51,278 nt of DNA from Poseidonibacter ostreae (GTDB lineage Bacteria > Campylobacterota > Campylobacteria > Campylobacterales > Arcobacteraceae): positions 1-51,278 of the forward strand of contig NZ_WFKJ01000018.1 of NCBI RefSeq assembly GCF_009208075.1. Direction: 5' to 3'. Below the pieces are notes generated by a model. The model had not been told where the DNA came from. It ran no database searches and worked only from the letters and a program-made list of their open reading frames with translations. Numbering within the stretch: position 1 is the stretch's first letter; each line of letters starts with the position of its first letter. Shown here piece after piece: positions 1 through 51,278 of the stretch. Made by a program: the position numbers and the translations under genes.

Positions 1-78
1 AACCTGTAATATTTGCAACAAGTTAAATAAATTAAGCTACGTCATAATTTTGTAACTTATCTGTATACATGCCTAAAA

Positions 79-114
79 CTCTGAATAGTCTCTTTTTTAG
101 ACGAGAGCTTTTTT
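79..114 (+). terminator. Possible terminator from an upstream gene
   Basis: CTCT (79-82) and GTCT (88-91) pair with AGAC (99-102) and AGAG (104-107), with a small internal loop, and a T-run follows at 109-114. It would end transcription entering from the left edge. The first 125 bases contain no gene I can support. Confidence 0.4.
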
Positions 115-125
115 AATCAGAAAAG

Positions 126-2414
126 TTATATATTTTTAGAATCTTTACAAAGTTCAATAATCTCATGATATCTAAATTCATCAATTCTTGTTTTTATATC
201 TTCTGTTAATTCTTTAGATAATTGTTCTTTATTTAACAATTCTAAAATTACTTTATTATCCATATTTTTACAAGCTTCAATTAGTTTTTCTAAATTTTCT
301 TTTGAAATACTTTTATAATCTAGTTGTTTTGATTCTTCATTATTTTCTTCATATTTTAAATTTGCATCTATATGTTTTTCTAGCATTAATAAAAGTTCAC
401 CCTCTTCTATTGGTTTTGTCATAAAGTCATTTGCCCCATTATCAAAAGCATTTTTTTTATCTTCATTAAATACATTTGCAGAAACTACAACTATTGGTAT
501 TTTATTATCCTTTATTCTAATTCTTTTTATAACTTCTATTCCATCTAATTTAGGCATTAAAATATCCATAAAGATTAAATCAATATTCTCTTTTTTATAG
601 ATATCCAAAGCTTCAAGACCATCTCTTGCTTCATAAGTTTTAATTCCATAATAATGTAACAATTCAACAAGTAGTTTTCTATTTTCAATAATATCATCTA
701 CAACTAAAACTGTTTTTGTAAACTCTTTATTTTTAATACCAACAATCAAGTTTTTATCTTTTATTATTTTGATTAAGTCTTTTGTTGTATTCTTATAATC
801 AACAGAAAAATAAAACTTGCTACCAACACCCTCTTGGCTTTTTGCATAAATAGTCCCACCCATTAAACTTACAAGTTCACTAGTAATTGATAAACCTAAA
901 CCTGTACCATTTTTATTATAATCTTCTTGTTTAATTTGCTCAAAAGGCTTAAATATTTTTTTTAAATCTTCTTGTTTTATCCCAATACCCATATCACTAA
1001 CTTCAAAGAACAATTTATTCATACTTTCATATATATAAAGATTTATTTCACCTTTTTTTGTAAATTTCAAAGCATTACTTAAAAGATTAATTAATATTTG
1101 TTTTAATCTTTGTTCATCTAAAGTTATGTATTTAGGTAGATTATCATCATACTTAATATTAAATTTTAAACCTTTTGCTTTTGATCTAAATAAAAATAAA
1201 GCCTCTATTTCTTTAATAGTTTCATAAAAATCTATTGCTTTTGGAACAATTTCTATCTTACCTGCTTCAATTTTTGATAATTCTAAAATCTCATTTATTA
1301 TATTTAATAGATAATTTGCACTCTTTCTTATAGTCTGAAGATTATCTTTTTCATTTGAATTTATATTTTTAGATTTTGAAAGTAGATTTGAAAATCCAAG
1401 TATTGCATTTAAAGGTGTTCTTAATTCATGACTCATTCTTGCTAAAAAGATAGACTTTGCTTTATTTGCACTTTGTGCATTTCCAATTGCACGTTTAAGT
1501 TCACTTTCACTTGCAATTAACTTTTGTGTATTATCTTTAAAAACCTTAACTGCACCTATCATATCTGCTACTTCATCTTGATATTTACTTTTATCAAGTT
1601 CTACATCCATATCATTTGATGAAAGTTTCAACATTAAAATTCTTAGTAAATCAATAGGATAAACAATTCTAAAAAGAACAATAAATGACGATAATAAAAA
1701 GATAATTATAGAAAATAAAACAATAACATTTACAGAAAATTCTAACTCTTTAACTTCTAATCTTGATTTATCTACTTCTGCTTTTGTTCTTGACTCAAAA
1801 GCCTTATAAAATTTATCTAAAGGTTGCATTATTCTAATCTTTGCTTCATGATATCTATCTGAATGCATAAGCTCTCGTGCAAGTTTAAAATCTGGTTTTT
1901 CTTTTATTGTATACTCACCTTTTTCATCTTGAAAAATACCTTTTATTGCATTCATAGCTTTGTGTTCTAAGGAAGTTAAAGAATCAGATTCTTTTTGTGA
2001 TTGAATAAGTAAATCAAGCTCTTTTTTTGAGAAGTTTGCTCTTTTCATAAGTTCACGTAAAGATACCTTTTCTCCATCAAGTAAAGGCTCAATATCTTCC
2101 AAGGTATAAAAATCCCAAAAAATGCCTTTATATCTTTTAGGTCTAGGAAGTACTCCATTTCTAATATCAAGTACAGTTTTAAACTGTTTTTTAAACATAT
2201 CATTACCAGTAATTACATATGTTCGTGCCATTCGTGTAAGGTCATCACTACTTTGTCTTAATTCTTGAGCTAATAATAAAGAGTTATACTGCATTTGATA
2301 GGCATTTTCTAATTCAAGTGTAGCTTTTTGGTATTTATTAACCATTACGGCTACAAAAATAAATGAAACTGTATTTAAAATAAACAGAAACATAAAAAGT
2401 TTCTTTAAATTCAA
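126..2414 (-). CDS. Membrane hybrid sensor histidine kinase with receiver domain
   Basis: Two-component sensor of 762 aa. Visible in order: TM helix (about 7-26), a mostly helical periplasmic sensor (27-225) with a SDDLTRMARTYV motif seen in many hybrid kinases, TM helix (228-250), HAMP-like linker (251-305), HisKA with phospho-His329 in SHELRTP, HATPase with N447, DMGIGI (474-479) and GTGLGL, then a receiver (568-683) with phospho-Asp617 in MDILMP and a conserved K before P668. A 75-residue helical tail follows; I see no HPt histidine motif in it. It is divergent from the receiver-kinase and OmpR-type regulator at 2491-4188, which suggests one pathway, but no phosphotransfer protein is present. 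The ligand is unknown. Confidence 0.93.
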   Translation of the reverse strand: MNLKKLFMFLFILNTVSFIFVAVMVNKYQKATLELENAYQMQYNSLLLAQELRQSSDDLTRMARTYVITGNDMFKKQFKTVLDIRNGVLPRPKRYKGIFWDFYTLEDIEPLLDGEKVSLRELMKRANFSKKELDLLIQSQKESDSLTSLEHKAMNAIKGIFQDEKGEYTIKEKPDFKLARELMHSDRYHEAKIRIMQPLDKFYKAFESRTKAEVDKSRLEVKELEFSVNVIVLFSIIIFLLSSFIVLFRIVYPIDLLRILMLKLSSNDMDVELDKSKYQDEVADMIGAVKVFKDNTQKLIASESELKRAIGNAQSANKAKSIFLARMSHELRTPLNAILGFSNLLSKSKNINSNEKDNLQTIRKSANYLLNIINEILELSKIEAGKIEIVPKAIDFYETIKEIEALFLFRSKAKGLKFNIKYDDNLPKYITLDEQRLKQILINLLSNALKFTKKGEINLYIYESMNKLFFEVSDMGIGIKQEDLKKIFKPFEQIKQEDYNKNGTGLGLSITSELVSLMGGTIYAKSQEGVGSKFYFSVDYKNTTKDLIKIIKDKNLIVGIKNKEFTKTVLVVDDIIENRKLLVELLHYYGIKTYEARDGLEALDIYKKENIDLIFMDILMPKLDGIEVIKRIRIKDNKIPIVVVSANVFNEDKKNAFDNGANDFMTKPIEEGELLLMLEKHIDANLKYEENNEESKQLDYKSISKENLEKLIEACKNMDNKVILELLNKEQLSKELTEDIKTRIDEFRYHEIIELCKDSKNI

Positions 2415-2449
2415 GCTATTTCCTTATATATATCTTATTTAATTTTTCT

Positions 2450-2455
2450 TATAAT
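2450..2455 (+). promoter_or_regulatory. -10 box (TATAAT) for the receiver-kinase gene
   Basis: TATAAT lies about 35 bases before the ATG at 2491, inside the divergent spacer with the membrane kinase. No convincing -35 is seen 17 bases upstream, as is usual in Campylobacterota. A ribosome-binding site (AGAGAAG) precedes the ATG. Confidence 0.45.
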
Positions 2456-2490
2456 CTTAACGAATACGAAATCTATCAAGAGAAGATACA

Positions 2491-3525
2491 ATGGATAAAA
2501 AATATACAATACTAATAATTGATGACAAGGCTGAAAATTTAAAATATTTAAAGGAAGTATTAAAAGAAGAAAAATATAAAATAAAAGCAACAATAGATGC
2601 ACAATTTGCAATAGATTCAATTTTAGAAAATCCAGTTGATTTAATTCTTTTAGATATAAAAATGCCTGTATTAAATGGCTTCGATGTTTGTAAAATCATA
2701 AAACAAAACGACAAATTAAAAGATATTCCAATAATATTTATTAGTGCTCTTGATGATGTTGATATTAAAGTTAAAGCTTTTGAAAATGGAGGGGTTGATT
2801 ATATTACTAAACCTTTTGAAGAAAGAGAAGTTAAAGCTAGAATTAAAACTCAATTAGAACTTTCAACAAATAAAAAAACTATTAGTACTTTATATAAACA
2901 GCAAGACTTTTTTTTAAAAAAAATCATTCATGAGATGAATACACCACTTGGAATAATTACTTTAAATGTAAATAGCTTAGAATCAAACCTAGGATTAAAA
3001 GATGAATTTGAAGCAATAAAAGCTTCTTGTAAATCGCTATCTTCAATTTATGAAGATATATACTATTTAAGTAAAAAAGAAAAAAGAATATTAGCATTAG
3101 AAGAAATTGATATGATGCTTTATTTATCTAAAAGAGTCTCTTTTTTTGATGAGTTAGCTACTGTTAAAGATATTGATATTGAATTGCATTTAGAAGATGA
3201 CTTTTCTATAAATATGAATAAGTATGAGCTTGAAAGAGTAATTGATAATACACTATCAAATGCAATAAAACACTCATTTAATGAAACAACTATTGATATT
3301 TATTTAGAAAAAAATAGGGTTAGAGTTCAAAATTATGGACATGAAATAAAATCTAAAGATGAGATTTTTAAAGCTTTTCATCAAGATGATAATGAAAAAG
3401 GATTAGGATTGGGATTGAGTATTATAAAAGAGATATGCGAAAAATATAATATAAAAATAGAACTAGAAACAAATAAAAAGTATACAGAGTTTTCTTATGA
3501 TTTCTCACATATTATAGTAGGATAG
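2491..3525 (+). CDS. Soluble receiver-histidine kinase
   Basis: This 344-aa protein has the order receiver then kinase, with no membrane segment. The receiver (5-120) has the acidic pair at 11-12, phospho-acceptor D55 in LLDIKMP and K107 in TKPF. A DHp helix follows with H147 in IIHEMNTPLGI, then a HATPase region with an N-box (NTLSNAIKH) and a GLGLGLS G2 box. The glycine-rich G1 box is poorly recognisable, so ATP binding may be unusual. Only three bases separate its stop from the OmpR-type regulator, so the two are almost certainly co-transcribed. The likely role is a cytoplasmic kinase gated by phosphorylation of its own receiver, passing phosphate to the downstream regulator. The upstream partner could be the divergent membrane kinase (inference). 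Confidence 0.9.
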   Translation: MDKKYTILIIDDKAENLKYLKEVLKEEKYKIKATIDAQFAIDSILENPVDLILLDIKMPVLNGFDVCKIIKQNDKLKDIPIIFISALDDVDIKVKAFENGGVDYITKPFEEREVKARIKTQLELSTNKKTISTLYKQQDFFLKKIIHEMNTPLGIITLNVNSLESNLGLKDEFEAIKASCKSLSSIYEDIYYLSKKEKRILALEEIDMMLYLSKRVSFFDELATVKDIDIELHLEDDFSINMNKYELERVIDNTLSNAIKHSFNETTIDIYLEKNRVRVQNYGHEIKSKDEIFKAFHQDDNEKGLGLGLSIIKEICEKYNIKIELETNKKYTEFSYDFSHIIVG

Positions 3526-3528
3526 AGA

Positions 3529-4188
3529 ATGAAAGTTTTTTTACTAGAAGATGATTTTGCATTAAATAAAATTATTACAAATTCACTTAAAAATAGAGGT
3601 TTTTTTGTCCATAATTACCATGATGGATATAAAGCCGTAGAGATGATTTTAAATAATTCCTATGACCTTTTTATTTTGGATTTAAATGTAATTGGCTTTG
3701 ATGGCCATCAAATTTTAAAAATTATTAGAAAAAACAATAAAGACATACCTGTTATAATTATTAGTGCTCAAATTGATATTGAAAATATACAAAAATCATA
3801 TAATCTTGGCTGTAATGATTATATAAAAAAACCTTTTGATTTTGAAGAGCTATTTTTAAGAATACAATACCATGTGCAAAAACTAAAAGTTACTGACAAA
3901 TTCTTAACAAACTTAGATAACTCATTCTCATATGATTTATTAAAACAAGATTTATACTATAAACAGCAAGCTATTGAATTAAGTATAAAAGAGAAGCTTT
4001 TAATGACACTTCTTGTTCAAAACTTAAATAAGGTAACTTCAATAGAAATGATTCATGAATATGTTTGGGACTCAAAAGAGATGGAAGCGGTTAGTATGAG
4101 AAGTTTAATTCATAAGTTAAAGAAAAAACTTAAAAATGGTATGATAATAAATGTAAGAGGTGAAGGCTATAAGCTAATTAAACACTAG
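3529..4188 (+). CDS. OmpR/PhoB-type response regulator
   Basis: DNA-binding response regulator of 219 aa, the normal length for the family. The receiver (1-115) has EDD at 7-9, phospho-acceptor D51 in ILDLNV, the S79/A80 switch region and K101 in KKPF. The C-terminal half (about 125-218) is a winged helix with the pattern SMRSLIHKLKKKL and a terminal GEGYKL hairpin typical of OmpR-type effectors. It sits three bases after the receiver-kinase gene and probably carries out its transcriptional output. The target genes are unknown. Confidence 0.92.
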   Translation: MKVFLLEDDFALNKIITNSLKNRGFFVHNYHDGYKAVEMILNNSYDLFILDLNVIGFDGHQILKIIRKNNKDIPVIIISAQIDIENIQKSYNLGCNDYIKKPFDFEELFLRIQYHVQKLKVTDKFLTNLDNSFSYDLLKQDLYYKQQAIELSIKEKLLMTLLVQNLNKVTSIEMIHEYVWDSKEMEAVSMRSLIHKLKKKLKNGMIINVRGEGYKLIKH

Positions 4189-4226
4189 CTCTTTTATGTT
4201 TTATTAAAAATATTATAAAAAAGAGG

Positions 4227-4232
4227 TATAAT
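4227..4232 (+). promoter_or_regulatory. -10 box (TATAAT) for the lysine-rich protein
   Basis: GGTATAAT lies 28 bases before the ATG at 4260, with the ribosome-binding site AGGAG at 4250-4254 in between. The leader would be about 20 nt. The -35 region is only A/T-rich. This suggests the small gene has its own promoter and does not rely on the upstream two-component genes. Confidence 0.55.
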
Positions 4233-4259
4233 CTCGTAATTATTACAATAGGAGACATA

Positions 4260-4505
4260 ATGTCGCAAGAAGAAGAAATCCAAGTAGACGAAATTCAAGA
4301 AGAAGCTACTGAAATCATTCCAACTCCAGCTGTTGAAAAAAAAGAGTGGGATGTTCCAAAAAAACCAAGAAAACCAAAAATTACAAAGCTTAACAAAAAA
4401 AGAAAAGCTAAAAAAGAAGATAAAAAAGCTTTTGAAAAAAGAAAAGAAGCTAAGAAAAAGAAAGCTAAGAAAAAATCTAAACTTAAAAAAAATCATAATA
4501 AATAA
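4260..4505 (+). CDS. Lysine-rich small protein of unknown function
   Basis: An 81-aa protein with its own -10 box, a good AGGAG site and a terminator, so it is very likely expressed. It is sharply two-part. The first 26 residues are acidic (eight Glu, one Asp) with no lysine. From residue 27 on, 27 lysines and 3 arginines occur, mostly in KK/AKK/KKK runs like eukaryotic histone-H1 tails. There is no signal peptide or membrane helix. A basic tail like this could bind nucleic acid or the ribosome, but no family was recognised and the function is unknown. Confidence 0.8.
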   Translation: MSQEEEIQVDEIQEEATEIIPTPAVEKKEWDVPKKPRKPKITKLNKKRKAKKEDKKAFEKRKEAKKKKAKKKSKLKKNHNK

Positions 4506-4526
4506 GCATTAATAACATGCTTATTT
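4500..4526. terminator. Bidirectional terminator between convergent genes
   Basis: A perfect stem, AATAAGCAT (4501-4509) pairing with ATGCTTATT (4517-4525), has a 7-base loop and is extendable by one A-T pair. It overlaps the stop codons of both the lysine-rich gene (+) and the radical SAM gene (-), so one hairpin can serve both strands. Confidence 0.75.
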
Positions 4527-5373
4527 ATAGATAATTATCTATTATGTAAGAAACCTCATCAACTAATCTACATTTATCTTTTGGTAATGTTCCAGCTAGT
4601 GCTAAGCTATTTGAAGCATGATTTGATCTAAATATGACTTTATTCATAGGATTTAAAAGTTCTAAAAAGTACTTTTGTTCTTTAAGCATTTCTTTAGTAG
4701 ACAATAACTCAAACTCTCCATCAAAGTTTTTAATAAACCTCTGTTTTGTATGTTGTTCAAGCATTAATTGTAAAGTAGAAAGATATGTTATTTTTATTTG
4801 ATTTAAGATTTTTGCAGTTTCTTCAATATGCAATTTTGAATATTTTTTTCCAGCAACTCCAAGTATTACAGTTACTGATATTTTCATTCCTGCTTCATAA
4901 GCTTTATTTAAACCATCACACATTTTTTGATTTGAAATTGGTTTTTGTATTCTTTTTAAAACTTCATAAGAACCACTCTCAATTCCATAGTAAATTAAGT
5001 TTAAACCTTTTTCTTTTAATAATTTAAGCTCATCTAAACTCTTATCATGTAAATTAAAAGCAGAGGCATAAATAGAAACTCTTCTTAACTTTGGAAACTT
5101 ATTATATGCATATTCTAAGATTTTTATTAAATGTTCTGTGTCGCAAGCAAGTGCATCACCATCTGCTAAAAACATTTTATTTGCATCACCATAAGAAGTT
5201 GCCATTTTATCAATATCTAAAAAAACTTCTTCTAATGGTCTTACTACAAACTCTTTTGATTCATACATAGTACAAAAGGTGCATTTGTTAAAACTACATC
5301 CTAATGTTGCTTGTATGATAATAGAGTTTGCTTCTGCAGGTGGTCTATATAAAGGTTGGTTATATGCTATCAT
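4525..5373 (-). CDS. Radical SAM protein (GCSxNxCTFC type)
   Basis: A 282-aa radical SAM enzyme. The Fe-S motif near residue 25 is CSFNKCTFC, that is Cys-x4-Cys-x2-Cys. This spacing differs from classical CxxxCxxC and belongs to a distinct, poorly characterised subfamily whose members typically have GCSHNxCTFC and a preceding LYRPPxEA motif, also present here. An ADGDAL motif (about 70) and a SGS glycine motif in the barrel follow. The substrate is unknown. It is the last gene of the five-gene run beginning with the J-domain gene, and its start overlaps the PsiE-like gene by four bases (ATGA), indicating translational coupling. Confidence 0.85.
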   Translation of the reverse strand: MIAYNQPLYRPPAEANSIIIQATLGCSFNKCTFCTMYESKEFVVRPLEEVFLDIDKMATSYGDANKMFLADGDALACDTEHLIKILEYAYNKFPKLRRVSIYASAFNLHDKSLDELKLLKEKGLNLIYYGIESGSYEVLKRIQKPISNQKMCDGLNKAYEAGMKISVTVILGVAGKKYSKLHIEETAKILNQIKITYLSTLQLMLEQHTKQRFIKNFDGEFELLSTKEMLKEQKYFLELLNPMNKVIFRSNHASNSLALAGTLPKDKCRLVDEVSYIIDNYL

Positions 5374-5867
5374 TTAGCTGTTAAATCTACAACTTTTTCT
5401 TGTTTATTATGTTTTTCTTCTATTTCTTGCTTTCGTTCATCTTCCATCTCTTCATACTTCTGTTTTTTCCCAAATAGATACTTTTGAGATGTTTTTACAG
5501 AAAGATATCTAACTCCCAATAAAAAAACAATAACTCCAGCTAAAACAAATAAGTTTAAATTAACTGCACTTGAAAATAGCTCTTCAATTGTAGATAAATT
5601 CTCTTTATTAACTTTTACAACATTTACAATAAACTCTCGTAAAGCTAATATTATAAAGGCATCAACTAATAAAGATAAAGCAACTCTCTCTTCCCTGACA
5701 TAGTTAACAACAGCTCTTACAATTTCTAAAAATATAATAAAATAAAGCATATAGATAATAAAATCCATAAGCATATTTGTTACAAGTGCTATTATAAAAA
5801 GAACACTTGCTATTGATATTTCTATATATAATTTATCAGAAAAAAAGTTTAATATTGTCTTTTTCAT
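5370..5867 (-). CDS. PsiE-like membrane protein
   Basis: A 165-aa inner-membrane protein with four predicted helices (about 15-35, 38-55, 65-85, 105-125) and a charged cytoplasmic tail rich in K/E (130-165). The layout resembles the phosphate-starvation-inducible PsiE family (a pair of TM helices, a short RE/ALREF segment, then more TM helices), but the match is from memory only. Its biochemical role is not established. A good site (AGGGAT) precedes the ATG. It lies 12 bases after the ADP-ribosylglycohydrolase-like gene and overlaps the radical SAM gene by four. Confidence 0.6.
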   Translation of the reverse strand: MKKTILNFFSDKLYIEISIASVLFIIALVTNMLMDFIIYMLYFIIFLEIVRAVVNYVREERVALSLLVDAFIILALREFIVNVVKVNKENLSTIEELFSSAVNLNLFVLAGVIVFLLGVRYLSVKTSQKYLFGKKQKYEEMEDERKQEIEEKHNKQEKVVDLTAK

Positions 5868-5879
5868 TCTATCCCTATT

Positions 5880-6737
5880 TTATATTACTTCTTTGATTGC
5901 TAACCAATTTTGTGGTATTTGACTACTTGGCTGATTTGTCATAAAAATAATAGCTGCAATCATACCTCTAGCACTAGAATCTCCACCTGCTTTTGCATTA
6001 CAAATTAACATATCTTTTAAGTTTGAATACTTACTTAAAAGATGAATGATTCCTGAGAATCCCTCTGCTACATCACAAGCAGGACCAAATTCTCTAATTG
6101 TTTCAAAAGTATCACCTGCTTTACTATCAAGACCTTTTTGAACAAACTCTTGTATATTTCTATTTGATTCTTCTTTTATACTCTCAATCGCACTTATTAC
6201 ATCTTTTCCATTTAAGCATGATAATAATACTTTTGCAAAAAATAGTGTTGCACTTACAGATTTTTCTGAGTTATGAGTAAGTTTTACAAATTTTTCTACA
6301 TTTTGTAAAAACTCTTCTTTTGATTTTGAAACTAATAGTAAAGGTGCAATTCTTCCAACTATTGATAAGTCTGTTGAATTTGAACCACTAGGAGTTACAT
6401 TGTTTTTAATATTCTCTAATGTTTCTCTAGTAGCTCCATCTATATAACCATTATAAGATTTAACTTTTTCTTGCCAAAAAGATAAATACTCTTTTTCATC
6501 AAAAGCATCTTTATCTTTTACAAATTCATAAAGCCAATAAGTTTGATCTCCATAATGAGTAAATTCACCAGCATTTTTACCTTTATGCCAAACAGACAAA
6601 GGTTTGTTTAATTCATTCCAATTTAAATCATTATCTTTTAATTGTTTTTCATCATAGACCCAATGTGCACCTAAGCAGTATGCATCTGTAACTAATGATG
6701 TTAATATTAATTCTTCTATTTTTTTTCTATCAAACAT
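5880..6737 (-). CDS. ADP-ribosylglycohydrolase / J1-crystallin-like protein
   Basis: A 285-aa, wholly helical, cytoplasmic protein of the ADP-ribosylglycohydrolase (DraG/ARH) superfamily. The N-terminus has TDAYCLGAHWVYD in place of the usual GxxxGDALG helix, followed by a GDQTYW segment. The C-terminal metal-site loop reads GGDSSARG rather than the GGDTDxxG of active hydrolases. That form is closer to the J1-crystallin branch, so ADP-ribose hydrolysis cannot be assumed. It is the middle gene of a five-gene run with 12-14 base gaps on both sides. A role in removing a protein or nucleotide modification would be an inference. Confidence 0.75.
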   Translation of the reverse strand: MFDRKKIEELILTSLVTDAYCLGAHWVYDEKQLKDNDLNWNELNKPLSVWHKGKNAGEFTHYGDQTYWLYEFVKDKDAFDEKEYLSFWQEKVKSYNGYIDGATRETLENIKNNVTPSGSNSTDLSIVGRIAPLLLVSKSKEEFLQNVEKFVKLTHNSEKSVSATLFFAKVLLSCLNGKDVISAIESIKEESNRNIQEFVQKGLDSKAGDTFETIREFGPACDVAEGFSGIIHLLSKYSNLKDMLICNAKAGGDSSARGMIAAIIFMTNQPSSQIPQNWLAIKEVI

Positions 6738-6751
6738 ATAAAATTTCCTTT

Positions 6752-8215
6752 TTATTTTTTATAAGGTTTTTCTACAATATATCCAAAATCAATTATTTTT
6801 TCTTCACTTGGTTTTAAAGTTATATCATAGCTTATTTTACCATTATCTTCTTTTTTTGTGTAGTTAGTGTTAGGAATTAAAGTAACTTTAATATCTTCAT
6901 GCTTACTAACAGGTAATCTCTCTACTAAAGTTATAGTTTTTTCTTCTTTGCTATTATTTGTAATTGTATATTTCCATAATTTTTCTGTTTTTAATTTTGA
7001 CATTGAAAAGAATGGTTTTTCTTTCATATCTTTGATTAAATCTTTTTTTACATCAATAAAACTATCAATTCCTAAATAAAGAGAAGTTTTTTTGTCTTTT
7101 TTTATTTCACCTATATATGATTGACCTATAAATGTTCCATCTAAATAAAGCTTAGTATTTTGAGTACTATATAACTTATCACTTTTAAAATCTACTTTAT
7201 AAAATGCATTTGAACTTGAGTAACCATCTATTTCAATCTCATTTTTAGCTTTATATGAGTCATTTGAAAAAGTAACTGCATTTTTAATACCACTTAATAA
7301 ATCAATATGTGAAGCTTTAAAAAATGCTTTTGTTGTTGTTTCATTATATGAAAAAGATGGAGCAACTCTAGAAGACTTCATCATAGCAGGTGCTGACATT
7401 TCCATAACTGCATCTGCTTGTGCATATGTTTTTTTCATAATTCGTGGGCTTACTATATCTAAATATTGAGGTCTAAATATTTGTGGATTTACTGCATTTG
7501 TATAGTTATAAGTATACATATTTATATTAATATTCTTAAAATCATATCCTGAAGCTTGTGTTATAAAAGATTTGTTTTTTATTTCTACTTTTTTATCTTT
7601 TGAACTTGTGTTTATTTCATAAAAACTATTTTTTGATATATTAAATGTAGGATATGAAACTACTAAATTTGAGCCATTTTTACAAGTAGCATTATAATTT
7701 AATTTTGAATATACATTTGAATTCTTTTTATTTGTTAATTCATTTAGTTCTTGATTATATTTTCTTAATTCTAATTGTAGTTTATAAACTAAATTATAGT
7801 TTGCTTCAACCTCTTTTTGAGTGTAAGTAGAAACTTCTTTTATATTTTTTAAATTTACTGCATCTTTTTCAAACTTGATTGAACTTAAATTTTGTATTAC
7901 ATTTTTTACACTTGTTATTTCATTTGTTTTAAATGCAATTTTTTGTTTGTACTCTTGGATTTTTGATGATATTGTATCACTTGAATAGTTATTTGAGATA
8001 ATTGAAACATTTGATACTTTACACTCACCATTATTTAAAAACCTAATATCTTCAAATCTAACTTTTCCTATTAGGTCTACACTACTATCATTAGTATTTA
8101 ATTTCTGATTTATAAAAGTTCTATTTTTATAAATATCTAAACTTTTTACATCTATATTTGCATATACACCTGTACTTAATAATGAGACGATTAATAAACT
8201 ATTTATTTTTTTCAT
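6752..8215 (-). CDS. Periplasmic DUF4139-domain protein
   Basis: A 487-aa exported protein. A signal peptide (about 1-19, ending GVYA) is followed by an N-terminal beta domain (25-65), a coiled-coil helix pair (about 85-160) and a long beta-rich C-terminal half (300-485) matching the DUF4139 domain, including LYLDGTFIGQSYIGEI and a final IDFGYIVEKP strand. The overall plan is that of MuiA-like DUF4139 proteins. The molecular function is unknown. It begins five bases after the J-domain gene and precedes the ADP-ribosylglycohydrolase-like gene by 14, so it sits in one probable operon. Confidence 0.8.
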   Translation of the reverse strand: MKKINSLLIVSLLSTGVYANIDVKSLDIYKNRTFINQKLNTNDSSVDLIGKVRFEDIRFLNNGECKVSNVSIISNNYSSDTISSKIQEYKQKIAFKTNEITSVKNVIQNLSSIKFEKDAVNLKNIKEVSTYTQKEVEANYNLVYKLQLELRKYNQELNELTNKKNSNVYSKLNYNATCKNGSNLVVSYPTFNISKNSFYEINTSSKDKKVEIKNKSFITQASGYDFKNININMYTYNYTNAVNPQIFRPQYLDIVSPRIMKKTYAQADAVMEMSAPAMMKSSRVAPSFSYNETTTKAFFKASHIDLLSGIKNAVTFSNDSYKAKNEIEIDGYSSSNAFYKVDFKSDKLYSTQNTKLYLDGTFIGQSYIGEIKKDKKTSLYLGIDSFIDVKKDLIKDMKEKPFFSMSKLKTEKLWKYTITNNSKEEKTITLVERLPVSKHEDIKVTLIPNTNYTKKEDNGKISYDITLKPSEEKIIDFGYIVEKPYKK

Positions 8216-8220
8216 GACTT

Positions 8221-8487
8221 TTACCTATTCCAATTTTTATAATTTGTAAATGACGGAAACTGTTTAAGAAACTCTTCTTTATCAAAGGAAAAACAGTAAG
8301 AATCCATATATGCATTTAATAAATCATAAGATTTTTTAATCTCTAAAAACTTTTCAGGACTACCTTCGGGCATATCAGGATGGTACCTTTTTGATAGTTT
8401 TAGATATTTTTTCTTTACTTCATCTTTTGATAAACGAGATAAGATACCTAAGGTATCAACAGCTTTTTCAAATTCTTCATAATCCAT
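8221..8487 (-). CDS. Short J-domain protein
   Basis: An 88-aa protein that is essentially only a J domain: helix II KKKYLKLSKRY, the HPD signature at 36-38, then helix III with KSYDLLNAY. J domains stimulate the ATPase of Hsp70 (DnaK). No Gly/Phe linker, zinc domain or membrane helix is present, so client specificity must come from its short tail or partners. It is the promoter-proximal gene of the five-gene minus-strand run. A ribosome-binding site (AAAGGAAA) precedes the ATG. Confidence 0.85.
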   Translation of the reverse strand: MDYEEFEKAVDTLGILSRLSKDEVKKKYLKLSKRYHPDMPEGSPEKFLEIKKSYDLLNAYMDSYCFSFDKEEFLKQFPSFTNYKNWNR

Positions 8488-8512
8488 ATAATATTTCCTT
8501 TAAATTATGAAT

Positions 8513-8552
8513 AACATTCTACTATATTTTATTTAAACGAATATAGTATGTT
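8513..8552. repeat. Imperfect inverted repeat in a divergent promoter region
   Basis: AACAT (8513-8517) plus ACTATATT (8521-8528) is the reverse complement of AATATAGTATGTT (8540-8552), with a three-base bulge and an 11-base centre. It lies between the divergent J-domain and DsbA-like genes and could be an operator for either. Confidence 0.4.
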
Positions 8553-8570
8553 ATCATTGTGCAATTATTG

Positions 8571-8576
8571 TAAAAT
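8571..8576 (+). promoter_or_regulatory. -10 box (TAAAAT) for the DsbA-like gene
   Basis: TGTAAAAT lies 38 bases before the ATG at 8614, and an AAAAGGA site precedes the start codon. No good -35 is visible. Confidence 0.4.
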
Positions 8577-8613
8577 ACAATTTAACATTTAACATAATAT
8601 AAAAAGGATTTTT

Positions 8614-9237
8614 ATGATTTATACACTATACCATGTACATGACCCTATGTGTTCTTGGTGTTATGCTTTTAAACCAACTTTAGATGAATTAAGAAAAAAT
8701 TTAAAAGATAATATTAAATTAGTTCATGTTGTAGGAGGCTTAGCAAAACATTCTAATGAAGATATGCCACTTAATCAACAAGAAATGATTTCAAATATTT
8801 GGTATGAAATAGAAGCAAAAGTAGGAACAAAGTTCAATCATGATTTTTGGAAAAACTGTAAACCAAGACGTTCAACTTATCTTTCATGTCAAGCTACTAT
8901 GCTTGCACGATATGATAATAAAGAAGATGAGATGATTGAAGCTATTCAAGAAGCTTATTATTTAAAAGCAATGAATCCAAGTGATTCATCAACTTTAGTA
9001 CAACTTGCAAAACAAATAGGAATGGATGAAGTTAAATTTGAAAAAGATTTACATTCAGAGAAAATAGAAAAAGATTTAATGGATGAGTTAAATTTAAGAC
9101 GTTCTATTAATGTTAGAAGTTTTCCCTCTTTAGTATTAAAATATAAAAAAGAGACATATCCAATAAATATCCAATTTGGAGACTATAAAGCTATGCTTGC
9201 TCAAATTGAAGATATGATTGAAAATACTTATTTTTAA
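8614..9237 (+). CDS. DsbA-family thiol oxidoreductase (FrnE-like)
   Basis: A 207-aa thioredoxin-fold protein with the redox motif CSWC (C13-C16) right after the first beta strand, a large helical insertion (about 70-150) and a cis-Pro region around RSFPSLV near 170. There is no signal peptide, so it is a cytoplasmic member of the FrnE/HCCA-isomerase-like branch of DsbA and not the periplasmic disulfide oxidase. The substrate is unknown; thiol-disulfide exchange under oxidative stress is the usual inference. It is monocistronic, with its own -10 box and a strong terminator. Confidence 0.85.
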   Translation: MIYTLYHVHDPMCSWCYAFKPTLDELRKNLKDNIKLVHVVGGLAKHSNEDMPLNQQEMISNIWYEIEAKVGTKFNHDFWKNCKPRRSTYLSCQATMLARYDNKEDEMIEAIQEAYYLKAMNPSDSSTLVQLAKQIGMDEVKFEKDLHSEKIEKDLMDELNLRRSINVRSFPSLVLKYKKETYPINIQFGDYKAMLAQIEDMIENTYF

Positions 9238-9238
9238 A

Positions 9239-9267
9239 AAGAAAAGATAGATAATCTATCTTTTCTT
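9239..9267. terminator. Bidirectional terminator, DsbA-like / lactate permease
   Basis: GAAAAGATAGA (9241-9251) pairs perfectly with TCTATCTTTTC (9255-9265) around a TAA loop. Flanking A and T runs act as the U-tract on either strand. The convergent genes end at 9237 (+) and 9280 (-). Confidence 0.8.
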
Positions 9268-9279
9268 CTTCATTTGTAA

Positions 9280-10971
9280 TTACTTAATTAGTGGGTCAAC
9301 TAAGTGTAATGAATACATTCCAATTAAACCTATAATTCCAGCAAGTAAACAATAATAAATAGTAGGAATTATTGTTCTTCTTAAAGTCTCACCTTCTTGA
9401 TCAAGTAATCCAACAGTAGCAGATGCTGCAACAACATTATGAATGGCAATCATATTTCCTGCAGCTGCTCCAACAGCTTGTAAAGCTACCATAAACGCAG
9501 TTGAAATACCTAAAGCATCAGCAACTCCAAACTGATATTGAGCTAACATCATATTTGAAACTGTATTACTTCCTGCAATAAATGCTCCAAGTGCTCCAAC
9601 CATTGGAGCAAATAATGGATAAATTTCACCAACAGAAGATGCTACAAAGTTTGCCATGGCTACAGGCATTGAATCAAATCCTGAATCATTAATTCCAGAG
9701 TTAATTAAGATTCTAACTAATGGAATTGTAAAAATAAGTACAAAACCAGCACCTAACATTACTTTTGAAGATTCACTAACAGCAGCACCTATTTCTTTTA
9801 CTTTCATACCATGTAAGAAATAAGTAATTAAAACAACAAATACTAAAATTCCACCTGGTAAATATAATGGAGTAATAGAATAACCTAAGCCCTCACCTAA
9901 AATATCTTTAAAAGGAATAACCCATGATTTAACAAAAGCTTTTGCTTCATCAGATACTCTAGTTAATACTAAAATAGCAGCAACTAATACATAAGGAATC
10001 CATGCTTTTGTTAAGCTCATTGGTACTTTTGAACTAAGTTCATCTAATTTAAACTCAAATTTTGAAACCCACGAAACAGGCCATTTCTCTTTTGGAGCAA
10101 AATCCCATGTGTTTTTAGGAATTAAAAAACCTTTTTTAGCTGCAAATGTTACAATTGGAAGACCTACAAGTGCTCCTATTAATGATGGAAATTCTGCACC
10201 TAAATAAACACCTGTTAAAGCATAAGGGATTGTAAAAGCAATACCTGCAAAAATCGCAAATGGTAAAATAGATAAACCCTCACTCCATGATTTATTTTCA
10301 CCAAAAAATCTTGTTAGCATTACAACCATAAACAAAGGAATAAAAGTACCAACAATTGCATGAGTAATTGCAACTTGTGATGTAATTACTGACAAGTATT
10401 CATCCCAAGAAGAACCCATAGTTTGTAAAGTAAGTCCAATTCCTTCTGAATCTAAACCTTTGTTAATACCTATTAAAATAGGAGTACCAACTGCACCAAA
10501 TGAAACAGGTGTACTTTGAATCATCATTCCAACCATAACAGCAGCCATTGCTGGAAAACCAATAGCAACTAATAAAGGAGCTGCAATAGCAGCTGGTGTT
10601 CCAAATCCTGAAGCACCCTCAATAAATGAACCAAATAACCACGCAATAATAATTACTTGAACTCTTCTATCTGCACTAACGTTATTAAACCCTTGTCTAA
10701 TTACTGCAATCGCACCTGAATATTTTAGAGTATTTAAAAGTAAAATTGCTCCAAATATAATCCATAAAACAGCAACTGTAATAAGTAGACCTTGAACTGT
10801 TGAAGCAAGAACTCTATTAAAAGAAACTTCCCAAACGACAAATGCAACCGCAACTGTTGCAATATAAACTAAAGGCATTGCTTTTTTAGCAGAAACTCTA
10901 AGTCCTACTAATAATATACCTGCTAATATGATTGGTAATGCAGCAAAAAATGCTTGTAAACCTATATCCAT
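9280..10971 (-). CDS. lctP: L-lactate permease
   Basis: A 563-aa inner-membrane transporter of the LctP family, close to the usual length of about 550. It has at least twelve hydrophobic helices. Family stretches include [19 protein letters not shown] near 117-136 and [17 protein letters not shown] near 460. It imports lactate (and probably glycolate) with protons. It is transcribed alone, with a strong AAGGAGA site before the ATG and a bidirectional terminator after it. No lactate dehydrogenase gene lies in the window. Confidence 0.95.
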
Positions 10972-11040
10972 TAGATTCTCCTTGATTTAATTTCAAAAAA
11001 AGAATAATCCTTAAATATGATATTTTTATGATAAAAAATA

Positions 11041-11096
11041 AAATAGCAATAAAATAGCATTACTTTATATTTTAATTGATTACTTTTGTAACAAAA
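11041..11096. promoter_or_regulatory. Possible operator region between lctP and the J-domain/SprT pair
   Basis: The 226-base divergent spacer holds a perfect 13-base palindrome, TTTTGTAACAAAA (11084-11096), and two direct copies of AAATAGCA within 11041-11060. These are candidates for regulator binding near lctP; nothing identifies the protein. Confidence 0.35.
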
Positions 11097-11161
11097 CTAC
11101 ATTTATAATTTAAGTTTAAGATAAGTTTATATGTTTAATTTTATTCTAGAGTAAACAATAC

Positions 11162-11167
11162 TATAAT
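11162..11167 (+). promoter_or_regulatory. -10 box (TATAAT) for the J-domain/SprT-like pair
   Basis: TATAAT sits 30 bases before the ATG at 11198, and an AAAAAGGA site lies between. The -35 region is only T-rich. Confidence 0.5.
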
Positions 11168-11197
11168 ACCTGCTATTATAAAAAGGATTTATATTTT

Positions 11198-11668
11198 ATG
11201 CCAAACAATACAGTTATATATATTTTTAATAGAATAGTTAGATTATCAATTTTATTTTTTATTCTTTATCTAATCTTTACAAATTTTGGAACTTTTTTAA
11301 TGATTATAGGTATTTTTCTAATACTTGGATTTATGTTTGTTTATAATCTAAAAAAGAAAATGAAAACGAATGGTTTCAACTTCCAATTTAAACAAGGTGC
11401 AAACTTTAATCCAAATGACTTTGCTAATTTTAATAATGCAAACTTTAATAACTCAAATTTTAATGGTTTTGCAAATGCACCAAGAATGGATGAAGTACAA
11501 AAAGCAAAAGATTTCTTTGGATTTACACACTCACCTACAAAAGAGGAAATAAAAAAGAAATATAAAGAATTAGCTAGAAAATATCATCCAGATATAAATG
11601 ACCATGACGACACTATGATGAAAGATTTAAATCATTATAAAGATGTTTTAATGAGTACTGTTGAATAA
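11198..11668 (+). CDS. Membrane-anchored J-domain protein
   Basis: A 156-aa protein with two close N-terminal hydrophobic helices (about 13-30 and 32-49), a basic KKKMK segment, then a low-complexity Asn/Phe-rich linker (about 60-94, repeated NF and NN pairs) and a C-terminal J domain with HPD at 130-132. The layout recalls DjlA-type anchored co-chaperones that recruit DnaK to the membrane, although the J domain here ends soon after helix III. It precedes the SprT-like gene by three bases, so the two are translated together and may share a membrane protein quality-control task (inference). Confidence 0.85.
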   Translation: MPNNTVIYIFNRIVRLSILFFILYLIFTNFGTFLMIIGIFLILGFMFVYNLKKKMKTNGFNFQFKQGANFNPNDFANFNNANFNNSNFNGFANAPRMDEVQKAKDFFGFTHSPTKEEIKKKYKELARKYHPDINDHDDTMMKDLNHYKDVLMSTVE

Positions 11669-11671
11669 ATA

Positions 11672-12172
11672 ATGTTTATTCAACAGCTTAGAAAACTCTT
11701 CTTAATAGTTGTTATTCTTGCATCCATTTTACTTACATATCTTTGGTATGAAGACTATTCATTTGCTTCAAACCCTTTATCAAAAAACATACAAAATAAA
11801 ATATATAAAAAGCATCAAGAGTTAAGAGTTTTAACATATAGACATTTTAATATAAAAAGAGTTTTTCCTATAATAGTTTCAGACCAATTAGACTCTAGTA
11901 AGTTTGGAATGGCAGTATATTCAAAAGATAGACAAATAAATATCTATTTGAATAAAAATAGATTTAAAGAGAATGAAAACTATATGATAGATGATGTTAT
12001 GCCACATGAGTATGCTCACGCAATTATGTTTGCATTAGGAAACTTTTCAAATGAAAATAATGGCCATCCAAAAGTATGGCAAGATATTTGTAAAAAACTA
12101 AATGGTTTAAGATGTGATAGATTTGTAAATCATAAAGATATATTAATAGAAAAAACCAATATATTTAAATAA
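11672..12172 (+). CDS. SprT-like zinc metallopeptidase, membrane-anchored
   Basis: A 166-aa protein with an N-terminal hydrophobic anchor (about 8-24), then a domain containing the zinc-peptidase motif HEYAH (H112, E113, H116) and a downstream NNGHPKVW with H132 as a probable third ligand. The GHxxxW arrangement matches SprT-like domains. There is no C-terminal four-Cys zinc ribbon, and the two cysteines near the end (140 and 148) are too few. The anchor suggests the domain lies outside the cytoplasm, unlike DNA-repair Spartan. It is co-transcribed with the membrane J-domain protein. Confidence 0.75.
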   Translation: MFIQQLRKLFLIVVILASILLTYLWYEDYSFASNPLSKNIQNKIYKKHQELRVLTYRHFNIKRVFPIIVSDQLDSSKFGMAVYSKDRQINIYLNKNRFKENENYMIDDVMPHEYAHAIMFALGNFSNENNGHPKVWQDICKKLNGLRCDRFVNHKDILIEKTNIFK

Positions 12173-12240
12173 TTTAAAATAATCTTCATACACAATAATT
12201 ATACTTTTTAGATATACTATTGCTTTTTTAAAGGATATAT

Positions 12241-12711
12241 ATGAAATTTTTATTAACATTATTACTACTTACAAACTTTGCCTTTGCAAGTTATACTATA
12301 AAATATCAAGGCTTGACACTTGGTAATATTGAAAACTTTGATACTATAAAAGATAATTACTTAGAAGCAACAGTTACAAATAAAATTGCTAGACTTTTAT
12401 TAGGAAAAGATAAGTTTGTATTTTACAATGAAGATTATATTGGTAAAAAAGATGATGAAAATACTAAATATAAAAAAGATAAATATGCAATAGTTTATAT
12501 ACTAAAAAAAGCAGCAGCAAATAATACAAAAGATGAAAGAATAGAAGTAAAAAAAGATAAGTTTATTGATGTTAAATTTGATAAAAACTTTAACTTTATT
12601 TATAACTCTAGAAATAGAATAAAAAGTAAAGGTTATTTTGAAATGAAAGATGGAGAATTAGAAACTTTAATAGAAGAAATCAACTCAATAAAGATAATCA
12701 AGAATAAGTAA
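12241..12711 (+). CDS. Exported protein of unknown function
   Basis: A 156-aa protein with a clear signal peptide (about 1-16, ending FAFA) and a small, mainly beta mature part rich in Lys and Asp. The mature protein starts SYTIKYQGLTLG, which resembles the first strands of periplasmic beta-barrel-like domains, but I do not recognise the family. An AAAGGA site precedes the ATG. It stands alone between the SprT-like gene and tRNA-Pro. Confidence 0.7.
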   Translation: MKFLLTLLLLTNFAFASYTIKYQGLTLGNIENFDTIKDNYLEATVTNKIARLLLGKDKFVFYNEDYIGKKDDENTKYKKDKYAIVYILKKAAANNTKDERIEVKKDKFIDVKFDKNFNFIYNSRNRIKSKGYFEMKDGELETLIEEINSIKIIKNK

Positions 12712-12736
12712 ATTTAAATAAAAAAACAAAATACCC

Positions 12737-12765
12737 TTGACAAAAGTTAAAAAAAATACTAAAAT
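12737..12765 (+). promoter_or_regulatory. Sigma70-type promoter of tRNA-Pro
   Basis: TTGACA (12737-12742), a 17-base spacer and TAAAAT (12760-12765) give a near-consensus promoter. It is one of only three in this window with a recognisable -35. Transcription would start about 10 bases before the mature tRNA. Confidence 0.8.
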
Positions 12766-12782
12766 TCCGTCCTATTAAACGT

Positions 12783-12859
12783 CGGAGTGTAGCGCAGCCT
12801 GGTAGCGCACCTGGTTTGGGACCAGGGGGTCGAAGGTTCGAGTCCTTTCACTCCGACCA
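12783..12859 (+). tRNA. tRNA-Pro (anticodon UGG)
   Basis: A 77-base tRNA. The acceptor arm CGGAGTG pairs perfectly with CACTCCG (12849-12855) and the CCA end is encoded (12857-12859). The anticodon stem CCTGG/CCAGG encloses the loop TTTGGGA with anticodon TGG at 12817-12819, and the T-arm contains GGTTCGAGTCC. It reads proline codons, with U34 able to wobble. Confidence 0.97.
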
Positions 12860-12983
12860 TTTTCACTTCCCTTTTTTAAATCACAAAATTAACAAAATCA
12901 AAATATCAATTTATTAAACTAATATATAAAATATACTAATTAACAATAATTTAGGCTAAAATACAAATAAAAAGGAATGTCTA

Positions 12984-13532
12984 ATGATTCAAAAAATTAT
13001 ACTAATATTTATTCTTTCATTTTCATTTTTAATAGCTAAGGAAAATAAAATGTCAATTTATGATTTTAATGTAAAAGATATAAACGAAAATGAAGTTTCA
13101 ATGTCAAAATATAAAAACAAAGTTTTACTAATTGTAAATGTTGCAAGTAAATGTGGTTTCACTGGCCAATATGAAGGTTTAGAGAAATTATACCAGACTT
13201 ATAAAAATGAAGACTTTATGATTTTAGGTTTTCCTTCAAATCAATTTTCAAATCAAGAACCAGGAACTAATAAAGAGATTCAAGAGTTTTGTACTTTAAC
13301 TTATGGTGTAGATTTTGATATGTTTGCAAAAGTTGATGTAAATGGAGAAAATGAGATTCCATTATATACATACTTAAAAAAAGAAGCTTCAGGAATTTTA
13401 GGTACAGAGAGTATCAAATGGAATTTTACAAAGTTTTTAGTAAATAAAGATGGAAAAGTTGTTGATAGATTTGGTTCAACTACAAAACCAAAAGATATTG
13501 AAGATGATATAAAGAAGCTTTTAAATAAATAA
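12984..13532 (+). CDS. Exported glutathione peroxidase (Cys type)
   Basis: A 182-aa thiol peroxidase of the Gpx family. An N-terminal hydrophobic segment (about 1-18) suggests export to the periplasm, which is less common than the cytoplasmic form. The catalytic motif NVASKCGFT places cysteine (C57), not selenocysteine. It is followed by GFPSNQF (the Gln of the catalytic triad) and KWNFTKFLV (the Trp/Asn region). The enzyme reduces hydroperoxides, probably with thioredoxin-like donors in bacteria. A site AAAAAGGA precedes the ATG and a TAAAAT box lies just upstream (12957-12962). The kinase-like gene follows after 13 bases. Confidence 0.9.
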   Translation: MIQKIILIFILSFSFLIAKENKMSIYDFNVKDINENEVSMSKYKNKVLLIVNVASKCGFTGQYEGLEKLYQTYKNEDFMILGFPSNQFSNQEPGTNKEIQEFCTLTYGVDFDMFAKVDVNGENEIPLYTYLKKEASGILGTESIKWNFTKFLVNKDGKVVDRFGSTTKPKDIEDDIKKLLNK

Positions 13533-13545
13533 ATTAACACTATAA

Positions 13546-14307
13546 ATGAAAATACAAAAAGTTAAAAAATACGATTTATTCAAAAACAAAGAAATTTTAA
13601 AGCTAGAAAAATTAAAAAATCAAGGTGTTTGTAATATTTTATATAAAATACAAACACCTAAAAAAAACTATATTCTAAGAGTTTTTAAATATACTCATAC
13701 AAATAAACAATCAAGAAAAAATGAAATCAAGATACAAAATAAAGCTTATAAAAAAGGTTTGGCTGCAAAAGTCTATATTCATGATAAGAATAAGTCTTTA
13801 ATGATTTGTGATTTTATAAAAGGTGGGCATAAAAAAAGACTAAAGAAAAAAGATATAAAAACTTTAGTAAAAACTCTTAAAAAACTACATAATATAAAAA
13901 CTAAAAATAAGCCATATAAAATAAAAAACGATTTTATAAACTATAAAAAAATATTAAAAGATAAAAAATCAAAACAGATTATCAAAGCATCTTTAAAAGA
14001 ATTCAAAAAAATCAAGAAATATAAGTTTGAGAAAGTTTTATGCCATCATGATTTAAATAAAGAGAATATTTTGTTTAATAAAAACAAGGTCTTATTTATA
14101 GATTGGGAGTTTGCATGTGTAAATGATAGATTTTTTGATCTTGCAAATATTTGTATTGAGTTTGACTTAGACAAAAAACAAGAAGAAAGACTTTTAAAAG
14201 AGTATTTAAAAAAAGTCAGAAAATCTCATATTAGAAAGTTAACTTCATATAAAATAGTATATAAAAACCTTTGGAGTTTATGGTTTAAAGCTTTAGAACA
14301 AAGATAA
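13546..14307 (+). CDS. APH/choline-kinase-like phosphotransferase
   Basis: A 253-aa, very lysine-rich kinase-fold protein. The catalytic loop is HHDLNKEN (H167, D169, N174) and the metal-binding Asp is D186 in IDWEFA, the arrangement of aminoglycoside phosphotransferases, choline/ethanolamine kinases and thiamine kinase. The FDLANIC segment after the DWE motif favours the choline/LicA/thiamine-kinase branch over antibiotic resistance. The substrate is unknown. The gene is 13 bases after gpx and its 3' end overlaps the convergent SRAP gene by 15 bases. Confidence 0.8.
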   Translation: MKIQKVKKYDLFKNKEILKLEKLKNQGVCNILYKIQTPKKNYILRVFKYTHTNKQSRKNEIKIQNKAYKKGLAAKVYIHDKNKSLMICDFIKGGHKKRLKKKDIKTLVKTLKKLHNIKTKNKPYKIKNDFINYKKILKDKKSKQIIKASLKEFKKIKKYKFEKVLCHHDLNKENILFNKNKVLFIDWEFACVNDRFFDLANICIEFDLDKKQEERLLKEYLKKVRKSHIRKLTSYKIVYKNLWSLWFKALEQR

Positions 14308-15006
14308 TTGACCTATTTCTTTTTTCTCTTCTTTTTTTTCAGTTAATTTTCTAGAAACTTTTTTAATACAAATAACCTCATCAAATAAAACTTTATTTAC
14401 TTCATTTGTAACTTCATAGATATCTATTTTTTCATTTGGGTATATTTTAAATAAACTATTTACTTCTTTTATATCATCACTCTTTAACCAAGTAGCAAAA
14501 TCTTTTTTTTCTAAAACTACGGGCATACGATGGTGTATTTTTCCTAATTTTTCATTTGCATCACAAGTAATTAATGCAATTGTAACTATCTTCATATTTA
14601 ATTGTTTATCAAAATATTCATCCCAAATACCTGCAAGCGCTAAATAATCATTTTTTATATCACTTACAAGATATGGCGTTTTCTCTTTATTATCTTTTTC
14701 CCACTCGTAAAAACCATTTATAGGAATAATACAACGTCTATATCTAAAGGAGTCTCTAAAAGTTTTCTTTTCATAAATACTTTCACTACGAGCATTAATG
14801 TTCATAGAAGCCTTAGAACTTGCCCAAGAAGGCAAATAACCAAAGTGAGTATACAAATAGTTACCATTGTTTAATAAAGCAGGTATAGGAGTTGTAGGAG
14901 GAATATTATATCTAGGGTTTAGCTCTTGTATCATATCATTTTGTATTAGACTTGAAGCATCAATTTTAAATGCTTTATCATCATAAATACTTAATCGTCC
15001 GGGCAT
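14293..15006 (-). CDS. SRAP (HMCES/YedK) family protein with Pro instead of Cys2
   Basis: A 237-aa member of the SRAP family, which shields abasic sites in single-stranded DNA by a covalent bond through Cys2. I place the start at 15006: an AAGAAG site and a TATACT box (15032-15037) lie just upstream, and starting there gives the family's N-terminal G-R-L/F. The protein then begins MPGRLS. Other active-site positions are kept: N71 in NARSE, E101 in GFYEW, H158 in HHRMP and the PSWA motif. Only the nucleophilic Cys is missing. The second codon is CCC, two changes from a Cys codon, so a single read error is unlikely. A C-terminal Lys/Glu tail ends in QLSLF, which may be a clamp-binding peptide. 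Confidence 0.88.
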   Translation of the reverse strand: MPGRLSIYDDKAFKIDASSLIQNDMIQELNPRYNIPPTTPIPALLNNGNYLYTHFGYLPSWASSKASMNINARSESIYEKKTFRDSFRYRRCIIPINGFYEWEKDNKEKTPYLVSDIKNDYLALAGIWDEYFDKQLNMKIVTIALITCDANEKLGKIHHRMPVVLEKKDFATWLKSDDIKEVNSLFKIYPNEKIDIYEVTNEVNKVLFDEVICIKKVSRKLTEKKEEKKEIGQLSLF

Positions 15007-15084
15007 ATTAATCTTCTTATATTTTTTTTGAAGTATATAATAATAAAATTTAAATATCTTCATTTAGAAAAAGGTTTATTTTGG

Positions 15085-15090
15085 TAAAAT
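15085..15090 (+). promoter_or_regulatory. -10 box of uvrC placed for a leaderless transcript
   Basis: TAAAAT ends six bases before the ATG at 15097, so transcription would start at or next to the A of the start codon. No Shine-Dalgarno sequence is seen between them. Confidence 0.55.
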
Positions 15091-15096
15091 TCGACA

Positions 15097-16947
15097 ATGC
15101 AATTAGAAGAGAAACTAAAACAACTACCAAACGATGCTGGCGTTTATCAATACTTCGATAAAGATGGAAGATTACTATATATTGGAAAAGCGAAAGTACT
15201 AAAAAATAGAGTTAAATCTTATTTTAAATTTACTCCAAAACTATTGCCATCTGATAAATTAGGTCCTAGAATTTATAGAATGATTAGCCAAACAGCTTGG
15301 ATTGAATGGATTGTTGTACCAAATGAGCATGATGCACTAATCTTAGAAAATTCTCTTATTAAACAACTAAAACCAAAATACAATATTTTACTTCGTGATG
15401 ATAAAACCTATCCATATATTTATATTGATTACACTGAATTATTTCCAAGACTTGAAATTACAAGAAAAGTTTATAAAAACAAAAATATAAAATATTTTGG
15501 TCCCTACTCTACAGGTGCTAGAGATATGCTTGATAGTATTTATGAGATAGTTCCTCTAGTTCAAAAAAAATCCTGTATAAAAGGAAAAGAAGCTTGTCTT
15601 TTTCATCAAATAAAAAGATGTCATGCACCATGTGAAGGTAAAATATCAACAGCTGAGTATTCAAAGATAGTTGATACTGCAATTGATTATATCTATAATA
15701 AATCTAAATTAATTTCAAAACTTCAAGAAAAGATGATGGAGTATTCAGAAGATTTCAGATTTGAAGAAGCTATGAAACTAAGAGATAGAATAAAAACAAT
15801 AGAAAAATCTCAAATTAAATCTGGTGTAGATTTAGCAACAAACGAAAATATTGACCTTTTTGCAATTAAAGCCTCAAATAAAAAAGCTGTAGTTGTAAGA
15901 ATGTTTATAAGAGATGGAAAGCTAACCTCTTCATCTTATGATTTTATAAAAATCAACTTTTTAGATGAAGATTTGAATATAGATTTAGATGAAGCCTATA
16001 AAAGAGCTATAATAAACTATTATGACAATGAAATTCCTGTATTGCCAAAAGAAGTGTTAACTGGAATTGAACTTGAAGATAAAGAGGATATTGAAGAGTT
16101 TTTATATAATAAATTTTCTAAAAAAATAAAAATTGTACATCCTAAAAAAGATAAGAAAAAAGACTTAGTAAAAATTGCTTTAAATAACTGTGATGAACTT
16201 CTTAGAATTGATTCATCAAGAAATCAAACTACAATATATGATGAACTTAAAAAACTATTCTCACTACAAACTATACCATCAAGAATTGAATCATATGATA
16301 ACTCACATATGATGGGACAAGCAACTGTTGGAGCTATGGTTGTATGGAATGATGAGATAAATGGTTTTGAAAGAAAAGATTTTAGACACTATAACTTAGA
16401 ATCAAAAGATGAATACTCACAAATGAGAGAGATGTTAATAAGAAGAGTTGAAAGTTTTGAAAAAAATCCTGCACCTGATTTATGGGTTATAGATGGAGGT
16501 TCTACTCTTTTAAAATTAGCCTATGATATTGTAAATTCAAGTGGAGTAAATCTTGATGTTATTGCAATTGCAAAAGAGAAAGTTGATGCAAAAGCACATA
16601 GAGCAAAGGGAGCGGCTAAAGATATTGTTCATTATAAAGATGAAAAAGGTGAATATAGAGCTTTAAAACTAGAAACAAGTGATCAAAGATTACAGTTTGT
16701 GCAAAGACAAAGAGATGAAGCTCATAGATTTGTAATAAACTTTCATAAAAAACAAAAAAGAAAAGAAGATAAACAAATCTCACTACTTCAAATCAAAGGA
16801 ATAGGAGAAGCAAAGGTAAAAAAACTTCTTTTATATTTTGGAGAATTTGAAAAAATCAGAAGCGCATCAATAGAAGACTTGAAAGAAGTTTTAAACGAAA
16901 AGGATGCTACTGTTATATCTAATTATTTTAAAGAAAATGAGGATTAA
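15097..16947 (+). CDS. uvrC: Excinuclease ABC subunit C
   Basis: A 616-aa nucleotide-excision repair nuclease of normal length. Domains in order: GIY-YIG nuclease (12-95; GVYQYF and LLYIGKAK) making the 3' incision, a Cys-rich segment (about 168-179, [14 protein letters not shown] and CHAPC), the UVR domain (about 195-232) contacting UvrB, an RNase H-like 5'-incision domain (380-540; [25 protein letters not shown]) and C-terminal helix-hairpin-helix motifs (around 560-612; [16 protein letters not shown]). It starts a likely transcript with alr and the Sel1-repeat gene. Its -10 box lies so close that the mRNA is probably leaderless. It is divergent from the SRAP gene. Confidence 0.97.
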
Positions 16948-16949
16948 AA

Positions 16950-17972
16950 TTGGCAAAAATTTTAATAAGTAAAGAAAATTTGTTTCATAATTTAGAACTT
17001 ATATCTAATCATGCAGGAAGTAAAGAAAAAGTTGCAGTAGTTTTAAAAGATAATGCTTACGGTCATGGATTATTAGAAATTGCAAAATTAGCAAGTGAAT
17101 TTGGAATTAAAAAAGCAGTAGTAAGAACACTAGATGAAGCACTTATTATAAAGCAGTTCTTTGATGATATATTAATTCTATCTCAAAGAACTTTTAATAC
17201 TTATTCACATACTTTTCACATAGCTTTAAATTCTTTAGAAGATATAAATAATTTACCTATGGGTTGTAAAGTTCATATTAAAGTGGATACCGGAATGCAT
17301 AGAAATGGAATTTTACCAAAAGAACTAAAAGAGGCTATTTTAGGGCTATTGAAGCGAAACATTATAATAAGTGGTATCTTTACTCATCATAGAAATGCTG
17401 ATTGCTTGGCTACTGATTTTTTCTGGCAAAGTTCGGTTTTTAGGCAAGTTAAAGAAGATGTGAAAAGTATATGTGAAGAACTTTCACTAGCTATTCCTAG
17501 CTTTCATTCATGTAACTCTTCTGCCCTATTTAGACATAATAATTTTAATGAAGATTTTGCCAGAGTTGGAATTGCAACTTATGGATATATTGAAAATGAT
17601 TCTACATTTAATTTACCCAATTTAAAACCTGTTTTATCTCTTTGGGCAAAGAAAATTTCATCTAGAGAATTAAAAAAAGGTCAATGTATTGGATATGGAG
17701 CAACGTATAAAGTAAAAGAAGATATGCAAGTATCAACTTATGATGTTGGATATGGAGATGGTTTTTTAAGACTAAATGAAAATCAGGATTATTCAACACC
17801 TAAAGGATATAAAATTCTTGGTCGTGTTTCAATGGATAGTATCTCATTAAATAGTAGTGATGAAGAAGTTTGTATTTTTGAAGATGTAAGAGAATTAGCA
17901 AAACTACAAAATACAATCTCATATGAAATAACTACAACTTTAAGTAAAGATATAAAAAGAGTAGTAATATGA
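16950..17972 (+). CDS. alr: Alanine racemase (TTG start)
   Basis: A 340-aa PLP enzyme converting L- to D-alanine for peptidoglycan; the ddl that uses its product is also in this window. The PLP lysine lies in [11 protein letters not shown] (about residue 33), with [10 protein letters not shown] and DVGYGDGF further on, and the catalytic Tyr in CIGYGATYK. The start codon is TTG, two bases after the uvrC stop. A GAGGA site six bases upstream and the lack of a better ATG support it. At 340 aa it is slightly shorter than the typical 360-370. Confidence 0.95.
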
Positions 17973-18454
17973 AAAAAAAGCTTACATCTTTAGTACTTCT
18001 TTCTACTCTTATAAATGCTACAACATTAACAAGTTTAGATATAAGATATGAGTTAGCAAAAGATTATGCTTCAAAAAAAAGTATAAATTATGATATTAAA
18101 AAAGCATACAACCTTTTAGTTGATAATGTAAATGAAAATCATGCAAAATCTCAACTCTTAATTGGAAGATTTTTTTTAATTGGTCTTGCTGTTGATAAAG
18201 ATTATGAAAAAGCTCTTTATTACTTTAAAGAAGCATCAAAACAAAAAGAGTATACAGCAAACTGTTATATTGCATATATGTATGCTAGTGGAAAAGGCGT
18301 ATTTCCAAACTTTGGTAGAGCTCATGTATTTGCTAAGAGTGAATATAAACAAGGTAATAAGGTTTGTAAAAAAGTTTGGAGAGATTATAACTTAGGGAAA
18401 TACCCAAAAGACAAAGGTTGGAATATAGGAAAATATAATAACCCTATAGAATAA
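17969..18454 (+). CDS. Exported Sel1-repeat protein
   Basis: A 161-aa protein with an N-terminal signal peptide (about 1-17) and two to three Sel1-like alpha-hairpin repeats: [27 protein letters not shown] and the following [24 protein letters not shown]. Sel1 repeats mediate protein-protein contacts, and many Campylobacterota encode secreted Cys-rich versions; here only two cysteines are seen. The start overlaps the alr stop by four bases (ATGA), so the two are translationally coupled. The partner is unknown. Confidence 0.85.
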
Positions 18455-18471
18455 GGTTTATTATATTGTTT

Positions 18472-21435
18472 TTATTTTCTAGTTAAATTACAGTTTTCAA
18501 CAAGGACATTATCTAAATTATTAAATACCTCTTTTGTAGCTGCTTCAATATTAACTGATAAATCAGATAGAGTATTATTATCCTCTTTATTTGCATTTGC
18601 ATTAATATAGTTTTGAACACCTTTATGAACTTTTTCATGTGCAATTTTTAATTGGTTCCAAGCATTTCCTGTAACAAATATTCTAGAGTTACTTTCACAA
18701 GAATCAATCCATTTTCCTAAATTACAAGAGTGACAATCAACTACTGTCCAAGACTCAAATGTATCTAGTTTTTTGAAGTTATTATCTTTAAAGTTAATAT
18801 GATCATTTTTATATTTTGCAATATCAGATATAAGCTCAACATCACAAACTTGTTCTAGAGTACTATTATCAATTTGTGCACTTCGTGTAAGTTCAATTAA
18901 TCTTCTAGATAAATCTTTAACCTCTAAAGATAAAGTATCAATAGAAGATGCTGTTTGTGCATTTTCCTGTGTAACCGTATCTAAATCATTAATAGCTGTA
19001 TTAATTTGAATCATTCCAGACTCTTGTTCCTTACTAGAAATAGATACATCATCAATAATATTCTTTGTTTGAATAATTTTATCATTAAGTTCAATATATC
19101 CCTCAATCATTTTAGATGAAATTTCTTTACCATGTTTTGATTTAGAACTTGCATCTTCAACTAAAGCTTTAATATCTTTAGCTGCTTCTGCTGATCTTCC
19201 AGCAAGATTTCGAACTTCTGCTGCAACTACTGCAAACCCTTTTCCTGCCTCACCTGCAGTTGCTGCTTCTACTGCTGCATTTAATGAAAGAATATTTGTT
19301 TGGAACGCTATTTGATCAATTACTTCAATAGCATCATTAATAGCTATTACTTTATCATTAATCTCTTCCATTGATGAAGAAGTTAATGATGCTAACTCTT
19401 TACCTGTTCTTGAAGAGTTATTTAATTCATCTGATAAAGATGCCATTAAAATAATATGCTTATTATTTGATTGAATTGTAGCTGTTATTTCTTCTATTGA
19501 AGCTGCTGTTTCTTCAAGAGATGCTGCTTGATTTGTAGAAGAATTTGATAACTTTTGTGCTCCATTTGATAAGATATTCGTTGAACTTGATAATTCAGTT
19601 CCTGAATTTGTAATCATTGCAATTAATTGAGAGATATTTGAACCTAAAAGAATAGTAGAAGTAACTAAAGATCCCATATCTCCACCCATTTGATTTAACT
19701 CTTTTTCAGCAATTGTAAATTTATAATTTCCACTTGCATAAGCATCAAGTAATTTATTTATATGATCAAATTTTATTTTTGTATCTATTAACATCTCATT
19801 AATATTTGTTCTTAATGCTTCAACTTCTTTTGTTGCACCATGAGATTTTATAGTATAACAGAAGAAACCATTCTTAACTTTTTTCATTACATCATCAATC
19901 TCTGAAACAACAATTCTATCTTGTTCCATAGATTCAGATGTTCTTTTGATTTGTTTATTGATTTCTTCAGACATTTCAGAGAATTCATCTTTACCTTTTA
20001 TAGTAAGTAATGTAATATCATCTTTTTCTCTTAGTGTATATTTAAAGAAATTAGATAAACCTTCTTTAAATGTTTCTAAAGAATTAATAATATTTTTCGT
20101 AATATATGAGGCAGTTATAAATACTATTAGTAATAAAATTAATGTAATTAAAAGTGTACTTATAAAAGTTTTATATAATGAATCTTCAATAGAAATTACA
20201 TTCTTTATAAGTTCAGAAGATAAATGATCATCTACTTTTTTTAATAAATTTATTTTCTTTGTAATTTGACCAAACCAATAAGTTGGTTCATCACTAAATA
20301 GATTTATACCTAATTTATATAAAGCTACCATAGCAGGACCATCACTAACTTTTATAATTTTATCTAACTCTCGTATATCAATATTATTAGTAGACGCAGC
20401 TGCAACTTTTGGTAAGCCATCATGATATTTTGCAAAAGTTTGCTCTACTGTTCTAATTAGTTCTAGCTCAGCTGATTTAAGATTTGGAAACTCTTTATAT
20501 TTATCTAATAACTTTAACAACTCATCATATTGAGCATTAACATTATTTTTATATTTTTCATCTCCACGAATAACAAAGTTTTTAAAGTTATGAATAATAC
20601 CACCATATCCAATATACTCTCCAACAGAAGCTATTAATTTATGCTTATTAACAGAATTAAGTAAAGTAGCTCTTATTCTATTTACTTCATCAACTTCTTT
20701 TCCTTTTACTGTTTTATTAAAAAAATCAATTGAATCTTTTGTTGCATAATGTTTAAAAGTATCAAGATATGAGTCTTGTTCTGAAACAAGTTTTCCTAAT
20801 TTTTCTCTCATTCCAGGAGCAAAAGAGTCTCTACTTAAAGTATTTGCTCCAACAGCACGTTCAATACCAGCTCTTTCTTTTGATAATAAAAAACTCACAA
20901 ATGCAGTAATTCCTTGTGATAATTCTGTATTATCTGTAAGTTTAGAAAGAACTACAACACTATCAAGTAAGCTTGCATTTGTATTTGTATAATAAGAAAT
21001 AGCTTTTCCAACTTTAATAGATTGAGTATCTACTTGTTTTCTTATTTGGGATATATTTTCTAATCTAGAAATTATCGTTTCTATATTTTTTTCTAAAACT
21101 TTAGAATTAAAAGATTTAGAAATATCATCTTTAAAACTCTTATATATCTTGAATCGTTCATTAGTAAGTTTTCTTTGCTCTACTAACTCTTTTGCAAATT
21201 TTTTGCCTTTACTACCAATAAAGCCAGCAGTCATTCCTCTTTCTTTTTGTGTTTCATGCAAAAGTGCTGAAATAGACTTTGAAAATTCTATTCCTACTTC
21301 TATTTTTTCTACTTTTTTTATTTCTTTATACATTGAAATATTTTGAGAAACTGCAAAAAACAACAACCCCAATAATGGTAAAGAAACAAGTAATAATAAC
21401 TTTTTCTTTATGGTTAAATTATTAAATAAATTCAT
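18472..21435 (-). CDS. Chemoreceptor with NIT sensor and CZB domain
   Basis: A 987-aa methyl-accepting chemotaxis protein. TM1 is about 11-28. The periplasmic part (30-423) begins as a NIT (nitrate/nitrite-sensing) domain with [13 protein letters not shown] (60-72) and continues with a [16 protein letters not shown] helix (277-291). TM2 is about 424-446. HAMP-like helices follow, then the signalling hairpin with the tip [22 protein letters not shown]-terminal CZB zinc-sensing domain has all four expected ligands (H879, C904, H933, H937). CZB domains in bacteria sense zinc and hypochlorous acid. It is monocistronic, with tandem palindromic repeats about 100 bp upstream. The specific ligand is inferred from the domain only. 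Confidence 0.92.
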
Positions 21436-21527
21436 GACTATCCCCGTTTAAAATAAATTATGAGTACATTATAATTCAAAAATAATATTTTTAAGATAAA
21501 TTTTTGCAAAAGATTTTTATATTTAAT

Positions 21528-21562
21528 AGAAAATAATTATTTATAGCAGAAAATAATTATTT
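21528..21562. repeat. Two tandem 15-bp palindromic repeats upstream of the NIT-CZB chemoreceptor
   Basis: AGAAAATAATTATTT occurs at 21528-21542 and again at 21548-21562, exactly 20 bp apart (about two helical turns). Each contains the perfect palindrome AAATAATTATTT. The second copy overlaps the stop codon of the CinA-like gene. It could be a paired operator for the chemoreceptor or part of a terminator. Confidence 0.5.
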
Positions 21563-22321
21563 GATTTGACTAATGTCTTTTAATATATATTCGATTTTAT
21601 TGTTATCAAGATATTTTGTAAATAATTCAAAGTTTAAAGCAACATCACTTTTATCAAATCCAGCTATTGAAATGACTACTTTTCTTTTCTTATCAATAAT
21701 TTTAGGTAAGGATGAGAGTTCTAGTTTTTTTGATACTTCAATCATCACATCAATTAAATCATTTTCTCCACAAGAGGCAGTTAAAGTTAATCTATATTTT
21801 GATTTTGATATTGGAAAAAACTTTTCTAAAGCTTCAATAACCATAGATTGACTCATTGAGGGAAAACCTGGAGTAAAAAAGAATCTTTCCTCTAAATAAA
21901 ACCCAGGAACATTGTTAACTACATTTTTTAATAGTTTTGCATTTGAAGGAAGATATGCCATATTAATTCTGTGAGGATAAGCTTCTTCTTTAAATTGATT
22001 TAAAATAAGTTGCTTTGCTTCTTCATGAAACTCCATCTTGTAATCTGTAAAAGCTTTCGCAGCTATTACTCTTGTGTAATCATCAGGAGTAGAACCAATT
22101 CCACCAAAACAAAACATTACAGAATTTTTATCAGCTTTAATAAGATTAAAAATATCATGCATTAAAGTTATATCATCTTCTATTACAAAAGAGGCTTTAT
22201 GTTCCCAACCTCGCTTTAGAAGCTCGCTATTTAAAAAAGGGAAATGAGCATCAATACGACGTCCATTTAAAAGTTCTGTTCCAATAATTACACTATAGAA
22301 ATTGACTTTTTTATTTGACAT
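21557..22321 (-). CDS. CinA N-terminal (MoaB/Mog-fold) protein
   Basis: A 254-aa protein with only the molybdopterin-binding-like (COG1058) domain of CinA: IIGTELLNGRRIDAH at the N-terminus and GGIGSTPDDYT near 92, the family's GGxGPTxDD nucleotide/phosphate site. The C-terminal nicotinamide-nucleotide amidase half of full-length CinA (about 410 aa) is absent. In homologues this domain acts as an ADP-ribose pyrophosphatase, but that activity is not proven for this short form. Its ATG overlaps the adk stop by one base (TAATG), so translation is coupled to adk. Confidence 0.85.
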   Translation of the reverse strand: MSNKKVNFYSVIIGTELLNGRRIDAHFPFLNSELLKRGWEHKASFVIEDDITLMHDIFNLIKADKNSVMFCFGGIGSTPDDYTRVIAAKAFTDYKMEFHEEAKQLILNQFKEEAYPHRINMAYLPSNAKLLKNVVNNVPGFYLEERFFFTPGFPSMSQSMVIEALEKFFPISKSKYRLTLTASCGENDLIDVMIEVSKKLELSSLPKIIDKKRKVVISIAGFDKSDVALNFELFTKYLDNNKIEYILKDISQIK

Positions 22322-22905
22322 TAGATTTTAGATTGAATAAGTTCATCTATTTCATTAACAATAACTTCAATAGTTCTCTCACCATTAACTTTTGTTAATA
22401 TATTTTTAGAAGTATAAAACGCTTGGATTGATTTTAAAGGATCTGTATATAATTTCATTCTATTGTTAAATATTTCAACATTATCATCACTTCTTACAAT
22501 TTTGGCATCTGCAGCACGTCCTAAAACTCTTTGACAAGCTACTTCTTTTGAAACTGTAACTTCAATAACATTTATTAAAGAGACTTCAACTTCTTGCTCT
22601 AAATACTTATCTAATGCATTCATTTGTTCATCAGATCTTGGATAACCATCAATAATTACCACATCGTTTGGTGCATTTTTTATAGCAATGATAATTGTTT
22701 CAATCGCAATTTCAATTGGAACTAAATTCCCCTTTGAAACAAAAGAATCAATTATAGCTCCACGTTCACTACCACTTGCAATTTCTGCTCTAAACATATC
22801 ACCTGTTGAATAATGAGTAATATAACTATGTTTTTGTGCAATTAACTCAGCATCTGTTGTTTTACCAGAACCTGGTGCTCCAATTATTAAAAATAGTTTT
22901 TTCAT
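22321..22905 (-). CDS. adk: Adenylate kinase
   Basis: A 194-aa cytoplasmic enzyme interconverting ATP + AMP and 2 ADP. It has the P-loop GAPGSGKTT (8-16), the AMP-binding YSTGDMFRAEI near 32-42, VIIDGYPRSDEQM (about 84-96) and a short lid with no zinc cysteines around RAADAKIVRSDDN. It is the short-lid form. In many bacteria adk lies between secY and map; here it has moved out of the spc operon and is linked to the CinA-like gene. An AAGGA site precedes the ATG. Confidence 0.95.
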   Translation of the reverse strand: MKKLFLIIGAPGSGKTTDAELIAQKHSYITHYSTGDMFRAEIASGSERGAIIDSFVSKGNLVPIEIAIETIIIAIKNAPNDVVIIDGYPRSDEQMNALDKYLEQEVEVSLINVIEVTVSKEVACQRVLGRAADAKIVRSDDNVEIFNNRMKLYTDPLKSIQAFYTSKNILTKVNGERTIEVIVNEIDELIQSKI

Positions 22906-22982
22906 TTGTTTTCCTTACTTCTTGTACATATATCTTTTAAATTTTTGCTATTTTATCAAAAAAGAGCTTTTATTTTTTACAC

Positions 22983-24752
22983 TTATCCTTGCATCCCTGC
23001 ACTACTCATTCTTTTAGCTCTTGCTACATTATGATTAGTTCTTGGTACAACAATTTCTTTTTGTTTCTCTTTTCTTCTTGGGTCTTTTTCTACAAAAATT
23101 TTCTTTTTTGTAAAAGGATCCATTTCAGTATAATACATAACAGCAGAATAAGTTCCAGGCGTTGGAATAAATACTTGCGCTTGTTCTGGATTCATTTTTA
23201 ATTCATGAGTCGTAAACTGTTTTAAATCATGCATATGCTTTTCTTCACATCCAGGGTGCGCTGCAATTAAGTAGTAAGTTAAGAACTGTTTTTTACCAGA
23301 TTTTTTATTTAAATCATCATACATCTTTTTAAAATCTATTAGAGTTTGTTTCCCTGGTTTTCCCATATGATGTAAAACCTCATCATTAGTATGCTCAGGT
23401 GCTACTTTCATTTGTCCAGAGATGTGATGGTCAACCATCTCTTTTAAATATTCATGTCCATGCTTTTTATCAGCAGTAATTAAATCATACCGTACACCAG
23501 ATGCTACAAAGGCCTTTTTAATTCCAGGTATCTCTCTTATATCTTTTAATAATTGTATATTTCTAGAATGATCAACTTTCATAGTACGGCAAAGTCTATG
23601 TGCATCTACACATCTTTTATTTTCAACACAAGTTCCAAGCTTCTCTTTTTTCTTACACTCATAACCGTACATATTTGCAGTTGGTCCCCCAACATCAGAA
23701 ATTATTCCTTTAAAATCTTTTAAAGTTGTAAAATGCTTAGCTTCTTTTAAAATATTGTCTTCACTTCTTGTACGAATTGTTCTACCTTGATGTGCAGCAA
23801 TTGCACAGAAGTTACACTCTCCCCAACATCCATGATGTGTCATAATTGAGAACTTAATAGTTTCTAAACACTTAACTTTTCCATGTTTAGCATCATAAGG
23901 ATGAGCATCTCTTTGATAAGGGAAAGATGCAATTTTATCCATATCTTCTTCTTCCATATGGTCACTTGGTGGATTTTGTATTAAATACCTAGAATCTACA
24001 CCTTGACATAATCCTTTTGAATATACAGGGTCATTATTATCATAAAAAGTTTTGAAAAGGTCAATATATTTTTCTTTTTCATCTAAACACTCTTGATGTG
24101 TAGGGATTTGAATATACTCTTCAACTGGTTCTTTTGAAATATAACAAAGACCATTAATAGATCTTGGATCACCACCATCTCTTAAAGTATTTCCTAAATC
24201 AATAATTGCTTGCTCACCCATACCATAAATCATATAGTCAGCTTTTGAATCAAATAAAATAGGTTTTCTTAACTTATTAGACCAATAGTCATAATGTGTT
24301 AGTCTTCGTAAAGAGGCTTCTATTCCACCAAGTACAATAGGCACTGTACCTTTAAAATATCTTCTAATTAAATTTGTGTATACCATAGTAGCTCTGTCTG
24401 GTCTTCTTTCATTTTTTCCACCAGGCGTATAATCATCAGAATTTCTAAATTTCTTAGTTGAAGTATAATTTGAAACCATTGAATCAATACTTCCACCACT
24501 AACTCCCCAAAAAAGTTTAGGCTCCCCCATTCTTTTAATATCAATATCAGAATTTACATCTGGTTGACCTATAATTCCAACTCTAAGACCTATATCTTCA
24601 AGTATTCTTCCGACTACTGCTATTCCCATAAAAGGAGAGTCTATATAAGCATCTCCTGTTATTAGTACAACGTCAAGTTCATACCAACCTCTCTCATGCA
24701 TTTCTTCTAAAGTTGTTGGTAAAAATTTATTTGGTTTATTTATATTGCTCAT
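22983..24752 (-). CDS. YgiQ-family radical SAM protein
   Basis: A 589-aa protein of the YgiQ family (UPF0313), a widely conserved radical SAM group of unknown reaction. The N-terminal cobalamin-binding-like part (20-200) includes VVLITGDAYIDSPFMGIAVVGR and VLGGIEASLRR. The radical SAM core starts with CWGECNFCAIAAHQGR (CxxxCxxC) near residue 310, and a second Cys-rich loop (TCVENKRCVDAHRLC, about 373-387) is typical of the family. A basic C-terminus follows. It lies 77 bases upstream of adk on the same strand. Confidence 0.92.
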   Translation of the reverse strand: MSNINKPNKFLPTTLEEMHERGWYELDVVLITGDAYIDSPFMGIAVVGRILEDIGLRVGIIGQPDVNSDIDIKRMGEPKLFWGVSGGSIDSMVSNYTSTKKFRNSDDYTPGGKNERRPDRATMVYTNLIRRYFKGTVPIVLGGIEASLRRLTHYDYWSNKLRKPILFDSKADYMIYGMGEQAIIDLGNTLRDGGDPRSINGLCYISKEPVEEYIQIPTHQECLDEKEKYIDLFKTFYDNNDPVYSKGLCQGVDSRYLIQNPPSDHMEEEDMDKIASFPYQRDAHPYDAKHGKVKCLETIKFSIMTHHGCWGECNFCAIAAHQGRTIRTRSEDNILKEAKHFTTLKDFKGIISDVGGPTANMYGYECKKKEKLGTCVENKRCVDAHRLCRTMKVDHSRNIQLLKDIREIPGIKKAFVASGVRYDLITADKKHGHEYLKEMVDHHISGQMKVAPEHTNDEVLHHMGKPGKQTLIDFKKMYDDLNKKSGKKQFLTYYLIAAHPGCEEKHMHDLKQFTTHELKMNPEQAQVFIPTPGTYSAVMYYTEMDPFTKKKIFVEKDPRRKEKQKEIVVPRTNHNVARAKRMSSAGMQG

Positions 24753-24837
24753 TATAATTTCTTTATATTTAGATAGTATTTATTCTCGTATTGTGCCACA
24801 ATACCTTTTAATATTACACAATAAACTTAAAGTTGAA

Positions 24838-27426
24838 CTATTTTTGTGTTAAATTATCATCTATTTTTTTAATATCTAAAATCATTGCAACTTTTGATTC
24901 ATTATCCTCTTTAATATCTACTAAACTTTGAATTAATGTACCTGTGCCTAAGAAATGATTTTCAATATGTTGAATAGAACTTTTTTTAGCAATTGAAATA
25001 TTTTGTAGAGTTGAAACTAAAATACCAATACAATGCTCAACATTATCTTTATCATATTCAAAAAGTATAATATTATTTAGTTCCTTATCTTCAATAGATT
25101 CATTAACAAAACTTCTTATATCAAGAACTGAAATTAATTTCTCTTTATATAAAACCATTCCTTTAAAAGGATTATCTTTATTCATATCTATTGACTCTTG
25201 TAACTCATCAATTACTAGTGATTCTAAAACATTTTTTGCATCAACTGCTAAAAACTTACTTCCTATATTAAAAGTAGCAAGCTCAATACTATCTTTATTG
25301 AAAACTTGAGTATTATTTAAATTTGTAGACTTATATTCGTTTTTATATATTAATTTATTAGAGATATTAATATCACCAATTTTAATAAATACAAAACATA
25401 AAACATCATTGACATAATCATCAACCCTACTTTTATACTCTCTGTAGCCTTGGGAACATCTAACACCAACAGCATAATAACATCCATCAAATTCAATAAT
25501 CTCACTATATTTATGCCCATTTTTTACATTAAAAAACTTATCTTCTAAATTTAAAAAAGCACCAACTTTAAAGTCTTGATTAGTTGAAGATATTATTTTT
25601 TTAGACCTATTAGTAAAAAAAGCAAAAACTCCTTCTTTTTTTTCATGATTACTATCTTTAGGAAGTGTTTCTTCTAACATTGAGTTAAATTGAGGTGTAG
25701 AATCAAAAACTATTGCAATACCACCATTAATCTTTTTTTCATTTTTTAAAGATCTGATTGCGCTTGAGTATACATAAGTTGATTCATTTTCATAAAGATT
25801 TGATTTTTCAAATTTTGAAACACAATATTTTGAAGTATCTTCAAGTTTAAGTGTTTTTTCAACCCATTCGCAAGATAAAACTTTTCCAATTAGATAATCA
25901 TCTTTAGAATTAGAAACGGCAATAACTTTTCCATTTTTATCAAAAACTAAAAGATTAGTATATACAGTATATAAATCATTAATATATTTTAAAATTGATG
26001 ATATTTCATCTTTTTTATAAGATATTGAATCTATATCATCAAAAGCCTCTCTAAAATATGAGGTTAAAGCCCACCATCTACAATCATTTGCTCTTTCATA
26101 TAAGTTTCTATCCATTATATCTATTGCTAAAGAAGATAAAAACTCACTATCTTTCATAATAGAAGAGATAATAGTTTGGTTCAGATTTGATAAAGATGAG
26201 TTAGCTTTTGTACCAGTAATACCAATTTCATTAAGTAATGATTTTGAAAAGTCTCTATTTGATGAGTTAAGTTTACTCTGAGAAATATTACCATTCCAAA
26301 TAACACGACTTAAATTATCTTGAATAGTTTTACTATTTGTAAATACATCTTTTAAATCAGAAGAAAAATGCTGTTCATTTTGCATCATTGATTCAATAAT
26401 ATTTTCATCAATATTTAGTGTATTTAATTCATCACTTAAAAAGGCATACTCTAAAGGTATCATAATATGTCCATACCATTTAAGTCCATTAAAACCCTGA
26501 TATCCATTTGTTTTACATGTTTTTGCTACATAATCTCTTCCTGCAAAGGTTACTATTTTATACTCTTCATCTAAAACAATAGGAAGTTTTGAACCTAAAG
26601 GAATATACTCTTTATCACTTGAGGCAATTACTATACCATCTTCATCTAAAATTGTTAATGCTTCTTTATTTCTAGTTTCAATTAAGTTATTAAAAATACC
26701 TTTCATCTCATCAGTAAATCTAAAACATAAACACAAAACTCCTAACTCTTCAGATTTTGGGTCATTTGTTTGTGTTACTTTATATGAATAGACTAAACTT
26801 CTTTTATATTGAGGAATAAAATCATGATATTTATATGTTTCAACATATTCATCACTTGTATTTAAAACTTTTTGTATAAAAGTATTTTCAATTTTATCAA
26901 CTTTTATATCATCATTTAATCTTGCTAACACTTTTCCATTTTTATTTGCTAATACAATATCAAAATAAACCGAATAATTGGATACATACTCTTTAAATCT
27001 TTCTTGAATTTGTTTTCGGGCAATAACACTATCTTTATTATAATCAGATACATATGAGTTTATAAAGTTTCTAATATCATCATCTGTTGCTAAAAATCCA
27101 ATATCTGCAGTTCTTTCAAAAAGATTTCTAATTACTATATCAATAGCTACTTGAGATTTAAACTTCATCTCTTGTGTAACTTTCTTAATTGTTTGTTCAC
27201 TTAGATGATTTAATAATGTTGATGTAAGATTTAAAAAATTATCTTTTGTTTTACCAATATCAATATTAATATCACCTAATTGACCAAGTAAAGCAAAAAT
27301 ATCCCAAGAAGAACTTAATCGACCTAACTCTTCACGATACTTTTCAACATCTTCTATATGTTTTATTATTGGATAAATCTCTTTTTTGACATTTATCCCT
27401 TTATAATTAATAAGTTTACTTGACAT
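24838..27426 (-). CDS. Double-Cache protein fused to a CheW domain
   Basis: An 862-aa protein. The start at 27426 is preferred over an ATG at 27459: AGGAG lies eight bases before 27426, and a TATAAT box (27451-27456) would start transcription downstream of 27459. Two Cache-like sensor units (about 60-330 and 390-690) are internal duplicates, each with an ERT/ERAND helix motif (IRNLFERTADIGFLATD and MDRNLYERANDCRWWAL) and a following xxNGKVxA strand. The last 150 residues (about 711-862) are a CheW domain with FLAVDAKNV and LISVLDIR. I see no membrane helix and no MCP hairpin. It probably links a soluble or peripheral ligand signal to a CheA array; the ligand is unknown. Confidence 0.85.
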   Translation of the reverse strand: MSSKLINYKGINVKKEIYPIIKHIEDVEKYREELGRLSSSWDIFALLGQLGDINIDIGKTKDNFLNLTSTLLNHLSEQTIKKVTQEMKFKSQVAIDIVIRNLFERTADIGFLATDDDIRNFINSYVSDYNKDSVIARKQIQERFKEYVSNYSVYFDIVLANKNGKVLARLNDDIKVDKIENTFIQKVLNTSDEYVETYKYHDFIPQYKRSLVYSYKVTQTNDPKSEELGVLCLCFRFTDEMKGIFNNLIETRNKEALTILDEDGIVIASSDKEYIPLGSKLPIVLDEEYKIVTFAGRDYVAKTCKTNGYQGFNGLKWYGHIMIPLEYAFLSDELNTLNIDENIIESMMQNEQHFSSDLKDVFTNSKTIQDNLSRVIWNGNISQSKLNSSNRDFSKSLLNEIGITGTKANSSLSNLNQTIISSIMKDSEFLSSLAIDIMDRNLYERANDCRWWALTSYFREAFDDIDSISYKKDEISSILKYINDLYTVYTNLLVFDKNGKVIAVSNSKDDYLIGKVLSCEWVEKTLKLEDTSKYCVSKFEKSNLYENESTYVYSSAIRSLKNEKKINGGIAIVFDSTPQFNSMLEETLPKDSNHEKKEGVFAFFTNRSKKIISSTNQDFKVGAFLNLEDKFFNVKNGHKYSEIIEFDGCYYAVGVRCSQGYREYKSRVDDYVNDVLCFVFIKIGDINISNKLIYKNEYKSTNLNNTQVFNKDSIELATFNIGSKFLAVDAKNVLESLVIDELQESIDMNKDNPFKGMVLYKEKLISVLDIRSFVNESIEDKELNNIILFEYDKDNVEHCIGILVSTLQNISIAKKSSIQHIENHFLGTGTLIQSLVDIKEDNESKVAMILDIKKIDDNLTQK

Positions 27427-27450
27427 TCTTATACTCCTACTATATGTAGA

Positions 27451-27456
27451 ATTATA
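27451..27456 (-). promoter_or_regulatory. -10 box (TATAAT) of the Cache-CheW gene
   Basis: TATAAT on the minus strand, about 24 bases before the preferred ATG at 27426, with AGGAG between. It argues against the longer open frame that starts at 27459. Confidence 0.55.
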
Positions 27457-27531
27457 CATTTTTTTAAAAAAATAATATTTTAATGACTGTATAAATAGTA
27501 TGCAGTATAGTTAAATAATATACTAGTTTAT

Positions 27532-28323
27532 TTACTTGCTTAAAAAATTTTGAGTAATATTAGATAAATTGAAAAATAAAAGTTCTTCATATACATTATA
27601 AGTTTTGACTGGAATATTTGAATTACCTGATAAAGATTTTGCATATAATAGATTTTCTCTTTCTTGTGTAAAGATTACTTTTATCTCATTAATTCTTACT
27701 TCTTCAACCAAAGGTTTTATCTCTAAGGCACTTAAAACTCTTTTCTTTTTTTTATAAACATTAATTTTAAATCGTTTTGTAAAATAATCTAATCTTTCAT
27801 CAAAAACAAAAATATTATATATTTCACTTTGTATTAATCTTTTTTTTGTTTTTAAAAAAGATTTATCTAATTCTTGTAAAAAAAGTTCATAGTTTGCTTT
27901 ATATTCATCTTTATTATATGAATCAATTTCAGTTAAGACAGCATAAATGTTTTTTGCGACAGTTCTTAATAATATAGGATCAAGCCAAACATATGGATTA
28001 TCAACACCTTTATATTTTAACTTCTCAATATTATCTGACATATTTACAATATTTAATTTATTATTAGCTTTTAAAAACATTTTTTCATATTTTTTCTCTT
28101 CTTTTAAAGAAAATGTAAAATATGCTCTTGTATTTGATAAAGATTGAATTTCACTAGAGCTAAGTTTCAAGTTTTTATTAGAAAAACTATTTGAAATAGT
28201 CTTTATACGAATATGATTTTTACCAATTTTTTTAATTATATGAGCCTCAAAAGGTAAAGTAGTAGTAACTTGAAATTTTGAGAAAAGTAGAATTGGAAGT
28301 AGTAATAATAAAAATTTATACAT
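27532..28323 (-). CDS. ZnuA-like solute-binding protein lacking metal ligands
   Basis: A 263-aa exported protein (signal peptide about 1-15) with the fold and landmarks of cluster A-I (ZnuA/TroA) metal-binding proteins: TTLPFEAHIIKKIG at the N-terminus, the VWLDP motif (112-116) and the EIKPLVEEVRINEIKVIFTQE helix-strand. The three metal-binding His are replaced: the usual PHxxEP position reads SNKNLKL, PHxWLDP reads NPYVWLDP (Y111) and FHDAxGYF reads FDERLDYF (174-181). The late Asp is also not seen. No ABC permease or ATPase lies nearby. It probably no longer carries zinc or manganese in the usual site. It lies 26 bases after aspS. Confidence 0.75.
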   Translation of the reverse strand: MYKFLLLLLPILLFSKFQVTTTLPFEAHIIKKIGKNHIRIKTISNSFSNKNLKLSSSEIQSLSNTRAYFTFSLKEEKKYEKMFLKANNKLNIVNMSDNIEKLKYKGVDNPYVWLDPILLRTVAKNIYAVLTEIDSYNKDEYKANYELFLQELDKSFLKTKKRLIQSEIYNIFVFDERLDYFTKRFKINVYKKKKRVLSALEIKPLVEEVRINEIKVIFTQERENLLYAKSLSGNSNIPVKTYNVYEELLFFNLSNITQNFLSK

Positions 28324-28349
28324 TACTACCTCCTCTTTTTAGTTCAGTT

Positions 28350-30107
28350 TTATGATAGTTGTTCAGTTTTTCTTATTCTTAAACTTAAATCTTTTAACTG
28401 CTCAGCATCAACTGGTGATGGAGCACCTGTTAATAAACATTGAGCTTTTTGAGTTTTAGGGAATGCAATAACATCTCTAATAGAATCAGTTCCAGCTAAA
28501 AGCATAATTAATCTATCAAGTCCCATTGCAAAGCCACCATGTGATGGTGCTCCATATTGAAGTGCATCAAGTAAGAAACCAAATTTCTCTCTTTGCTCTT
28601 CTTCAGGAATTCCCATTAGTTCAAATACTTTTGCTTGAATATCTTCTTTATGAATTCTGATAGATCCACCACCTAATTCCATACCATTTAAAACAATATC
28701 ATATGCAATTGATTCAATAGCTTCTAAATCACTCGTATCTTCTAATGATTTAGGCATTGTAAATGGATGATGAAGTGCTTTAGTTTTTCCATCTTCAGTT
28801 TCAAACATAGGGAAATCAACAACCCATAAGAACTCATAAGCATCTTGGGGAATTGAGTTTGTTTGCTCAGCTAGGAAAAGTCTAAATCTTCCCATGTAAT
28901 CCCATACAGTCTTCTTATCCCCTGCTCCAAAGAATACAACGTCACCAACTTCAAGTTCTGTTGTTTTAACGATTTCTTCTAAATCAGACTCTGAGAAGAA
29001 CTTAGTTAATGGACCTTTAAGACCATCTTCTTTCATTTGGAAGTAACCTAAACCTTTAGCTCCAAACTTTCTAACATAATCTTCAAAACCTTTCATTTGT
29101 CTTTTAGAAAATAAGTTATCTCCATTTGGACATTTAAGTGCTTTAATTCTGTTGTTCTTTTTATCTTTTGCAATATCAGCAAAGATTTCATTTGTAGAGT
29201 TAGCAAAAATATCAATAACATCAACTAAAGGCATATCAAATCTGATATCAGGTTTATCTGAACCATAAGTTTCCATTGCATCCCAGTATCTCATTCTTGG
29301 GAAAGTTGATGGAACTGGTTTTCCACATTTTGTAAATACATCAGTAATTACTTTTTCAGCTACTTTAATTACATCTTCTTGATCACAAAATGACATTTCA
29401 ACATCTATTTGAGTAAATTCAGGTTGTCTATCAGCTCTTAAATCTTCATCTCTAAAACACTTAGCAATTTGGAAATATTTATCAAATCCAGATACCATTA
29501 GTAATTGCTTAAATAATTGAGGAGATTGTGGAAGTGCATAAAACTCTCCACCATGAACTCTTGATGGAACTAAATAATCTCTAGCTCCCTCTGGTGTAGA
29601 TTTTGTTAAAATTGGAGTTTCAACATCTAAGAAACCTAATTCATCTAAAGTATTTCTAACTTGAATAGCAGCTTTAGATCTTAATTGAAAAATTTCAAAA
29701 GATTTTTTAGATCTTAATTCTAAGAATCTATTTCTTAATTTAATTTCATCATTAACTTTTTCATCATTTAAATCAAAAGGCATTGGCTTAGATTTATTTT
29801 CAATAGTTAATTCACTTAAAACAATTTCAATTTTTCCTGTAACTAAATTTGGATTTTCTAATCCCTCACCTCTAGCTCTTACTGATCCCTTTGCTACTAA
29901 TACAAACTCATCTCTAACTGTTTCTGAAATAGGAAGAATAGCAGGATCTGCAACTAGCTGAACTAAACCACCCTTATCTCTTAAATCAATAAATATAATT
30001 CCACCGTGATCACGTCTGCTGTTTACCCAACCTGCAACAGTAACTTCTTGACCGATGTTTTCTTCTGTAACTTCTGTACAATAATGTGTTCTCAATTCAA
30101 ACTCCAT
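28350..30107 (-). CDS. aspS: Aspartyl-tRNA synthetase
   Basis: A 585-aa class II synthetase of bacterial length. It has an N-terminal OB-fold anticodon domain (1-105; [21 protein letters not shown]), the class II core with motif 2 [23 protein letters not shown] (about 217-239), the bacterial GAD insertion (about 290-420) and motif 3 [10 protein letters not shown] (about 540-549). It charges tRNA-Asp. In Helicobacter pylori this enzyme is non-discriminating and also makes Asp-tRNA-Asn for GatCAB; whether that holds here cannot be read from the sequence. It is flanked at 26-31 bases by the ZnuA-like and lipoprotein genes. Confidence 0.97.
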
Positions 30108-30138
30108 AAATATAAATATCCGCGATTTTATCTAAATC

Positions 30139-31257
30139 TTACTTAATTTCTAAAAATCCATAAGCTGTTGTTTTTAATAGTTTTGGTTCATACATTACTT
30201 GATTATCTTCAACTCTAGTTGTAATTAAACCTGAAATATTCTGATCATATAGATAATTTACTCCAACTAAAGTAGAATAATCAACCCAATTATAAAGAAT
30301 ATCAGAACCATAAGAAAGAACTGTATCTCTTAAAGTATCGTCAACACTATCAATAGAGCTTGCAAGAACTAAATTTGATCTATCTTTTTCTTGTGTTAAT
30401 GTTAAAACTTTGGGATTATAATTAATTTGAGTTGATAGAATAACCTTTGGATATATATTATAAGCTCTTAATTGTGATAAAAGTATTGATGTTTTAACAA
30501 TAGATGTATTTAAAAATAGTGTAGAGTTTTTAATTCTATAATCTTTTACAATACCTTTAAAGTAATTTCTTTTTTTCTTTATCTCTTTTACTACTTTTAT
30601 ATCAAAAAAAGTTGTATCATAAATAGTTTTTATTTTATTTGTTAAAAATGATTTTTCATAAAACATCGTATTATTTGTATTTGAATACTCAAATAATTTA
30701 TTTACCTGATCTTTATATGAAATTGCTCCATAAATAAAGTTATTGTTATGACTTACTAAATTTTGTTTATTTGTTAAAGGTAAATATACTTTTAAATCAC
30801 TTGTATCTGCACTATGTAAAAACTCAGTAACTCTAGGCGTAAACAATGCAATAACATTTGTAAATCCAGCTTCTTTAGCATCATAGAAAGCTTTTTGTAT
30901 ACTTTGTTCATCTTCAGATAAAGTATCAAATACTTTTAATTCATACTTGATTTTTTTATAATCAAAATATCCTAAAACTGTATTAATAGAAGATTTTGCA
31001 TATTTAGCAACTATTTTTGAAGGGTAAATAACTGCAAGTTTCATTATTTCACTATTATCAATAATAGGCATTTCATCTTCTATAATTGGATCTTCAATTA
31101 TTGGCTCAATCTCTTCTTCAATAGGCTTAATTACTTCTTCTTTTTCAATTGGGGTACCAATATCAGTTTTATCAGGAAGTTTAATTTCCACCTCTTGTTT
31201 AGTGCTACATCCAACAAAAAAGAATGTGATTAATAAAAAGGATAATAAATATTTCAA
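30139..31257 (-). CDS. Lipoprotein with LpoA/periplasmic-binding-protein fold
   Basis: A 372-aa lipoprotein with a signal peptide and lipobox FVGC (C17). A Glu/Pro/Ile-rich linker (about 25-65) leads to a domain starting MKLAVIYPSKIVAKYAKSS, with alternating strand-helix pattern and AFYDAKEAGFTNVIALFTP. This is the type I periplasmic-binding fold found in LpoA/LppC (activators of penicillin-binding proteins) and branched-chain amino-acid receptors. Outer-membrane attachment and peptidoglycan-synthase activation are inferences. Its start overlaps the UDG-like gene's stop by four bases (ATGA). Confidence 0.75.
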   Translation of the reverse strand: MKYLLSFLLITFFFVGCSTKQEVEIKLPDKTDIGTPIEKEEVIKPIEEEIEPIIEDPIIEDEMPIIDNSEIMKLAVIYPSKIVAKYAKSSINTVLGYFDYKKIKYELKVFDTLSEDEQSIQKAFYDAKEAGFTNVIALFTPRVTEFLHSADTSDLKVYLPLTNKQNLVSHNNNFIYGAISYKDQVNKLFEYSNTNNTMFYEKSFLTNKIKTIYDTTFFDIKVVKEIKKKRNYFKGIVKDYRIKNSTLFLNTSIVKTSILLSQLRAYNIYPKVILSTQINYNPKVLTLTQEKDRSNLVLASSIDSVDDTLRDTVLSYGSDILYNWVDYSTLVGVNYLYDQNISGLITTRVEDNQVMYEPKLLKTTAYGFLEIK

Positions 31258-31922
31258 TTTGATAACTCCAGTATATTTTTAATTCTAAGCATATCATAAT
31301 ATGCATCTTTTTTAGAAGATGGATTTCTAAGTAAATAGTTTGCAGAAAAAGTTGGAACTAATTTAATATTTCTATATAAACACTCTTTCCCTCTTGCTTG
31401 TGAAAACTTATCTTTCTCATTAAATAAATAAGAGTATGTATTCTCACCCAAAGATACTATTAGCTTTGGTTTTACAAGTTCAATTTGCTTTAATAAATAC
31501 TCATTACAAGACTCTATATGTGATTTATTTAAACTATTTGAACTTTTACATTTTACTAATGTTGTTATATAAACATCTTCTTTTTTTATATTTAAAACAT
31601 TTTCAATCATCTTTGCTAATAATTCCCCTGATTTTCCTGCATAAAAAAAGCCTAAATCATCTTCGCTATTTGATGGTTCATCACTTATAAACATAATATC
31701 AGCTTTAGGGTTTCCCATTCCAAATAAAACATTTTTTCTAGTTTTGCTTAACTCACATAAATAACAGTTTTCTACATTTGATTTTAATGCAAAAATATTA
31801 TCAGGTAGTTTCATATTTTTTATATCAGGGGGTAATAAATCTAAAGATTTATGAAAAGAATAACCCATTGATTTTTGTAAGTGTAAATTATATAAAAGTT
31901 TTTGTTTTACTAGTTTTGTCAT
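31254..31922 (-). CDS. Family-4 uracil-DNA glycosylase-like protein, motifs altered
   Basis: A 222-aa member of the Fe-S uracil-DNA glycosylase (type 4/5) superfamily. Four cluster cysteines are in place (C53, C56, C125, C139), and VLFGMGNPKADIMFIS, AGKSGELL and the terminal YLLRNPS match the family. The catalytic positions differ: GEAPG reads SDEPS (80-84), the conserved Asn of ITNVVKC is T121, and HPS before YLLRN is SAN (193-195). About 45 extra residues precede the first Cys. It may bind DNA without normal uracil excision, or use other residues. The -10 box is five bases from the ATG and no Shine-Dalgarno is seen, suggesting a leaderless mRNA. Confidence 0.82.
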   Translation of the reverse strand: MTKLVKQKLLYNLHLQKSMGYSFHKSLDLLPPDIKNMKLPDNIFALKSNVENCYLCELSKTRKNVLFGMGNPKADIMFISDEPSNSEDDLGFFYAGKSGELLAKMIENVLNIKKEDVYITTLVKCKSSNSLNKSHIESCNEYLLKQIELVKPKLIVSLGENTYSYLFNEKDKFSQARGKECLYRNIKLVPTFSANYLLRNPSSKKDAYYDMLRIKNILELSN

Positions 31923-31926
31923 AATA

Positions 31927-32022
31927 AATTGTACAAAAAACTTTCTTTTATGATTATTTGTTCCAATTATATGAACATATTTAAAATTATATTTGACTTT
32001 TGTTCCATTATTTTGTACAATT
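31927..32022. promoter_or_regulatory. Divergent promoter with inverted shared elements (UDG-like / HTH)
   Basis: AATTGTACAAAA (31927-31938) and its exact reverse complement TTTTGTACAATT (32011-32022) flank the spacer. Each contains TACAAT used as a -10 box: on the minus strand at 31928-31933 for the UDG-like gene, and on the plus strand at 32016-32021 for the HTH gene, there with TTGACT at 31993-31998 and a 17-base spacer. TTGTTCCA occurs at 31958-31965 and 32000-32007, and TGTTC-N9-GAACA spans 31959-31977. The repeats look like operators overlapping both promoters. Confidence 0.6.
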
Positions 32023-32047
32023 ACTTCAAATCAAATCAGGATACATA

Positions 32048-32260
32048 ATGACAGCACCTAGTTTAAGAAAATTAGAAGTTGATTTAAATGTAAATAAAAC
32101 TACTTTGCATAATTGGAAAAAAAATCGTCCTAAGCTTTATGAATTCATTATAGAGTCGTATAAAGATAGAGAAATATTAAAAAAACATTTAGAATCAATG
32201 ATTAAACAAAAAGAGTTAATAGAAGAAGAAATCGATATTACTAAAAATAGAATAATTTAA
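32048..32260 (+). CDS. Small helix-turn-helix protein
   Basis: A 70-aa protein. The start at 32048 is preferred over 32000 because the predicted promoter (TTGACT/TACAAT) would begin transcription near 32028 and a CAGG site precedes this ATG. Residues 5-33 form a helix-turn-helix (LRKLEVDLNVNKTTLHNWKK), followed by a long charged helix to the end that could dimerise. It resembles short phage-type or transposase-like HTH domains, but no family is certain. Its divergent position and the symmetric sites in its promoter suggest it regulates itself and the UDG-like gene (inference). Confidence 0.7.
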   Translation: MTAPSLRKLEVDLNVNKTTLHNWKKNRPKLYEFIIESYKDREILKKHLESMIKQKELIEEEIDITKNRII

Positions 32261-32275
32261 TATATAAACTTATGG

Positions 32276-32300
32276 AGTCATAGTTTTAATATGACTTTTT
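32276..32300 (+). terminator. Terminator of the small HTH gene
   Basis: AGTCATA (32276-32282) pairs with TATGACT (32290-32296) around a 7-base loop, followed by four T bases. Confidence 0.7.
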
Positions 32301-32400
32301 AAAAGCACGCGAAATATTTGAAACTACGGCTTCATAATTTTGTATATTAGTATTTGAAATTTTATATTGTGAGATTTTTAAATTATTAAATAAGAGATAT

Positions 32401-32424
32401 AAATAAGGAAAGAATTCCTTATTT
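32401..32424. terminator. Second hairpin beyond infA
   Basis: AAATAAGGAA (32401-32410) pairs perfectly with TTCCTTATTT (32415-32424) around AGAA. It lies just past the infA terminator on the minus strand and could be a back-up terminator or protect the 3' end of the ribosomal mRNA. It could also stop read-through from the HTH side. Confidence 0.55.
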
Positions 32425-32450
32425 AAAAAAGATATAAATTATTTATATCT
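32425..32450 (-). terminator. Terminator of the ribosomal operon, overlapping the infA stop
   Basis: On the minus strand AGATATAAA pairs with TTTATATCT (32430-32438 with 32442-32450) and a run of six T follows at 32430-32425. The stem includes the last infA codons and the stop. It is A/T-only apart from one G-C pair per end, weak in vitro but typical for this genome. Confidence 0.6.
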
Positions 32451-32657
32451 ATGAGTGATTCTACCTTTATCTAGTGAATAAGGTGTAATCTCTACTTTTA
32501 CTTTATCATTTGGTAAAATTTTAATATAATGCATTCTCATTTTTCCTGAGATATGACATAATACCATATGACCATTATCTAACTCTACTTTAAACATTGC
32601 ATTTGGTAATGCTTCAGTTACTTTACCATCAATTACAATTACATCATCTTTTGCCAA
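32439..32657 (-). CDS. infA: Translation initiation factor IF-1
   Basis: A 72-aa, single OB-fold protein of the exact usual length, starting [24 protein letters not shown], with [18 protein letters not shown] in the middle. IF-1 occupies the ribosomal A site with IF-2 and IF-3 during initiation. It is the last gene of the ribosomal run, 10 bases after map. The usual followers (rpmJ, rpsM, rpsK, rpsD, rpoA, rplQ) are not here, and a terminator overlaps its stop. Confidence 0.97.
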
Positions 32658-32667
32658 TTTAATCTCC

Positions 32668-33429
32668 CTAGTCTACTGTACTTAATATTACTGCTTTACC
32701 ATTTATAACGGCAACTGTATGCTCATAATGACTTCCTCTTAATCCATCTTCAGAAACAACATCCCATTTATTATCTAAAATAACTGGTTCTCGCATCTTT
32801 TGACAGATCATAGGCTCTAAACAAAAAACCATTCCATTTTTAATCTTTGGACCTGAGTTAGTTTTTCCATTACCAATATAGTTTGGAATTTCTGGTTCAT
32901 CATGAGGTTTTTTACCTATTCCGTGACCACAAAATCTTACTAGTGGTTGATAACCTCTACTAACAATAAAATCTTCAATTAATTTAGAAAGTTCTTTAAA
33001 TCTCATACCCTCATGAATAGAATCAATAGCATGATATAAAGAATCTTTTGCACAAGCAATTAAATCTTCATCTTCTTTTGATATTTTACCAATAGGCATT
33101 GTGATTGCAGCATCTCCATACCAACCATCAATCTCAGTTCCAATGTCGATACCTAAGATATCTCCTTCTTTTAAAACTACATCTGATGGAATACCATGAA
33201 TAATTACTTCGTTTAGAGAAGTACATATAGCATTTGGGAAACCGTATAAGCCTTTGAAAGATGGACGAGCATTTAGATTATCTAAAAACTCTTCACCCAT
33301 AGCATCAACTTCTTTTAAAGTCATACCAGCTTTAACGTTTTCTTTAAGATAGTTTAGAGTCTTCGCAACTGCAATATTTGCAGTACGAAGTTTCTCAATT
33401 TCATTTAATTTTCTTAATGGGATAGCCAT
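32668..33429 (-). CDS. map: Methionine aminopeptidase type I
   Basis: A 253-aa dinuclear-metal peptidase removing initiator Met from nascent proteins with small second residues. Ligand regions are visible: [17 protein letters not shown] (two Asp), [14 protein letters not shown] (His), FCLEPMI (Glu) and SHYEHTVAV (Glu). It lacks the N-terminal zinc-finger extension of type Ia/c enzymes. It lies five bases after secY in the spc operon. Proline is a permitted second residue, so this enzyme could expose Pro at the N-terminus of the SRAP protein in this window. Confidence 0.96.
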
Positions 33430-33434
33430 AAGTT

Positions 33435-34697
33435 TTATAGACCAACCGCACTAAGCGTTTCATATTTATTTGTATATTGTTGTGCTTCAATTTTTCTCAT
33501 AGTATCAATAGCAACTTGTACAACAATTAGTACAGCAACCCCTCCAAAATAGAAAGGTACTCCCATAGCTTTAACAATAAGCCATGGTGCAGTTGAAATT
33601 AATCCTAAATAAATTGCACCCCAGAATGTTAATCTACTTGCAGTTTCATTTAAAAACTCAGCTGTACTAGCTCCTGGTCTTACACCTGGAATAAAGCCAC
33701 CTTGCTTTTTTAAATTCTCTGAAATATCTTTTGCATTAAAGGTAATCGATGCATAAAAGAATGCAAAGAAAACAACAAATAAGAACATAAATACATTAAA
33801 TGTATATGATGCAGGACTTAAATAATCAGCAATAACTAAAAGATACTCATTTTGAGAACCTTGTAATATTGTTGCTGGGAACATAAGAATTGCACTTGCG
33901 AAAATTGCTGGAATAACACCTGCAAGGTTAACCTTGATAGGAATATAATTCATAACTCTTTTCTTTTGGTTTTGCATCATTACTTTTCTTGAATACGATA
34001 CAGGAACTCTTCTTTCACCTAACTCAACATATATAATTGCACCAACAGTTGCCATAATAATAACAACAATTGCAATTACAGTTAAGAAGTTCATTTGTCC
34101 ACTATTAACTAAATCGATAGTTCCACCAATTGCACTTGGGATTGCAGAAACAATACCAGCAAAAATAATTAACGAAATACCGTTACCAATACCTTTTTGT
34201 GTGATTTGTTCACCAATCCACATAAGAAGCATTGTTCCAGTTAACATAGAAATTGAAGATACAGCTACGAATGTATCCATATCAATAGAAATTGCACCTT
34301 GACCACTTTGACCTGTTAAAGAATTAAGACCCATTGATACACCAATAGATTGAATTAATGTAATTACAATAGTAGCATATCTAATGATTTGCATATATTT
34401 TTGCATACCATCTCGTTCTTTTTTCATTTTACCAAGTGCGGGGAAAGTAGCTGCAAGTAATTCCATAATAATTGAAGCTGTAATGTAAGGCATGATTCCA
34501 AGTGAAATAATAGATAGTCTTTCAACTGCATTACCACTGAACATATTAACAAGACCTAAGGCATTGTTTGCGTTAGAATCAAAAAATTCTTTAACTACGT
34601 CTATATTAACCCCAGGAACTGGCACATAAGCCAGTAACCTGTAAAGAAATATAAAACCTAATGTAATAAGAATCTTATTTATTAGATCTTTACTCAT
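33435..34697 (-). CDS. secY: Preprotein translocase channel SecY
   Basis: A 420-aa inner-membrane protein with ten TM helices, the pore of the SecYEG translocon. Family marks include YVPVPGVN after TM1, the plug region with NMFSGNAVERLSIISLGIMPYITASIIMELL, the cytoplasmic loop QNQKKRVMNYIP and the C-terminal GFIPGVRPG. It starts two bases after rplO and precedes map. Placement at the end of the spc operon is standard. Confidence 0.97.
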   Translation of the reverse strand: MSKDLINKILITLGFIFLYRLLAYVPVPGVNIDVVKEFFDSNANNALGLVNMFSGNAVERLSIISLGIMPYITASIIMELLAATFPALGKMKKERDGMQKYMQIIRYATIVITLIQSIGVSMGLNSLTGQSGQGAISIDMDTFVAVSSISMLTGTMLLMWIGEQITQKGIGNGISLIIFAGIVSAIPSAIGGTIDLVNSGQMNFLTVIAIVVIIMATVGAIIYVELGERRVPVSYSRKVMMQNQKKRVMNYIPIKVNLAGVIPAIFASAILMFPATILQGSQNEYLLVIADYLSPASYTFNVFMFLFVVFFAFFYASITFNAKDISENLKKQGGFIPGVRPGASTAEFLNETASRLTFWGAIYLGLISTAPWLIVKAMGVPFYFGGVAVLIVVQVAIDTMRKIEAQQYTNKYETLSAVGL

Positions 34698-34699
34698 GG

Positions 34700-35098
34700 T
34701 TATTTACCAGTAGTTGTAACGTTTTCGTCTTTAATCTTAGATGCTAAATCTTTAGCAGTTGATCCAACTAATTTAACTTTCACAACTGATTTAGATAATT
34801 TATATACAGACTTGATTGACTCAACTGTAATATCTTCTAAAGCTGCAACTTGTTTTATTTTATCAACATTGATAGAATAAGGTTTTGCAACTCTTGAGAA
34901 GAATCCAGTTTTTGGCATTCTTTTTTGGATTGGCATTTGCCCACCCTCAAAGTGTCTCTTAATTTTATATCCAGATCTAGATTTTTGACCTTTTTGTCCT
35001 CTAGTAGAAGTCTTACCCATTCCTGAACCTTGACCTCTACCAACTCTTTTAGTGTTTTTTGTACTACCAGGTGCTGGTTGTAAATTATTTAATGCCAT
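34700..35098 (-). CDS. rplO: 50S ribosomal protein L15
   Basis: A 132-aa protein with the Gly/Arg-rich N-terminal arm ([28 protein letters not shown]) that enters 23S rRNA and the GFEGGQMP-like motif, here [15 protein letters not shown]. It is slightly shorter than E. coli L15 (144 aa). rpmD (L30), usually between rpsE and rplO, is absent: the gap to rpsE is only four bases. Confidence 0.97.
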
Positions 35099-35102
35099 AA
35101 AT

Positions 35103-35546
35103 CTATCCTTTAATTCTAGCTAGTGCTTCAACAGTAGCTTGTACTAAGTTATTTGGATTATTAGAACCTAAAGATTTCGCAATAATATCTGTAACTCCTG
35201 AAAGCTCAAGAACTGGTCTAGCAGCTCCACCAGCAATCAGTCCTGTACCTTCAGATGCAGGCTTAAGTAAGATTTTACTTGCGTTATATTTATGTTCAAT
35301 ATCATGAGCAATAGTTGTACCATGAATATTTACTTTTACTAAAGATTTAAATGCGTCATCTAATGCTTTTTTAATAGCATCAGGAACTTCTTTAGCTTTA
35401 CCAGTTCCAAAACCAATAGTACCTTTTTTGTCACCAACAACAACTAAAGCAGTAAATCTGAATCTTCTACCACCTTTAACAACTTTAGTTACTCTACCAA
35501 TTTTAACGATTGCTTCTTCAAAATCTTCTCTATTAACTGCCATCAT
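35103..35546 (-). CDS. rpsE: 30S ribosomal protein S5
   Basis: A 147-aa small-subunit protein important for decoding fidelity. It has the double-stranded-RNA-binding N-terminal part [18 protein letters not shown] and the C-terminal [14 protein letters not shown] motif. Two consecutive ATG codons start the frame (35546 and 35543); the second gives MAVNRED and is equally plausible. It follows rplR by six bases. Confidence 0.97.
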
Positions 35547-35552
35547 TAACCC

Positions 35553-35912
35553 TTATAATTTGATACCGTTATCTCTAAGTGCGTCAGCGAATGCTGCAAC
35601 TACACCATGATAAAGGTAACCATTTCTATCAAATACTACTGTATCAATTCCAGCAGCTTTTAAAGTTTCAGCAAATGTTGCTGCTACTTTTACTGCATTT
35701 TCTTTATTCACGTTTAAATTCATTGTTTGAGAATTAACTGCTGCTAAAGTTTTACCTTCAACATCATTAATTGCTTGCGCACTAATATACTTATTAGATT
35801 TAAAGAAAGAAACTCTTGGTAACTCTGCTGTTCCAAAAATATTTCCTCTAACTCTTTTTTTTCTTTTAATTCTTAATGAATTCTTTTTTGCTAAATCTTT
35901 TGCTCTACTCAT
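35553..35912 (-). CDS. rplR: 50S ribosomal protein L18
   Basis: A 119-aa protein that binds 5S rRNA. It has the basic N-terminus ([21 protein letters not shown]), followed by the RLSVFKSNKYI-like strand ([14 protein letters not shown]) and the C-terminal [24 protein letters not shown] motif. Length is normal. It lies between rplF (11-base gap) and rpsE. Confidence 0.97.
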
Positions 35913-35923
35913 TGTATCATACC

Positions 35924-36457
35924 TTACTTAGCTGTTTTTCCGGCTTTTCTAACGATATGCTCGTCAGTATACTTCACACCTTTACCTTTGTACGGTTCTG
36001 GTTTTCTGTAGCCTCTAATTATTGCAGCAGCTTGACCAACTTGTTGTTTGTCAGCACCTTTAACGTGAATTAAGTTCTTTTCAACAGTAATTTCTAAACC
36101 TTCAGCGATTTCGAAATTAATTGGGTGAGAGTAACCTAATTGTAATTCTAAAACTTTACCTTTAACAGCAGCTCTATAACCAACACCATTGATTTCTAAT
36201 GATTTTTGAAAACCAGTATTTAATCCATCAATAGCATTGCTTAATAATGCTCTATATGTTCCCCAGAAAGCAGCAGATTCTTTTTCTTCTCCAACTTTTC
36301 CTAAAACAACATTGTTATCAGCAATTTCAACAGAAACTCTTCCGTGTGTTTCAACAGAAGTAGTTTTGTTACCTTTTTTTACATCAATAATAGTACCATT
36401 AACTGATACTTCTATTCCAGCTGGAATAGCGATAGGTTTTTTTCCAATTCTAGACAT
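35924..36457 (-). CDS. rplF: 50S ribosomal protein L6
   Basis: A 177-aa protein starting [14 protein letters not shown], made of two repeated alpha/beta domains, with the family's C-terminal [15 protein letters not shown] motif. It binds near the factor-binding site of the large subunit. It starts nine bases after the rpsH stop. Length is as expected. Confidence 0.97.
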
Positions 36458-36466
36458 TATCCACTC

Positions 36467-36865
36467 CTACCAAACTGTACAAAGTACTTCGCCACCAACT
36501 TTAGCTGCGTATGCTTCATCATTAGCAATAACACCCTTGTTAGTAGAAACGATAATAGTACCGTACCCGTTTTTAAACGATTTAATTTCAGAAGCGTTTT
36601 TATAAACTCTTCTTCCTGGTTTAGAAACTCTAGTAATTTCATTAATTACTGATTTTTCATTGTCATCATACTTCAATTCAACTTGAATTGTTTTTTTATT
36701 ATTTTGTCCGTCAATAACTTTGAATCCAGTAATATACTCTTTTTGTTGTAAAACGTTTAAAACGCCTACAACAGTTCTTGAGTGTAATAATGTTGCAACA
36801 TCTAATTTTCTTAGAGCTGCATTTCTAATTCTTGTTAAAGCATCTGCGATTATATCATTCATCAT
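36467..36865 (-). CDS. rpsH: 30S ribosomal protein S8
   Basis: A 132-aa protein binding the central domain of 16S rRNA. The N-terminus [14 protein letters not shown] and the C-terminal half with SKPGRRVYK and the closing [26 protein letters not shown] are diagnostic. Two consecutive ATG codons begin the frame; the first is used here. In E. coli S8 represses translation of the spc operon; whether that holds here is unknown. Confidence 0.97.
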
Positions 36866-36878
36866 AGCTTAAATTCTC

Positions 36879-37064
36879 CTACCAACTAGCTTTTCTAACA
36901 CCAGGTAATAAACCTTCGTTAGCCATTTTTCTTAAACAAACTCTACATAAACCAAAATCTCTGTATACAGAGTGAGGTCTACCACAAACAGAACATCTTG
37001 TATATGCTCTTGAAGAGAACTTTGGAGTTCTCTGTTGTTTTGCAATCATAGATTTCTTTGCCAT
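36879..37064 (-). CDS. rpsN: 30S ribosomal protein S14, zinc-binding type
   Basis: A 61-aa short S14 (type Z) with the zinc knuckle [20 protein letters not shown]. All four Cys are kept, so this is the zinc-dependent C+ form. No zinc-free paralogue is in the window. The ATG overlaps the rplE stop by one base (TAATG). Confidence 0.97.
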
Positions 37065-37621
37065 TACGCTCTTCCTTTAGTAAATGGAATTCCTACTAAC
37101 TCTAATAATCTAAATGCTTCCGCATCATTAGTAGCAGTTGTAGAAACTGAAATATTCATACCATGAGTTGTGATGATGTTATCATATACAACTTCTGGGA
37201 ACATTAATTGTTCGTCTAAACCAAAGTTAAAGTTTCCTCTACCGTCAAAACCATTTTTATTAAGACCTCTAAAATCCTTAACTCTTGGTAATGCAATTGA
37301 ACAAAGCTTATCTAAGAAAGTGTACATTTGTTCACCTCTTAAAGTAACTTTTACTCCTACAGGGTAACCTTCTCTTACTTTAAAACCAGCAACTGATTTC
37401 TTAGCAATAACTTTAACAGCTTGTTGACCAGCTATTAAAGAGATAGTATCTTGAATGTTTTGCATTAATTTACTATCTTTCATTGCTTCACCAGCACCAA
37501 CAGAAATAACAACTTTGTCTAACTTTGCAGTTAACATTTTGTTTTTTGGAAATTCTGTTTCTAAAACTGGTTTAATCTCTGCTTTATATCTTTCTAATAA
37601 TCTAGCTGCCATTTTACTCAC
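37064..37621 (-). CDS. rplE: 50S ribosomal protein L5
   Basis: A 185-aa 5S rRNA-binding protein with [16 protein letters not shown] near 31-46, [23 protein letters not shown] near 84-106 and the [21 protein letters not shown] motif. Length is normal (about 180). It overlaps the rplX stop by eight bases and abuts rpsN. Confidence 0.97.
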
Positions 37622-37853
37622 CTTCTACTTTTGCTACATTTGAAATGTCAATTGGCATTTCTTTGTTTACAAAACCACCATCAGGGTTTTTCTCTTGATC
37701 AGGTTTAACAGTTTTTTTAGCAACTTTACAATCTTTAACGATTACTTTGTTTTTTGAAGGTAATACTTGTAAAACTTCACCAGTTTTACCTTTGTCATCA
37801 CCAGCTAAGATTTTAACTGTATCACCTTTTTTAATTTTTAATTTAATTGCCAT
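37614..37853 (-). CDS. rplX: 50S ribosomal protein L24
   Basis: A 79-aa KOW-fold assembly protein. I use the ATG at 37853, giving [11 protein letters not shown], instead of the in-frame ATG at 37874 that would add seven residues inside rplN. The KOW motif [18 protein letters not shown] is visible, followed by [15 protein letters not shown]. It is one base after the rplN stop and overlaps rplE by eight. Confidence 0.95.
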
Positions 37854-37854
37854 A

Positions 37855-38223
37855 TTATAATACCTCCGGTGCAAGTGAAACGATTTTCATGAAACCTGAA
37901 TATCTAACTTCTCTAGCAACTGGTCCGAAAATTCTTGTTCCAATAGGATCTTTTTTAGCATCTAAGATAACAGCTGCGTTATCATCAAATCTAATTAAAG
38001 AACCATTTTCTCTTTGAACTTCTTTATGTGTTCTAACAACTACTGCTTTAACAACTTGACCTTTTTTAACTTTACCAGTTGGTAAAGCTTTCTTAACTGA
38101 AGCAACAATAACGTCACCAACAGTTGCGTATCTTCTCTTAGATCCACCAAGAACTTTGATACACATGATCTGTTTAGCACCAGTGTTGTCAGCTACGTTT
38201 AATCTAGTAAAACTTTGAATCAT
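37855..38223 (-). CDS. rplN: 50S ribosomal protein L14
   Basis: A 122-aa protein, the exact length for the family, starting [22 protein letters not shown], with [27 protein letters not shown] near 80-107. It sits at the subunit interface (bridge B5/B8). Its ATG overlaps the rpsQ stop by one base. Confidence 0.97.
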
Positions 38224-38474
38224 TACTTAACTCCTGTAGCTACAATAGTCTTTAATCTAAAAGATTTAGTTTTAGATAAAGGTCTACATTCAACAGCAAT
38301 AACTTTATCACCAAGTTTCATTTCATTTCTTTCGTCATGAACTAAATATTTCTTAAATCTTTTTACCATTTTGTGGTATCTTGGGTGAATAACTTGTCTA
38401 GTAACTAAAACAGAAGCTGTTTTGTCTCCAGAAATTTTAACCACTACACCTTGAATCTCTCTTTTATGTGTCAT
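38223..38474 (-). CDS. rpsQ: 30S ribosomal protein S17
   Basis: An 83-aa OB-fold primary rRNA-binding protein, with [25 protein letters not shown] near the N-terminus and the [22 protein letters not shown] motif. Length is normal. It lies 11 bases after rpmC and overlaps rplN by one base. Confidence 0.97.
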
Positions 38475-38485
38475 TCTATAGATCC

Positions 38486-38677
38486 TTAGTTAGCTTTTAC
38501 TGCAGTAATAGCTGTTTGAATTTTAGCGATGTCTTTTTTCGCTACTCTTAATTCAGAAGTATTTGTTAACTGCATAGTTTTTAGCTTAGCTTTTAATTCA
38601 AAAAGAAGCACCTTTTTTTCTTTTAATAATTCTGTAAGCTCTTGTAAGCTTTTATCTTTTAAATCAATATAGTTCAT
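38486..38677 (-). CDS. rpmC: 50S ribosomal protein L29
   Basis: A 63-aa helical hairpin protein near the exit tunnel (the docking site for trigger factor and SRP). [27 protein letters not shown] and the C-terminal [14 protein letters not shown] follow the family pattern. It overlaps the rplP stop by 14 bases, so its translation is coupled to L16. Confidence 0.96.
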
Positions 38678-39083
38678 TTTCGCTATCTTTTGTTACAATT
38701 TTTGTTTTAAATGGTAATTTGTGCATTGCTAAAGTTAACGCTTCTCTTGCAAGAGTTTCGTCAACACCAGCCATTTCAAAACAAATTCTACCAGGCTTGA
38801 TATTCATAACCCACTTATCAACAGCACCTTTACCTTTACCCATTCTTGTTTCTAATGGCTTAGCAGTTAAAGGTTTGTCAGGGAATACCATAATCCAAAC
38901 TTTTGCTTGTCTTTTTACTTTTCTAGTCATTGCAACTCTTGAAGCTTCAATTTGTCTAGAATCGATTCTACCATGTTCTACAGCTTTAAGACCGATCTCA
39001 CCGTAAGCTAAAGAGTTACCTCTAAAAGCTTTACCTCTGTTTCGACCCTTCATCATTTTTCTGTATTTTGTTCTTTTAGGCAT
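38664..39083 (-). CDS. rplP: 50S ribosomal protein L16
   Basis: A 139-aa protein near the A site. The start at 39083 ([17 protein letters not shown]) is chosen over an ATG two codons earlier because MPKR is near the usual family N-terminus. Further family marks are FGEIGLKA-like [14 protein letters not shown] and [13 protein letters not shown]. It begins eight bases after rpsC and overlaps rpmC by 14. Confidence 0.96.
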
Positions 39084-39091
39084 TAACATAA

Positions 39092-39790
39092 TTATTTACC
39101 TCTTCTCTTTTGTGGTCTTCTTTTTGGTTTTTCTTCTTCTTTTTGTTCAGCAGGAATACCTTTAGCAAGTACCTCACCTTTGAAGATCCAAACTTTAATA
39201 CCAATACAACCATAAGTTGTATGAGCTTCAGCAAAACCATAATCGATTCTAGCTCTTAATGTATGTAAAGGAACTCTACCTTCTAAATACCACTCAGTTC
39301 TAGCCATTTCAGCTCCACCAAGTCTACCAGAAACAGAAACTTTAATACCTTTAGCTCCGCCTTTAAGTGCATTTTGCATAACTCTTTTCATAGCTCTTCT
39401 GAATGCAACTCTTCTTTCTAATTGTTGTGCAACATTTTCAGCTGAAAGTTGACCAGATAATTGTGGCTTTCTCTCTTCTTTAATATTAACAGCAATTTCT
39501 TTTCCAACTAATTTTGCTAAGTTTGCTTTTAATTTCTCAACGTCTGCACCTTTTTTACCGATAACGATACCAGGTCTTGCAGCAACAATTGTTACTCTAA
39601 TTTTCTTAGCAGTTCTTTCAACGATAGTTGAAGCTACACCAGCATAGTATAATTCTTTTTTAACATACTTTCTGATTTTATCATCTTCAGCTACATTTGC
39701 AGGCATATTAGCAAATTTTGGGAACCATCTAGAATCCCAGTTTCTGTTTATACCTAATCTTAAACCTATTGGATTAACTTTTTGACCCAT
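39092..39790 (-). CDS. rpsC: 30S ribosomal protein S3
   Basis: A 232-aa protein lining the mRNA entry channel. It begins [22 protein letters not shown], has the KH domain with [15 protein letters not shown] and the C-terminal domain with [32 protein letters not shown] basic tail ([10 protein letters not shown]) ends it. The start overlaps the rplV stop by one base. Confidence 0.97.
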
Positions 39791-40122
39791 TACTTATCTC
39801 CTTTAGTAGCTTCTGCAACTTCAATCATAATGTGTGCAGTTGGTTTATGCTTTGGTGAAGCAGAACCTCTTGCTCTTGGAGTAAATCTTTTAAGTACAGG
39901 ACCGTTATCTACTCTAGCAGATGTAATTACTGCATTTTCTGGTTCTAAACCTGCATTTGCAACAGCAGATGCGATAACTTTAGAAATAATACCAGCAGCT
40001 TTGTTAGGAGTGAATTCTAAAGATGCAATTGCATACTCAGCGTTCATACCTTGAACTTCTCTAGCGATTAATCTAGCTTTAGTAGGTGAAAGTCTAATAA
40101 ATTTTAATATTGCTCTAGCCAT
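39790..40122 (-). CDS. rplV: 50S ribosomal protein L22
   Basis: A 110-aa protein whose hairpin lines the exit tunnel. The frame is open one codon further, but that codon is TTG; ATG at 40122 gives [23 protein letters not shown]. The tunnel hairpin region is [24 protein letters not shown]. It is three bases after rpsS. Confidence 0.96.
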
Positions 40123-40125
40123 CAA

Positions 40126-40401
40126 TTACGCCTTTCTTTGAACAGAACCTTTATGGCCCTTAAACGTTCTAGTAGGTGCAAATTCACCTAATTTATATCC
40201 AACATGATTCTCTGTAACATTTACAGGAACGAAGTTTCTTCCATTGTGCACATTAAAAGTTAATCCAATCATATCAGGTAAGACCATAGATCTTCTTGAC
40301 CAAGTTTTGATTGGTTTTTTGTCATTAGCTTCAACAGCTTTCATAACTTTTTTTAATAAGTGTGCGTCTATAAATGGACCTTTTTTTATTGATCTTGACA
40401 T
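40126..40401 (-). CDS. rpsS: 30S ribosomal protein S19
   Basis: A 91-aa head protein of the small subunit that forms bridges with the large subunit. [43 protein letters not shown] and the terminal [14 protein letters not shown] are all typical. It lies nine bases after rplB. Confidence 0.97.
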
Positions 40402-40410
40402 TTTAAACCC

Positions 40411-41238
40411 TTACTTCTTTTTTCTTGAAATGATTAGTTTATCACTAGCTTTTTTCTTTCTAGTTTTATAACCTTTAGTTGGCATACCCCATGGAGTAAC
40501 AGGATGTCTTCCAGAGTTAGTCTTACCTTCACCACCACCATGTGGGTGATCAATTGGATTCATTGCAGAACCTCTTGTTTGTGGTCTCTTACCTAAGTGT
40601 CTTTGTCTACCAGCTTTTCCAATAACCATATTAGAGAAGTCTTCGTTTCCAACAATACCAATTGTTGCAAGACATACAGAAAGAATTTTTCTCATTTCAC
40701 CTGAAGGAAGTCTCATAATTACATATTTGTCTTCTCTACCCATGATTTGAGCATATCCACCAGCAGATCTAGCTATTTGTCCACCTTTACCTGGTTTCAT
40801 TTCAATATTATGAACCATAGTACCAATAGGAATATTGATTAATTTCATAACATTACCTGGTAAAATATCAAGTCCAGATTCAGCAGCTTGTACTTTATCT
40901 CCAACTTTTAAACCAGAAGGTTGTAAAATATATCTTTTATCACCATCAGCATAAGTAATTAAACAAATTCTACAGTTTCTGTATGGGTCGTACTCAATAG
41001 TTGAAACAGTCCCTTGAACACCGAATTTATTTCTTTTGAAATCAATAATTCTATATAATTTCTTAGCACCTGCTTCTTTATGTCTTGAAGTGATTCTACC
41101 GTTATTATTTCTACCAGCTGCTGCTTTAACTCTTACAAGTAAAGATCTAACTGTTGGTTTAGAAGTAATATCAGAAGTATCCATTACAGACATGAATCTT
41201 CTAGCAGGAGTTATTGGTCTAAATTTTTTAATTGCCAT
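40411..41238 (-). CDS. rplB: 50S ribosomal protein L2
   Basis: A 275-aa protein essential for subunit joining and peptidyl transfer. The conserved C-terminal [12 protein letters not shown] (with the critical His), [13 protein letters not shown] and [12 protein letters not shown] are present. Length matches the family. It starts 10 bases after rplW. Confidence 0.97.
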
Positions 41239-41248
41239 TCATATCCCC

Positions 41249-41530
41249 TTAAGCTGAAAGGTTCGCTATTTCAGCGCCCTCTGGTAATGTTACATAGAAT
41301 TTTTTGAAATCTGGTCTAGCACCTAATTTCCCTTTAAATCTTTTAACTTTTCCGTTTTGTCTTAAAGAATTTACTTTTGATGGAGTAACACCGAAATATT
41401 CTTTGAATACTTCTTTTAAACCATTTTTAGTCATTCTTGGACTAGTTTGAACAACGATTACACCATTTTCTTGAAGCTCAATCGTTTTTTCTGTATATAA
41501 TATTGCTTTAATATCTGTTATATCTGCCAT
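41249..41530 (-). CDS. rplW: 50S ribosomal protein L23
   Basis: A 93-aa protein at the tunnel exit, the contact site for trigger factor. It reads [23 protein letters not shown] and then [34 protein letters not shown]. It lies one base after the rplD stop. Confidence 0.96.
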
Positions 41531-41531
41531 C

Positions 41532-42143
41532 TTAAGCCTCTTTTGTTAATGATTCAAATACTGATTTTTCAATTAGTACTGAATGGTATGCTGCAATTAA
41601 ATAAGCGTTAACTTCTTGCTTTTCAATCATGTAACAATTTTTAACATTTCTAAACGCTAAGTATGTTTTCTCATCAATTGTATCAACTACAACAAGAGTA
41701 TCTCTTTGGTTTAATTTAGCTAAAATTGCTAGTGCATCTTTAGTTTTTCCAGATTCAACCGAAATTGAATCAGTTACAAATAAAGAACCGTTATCAGCTT
41801 GTGCATTTAATGCAAAACTTAATGCTAACGCTTTTTGTTTTTTATTTACTTTTTGTACATAGTTTCTTTTAGTTGGACCAAAAACTTGACCCCCACCAAC
41901 GAATAAAGGAGATCTTTTAGAACCCCATCTAGCACCACCAGAACCTTTTTGAGCTTTAGGTTTTTTACCACCACCTCTAACTTCTGATCTATTTTTAACT
42001 CTAGCTGTATTTGCTCTTTGAGCAGCTAAGTATGATTTAGCATATAAGTATAAGTTGTGAGAATTAATCTCAGCAAACTTAGCTGGTAATGCTACATCAC
42101 CATTTGCTTCAAATTTGTCATTTAATACTATTGCATTACTCAT
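41532..42143 (-). CDS. rplD: 50S ribosomal protein L4
   Basis: A 203-aa protein with the tunnel-loop motif [34 protein letters not shown]. In E. coli L4 represses its own operon by acting on the S10 leader; a hairpin is present in the leader here (43064-43092), but regulation is not shown. The start overlaps the rplC stop by four bases (ATGA). Confidence 0.97.
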
Positions 42144-42715
42144 TTAGCAACCTTTACTTTACCTAGTCTACCATTAGCTCCAGATACTGAACCTTTAACT
42201 ACTAAAATTCCAGTTTCAGCATCAAATGAAACTACATCATTTTTAACACTAACAGTTGTATTTCCGTATTGACCTGGCATTTTCTTACCTGGTTGAACTC
42301 TACCTGGCCACTCAGCATTACCGATTGAACCAGTTCTTTTACCCATTCTATGACCATGTGATGCTCTACCACCAGCAAAGTTCCATCTTTTAACAACACC
42401 AGAGAAACCTCTACCTTTACTGTTAAAAGTTGTTTTTAATACTTTTGCTTCTGATAAACCACTTACATCTAAATCACCCGCTTCAGTATTTGCTACAGTA
42501 ATAGTTGCAAATCTGTTGAATTCTTTAGATAAGTCGAATTTCTTTTGTTGACCTTCAATTGTCTTATTCATCTTTTTACCAGATGCATAAGAAACAAATG
42601 CTACACCGTCAGTCACTTCACATACCTTAGTATCAAGAACTCTTAAAAGTGTAACAGGAACAGCAGGAACAGAAACTGTTCTACTCATACCAATTTTTTC
42701 TACGATAAATTCCAT
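42140..42715 (-). CDS. rplC: 50S ribosomal protein L3
   Basis: A 191-aa protein near the peptidyl-transferase centre. [11 protein letters not shown] is a diverged form of the usual GxKxGMT start. The [46 protein letters not shown] region is the conserved W-loop area. It is shorter than E. coli L3 (209 aa). It lies 13 bases after rpsJ. Confidence 0.96.
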
Positions 42716-42728
42716 TTAGTACCCTTTC

Positions 42729-43043
42729 TTATTCTTGACCCATAGATCTAACTTCAACATCAACTTCTGGAGCTAAGTCAAGTTTCATTAATGAATCTAC
42801 AGTATCTGGAGTTGCAGCTATAATATCAATCATTCTTGAATGAACTCTGATTTCAAATTGCTCTCTAGAATCCTTATTAACGTGTGGACCTTTTAGAACT
42901 GTATATCTTCTAATCTTTGTTGGTAAAGGTATAGGACCTCTCAACTCAGCACCAGTTCTCTTAACAGCTTCAACTATTGAAGCAACACTTCTATCTAAAA
43001 CTCTGTGATCGTAAGCTTTTAACTTTAATCTAATTTTTTCCAT
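42729..43043 (-). CDS. rpsJ: 30S ribosomal protein S10
   Basis: A 104-aa protein, normal length, and first gene of the ribosomal run. It has [54 protein letters not shown] and the C-terminal segment. In other bacteria it also works with NusB in antitermination. An AAAGGA site precedes the ATG, and a consensus promoter lies about 60 bases upstream of it. Neither tufA nor fusA is adjacent. Confidence 0.97.
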
Positions 43044-43063
43044 TTTTTTCCTTTAAAGAACTC

Positions 43064-43092
43064 GTTAGACATACGATAAATCGCACTCTAAC
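43064..43092 (-). promoter_or_regulatory. Leader hairpin in the 5' UTR of the S10 operon
   Basis: On the minus strand GTTAGA pairs with TCTAAC (ends at 43092 and 43064). Inside it TGCGA pairs with TCGTA (one G-U pair) around a TTTA loop. It lies between the predicted transcription start (about 43103) and the AAAGGA site of rpsJ, a position suited to autogenous control, but no known leader motif was recognised. Confidence 0.5.
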
Positions 43093-43109
43093 CCTTTTTA
43101 TGGACGCGG

Positions 43110-43138
43110 ATTATAACTTATTTTTGATTAGATGTCAA
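43110..43138 (-). promoter_or_regulatory. Consensus sigma70 promoter of the ribosomal operon
   Basis: On the minus strand TTGACA (43138-43133), a 17-base spacer and TATAAT (43115-43110) match the consensus at all twelve positions. It is by far the best promoter in the window and drives rpsJ to infA. The predicted start is about 43103, giving a 60-base leader. Confidence 0.85.
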
Positions 43139-43247
43139 GTATAATGGGGTTTGCTATTGAAAAAGTGCTAATTTGTTTCCTTTTAAAAAGGATAACTATT
43201 GCACTATATAGATATGATTAAGAAAGAAGTAAGTTTAAAGCTTAATA

Positions 43248-44465
43248 TTAACTTTTTATACTTTCTGAACAATACATACAAAAACTTAAACCTTTAATAG
43301 TCTCTTTTTGACATTTACTACATTTAGTTTTTAATTCATTTTGGCAGTTTGGACAAAAGTTCATTACATTATAATCTACTTTATTAAAACATTTATTACA
43401 GATGTTTTTATTAAAACTTTCGATTTTAGAAATACTATTATTTTCTAATTTCTTATTATTCTCTCTATATCTTTTTTGTATTTTAACTATTAGGTATCCA
43501 AAGATTAGTACTAAAATTGCAATTACAAGATAATAAACAACAAAAGGCACTTCTAACTCATAAAAGAATTTTAGGACTTTTTCTATAAATATCTTTGGCA
43601 TTAATATATAAATCAATGCCAAGAAAGAAATAAGTGTTGGAATAAATATTACTACTGTTATATTTTTAAACATTATATATAATGTATATTTTTCATTTTT
43701 AAGATATTTTTTCATTAAATAAAAAGATATCAGAAGTAATGGAAGTAAAAATAGTAGTGTAATTAATTCTCTTTTAATATCATATGATTTATTTAAGTTC
43801 TTATAGTCTTCTTTTATTTGGTTTTTATTATCTTTTACAAAAAGAACTAATTCTTTAACACTTTTAGAATTTTTAAATTGTTTTGATATATCTTCTTTTT
43901 GTTTTTTTAGTTTTTCTTTCTGTTTTAAATATAGATTATATTTTGCTTTTATATTATTAGATGAGATATCATCTTTAATTATTGATTTTGAAGATTCTTG
44001 AAAACTCATCTTTTCAAAAAGTACTGTATTATAGTTTTCTCTTAAATATGTTAATTCATTACTTACTTTATTTAACTCAGAATTTATCTTTTTTTGTTTT
44101 TCTCTTAAATCTTTAATCTTATGTTCAGTCTTTACATTTTTAAGTTTAGTATATAAAAGAGTATTACATCTTTTATCCATTTCTTCATTTTTAATATTTT
44201 GATATTTATTACTGTAATTTTTTGATGAATAAAAGTAGTTATTAAAATCATCAACTTTATTTGTGTTTATAATAGTTCTACAACTAGATGGAAATGTTAC
44301 TTTTGGATTATTTAAAACTTTTATTTGAAAGTCAATACCTAAACCAAGGGTTATAAAAATAAAAACATTTAGAAAGAAGATAAAAAGTATAGTTAACTTT
44401 GATAGCTTTTCTTTTCCTTTATAAATAAAGTTATTTGAATAAAAGTTTTTGATTAAATTTTTCAT
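43248..44465 (-). CDS. Membrane protein with coiled coil and C-terminal zinc ribbons
   Basis: A 405-aa protein of unknown function. Order: TM1 (about 24-45); an extracytoplasmic stretch with three cysteines and a Lys/Glu-rich coiled coil (about 105-215); three closely spaced TM helices (about 232-252, 265-292, 305-328); and a cytoplasmic tail (355-405) with four CxxC pairs (CNKC, CPNC, CSKC, CMYC) forming two zinc ribbons of the kind found in zinc-ribbon membrane proteins. No enzyme motif is visible. It is co-directional with the HIT gene (4-base gap) and precedes the S10 promoter. Confidence 0.7.
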   Translation of the reverse strand: MKNLIKNFYSNNFIYKGKEKLSKLTILFIFFLNVFIFITLGLGIDFQIKVLNNPKVTFPSSCRTIINTNKVDDFNNYFYSSKNYSNKYQNIKNEEMDKRCNTLLYTKLKNVKTEHKIKDLREKQKKINSELNKVSNELTYLRENYNTVLFEKMSFQESSKSIIKDDISSNNIKAKYNLYLKQKEKLKKQKEDISKQFKNSKSVKELVLFVKDNKNQIKEDYKNLNKSYDIKRELITLLFLLPLLLISFYLMKKYLKNEKYTLYIMFKNITVVIFIPTLISFLALIYILMPKIFIEKVLKFFYELEVPFVVYYLVIAILVLIFGYLIVKIQKRYRENNKKLENNSISKIESFNKNICNKCFNKVDYNVMNFCPNCQNELKTKCSKCQKETIKGLSFCMYCSESIKS

Positions 44466-44469
44466 TTGT

Positions 44470-44958
44470 TTATATAAAATATTTTGAAGAATTGTTTTTT
44501 AATTTTGTATATATATCCTCAAAGTTTGCAGGATAGACTCTTGTACCACCAATTGAACTTATAAAGTTTGTATCCCCTAACCATCTTGGAAGCATATGAT
44601 AATGAACATGTTGTTCTATTCCTGCACCAGCAGCCTTTCCTAGATTCATACCAATATTTACACCTTCACAAGACATGACATCTTTTAAAAGCTTTACGCC
44701 TTGCCTTACTCGAATACTAAGCTGTATCCAAACATCATCAGGTAGTTCTTCTATTTTATCTGTGTGAAAGTGTGGGATAACCATCATATGACCTGGAGAG
44801 TATGGGAATTTGTTCATAACAACATAACAATACTCATCATGAAAAAGAACTTGTAGTTTTTCATTCTCTAAATTTTTAGAAATGTAACAAAAAATACAAC
44901 CCTCTATTTTTTCTTCACTTACATATTCATATCGCCATGGTGCATATAAGTGTTCCAT
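44470..44958 (-). CDS. HIT-family nucleotide hydrolase/transferase
   Basis: A 162-aa HIT-fold protein. The catalytic histidine triad HVHYHMLPRW (H117, H119, H121) and a GCIFC zinc-type Cys pair (C21, C24) with KFPYSPGHMMVIPHFH are present. The HxHxHxxPRW form with an N-terminal CxFC places it with Ap4A-phosphorylase-like HIT proteins. Likely substrates are dinucleoside polyphosphates or AMP-linked compounds. It follows murF by eight bases in the ruvA-ddl-murF run. Confidence 0.9.
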   Translation of the reverse strand: MEHLYAPWRYEYVSEEKIEGCIFCYISKNLENEKLQVLFHDEYCYVVMNKFPYSPGHMMVIPHFHTDKIEELPDDVWIQLSIRVRQGVKLLKDVMSCEGVNIGMNLGKAAGAGIEQHVHYHMLPRWLGDTNFISSIGGTRVYPANFEDIYTKLKNNSSKYFI

Positions 44959-44966
44959 TTTATATC

Positions 44967-46403
44967 CTAAATAAAGTTTGGTGCATCATTTGCAAAAAGA
45001 ATTAAATCCCCTACTCTTGTTTGCTCTGCTAATGTTGTTTCCATTAAAGATTTATCTTTTAAAATAAATACTTTTTCACTAGAAATATGTGCACTTAATA
45101 ATTGTGTATTTAAACTTCCAGTTAAAATTACATAATCAAACTTTTCATTTATCTCTTTTGCTAATAAAATATTTGCTTCATCTGTTGATTCAACTAAACC
45201 TGGAGTTATTATAACTTTACGACCTTCATATGTAGAACAAATATTTACAGCTTCAAGCATACCTTCTAAATTACCATTAAAAGAGTCATCAACAATAACT
45301 TTTCCACCAGCTTTGATAAGCTGTAATCTATGCTCAACTTGCGGTAAACTTTTTAAAGCTAATTTAATTTCATCAATACTCATACCTAGTTCGTATGCTA
45401 CTAAAATTACTGCTGTTAAATTTATAGCATTAAAACTTCCAAGAATTGGAGCATGGAAATGTTCTAGTGTTCCATTTACTTCAACATCAAACCAAATACC
45501 ATCTAGTGAGCTTTTTGTAATATGCAAATTATTTGGAAACTTTGTAATTGTGTCATAATCTTTAATAGGAACACTTTCGTGAACAAAACCTTTTTGCATT
45601 CTAGGAGATTTTAATAACTCCATTTTTGTATGAATAATGTTATCTAATGTTTTAAAGTACTCAATATGCTGTTCCCCAACACTTCCTATTATACAAATTT
45701 GTGGTTCTAAGAATAGTGCTATTTCTTCAATATCACCTTTTTCTCTAGCCCCTGCTTCTGCTATATATATTTGTGTATCTAAAGGAATATCTCTATTTAC
45801 ATCTAGAACAATTCCACCTATTGTATTAACAGAACGTGGAGTTTTATATGTTTTATACTTATTTTTTAAAACATGATGTAAATAGTTTTTGATAGATGTT
45901 TTTCCAAAAGACGCAGTAATTGCAATGATTTTTAAACCTGCAATACTATGAACTCTTTGTTTTCCTTTATGTTTAAAAGATATGAAAAATATTTTTTCTA
46001 AAACAAAAGAGCCTGCATATGCAATAATCAAAGGTATGAATACAAATGTACTATTACAAGATGGATTTGCTAAACATAAAGCAGATATTGCAAAAGTTGC
46101 AAATAATAAAATTGCTAAAAATCTTTTTACTCGTGAAGTTAAAACAACAGGACGATCAAGTTTTCTATTCCACATTATAAAGCTAGTCATAAATAGAGCA
46201 TAAAAATATATTGAATAATATAAATCAGGAATTAAATAAAATAGTACAATTGGTGTTATAAAATAAGTAATATGCCATTGCCATTTATGATGTTTTAAAA
46301 TAACTCTTTCTAGTCTATAATTGTACCACTGTAAATTTGTGATTAGGTAGTAACCTAAACTCATTATTAATAAAATTTGTGTAAATAAATTAAAGTATTC
46401 CAT
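44967..46403 (-). CDS. murF: MurF-type Mur ligase with N-terminal membrane block
   Basis: A 478-aa Mur ligase that should add D-Ala-D-Ala to the UDP-MurNAc-tripeptide. Residues about 1-150 contain four to five hydrophobic helices, a layout I associate with Campylobacterota MurF. The ATP loop reads ITASFGKTS (about 165-173, the family's GxxGKTS), followed by TPRSVNTIGG, EAGAREKGDI and VDDSFNGNLEGM (C-terminal domain). The neighbours ddl (making D-Ala-D-Ala) and alr (elsewhere in the window) complete the substrate supply. It overlaps the hydrolase gene by 14 bases. Confidence 0.9.
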   Translation of the reverse strand: MEYFNLFTQILLIMSLGYYLITNLQWYNYRLERVILKHHKWQWHITYFITPIVLFYLIPDLYYSIYFYALFMTSFIMWNRKLDRPVVLTSRVKRFLAILLFATFAISALCLANPSCNSTFVFIPLIIAYAGSFVLEKIFFISFKHKGKQRVHSIAGLKIIAITASFGKTSIKNYLHHVLKNKYKTYKTPRSVNTIGGIVLDVNRDIPLDTQIYIAEAGAREKGDIEEIALFLEPQICIIGSVGEQHIEYFKTLDNIIHTKMELLKSPRMQKGFVHESVPIKDYDTITKFPNNLHITKSSLDGIWFDVEVNGTLEHFHAPILGSFNAINLTAVILVAYELGMSIDEIKLALKSLPQVEHRLQLIKAGGKVIVDDSFNGNLEGMLEAVNICSTYEGRKVIITPGLVESTDEANILLAKEINEKFDYVILTGSLNTQLLSAHISSEKVFILKDKSLMETTLAEQTRVGDLILFANDAPNFI

Positions 46404-47109
46404 TTTCTACTCTCTTAGCTATATCTTTTGCATTTTTTACAAAAAAGTAATGGTCTCCATCATAAGATATAAAAGTTGATGAATTAATTAAAGATGCAAT
46501 TTTTTTCCCAGATTCTAAAGATGTAGCACTATCTTTTTCACCCCAAAAAATCAAAGCATTGTTTTTATAATTTTTAAATGAATTTGAAAAGTCTTCATTC
46601 ACAACATTTTTAAATGTTGCATACATTCCCTCATTCATAGAACTTACATCAGAGCTTCTAAACATCTTAGTAATTTTTCCTAAACCTAGAGCATTAAAAA
46701 ACTTTGCAAATGCAATTTTTGCTTTTACTGCACAAGATTTTTCTTCTAAAATTCCAGCAGAACTTAAAAGAACTAAATTTTTAGGATTAAGTGAAGTTGC
46801 AACTTTTCCACCATATGAATGACCAGCTATTACATCTTTTGTTGAGTTAAGAAGAGTTAAAAACTCATTTGTGATTTTTACATAATCTTCTGTTTTAAGC
46901 TCATACTCATTTGGACTTTTCCCAAATCCTGGCAAATCAATATAAATATGTCTAAAGTCTTTTAAAAAAGGTGAAAAGACATTTTTCATAATATCTTTAT
47001 TTGACCCCCAACCATGTAAAAATATAATATCTTTTTTACATGAGGCATTTAGAATTTCATATGAAATATCAAATGTTTTATTATCAACTGTTAAACTTTT
47101 TGAAGCCAA
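46390..47109 (-). CDS. Alpha/beta hydrolase
   Basis: A 239-aa alpha/beta-hydrolase fold protein. FLHGWGSNKD (oxyanion region), the nucleophile elbow AGHSYGGK with Ser98, and a late YDGDHYFF His complete a serine-hydrolase triad. There is no signal peptide. The substrate is unknown. It lies between ddl (2-base gap) and murF (14-base overlap), an arrangement suggesting a role linked to the cell wall, or merely co-regulation. Annotation as a BioH-like esterase would be a guess. Confidence 0.88.
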   Translation of the reverse strand: MASKSLTVDNKTFDISYEILNASCKKDIIFLHGWGSNKDIMKNVFSPFLKDFRHIYIDLPGFGKSPNEYELKTEDYVKITNEFLTLLNSTKDVIAGHSYGGKVATSLNPKNLVLLSSAGILEEKSCAVKAKIAFAKFFNALGLGKITKMFRSSDVSSMNEGMYATFKNVVNEDFSNSFKNYKNNALIFWGEKDSATSLESGKKIASLINSSTFISYDGDHYFFVKNAKDIAKRVENGIL

Positions 47110-47111
47110 AT

Positions 47112-48152
47112 TTATTTTCCTTTACTTGCATGAATTTTATTTACATATTCATAAGTAACTGGTATATGTTTTTTCTTTGGTAATGTTGTTGCAACACTTT
47201 TAAATAGTGAATTGAAATCATCAAATAAATAGTTAGCCATTGAACCTGGAATTGAATTTATTTCATTTAGATAAACTTCATTATCTACAACAAAAAAATC
47301 ACATCTAATAATTGAACCTTCAAATAAATTGTTGTAAATTCGTTCAAAAGATTCTTTTACTTTTGAGTTTAATTCCGCACCTAAATCAACTTCAACTGCT
47401 TTTGAAGTTCTAGAAAAATCTAAATATTTTTTATCAAAATCTAAAAATTCTGTTTTTTGAGGCTCCTCAATAATGGAGAATTTAAACTCTCCATTTACCT
47501 TTGTACCTGCTAAATTATACTCTTTAACACCAGAAATAAATGGTTCAATAATAATTGCATTATCAAACTCATAAGCTACATCAAGAGAGTATTCTAATTC
47601 TTCTTGTGTTTTTACAATAGATACACCAATTGAAGAACCTAATTTTACAGGTTTTACAATTACAGGGAAAGTATCAACTACAACTTTATCACCCTTTGTA
47701 TAATATTTATAATCAATAGTTTTAACATCAACACTTGAAGCATAACCTTTTGTCAAAAACTTATTAGAACTAACTACACAAGCTTCTGTTCTTGGAGCAA
47801 TAAAAGGAATATTATAAAATTCTAACACCGAAGATAAAATTCCATCTTCACCATCTCCACCATGAGAAAGGTTTAAAACTACATCAAAATCAATAGGTTT
47901 ATCTTTACCTAATAATCCAGCTTTTTTTGAAAAACCATTTTTACAAATATTAACTTTATCACATTTTTTATACTCAGCTGAACTAAATAATTTTGATTTT
48001 ATTATATTTGTTGGAATATGGTAGAAGTCTCTATTTTCATCTAAAAATATATAAACTAATTCATCATTTAAAACATCTTTCATTGCAATTGAACTTACTA
48101 TTGAAATTTCATGTTCAAAACTAACTCCACCAAAAACTATAGCTATTTTCAT
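47112..48152 (-). CDS. ddl: D-alanine-D-alanine ligase
   Basis: A 346-aa ATP-grasp enzyme joining two D-Ala. The N-terminus KIAIVFGGVSFEHEISIVSS, the GGDGEDG loop (about 94-100), PVIVKPVKLGSSIGVS (ATP-grasp), and the ending NEINSIPGSMANYLF (metal and substrate site) are clear. It works between alr and murF in peptidoglycan synthesis. It lies 15 bases after ruvA. Confidence 0.96.
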   Translation of the reverse strand: MKIAIVFGGVSFEHEISIVSSIAMKDVLNDELVYIFLDENRDFYHIPTNIIKSKLFSSAEYKKCDKVNICKNGFSKKAGLLGKDKPIDFDVVLNLSHGGDGEDGILSSVLEFYNIPFIAPRTEACVVSSNKFLTKGYASSVDVKTIDYKYYTKGDKVVVDTFPVIVKPVKLGSSIGVSIVKTQEELEYSLDVAYEFDNAIIIEPFISGVKEYNLAGTKVNGEFKFSIIEEPQKTEFLDFDKKYLDFSRTSKAVEVDLGAELNSKVKESFERIYNNLFEGSIIRCDFFVVDNEVYLNEINSIPGSMANYLFDDFNSLFKSVATTLPKKKHIPVTYEYVNKIHASKGK

Positions 48153-48167
48153 TAATTTCCCTTGATT

Positions 48168-48734
48168 TTATTTTTGTAATTTTTTTAATGCTTCTTTTAC
48201 TAGGTCACTTGTAGTTGTAGAAACACATGTTTTTAGTATTTTAGCTAAAACATCTTTTTTAAAGCCTAAAGATTCTAATGCAAGAGAAGCTTCTAATAAA
48301 GATGAGTTATTTGAACTAGTATCATCTTCAACATTTAAATCTATAATTGAACCTGAAAGCTCTACTAAAATACGGCTTGCACCTTTAGGTCCAATTCCCG
48401 GAACTCTTTTTAACATTGAAACATCATTTTCATTTACAATTTGGGCAAAAGAAACGGGAGTAAATGTTGAACAAATAGCAAGTGCTACTTTTGGACCAAC
48501 TCCGTTTATTTTTATAACAGTATCAAAAAGTTTTTTTTCATTTGGATCTAAAAAGCCATATAGTGTTTGAGAATCTTCTCTAATGATATGAGTAATGTCT
48601 AATGTAACATCATCATTAATAATTTTTGAACTACAATTTAATGAAACAAATATTTCATATATGATTCCATTAACATTTAGTTTTAATAACGTTGGTTCTT
48701 TTTTTATTATTTTACCTATAAGGCCTACTATCAT
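48168..48734 (-). CDS. ruvA: Holliday junction branch-migration protein RuvA
   Basis: A 188-aa protein with the OB-fold N-terminal domain ([28 protein letters not shown]), two helix-hairpin-helix motifs ([15 protein letters not shown] and [19 protein letters not shown]) and the C-terminal RuvB-binding three-helix domain ([12 protein letters not shown]). It binds four-way junctions and loads RuvB. ruvB and ruvC are not in the window. It is the first gene of the ruvA-ddl-hydrolase-murF-HIT run. Confidence 0.97.
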
Positions 48735-48794
48735 TTAATTCTACTCTTTTTCTAATTCGTTGTTATTTTAATACTATATAAATATAAATCATTA

Positions 48795-48800
48795 TATAAT
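48795..48800 (+). promoter_or_regulatory. -10 box (TATAAT) of the haem-type chemoreceptor
   Basis: TATAAT lies 29 bases before the ATG at 48830, with AAAAGG in between. The -35 region is unremarkable. Confidence 0.5.
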
Positions 48801-48829
48801 AATTGTACTTAAACTAAAAGGCTAGTATC

Positions 48830-51016
48830 ATGTTAGAATTAATAACTAAAAAGATTAGTAACAAAATTATTTTTGCACTGTTTTTTTTAATGACCATTAG
48901 TAGTATTTCTATTGTATTATTGACAACTTCAAAAGTTTCAGAAGATTCAATAAACAAAACAAAAGAAAATCTAGAAATGTTAAATGCTGCAATGTTTCAA
49001 AGTCTTAGAAATGCGATGAATACAGGAGATCCAGACCAGATTGAAAAAGCAGAAGATGATGCTAGAAAAATCAAAGGTGTAAAAAGCTTACATGTTGCAA
49101 AAAGTAAACCTTTAATGGAAATGTATCCATCTGACTCTACTTTTACAACTGACAAAGATACACTACAAGCGTTTAATAGTAAAAAATCTGCTCTTTTAGA
49201 AACAGAAAACTCAAATGGACATAATCTTAGAATGATTAAACCAATGATTGCAACTCCTGATTGTTTGATGTGTCATGCAAATCAAAAAGAAGGTGATGTA
49301 ATTGGTGTAATGGATTTAACATTCTCATTAGATGAAGCTGATAGTCAAATAGCAGAATTAGTTTTATATATCTCAATAATTTCTGCTGTATTAGGTCTTT
49401 TAACAATTACATTGATATTCTTTATTGTAAAAAAAGCTACTAATCCAATTGCAAAATTAAAAGATGGATTTAATAACCTTTTAGAATCAAATGATCCATC
49501 AATTACACTTCAAGTAGAATCAAAAGATGAAATTGGTGAAGTATCAAAACTATTTAATTCTTATATGGATAAGGTAAGAGCTGGTCTTAAAAAAGATGCT
49601 ATTGTAATTGAAGAAGCAAGTGATATTTTAGAAAAAACTGGAAATGGTTTCTTTGTATATCAAGTTGAGAAAACTGCATCAAATCCTCATCTTGAAGATT
49701 TAAAAAACAGATTAAATGAAATGATTAGAAATACAAAAACTACACTTGATAATATTAACCTTACACTTAGAAAATATTCCGAGTCAAAATTTGATTATAA
49801 AATTGATGATGAAGGAATTTATGGGGATTTAGGTTCTTTAACTGCAGGAATAAAACTTGTAGGAAATAATACTTCTGAAATTTTAGCAATGATTATGAAT
49901 ACAGGGGATTCCTTAAATCAAAATACTGCTGTATTATCAAGTGCTTCAAATAACTTATCAATTTCATCAAATCAACAAGCTGCTTCTTTAGAAGAAACAG
50001 CTGCTGCTTTAGAAGAGATTACATCAATTATTACAGCTAATACACAATCAACACTTAGAATGTCACAATTAGCTCAAAATGTAACAGGATCAGCAAAATC
50101 TGGTCAAGAATTAGCAAATAGAACAGCTGCTTCTATGGATGAGATTAATGTTCAAGTATCATCGATTAATGAAGCTATTGAAGTTATTGATCAAATTGCT
50201 TTCCAAACAAATATTCTTTCTTTAAATGCAGCTGTTGAAGCTGCAACTGCTGGTGAAGCTGGTAAAGGTTTTGCTGTTGTTGCACAAGAAGTGAGAAACC
50301 TTGCTAATAGATCAGCAGAAGCTGCTAAAGAGATTAAAAATATTGTAGAAGCTGCATCTTCAAAAGCAGAACAAGGGAAAATGATTTCAGGAGAGATGAT
50401 TGATGGATATAATCAATTAAATGAAAATATATCTAATACAATAACTATTATTGAAGAAGTTGCAACAGCATCTAAGGAACAAGAAAAAGGTATTATTCAA
50501 ATTAATGATGCAGTTAATACTTTAGATCAAGCAACACAAAAAAATGCACAAGTAGCAAATGAAATTTCAGATATGGCAAGTAATATATCAGATATGTCAA
50601 ATTCACTTGTAACAGCTGCATCAAGAGCTTCGTTTATAGAAGAAGCTCTTGAAAAAGTTTGTGATGTAGATTTAGTTTATGATACAGCACAAATAAAAGT
50701 AGACTTACTTAATACAAAAGATGAAGTTTATGCACAGCTTGGAACTTATAGTTCATGGGAAGTAAAAAAGAACACTAGTCTTGAAAAATGGTCTGATGCA
50801 CATATGAATTCAGGTAAAAAAATTGATATGGAAACAATGAATACAATTGACAATTTAAATAAACAATTCCATAAAGATTTACAATCTTTAGTAGATGCAA
50901 ATGCAAATAAAGAAGATAATAAAGTTTTAAATGAGAAAGCAAAAGAAGTAGAGATAAATTCTCTTAGAATATTTGGTAATTTAAATAATGTAAAAAGAGA
51001 TGCTTGTAAAAAATAA
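48830..51016 (+). CDS. Chemoreceptor with c-type haem sensor and ligand-less CZB tail
   Basis: A 728-aa methyl-accepting chemotaxis protein. TM1 (about 13-32), a periplasmic domain with the haem motif CLMCH (C145, C148, H149) in a DUF3365/Tll0287-like context, TM2 (about 177-198), HAMP (199-252), a second HAMP-like region, and the signalling hairpin with [23 protein letters not shown]. The C-terminal 110 residues align with the CZB domain of the receptor at 18472-21435, including DANANKEDN, but the zinc ligands are mostly replaced (His to Gln/Lys, Cys to Thr/Ser, first paired His to Asn). It probably senses redox, oxygen or NO through haem. Confidence 0.9.
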   Translation: MLELITKKISNKIIFALFFLMTISSISIVLLTTSKVSEDSINKTKENLEMLNAAMFQSLRNAMNTGDPDQIEKAEDDARKIKGVKSLHVAKSKPLMEMYPSDSTFTTDKDTLQAFNSKKSALLETENSNGHNLRMIKPMIATPDCLMCHANQKEGDVIGVMDLTFSLDEADSQIAELVLYISIISAVLGLLTITLIFFIVKKATNPIAKLKDGFNNLLESNDPSITLQVESKDEIGEVSKLFNSYMDKVRAGLKKDAIVIEEASDILEKTGNGFFVYQVEKTASNPHLEDLKNRLNEMIRNTKTTLDNINLTLRKYSESKFDYKIDDEGIYGDLGSLTAGIKLVGNNTSEILAMIMNTGDSLNQNTAVLSSASNNLSISSNQQAASLEETAAALEEITSIITANTQSTLRMSQLAQNVTGSAKSGQELANRTAASMDEINVQVSSINEAIEVIDQIAFQTNILSLNAAVEAATAGEAGKGFAVVAQEVRNLANRSAEAAKEIKNIVEAASSKAEQGKMISGEMIDGYNQLNENISNTITIIEEVATASKEQEKGIIQINDAVNTLDQATQKNAQVANEISDMASNISDMSNSLVTAASRASFIEEALEKVCDVDLVYDTAQIKVDLLNTKDEVYAQLGTYSSWEVKKNTSLEKWSDAHMNSGKKIDMETMNTIDNLNKQFHKDLQSLVDANANKEDNKVLNEKAKEVEINSLRIFGNLNNVKRDACKK

Positions 51017-51021
51017 GAAGC

Positions 51022-51053
51022 AAATAAAAGGAGTTTCAAACTTCTTTTATTTT
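51022..51053. terminator. Bidirectional terminator, chemoreceptor / CheZ-like
   Basis: AATAAAAG plus GAGTT (51023-51035) pairs with AACT plus TCTTTTATT (51039-51051), with one G-T pair and a TCA loop. A/T runs flank both sides. The convergent genes end at 51016 (+) and 51065 (-). Confidence 0.75.
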
Positions 51054-51064
51054 ATTTAGTAAAT

Positions 51065-51278
51065 TTAAGATTGCATTTGTTTTATAAGAGCTTCAACTTC
51101 CTCATCATTTAGTATCTCATCGCAAGAATCAATATTTTTAGCACTAGGAGCAAAACCAAACTGTTCTTTGTCTATATTATTATGTTCACAAACAAAGTTT
51201 ACAACTCTTTCTATTTTTTGTCTATATAAATCTTGATGTTGTAATAAACCTAAAGATTCAGAAACTTTAGAATTTATT
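51065..51278 (-). CDS. CheZ-like phosphatase, C-terminal part (cut by window edge)
   Basis: Only the last 70 codons are inside the window; the gene continues beyond 51278. The visible protein starts INSKVSESLGLLQHQDLYRQ and continues KIERVV. QDLYRQ has the D-x3-Q pattern of the catalytic Asp/Gln pair of CheZ, on a helix ending in KIERVVNFV. The extreme C-terminus, after an acidic linker, is ILNDEEVEALIKQMQS, an amphipathic helix like the CheY-binding tail of CheZ. A CheZ-type phosphatase would dephosphorylate CheY-P and end chemotactic signals. The assignment rests on these two features and on the neighbouring chemoreceptor, so it is moderate. Confidence 0.6.
   Translation of the reverse strand, partial: INSKVSESLGLLQHQDLYRQKIERVVNFVCEHNNIDKEQFGFAPSAKNIDSCDEILNDEEVEALIKQMQS

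Follow-up and report, generated by a model that had tools for sequence, protein, structure and literature searches.

An SRAP protein with proline in place of the catalytic Cys2 and a putative sliding-clamp-binding tail defines a clade that includes Poseidonibacter ostreae

Human HMCES acts at replication forks and has been reported to bind PCNA. Like the other described SRAP proteins, it carries at position 2 a cysteine that has been called "absolutely conserved" (PMC3765255) and "invariant" (PMC9436759). In E. coli YedK, the abasic sugar is opened by Glu105 and His160; with the help of Glu105, the N-terminal amine attacks to form a Schiff base, which the thiol finally converts into the thiazolidine (PMC9436759). 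The thiol-free C2A form of YedK gives a borohydride-trapped Schiff base with a rate constant of 1.7 and has a Glu105-dependent lyase activity of 0.05 in the units of the same paper; Schiff base formation is thus fast and elimination slow, and E105Q slows both (PMC9436759). In a different fold, the Fpg/Nei enzymes use an N-terminal proline, and in M. smegmatis Nei2 this Pro2 is the essential nucleophile of the AP lyase, P2A and P2C being inactive (PMC11323726).

The window analyzed here, a stretch of 51,278 nucleotides from Poseidonibacter ostreae, encodes an SRAP protein with proline at the position of Cys2 (Table 1), as the original prediction had stated from the letters of the DNA. The ORF is intact and its product begins MPGRLSIYDD. 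The original prediction had also named an upstream start codon, which would have supplied another second residue, as an outcome that would undo this reading. In the window, the ORF is open upstream as far as an in-frame ATG at 15063, and this candidate was ruled out, as it is unconserved and 31 of the 37 Pro2 loci found in this work have no alternative in-frame ATG, GTG, or TTG between the upstream stop and the start; in L012, L015, L021, and L025, a stop codon immediately precedes the start codon. The codon before CCN-GG is ATG in 28 of these loci, TTG in 5, and GTG in 4, and this varied spelling at one fixed position marks that position as the true start, so the start of the SRAP ORF is secure. 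No second SRAP gene, including one with Cys2, was found in the window's genome, which is rated 100% complete.

Table 1. Features of the Pro2 SRAP gene and its divergent neighbor, in coordinates of the window
Feature	Position	Strand	Remarks
SRAP-fold protein with Pro2	14293..15006	(-)	237 aa plus stop; Pfam PF02586; AF2 mean pLDDT 92.3; VIA-align Z 26-28
Start codon ATG	15004..15006	(-)	ATG, GTG, or TTG at the identical site in relatives
Pro2 codon CCC, position of the SRAP nucleophile Cys2	15001..15003	(-)	Pro in 37/37 clade loci; Cys in all readable others
His54 codon	14845..14847	(-)	Invariant in the Pro2 clade; elsewhere mostly Arg/Lys; Ser predominant in the closest Cys2 relatives
Asn71 codon (YedK Asn75)	14794..14796	(-)	NARSE; invariant in Pro2 and Cys2 groups
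Glu101 codon (YedK Glu105)	14704..14706	(-)	GFYEW; invariant; role from PMC9436759
His158 codon (YedK His160)	14533..14535	(-)	HHRMP; invariant
C-terminal linker, residues 219-232	14311..14352	(-)	pLDDT blocks 58-63; length variable in relatives
C-terminal QLSLF, consensus beta-sliding-clamp-binding motif	14296..14310	(-)	Matches QL[S/D]LF
uvrC, divergent neighbor	15097..16947	(+)	90-bp intergenic region between the two genes

The match to the SRAP family spans the full profile (positions 1-214; E 3.7e-55; 187 bits, with 27.1 as the cut-off), and the Pfam scan of the protein found no other family, the Fpg/Nei profile included. The AF2 model, built from an alignment with Cys2 relatives from viral contigs, falls below a pLDDT of 65 only in its final two ten-residue blocks. 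All significant PDB matches to the model were SRAP proteins, and the closest solved structures were BT_1218 (2F20), HMCES, and YedK, the three to which the Z-scores in Table 1 refer. Structural alignment to YedK (6NUA, 6KCQ), to HMCES, and to the Schiff-base complex of YedK C2A (8D2M) begins at residue 2 with Z about 26 (about 27 for HMCES), and the N-terminus lies at the active site as in YedK. The protein has equivalents of YedK Gly3, Arg4, Asn75, Arg77, Glu79, Glu105, His160, and Arg162, and it shares the RRC, GFYEW, and HHRMP motifs of HMCES, with Pro2 where both of these proteins have Cys2; its identity to YedK is about 22%.

That the Asn, Glu, and His of the active site are kept had been claimed from the NARSE, GFYEW, and HHRMP motifs, and all three residues are present and align with YedK Asn75, Glu105, and His160. 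In an alignment of 35 Pro2 and 114 Cys2 rows, Gly3 (nearly), Arg4, Asn71, Glu101, Trp102, His158, Arg160, and Pro162 are common to both groups, and Arg73 is also conserved; the extra viral rows were admitted only with Cys2, so the count of 114/114 Cys2 in this alignment is circular at residue 2. The YedK row of the alignment agrees with the YedK residues in the structure-match output. The protein is an SRAP homologue and a variant of the family, not a canonical cross-linker of the HMCES/YedK type, Cys2 being absent. The retention of the catalytic residues, together with the low dN/dS values described below, indicates that the SRAP machinery has been maintained with the exception of the thiol.

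The original prediction had asked whether Pro2 is fixed in a clade, and had allowed that Cys2 in all close relatives would point to a sequence error. SRAP genes are patchy in the window's family (30 of 104 genomes), and Pro2 is present in every one of the 29 copies that are readable at the N-terminus, the codon being CCT in 16, CCA in 10, and CCC in 3. Pro2 is not limited to this family, as a second family within the order has SRAP in 15 of 200 genomes: 6 are Cys2 (L034, L219-L223), 8 are Pro2 (L224-L231), and 1 is broken. Pro2 is therefore present in 37/37 clade loci, and its occurrence in so many loci with varied synonymous codons rules out a sequencing error. A survey of 397 genomes from the phylum showed SRAP to be rare, and the 3 intact proteins that it found outside the window's family are Cys2. 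Phyla beyond the window's own were sampled only through viral contigs and plasmids; among 95 distinct SRAPs from elsewhere, nearly all from viral contigs and taken without regard to residue 2, Cys2 is present in 93; of the other two, L094 has a wrongly placed start with MCGR a short way after it, and L107 is truncated at the end of its contig. Five further proteins from the second family and eight from plasmids are all Cys2. Cys2 is thus found in 107/107 readable SRAPs outside the Pro2 clade, a count that does not amount to 107 independent observations, as many prophage rows are closely related. No Pro2 protein was seen among the viral-contig SRAPs or the 8 plasmid records, and the plasmid proteins that best matched a Pro2 N-terminus were haloarchaeal, the one examined (Haloplanus rallus, L238) being Cys2.

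A tree of 66 sequences unites the 35 Pro2 rows in a single clade (support 100/99), whose stem is long (1.05 changes per column) and which adjoins the Cys2 group of the second family; a single origin of Pro2 within the order is the simplest account of this topology. Between members of the window's family, dN/dS ranged from 0.07 to 0.27 for informative pairs, one nearly identical pair aside, a clear sign of purifying selection on the Pro2 SRAP.

Several damaged or duplicated copies were also observed. The Pro2 gene of a single-contig genome (L029 in G084, 1501-2073) has lost ~37 residues, HHRMP among them, to an in-frame deletion that brings two NEKL-encoding stretches together, as recombination at short direct repeats would, and is a natural loss-of-function allele. 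Genome G602 has a broken SRAP copy, and L036 (G241) is a remnant in which an internal deletion has fused the N-terminus (VCGRVDIHD) directly to the DRMP motif. A 99-kb viral contig (IMGVR_UViG_2675903043_000002) carries two SRAP genes, L069 and L086, ~20 kb apart and identical in their first residues.

A second feature, overlooked in the original prediction, is the putative clamp-binding tail. The bacterial clamp-binding consensus is QL[S/D]LF or QxxLF, and the C-terminus of B. subtilis PolC is QLSLF (PMC12309361). The Pro2 protein ends in GQLSLF after a linker of low model confidence whose sequence and length vary among relatives, as expected of a tethered peptide. An ending of the form Q..[L/F]F at the extreme C-terminus was found in 33 of 36 distinct clade members against 0.0145 expected from shuffles of the last 30 residues; the three exceptions are L029, with QQSLF followed by EIE, and L002 and L005, which end in SSLFDL and PSLFDL. 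Among the 95 other SRAPs, there was one such ending (QKNLF, in the archaeal L031) and one chance match near the C-terminus. The window's genome has 79 DNA sites that match Q-L-x-L-F-stop in some frame. One of them has TGG in place of a stop; examination of all the others showed that no ORF of 60 codons or more apart from the SRAP gene terminates in QLxLF. Docking on the clamp through this tail is suggested by the short motif, and YedK has no such tail. With respect to HMCES, the motif would fill the role of PCNA binding.

Four of the closest Cys2 relatives, L219, L220, L221, and L222, end in AATLF, AVTLF, PETLF, and RGTLF, a TLF that resembles the clamp motif without its Gln, suggesting that evolution of the tail may predate Pro2. 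The archaeal protein, from a Thermoplasmata contig (JADBLO010000063.1), is a Cys2 SRAP (MCYR) whose GQKNLF end is like a short clamp- or PCNA-binding tail, possibly an independent archaeal tether. In the window, the 3′ end of the SRAP gene overlaps that of a convergent kinase-like gene (13546-14307, plus strand) by 15 bases (14293-14307); the overlap takes in most of the QLSLF codons, and the motif is retained in relatives that do not have this neighbor.

Methionine aminopeptidase tolerates Pro at position 2, and removal of Met1, expected for Met-Pro-Gly, would expose the secondary amine of Pro2. The QLSLF tail would dock on the beta sliding clamp and hold the protein at forks or gaps. There, the retained Glu101 and His158 would open the abasic sugar, and Glu101 would promote attack of the N-terminal amine on C1′, as is established for YedK. 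The absence of a thiol at residue 2 makes a thiazolidine impossible by established chemistry, and without it the reaction would halt at the iminium, which may either hydrolyze, giving a reversible cap, or pass through an enamine to beta-elimination, giving an AP lyase as in Fpg/Nei. The anatomy of the gene, its conservation, and its predicted fold are established, whereas the chemistry and the clamp contact are what we infer from them and from the systems compared.

The full proposal, in which a clamp-bound SRAP variant uses the amine of Pro2 to form an iminium at abasic sites and so makes a reversible link or acts as a lyase instead of forming a thiazolidine, seems to us evenly balanced between right and wrong. 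Taken separately, covalent iminium formation is somewhat more likely than not, and net lyase activity falls somewhat short of an even chance. Iminium chemistry is favored because YedK C2A forms a Schiff base, Fpg/Nei enzymes use an N-terminal Pro, and the general catalysts are kept. YedK C2A resembles the Pro2 protein in having no thiol at residue 2 with the N-terminal amine, Glu, and His retained, and its Schiff base formation and AP lyase activity are the ones proposed for the Pro2 protein; the mutant differs in being engineered and in having a primary amine, whereas the secondary amine of the natural Pro2 protein could form only an iminium. Likewise, Fpg/Nei enzymes such as M. smegmatis Nei2 (PMC11323726) have an N-terminal Pro2 after Met removal, the candidate Schiff-base nucleophile here, but they have an unrelated fold, and the Pro2 protein has no PF01149 match, Gly3 where they have Glu, and no known base-excision pocket. 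The single origin of the Pro2 clade beside Cys2 kin with the other catalytic residues invariant supports the mechanism, and the dN/dS range argues against decay. Against the mechanism count the Gly after Pro, the slow lyase of YedK C2A, and the shortness of the clamp motif. The conservation pattern suggests that the Pro2 clade reacts with abasic sites by a chemistry unlike that of all known SRAP members.

The main rival is a purely binding protein, in which Pro2 SRAPs would hold abasic single-stranded DNA without reacting and serve as clamp-tethered sensors or blockers. Here, Pro2 could have a role in packing or in Met removal, or be favored for its rigidity, and the loss of the hallmark nucleophile side chain with the fold, Arg4, Arg73, and Arg160 kept agrees with such a reader. 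However, Glu101 and His158, whose YedK counterparts open the ring and, for Glu, also assist the Schiff base, are invariant where a mere binder would be expected to drift, and an exposed N-terminal amine in the YedK C2A pocket does react; we therefore regard the binding-only reading as unlikely, if still a serious competitor.

More improbable is a stable cap that needs no thiol, in which the Pro2 iminium would be closed by the amide nitrogen of Gly3 into a bicyclic aminal and abasic sites would still be protected. With formaldehyde, an N-terminal Pro does close onto the amide that follows it, and the resulting 5,5-bicyclic aminal withstands scavengers relatively well (PMC9839752); the Pro2 clade has an invariant Gly3, and the protective role would be preserved. 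In the same work, though, the acetaldehyde adduct was unstable, several other carbonyls gave none, and high pH was used for most reactions (PMC9839752), and Gly3 is equally conserved in Cys2 SRAPs and so marks no special adaptation. An internal residue acting as a substitute nucleophile is a further possible reading of the sequence.

A degenerate or inactive SRAP, or a sequence error, has in its favor the patchy presence in the family, the L029 allele without HHRMP, and the broken copy in G602, but we consider it very improbable, as every readable clade locus has Pro2 with varied codons, a low dN/dS, an invariant active site, and a secure start; this clade-wide fixation argues strongly against degeneracy. 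A switch of autopeptidase activity, the first role proposed for SRAP as a thiol autopeptidase (PMC3765255), is hardly credible in a protein whose thiol nucleophile is absent and at loci most of which, with no in-frame start further upstream, encode nothing N-terminal besides Met that could be cleaved off.

The head-to-head arrangement with uvrC described in the original prediction is correct for the window but does not generalize, as a divergent uvrC lies within about 1.5 kb at 16 of 29 loci of the window's family and beside none of the SRAP genes seen in the second family, and adjacency to uvrC as a functional link is accordingly weak. Fpg/Nei (PF01149) was absent from 104/104 genomes of the window's family and from 8 Pro2-bearing and 8 Cys2-bearing genomes outside it, in a search that gave matches in 8 of 14 control genomes. 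This absence covers bearers of Pro2 and Cys2 alike, so a loss of Fpg/Nei that tracks Pro2 was rejected, and we treat the absence as context and not as evidence. The window's genome encodes two HhH-GPD proteins. As a tentative scenario, with the balance tipped slightly against it, an SRAP lineage may have moved from thiazolidine capping by Cys to iminium catalysis by Pro and gained a clamp tether on the same branch, giving a replisome-bound enzyme in bacteria where Fpg/Nei was not detected.

In the open-access literature, subscription papers being outside the scope of the search, we found no report of a Pro2 SRAP, of its biochemistry, or of a clamp-binding bacterial SRAP. Cys2 defines the SRAP mechanism, and a clade in which Pro2 is fixed while the rest of the catalytic residues remain amounts to a natural experiment on it; exchange of Cys and Pro in both directions (YedK C2P and P2C in the Pro2 protein) makes the contribution of the thiol directly testable. 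The clamp-binding tail would link a bacterial SRAP to the replisome, and, should the Pro2 protein prove active, it would be an example of the SRAP pocket working as a lyase with an N-terminal proline or as a reversible cap, in convergence with Fpg/Nei from another fold.

Follow-up and report, generated by a model that had tools for sequence, protein, structure and literature searches.

A gene of Poseidonibacter ostreae raises the question of how Cache sensors, which usually work outside the cytoplasm, could be joined to the chemotaxis coupling protein CheW, and what such a protein would do. The gene lies in the window, the whole stretch of 51,278 nucleotides that was analysed, and an earlier note based on its letters had read the product as a soluble tandem Cache-CheW fusion without an MCP domain.

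Gene and domain architecture

From the preferred ATG, the Cache-CheW gene extends over positions 24838-27426 on the minus strand (stop included) and encodes 862 amino acids. In the ORF list an alternative ATG at 27459 keeps the frame open and gives 873 amino acids (24838-27459, minus strand); the residue numbering of this longer frame is used throughout. The product of 862 amino acids is the likely protein, since an AGGAG ribosome-binding site (27434-27438, minus strand) is situated 7 nt upstream of the ATG at 27426 and the homologues start there, opening with MSxxLxNYKG at the equivalent of Met12 of the longer frame. In Arcobacteraceae loci the genes are ordered as aspS, metal-binding protein, Cache-CheW, ygiQ and adenylate kinase. 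No che gene adjoins the Cache-CheW gene in these loci, and their operon context gives no clue to its function. The conserved neighbour in the window (27532-28323) encodes a short ZnuA-like metal-binding protein of 263 aa, which stays under every NCBIfam cut-off. An MCP composed of a NIT sensor, an MCP signalling domain and a C-terminal CZB zinc-binding domain is encoded at 18472-21435, and a putative lipoprotein starting with MKYLLSFLLITFFFVGCS at 30139-31257, the latter with no Pfam or NCBIfam match above cut-off.

Pfam analysis assigned dCache_1 (PF02743) over two stretches with 64.4 bits (cut-off 45) and CheW (PF01584) at the C-terminus, residues 728-866, with 29.6-33.9 bits (cut-off 23.5). 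The methylated MCPsignal hairpin (PF00015) was absent up to an E value of 1, and the neighbouring MCP reached 119.8 bits in the same scan. No receiver domain (Response_reg) was matched either, the chain ending with CheW, and NCBIfam holds no model for the protein. A PDB sequence search with the full protein as query gave no real match, and comparison was therefore made by structure, on an AlphaFold2 model built from a 53-sequence alignment (mean pLDDT 83, pTM 0.74).

In this model each half is predicted to form a helical hairpin followed by a double Cache (dCache) domain, whose two PAS-like lobes are preceded by a long N-terminal helix (69-123 and 402-463). Sensor unit 1 comprises residues 36-345 (26425-27354, minus strand), with its hairpin at 36-61/69-123 and the Pfam dCache_1 match at 119-329. 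Sensor unit 2 comprises residues 367-697 (25369-26361, minus strand), with its hairpin at 367-396/402-463; predicted residues 424-696 aligned with a Z score of about 20 to dCache sensors, DctB among them (VIA-align). A linker of residues 698-723 (25291-25368, minus strand) follows, modelled with low confidence (pLDDT under 50 at 700-717) and probably flexible. The CheW-like domain occupies residues 724-873 (24841-25290, minus strand) and is predicted to be a two-subdomain beta-barrel, as in CheW; it was superimposed on CheW of T. tengcongensis (2qdl) with a Z score of 17.1 and an rmsd of 2.4 over 138 residues. Foldseek concurred with both the dCache and the CheW structure matches.

The two sensor halves derive from a duplication, because a profile-profile comparison by hhalign aligned unit 1 to unit 2 over 263 columns with a probability of 99.0 and an E value of 2e-18. 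The long-helix motif RNLFERTADIGFLAT / RNLYERANDCRWWAL is present in both units, RNL-F/Y-ER being the mark common to both halves. Where the long helix of unit 1 ends, the motif RNLFERTADIGFL (residues 111-123; 27091-27129, minus strand) is invariant at 11 of 13 positions in 53 homologues, with F114 and T117 kept in 90% or more. The unit 2 motif DRNLYERANDCRWWAL (450-465; 26065-26112, minus strand) is invariant over 450-464, L465 being kept in 90% or more. It contains Cys460 (CRWW motif; window 26080-26082), which is invariant in the 53 representatives and for which a redox or metal role is possible.

These results bear out the earlier note on the fusion to CheW, the predicted CheW fold at the C-terminus, the lack of an MCP domain and the internal duplication that it had drawn from the shared motif. 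Its count of two Cache-like units needs correction: the duplication holds, and with a dCache predicted in each half there are four PAS-like lobes, not two.

Cellular location and the role of the Cache units

In 19-residue windows the Kyte-Doolittle mean of the Cache-CheW protein did not exceed 1.43, a value reached where the second Cache unit ends; the first 60 residues peaked at -0.03, which describes a hydrophilic N-terminus. The MCP of the window, used for comparison, gave 2.84 overall and 2.26 in its first 60 residues. By hydropathy, then, the protein has no membrane-strength hydrophobic segment or signal peptide, as the earlier note had supposed, and nearly all of about 100 homologues likewise lack membrane-strength hydropathy. 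In one exception (L019) the usual start motif is preceded by a hydrophobic N-terminus, which more probably reflects a start called too far upstream. A periplasmic placement was ruled out by hydropathy across the same set of about 100 homologues. A cytoplasmic location is the best reading, because the hydropathy of the protein is low and a CheW domain stands at the end of the chain.

The extracytoplasmic location, usual though not universal for Cache domains, would thus not apply here. A survey that covered 31,572 Cache sequences placed 78% of Cache domains confidently outside the cell and two small families principally inside it (PMC4822843); given this survey, a cytoplasmic Cache is unusual, yet with precedent. 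The rarity of cytoplasmic Cache domains (PMC4822843) could also point to units that act as a structural or dimerisation scaffold and are no longer ligand sensors, the more so as a run on the long helix, away from the usual pocket strands, is among the most conserved positions. Many invariant residues in the 53 homologues are, however, located in the PAS-like lobes (Y500, S516, Y545, Y556, Y562, Y564 and D586), as a fixed pocket would predict, and we regard the scaffold role as highly improbable. No canonical amino-acid Cache motif was seen by eye in either unit.

Distribution of the family and link to chemotaxis

In a species-level genome collection at least 586 stretches encode a relative of the Cache-CheW protein, nearly always at full length, and the matches listed belong to Campylobacterota, Pseudomonadota, Deferribacterota and Thermodesulfobacteriota. 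A profile of the second Cache unit matched in 29 of 200 genomes of Campylobacterota and in 26 of 200 from the order of Rhodocyclus. Frames in both sets measure about 860-990 aa, apart from versions without CheW in Campylobacterota (about 620-750 aa) and a few shorter ones, apparently fragments; none of the frames inspected was fused to an MCP, kinase or cyclase. In a tree of the sensor part, a branch with full support sets apart all CheW-tailed members from the four phyla, the root not being fixed. This placement suggests that the Cache-CheW fusion arose once and has been kept ever since. The gene is dispensable, since it is missing from a complete genome of the same genus (G004) that encodes CheA. 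In another genome (G026, L145:3289-7359) an insertion carrying a DDE transposase of 391 aa interrupts the gene and leaves it in two parts.

The family is present in 26 of 60 relatives. CheA was found in all 26 of these and the family in none of the nine CheA-less relatives (Fisher p 0.004, relatedness not corrected). Across phyla, CheA was present in 22 of 22 carriers. In addition, the CheW-less sister genes of Campylobacterota are found close to cheV in two loci, where cheV follows directly (L142, 11167-14097) or lies two genes upstream (L143, 5242-9262). The tie to chemotaxis thus has support from CheA in every carrier genome tested and from cheV beside or near two sister genes. The CheW-less sisters (L142, L143, L188-L204) conserve TTLTGKISSL..A..LF and NGEIIASK at their helical hairpins, and for them the coupling domain may act in trans. 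MCP genes adjoin some Pseudomonadota members (L068, L071, L086, L111) and were given no weight, because MCP genes are numerous there. In one genome (G010, L136:10876-11685), about 1.1 kb separate the Cache-CheW gene from a CheA-like frame of 270 aa that has dimerisation and ATPase domains only and is possibly a fragment or a pseudogene.

In a further reading, the sensor would serve not the flagellar array but a different target, for instance an additional kinase of chemosensory type, and CheW would be a mere docking module. The isolation of the gene from che genes in Arcobacteraceae, the several CheA proteins encoded in many carrier genomes across phyla and the CheW-less versions in Campylobacterota would agree with this. 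The host, however, encodes exactly one CheA, together with one CheW, one CheV and 21 MCPs, and CheW domains have been described as exclusive to chemosensory systems (PMC10542144), so that a non-array target appears distinctly improbable.

The apparently altered CheA face and the proposed function

All 53 representatives matched PF01584. Conservation within the protein is lowest in the CheW domain (mean identity 0.30 vs 0.50 for the sensors). Purifying selection acts on this domain within the genus (dN 0.09-0.21 vs dS 0.49-1.54); its rate resembles that of the sensors, and it evolves faster than the host CheW protein. With E. coli numbering transferred by alignment of sequences only, Gly57 is kept in 53 of 53, Val/Ile36 in 52, Glu/Asp18 in 51 and the Glu38 equivalent in 46, and position 107 is acidic in 40. 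The stretch Asn60-Leu61-Arg62-Gly63 is replaced in the family, Arg62 being found in only 10 and Gly63 in only 15 of the 53. The protein studied here differs from a canonical CheW: Gly57 and Glu38 are kept, but Arg62 is changed to Lys and Gly63 to Glu. It is also no single-domain scaffold, about 700 of its 862-873 residues being sensor.

In CheW, positions 18 and 107 touch receptors in a core-unit model (PMC6954272). Mutations of Glu38, which also has a structural role, weaken receptor binding, and residues 55-68 are the proposed CheA-binding strand; Gly57 and Gly63 are conserved in F1 and F7 CheW, and Arg62 and Glu38 in F7 (PMC3828127). The receptor side of the family's CheW domain looks preserved and the CheA side altered, because Glu38, Val36, Glu18 and an acidic position 107 are kept in most members whereas Asn60, Arg62 and Gly63 are not. 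This could indicate a domain that docks on receptors but does not activate CheA in the normal way. The direct plugging into the CheA array put forward in the earlier note is consequently less sure than docking on the receptor array, since the lost Arg62 and Gly63 lie near the proposed CheA-binding strand.

These substitutions bear on the main rival explanation, in which the protein binds receptor tips without a productive CheA interface and competes with CheW/CheV or caps ring positions, lowering or reshaping CheA activation according to the Cache ligand. The R62A mutant of E. coli CheW, which still binds and yet impairs chemotaxis (PMC3828127), would fit such a role, as would the retained receptor positions next to the replaced 60-63 stretch. 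Against it, a Glu-Lys/Arg pair is still possible in 27 of the 53 representatives, including this protein, in which Glu746-Lys772 could stand in for the Glu38-Arg62 bridge. Conservation of Glu38 may also reflect its structural role, position 107 is Asn here and not acidic, and the interface residues were assigned by alignment. Such a role as a receptor-docking tuner is judged rather unlikely.

The favoured and reasonably probable reading is a cytoplasmic coupling protein in which the dCache units sense an intracellular signal, CheW provides the anchor to the array and CheA activity is tuned. Its basis in this analysis consists of the architecture, the predicted folds, the duplication, the lack of hydrophobic membrane segments, conservation, the single clade and the co-occurrence with CheA. 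The retained receptor-side residues, purifying selection on the CheW domain, the chemotaxis proteins available in the host and the cheV genes near CheW-less sisters also speak for it. Against it stand the absence of a neighbouring che gene in Arcobacteraceae, the substitutions at positions 62 and 63, the comparatively low conservation of the CheW domain and the dispensability of the gene. Past the architecture, we infer each step. The two dCache units would read a putative intracellular small molecule, or the metabolic or redox state; the CheW-like domain would anchor the protein to the baseplate of the chemoreceptors, at the receptor tips, in CheA/CheW rings or at both. Movement of Cache upon ligand binding would then change the coupling, CheA activity, in one direction or the other, and finally swimming. 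It is a more tentative idea, and a doubtful one, that these proteins form a third widespread coupling class beside CheW and CheV, soluble and tandem-dCache, with the receptor face kept and the CheA face changed, through which metabolites gate receptor-kinase coupling at the baseplate and bypass receptors and methylation.

Through Cache-CheW, an internal signal probably reaches the steering system of the cell directly, and the family is conserved and apparently unstudied: no Cache-CheW protein was found in the literature searched, though the fusion may be listed among unstudied CheW architectures. CheW has long been viewed as a passive linker, with CheWS of spirochaetes as one characterised fused sensor. 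A conserved Cache-CheW family in at least four phyla would show that CheW-based sensing is common; if so, many environmental bacteria gain a receptor-independent input, and tuning of array coupling from inside the cell becomes directly testable. Cache-CheW would also be a further clear case of cytoplasmic Cache sensors.

Among known systems, the sensor fold is common to the dCache chemoreceptors Tlp1/Tlp3 of Campylobacter, PctA and McpX, in which dCache is the periplasmic part of a membrane MCP, whereas Cache-CheW is cytoplasmic, tandem and without an MCP domain. Cytoplasmic chemoreceptors such as TlpD also give a soluble input to the array, as is proposed for Cache-CheW. TlpD carries an MCP hairpin, and Cache-CheW has none. 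The likeness to CheV, a CheW-receiver fusion, is looser: a CheW-like coupling domain is joined to an input domain in both, but the input of CheV is phosphorylation of its receiver domain, which Cache-CheW lacks. In the CheW-CZB and CheW-PAS proteins, listed in PMC10653840, CheW is likewise fused to a cytoplasmic sensor domain, of a different fold; for CZB domains, sensing of hypochlorous acid has been described. The closest counterpart is CheWS (CheW-CheRlike) of Treponema denticola, which is soluble and has CheW fused to a cytoplasmic small-molecule sensor (PMC10653840, PMC7666581), the ligand role of Cache-CheW being putative. By its predicted domains, Cache-CheW joins this class as a single soluble chain that combines CheW with a sensor domain of known type. 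PMC10653840 describes CheWS as a SAM sensor anchored to arrays, and its authors regard it as the first CheW-fused sensor to be characterised; the paper also points to 30 unstudied CheW architectures, 12 with input domains (Fig. S10). CheWS is the experimental precedent for the proposed array-anchored sensor. Since such a sensor is characterised, the signalling principle is already known, and the earlier note, although reasonable in outline, is not supported in its "different way" of feeding cytoplasmic signals into chemotaxis. CheWS has CheW first and a degenerate CheR that binds SAM, and is confined to spirochaete F2 systems, unlike Cache-CheW, with its duplicated dCache, C-terminal CheW and occurrence in four other phyla. 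What this analysis adds is the tandem-dCache version, together with its breadth, an origin that appears to be single and a seemingly altered CheA face.
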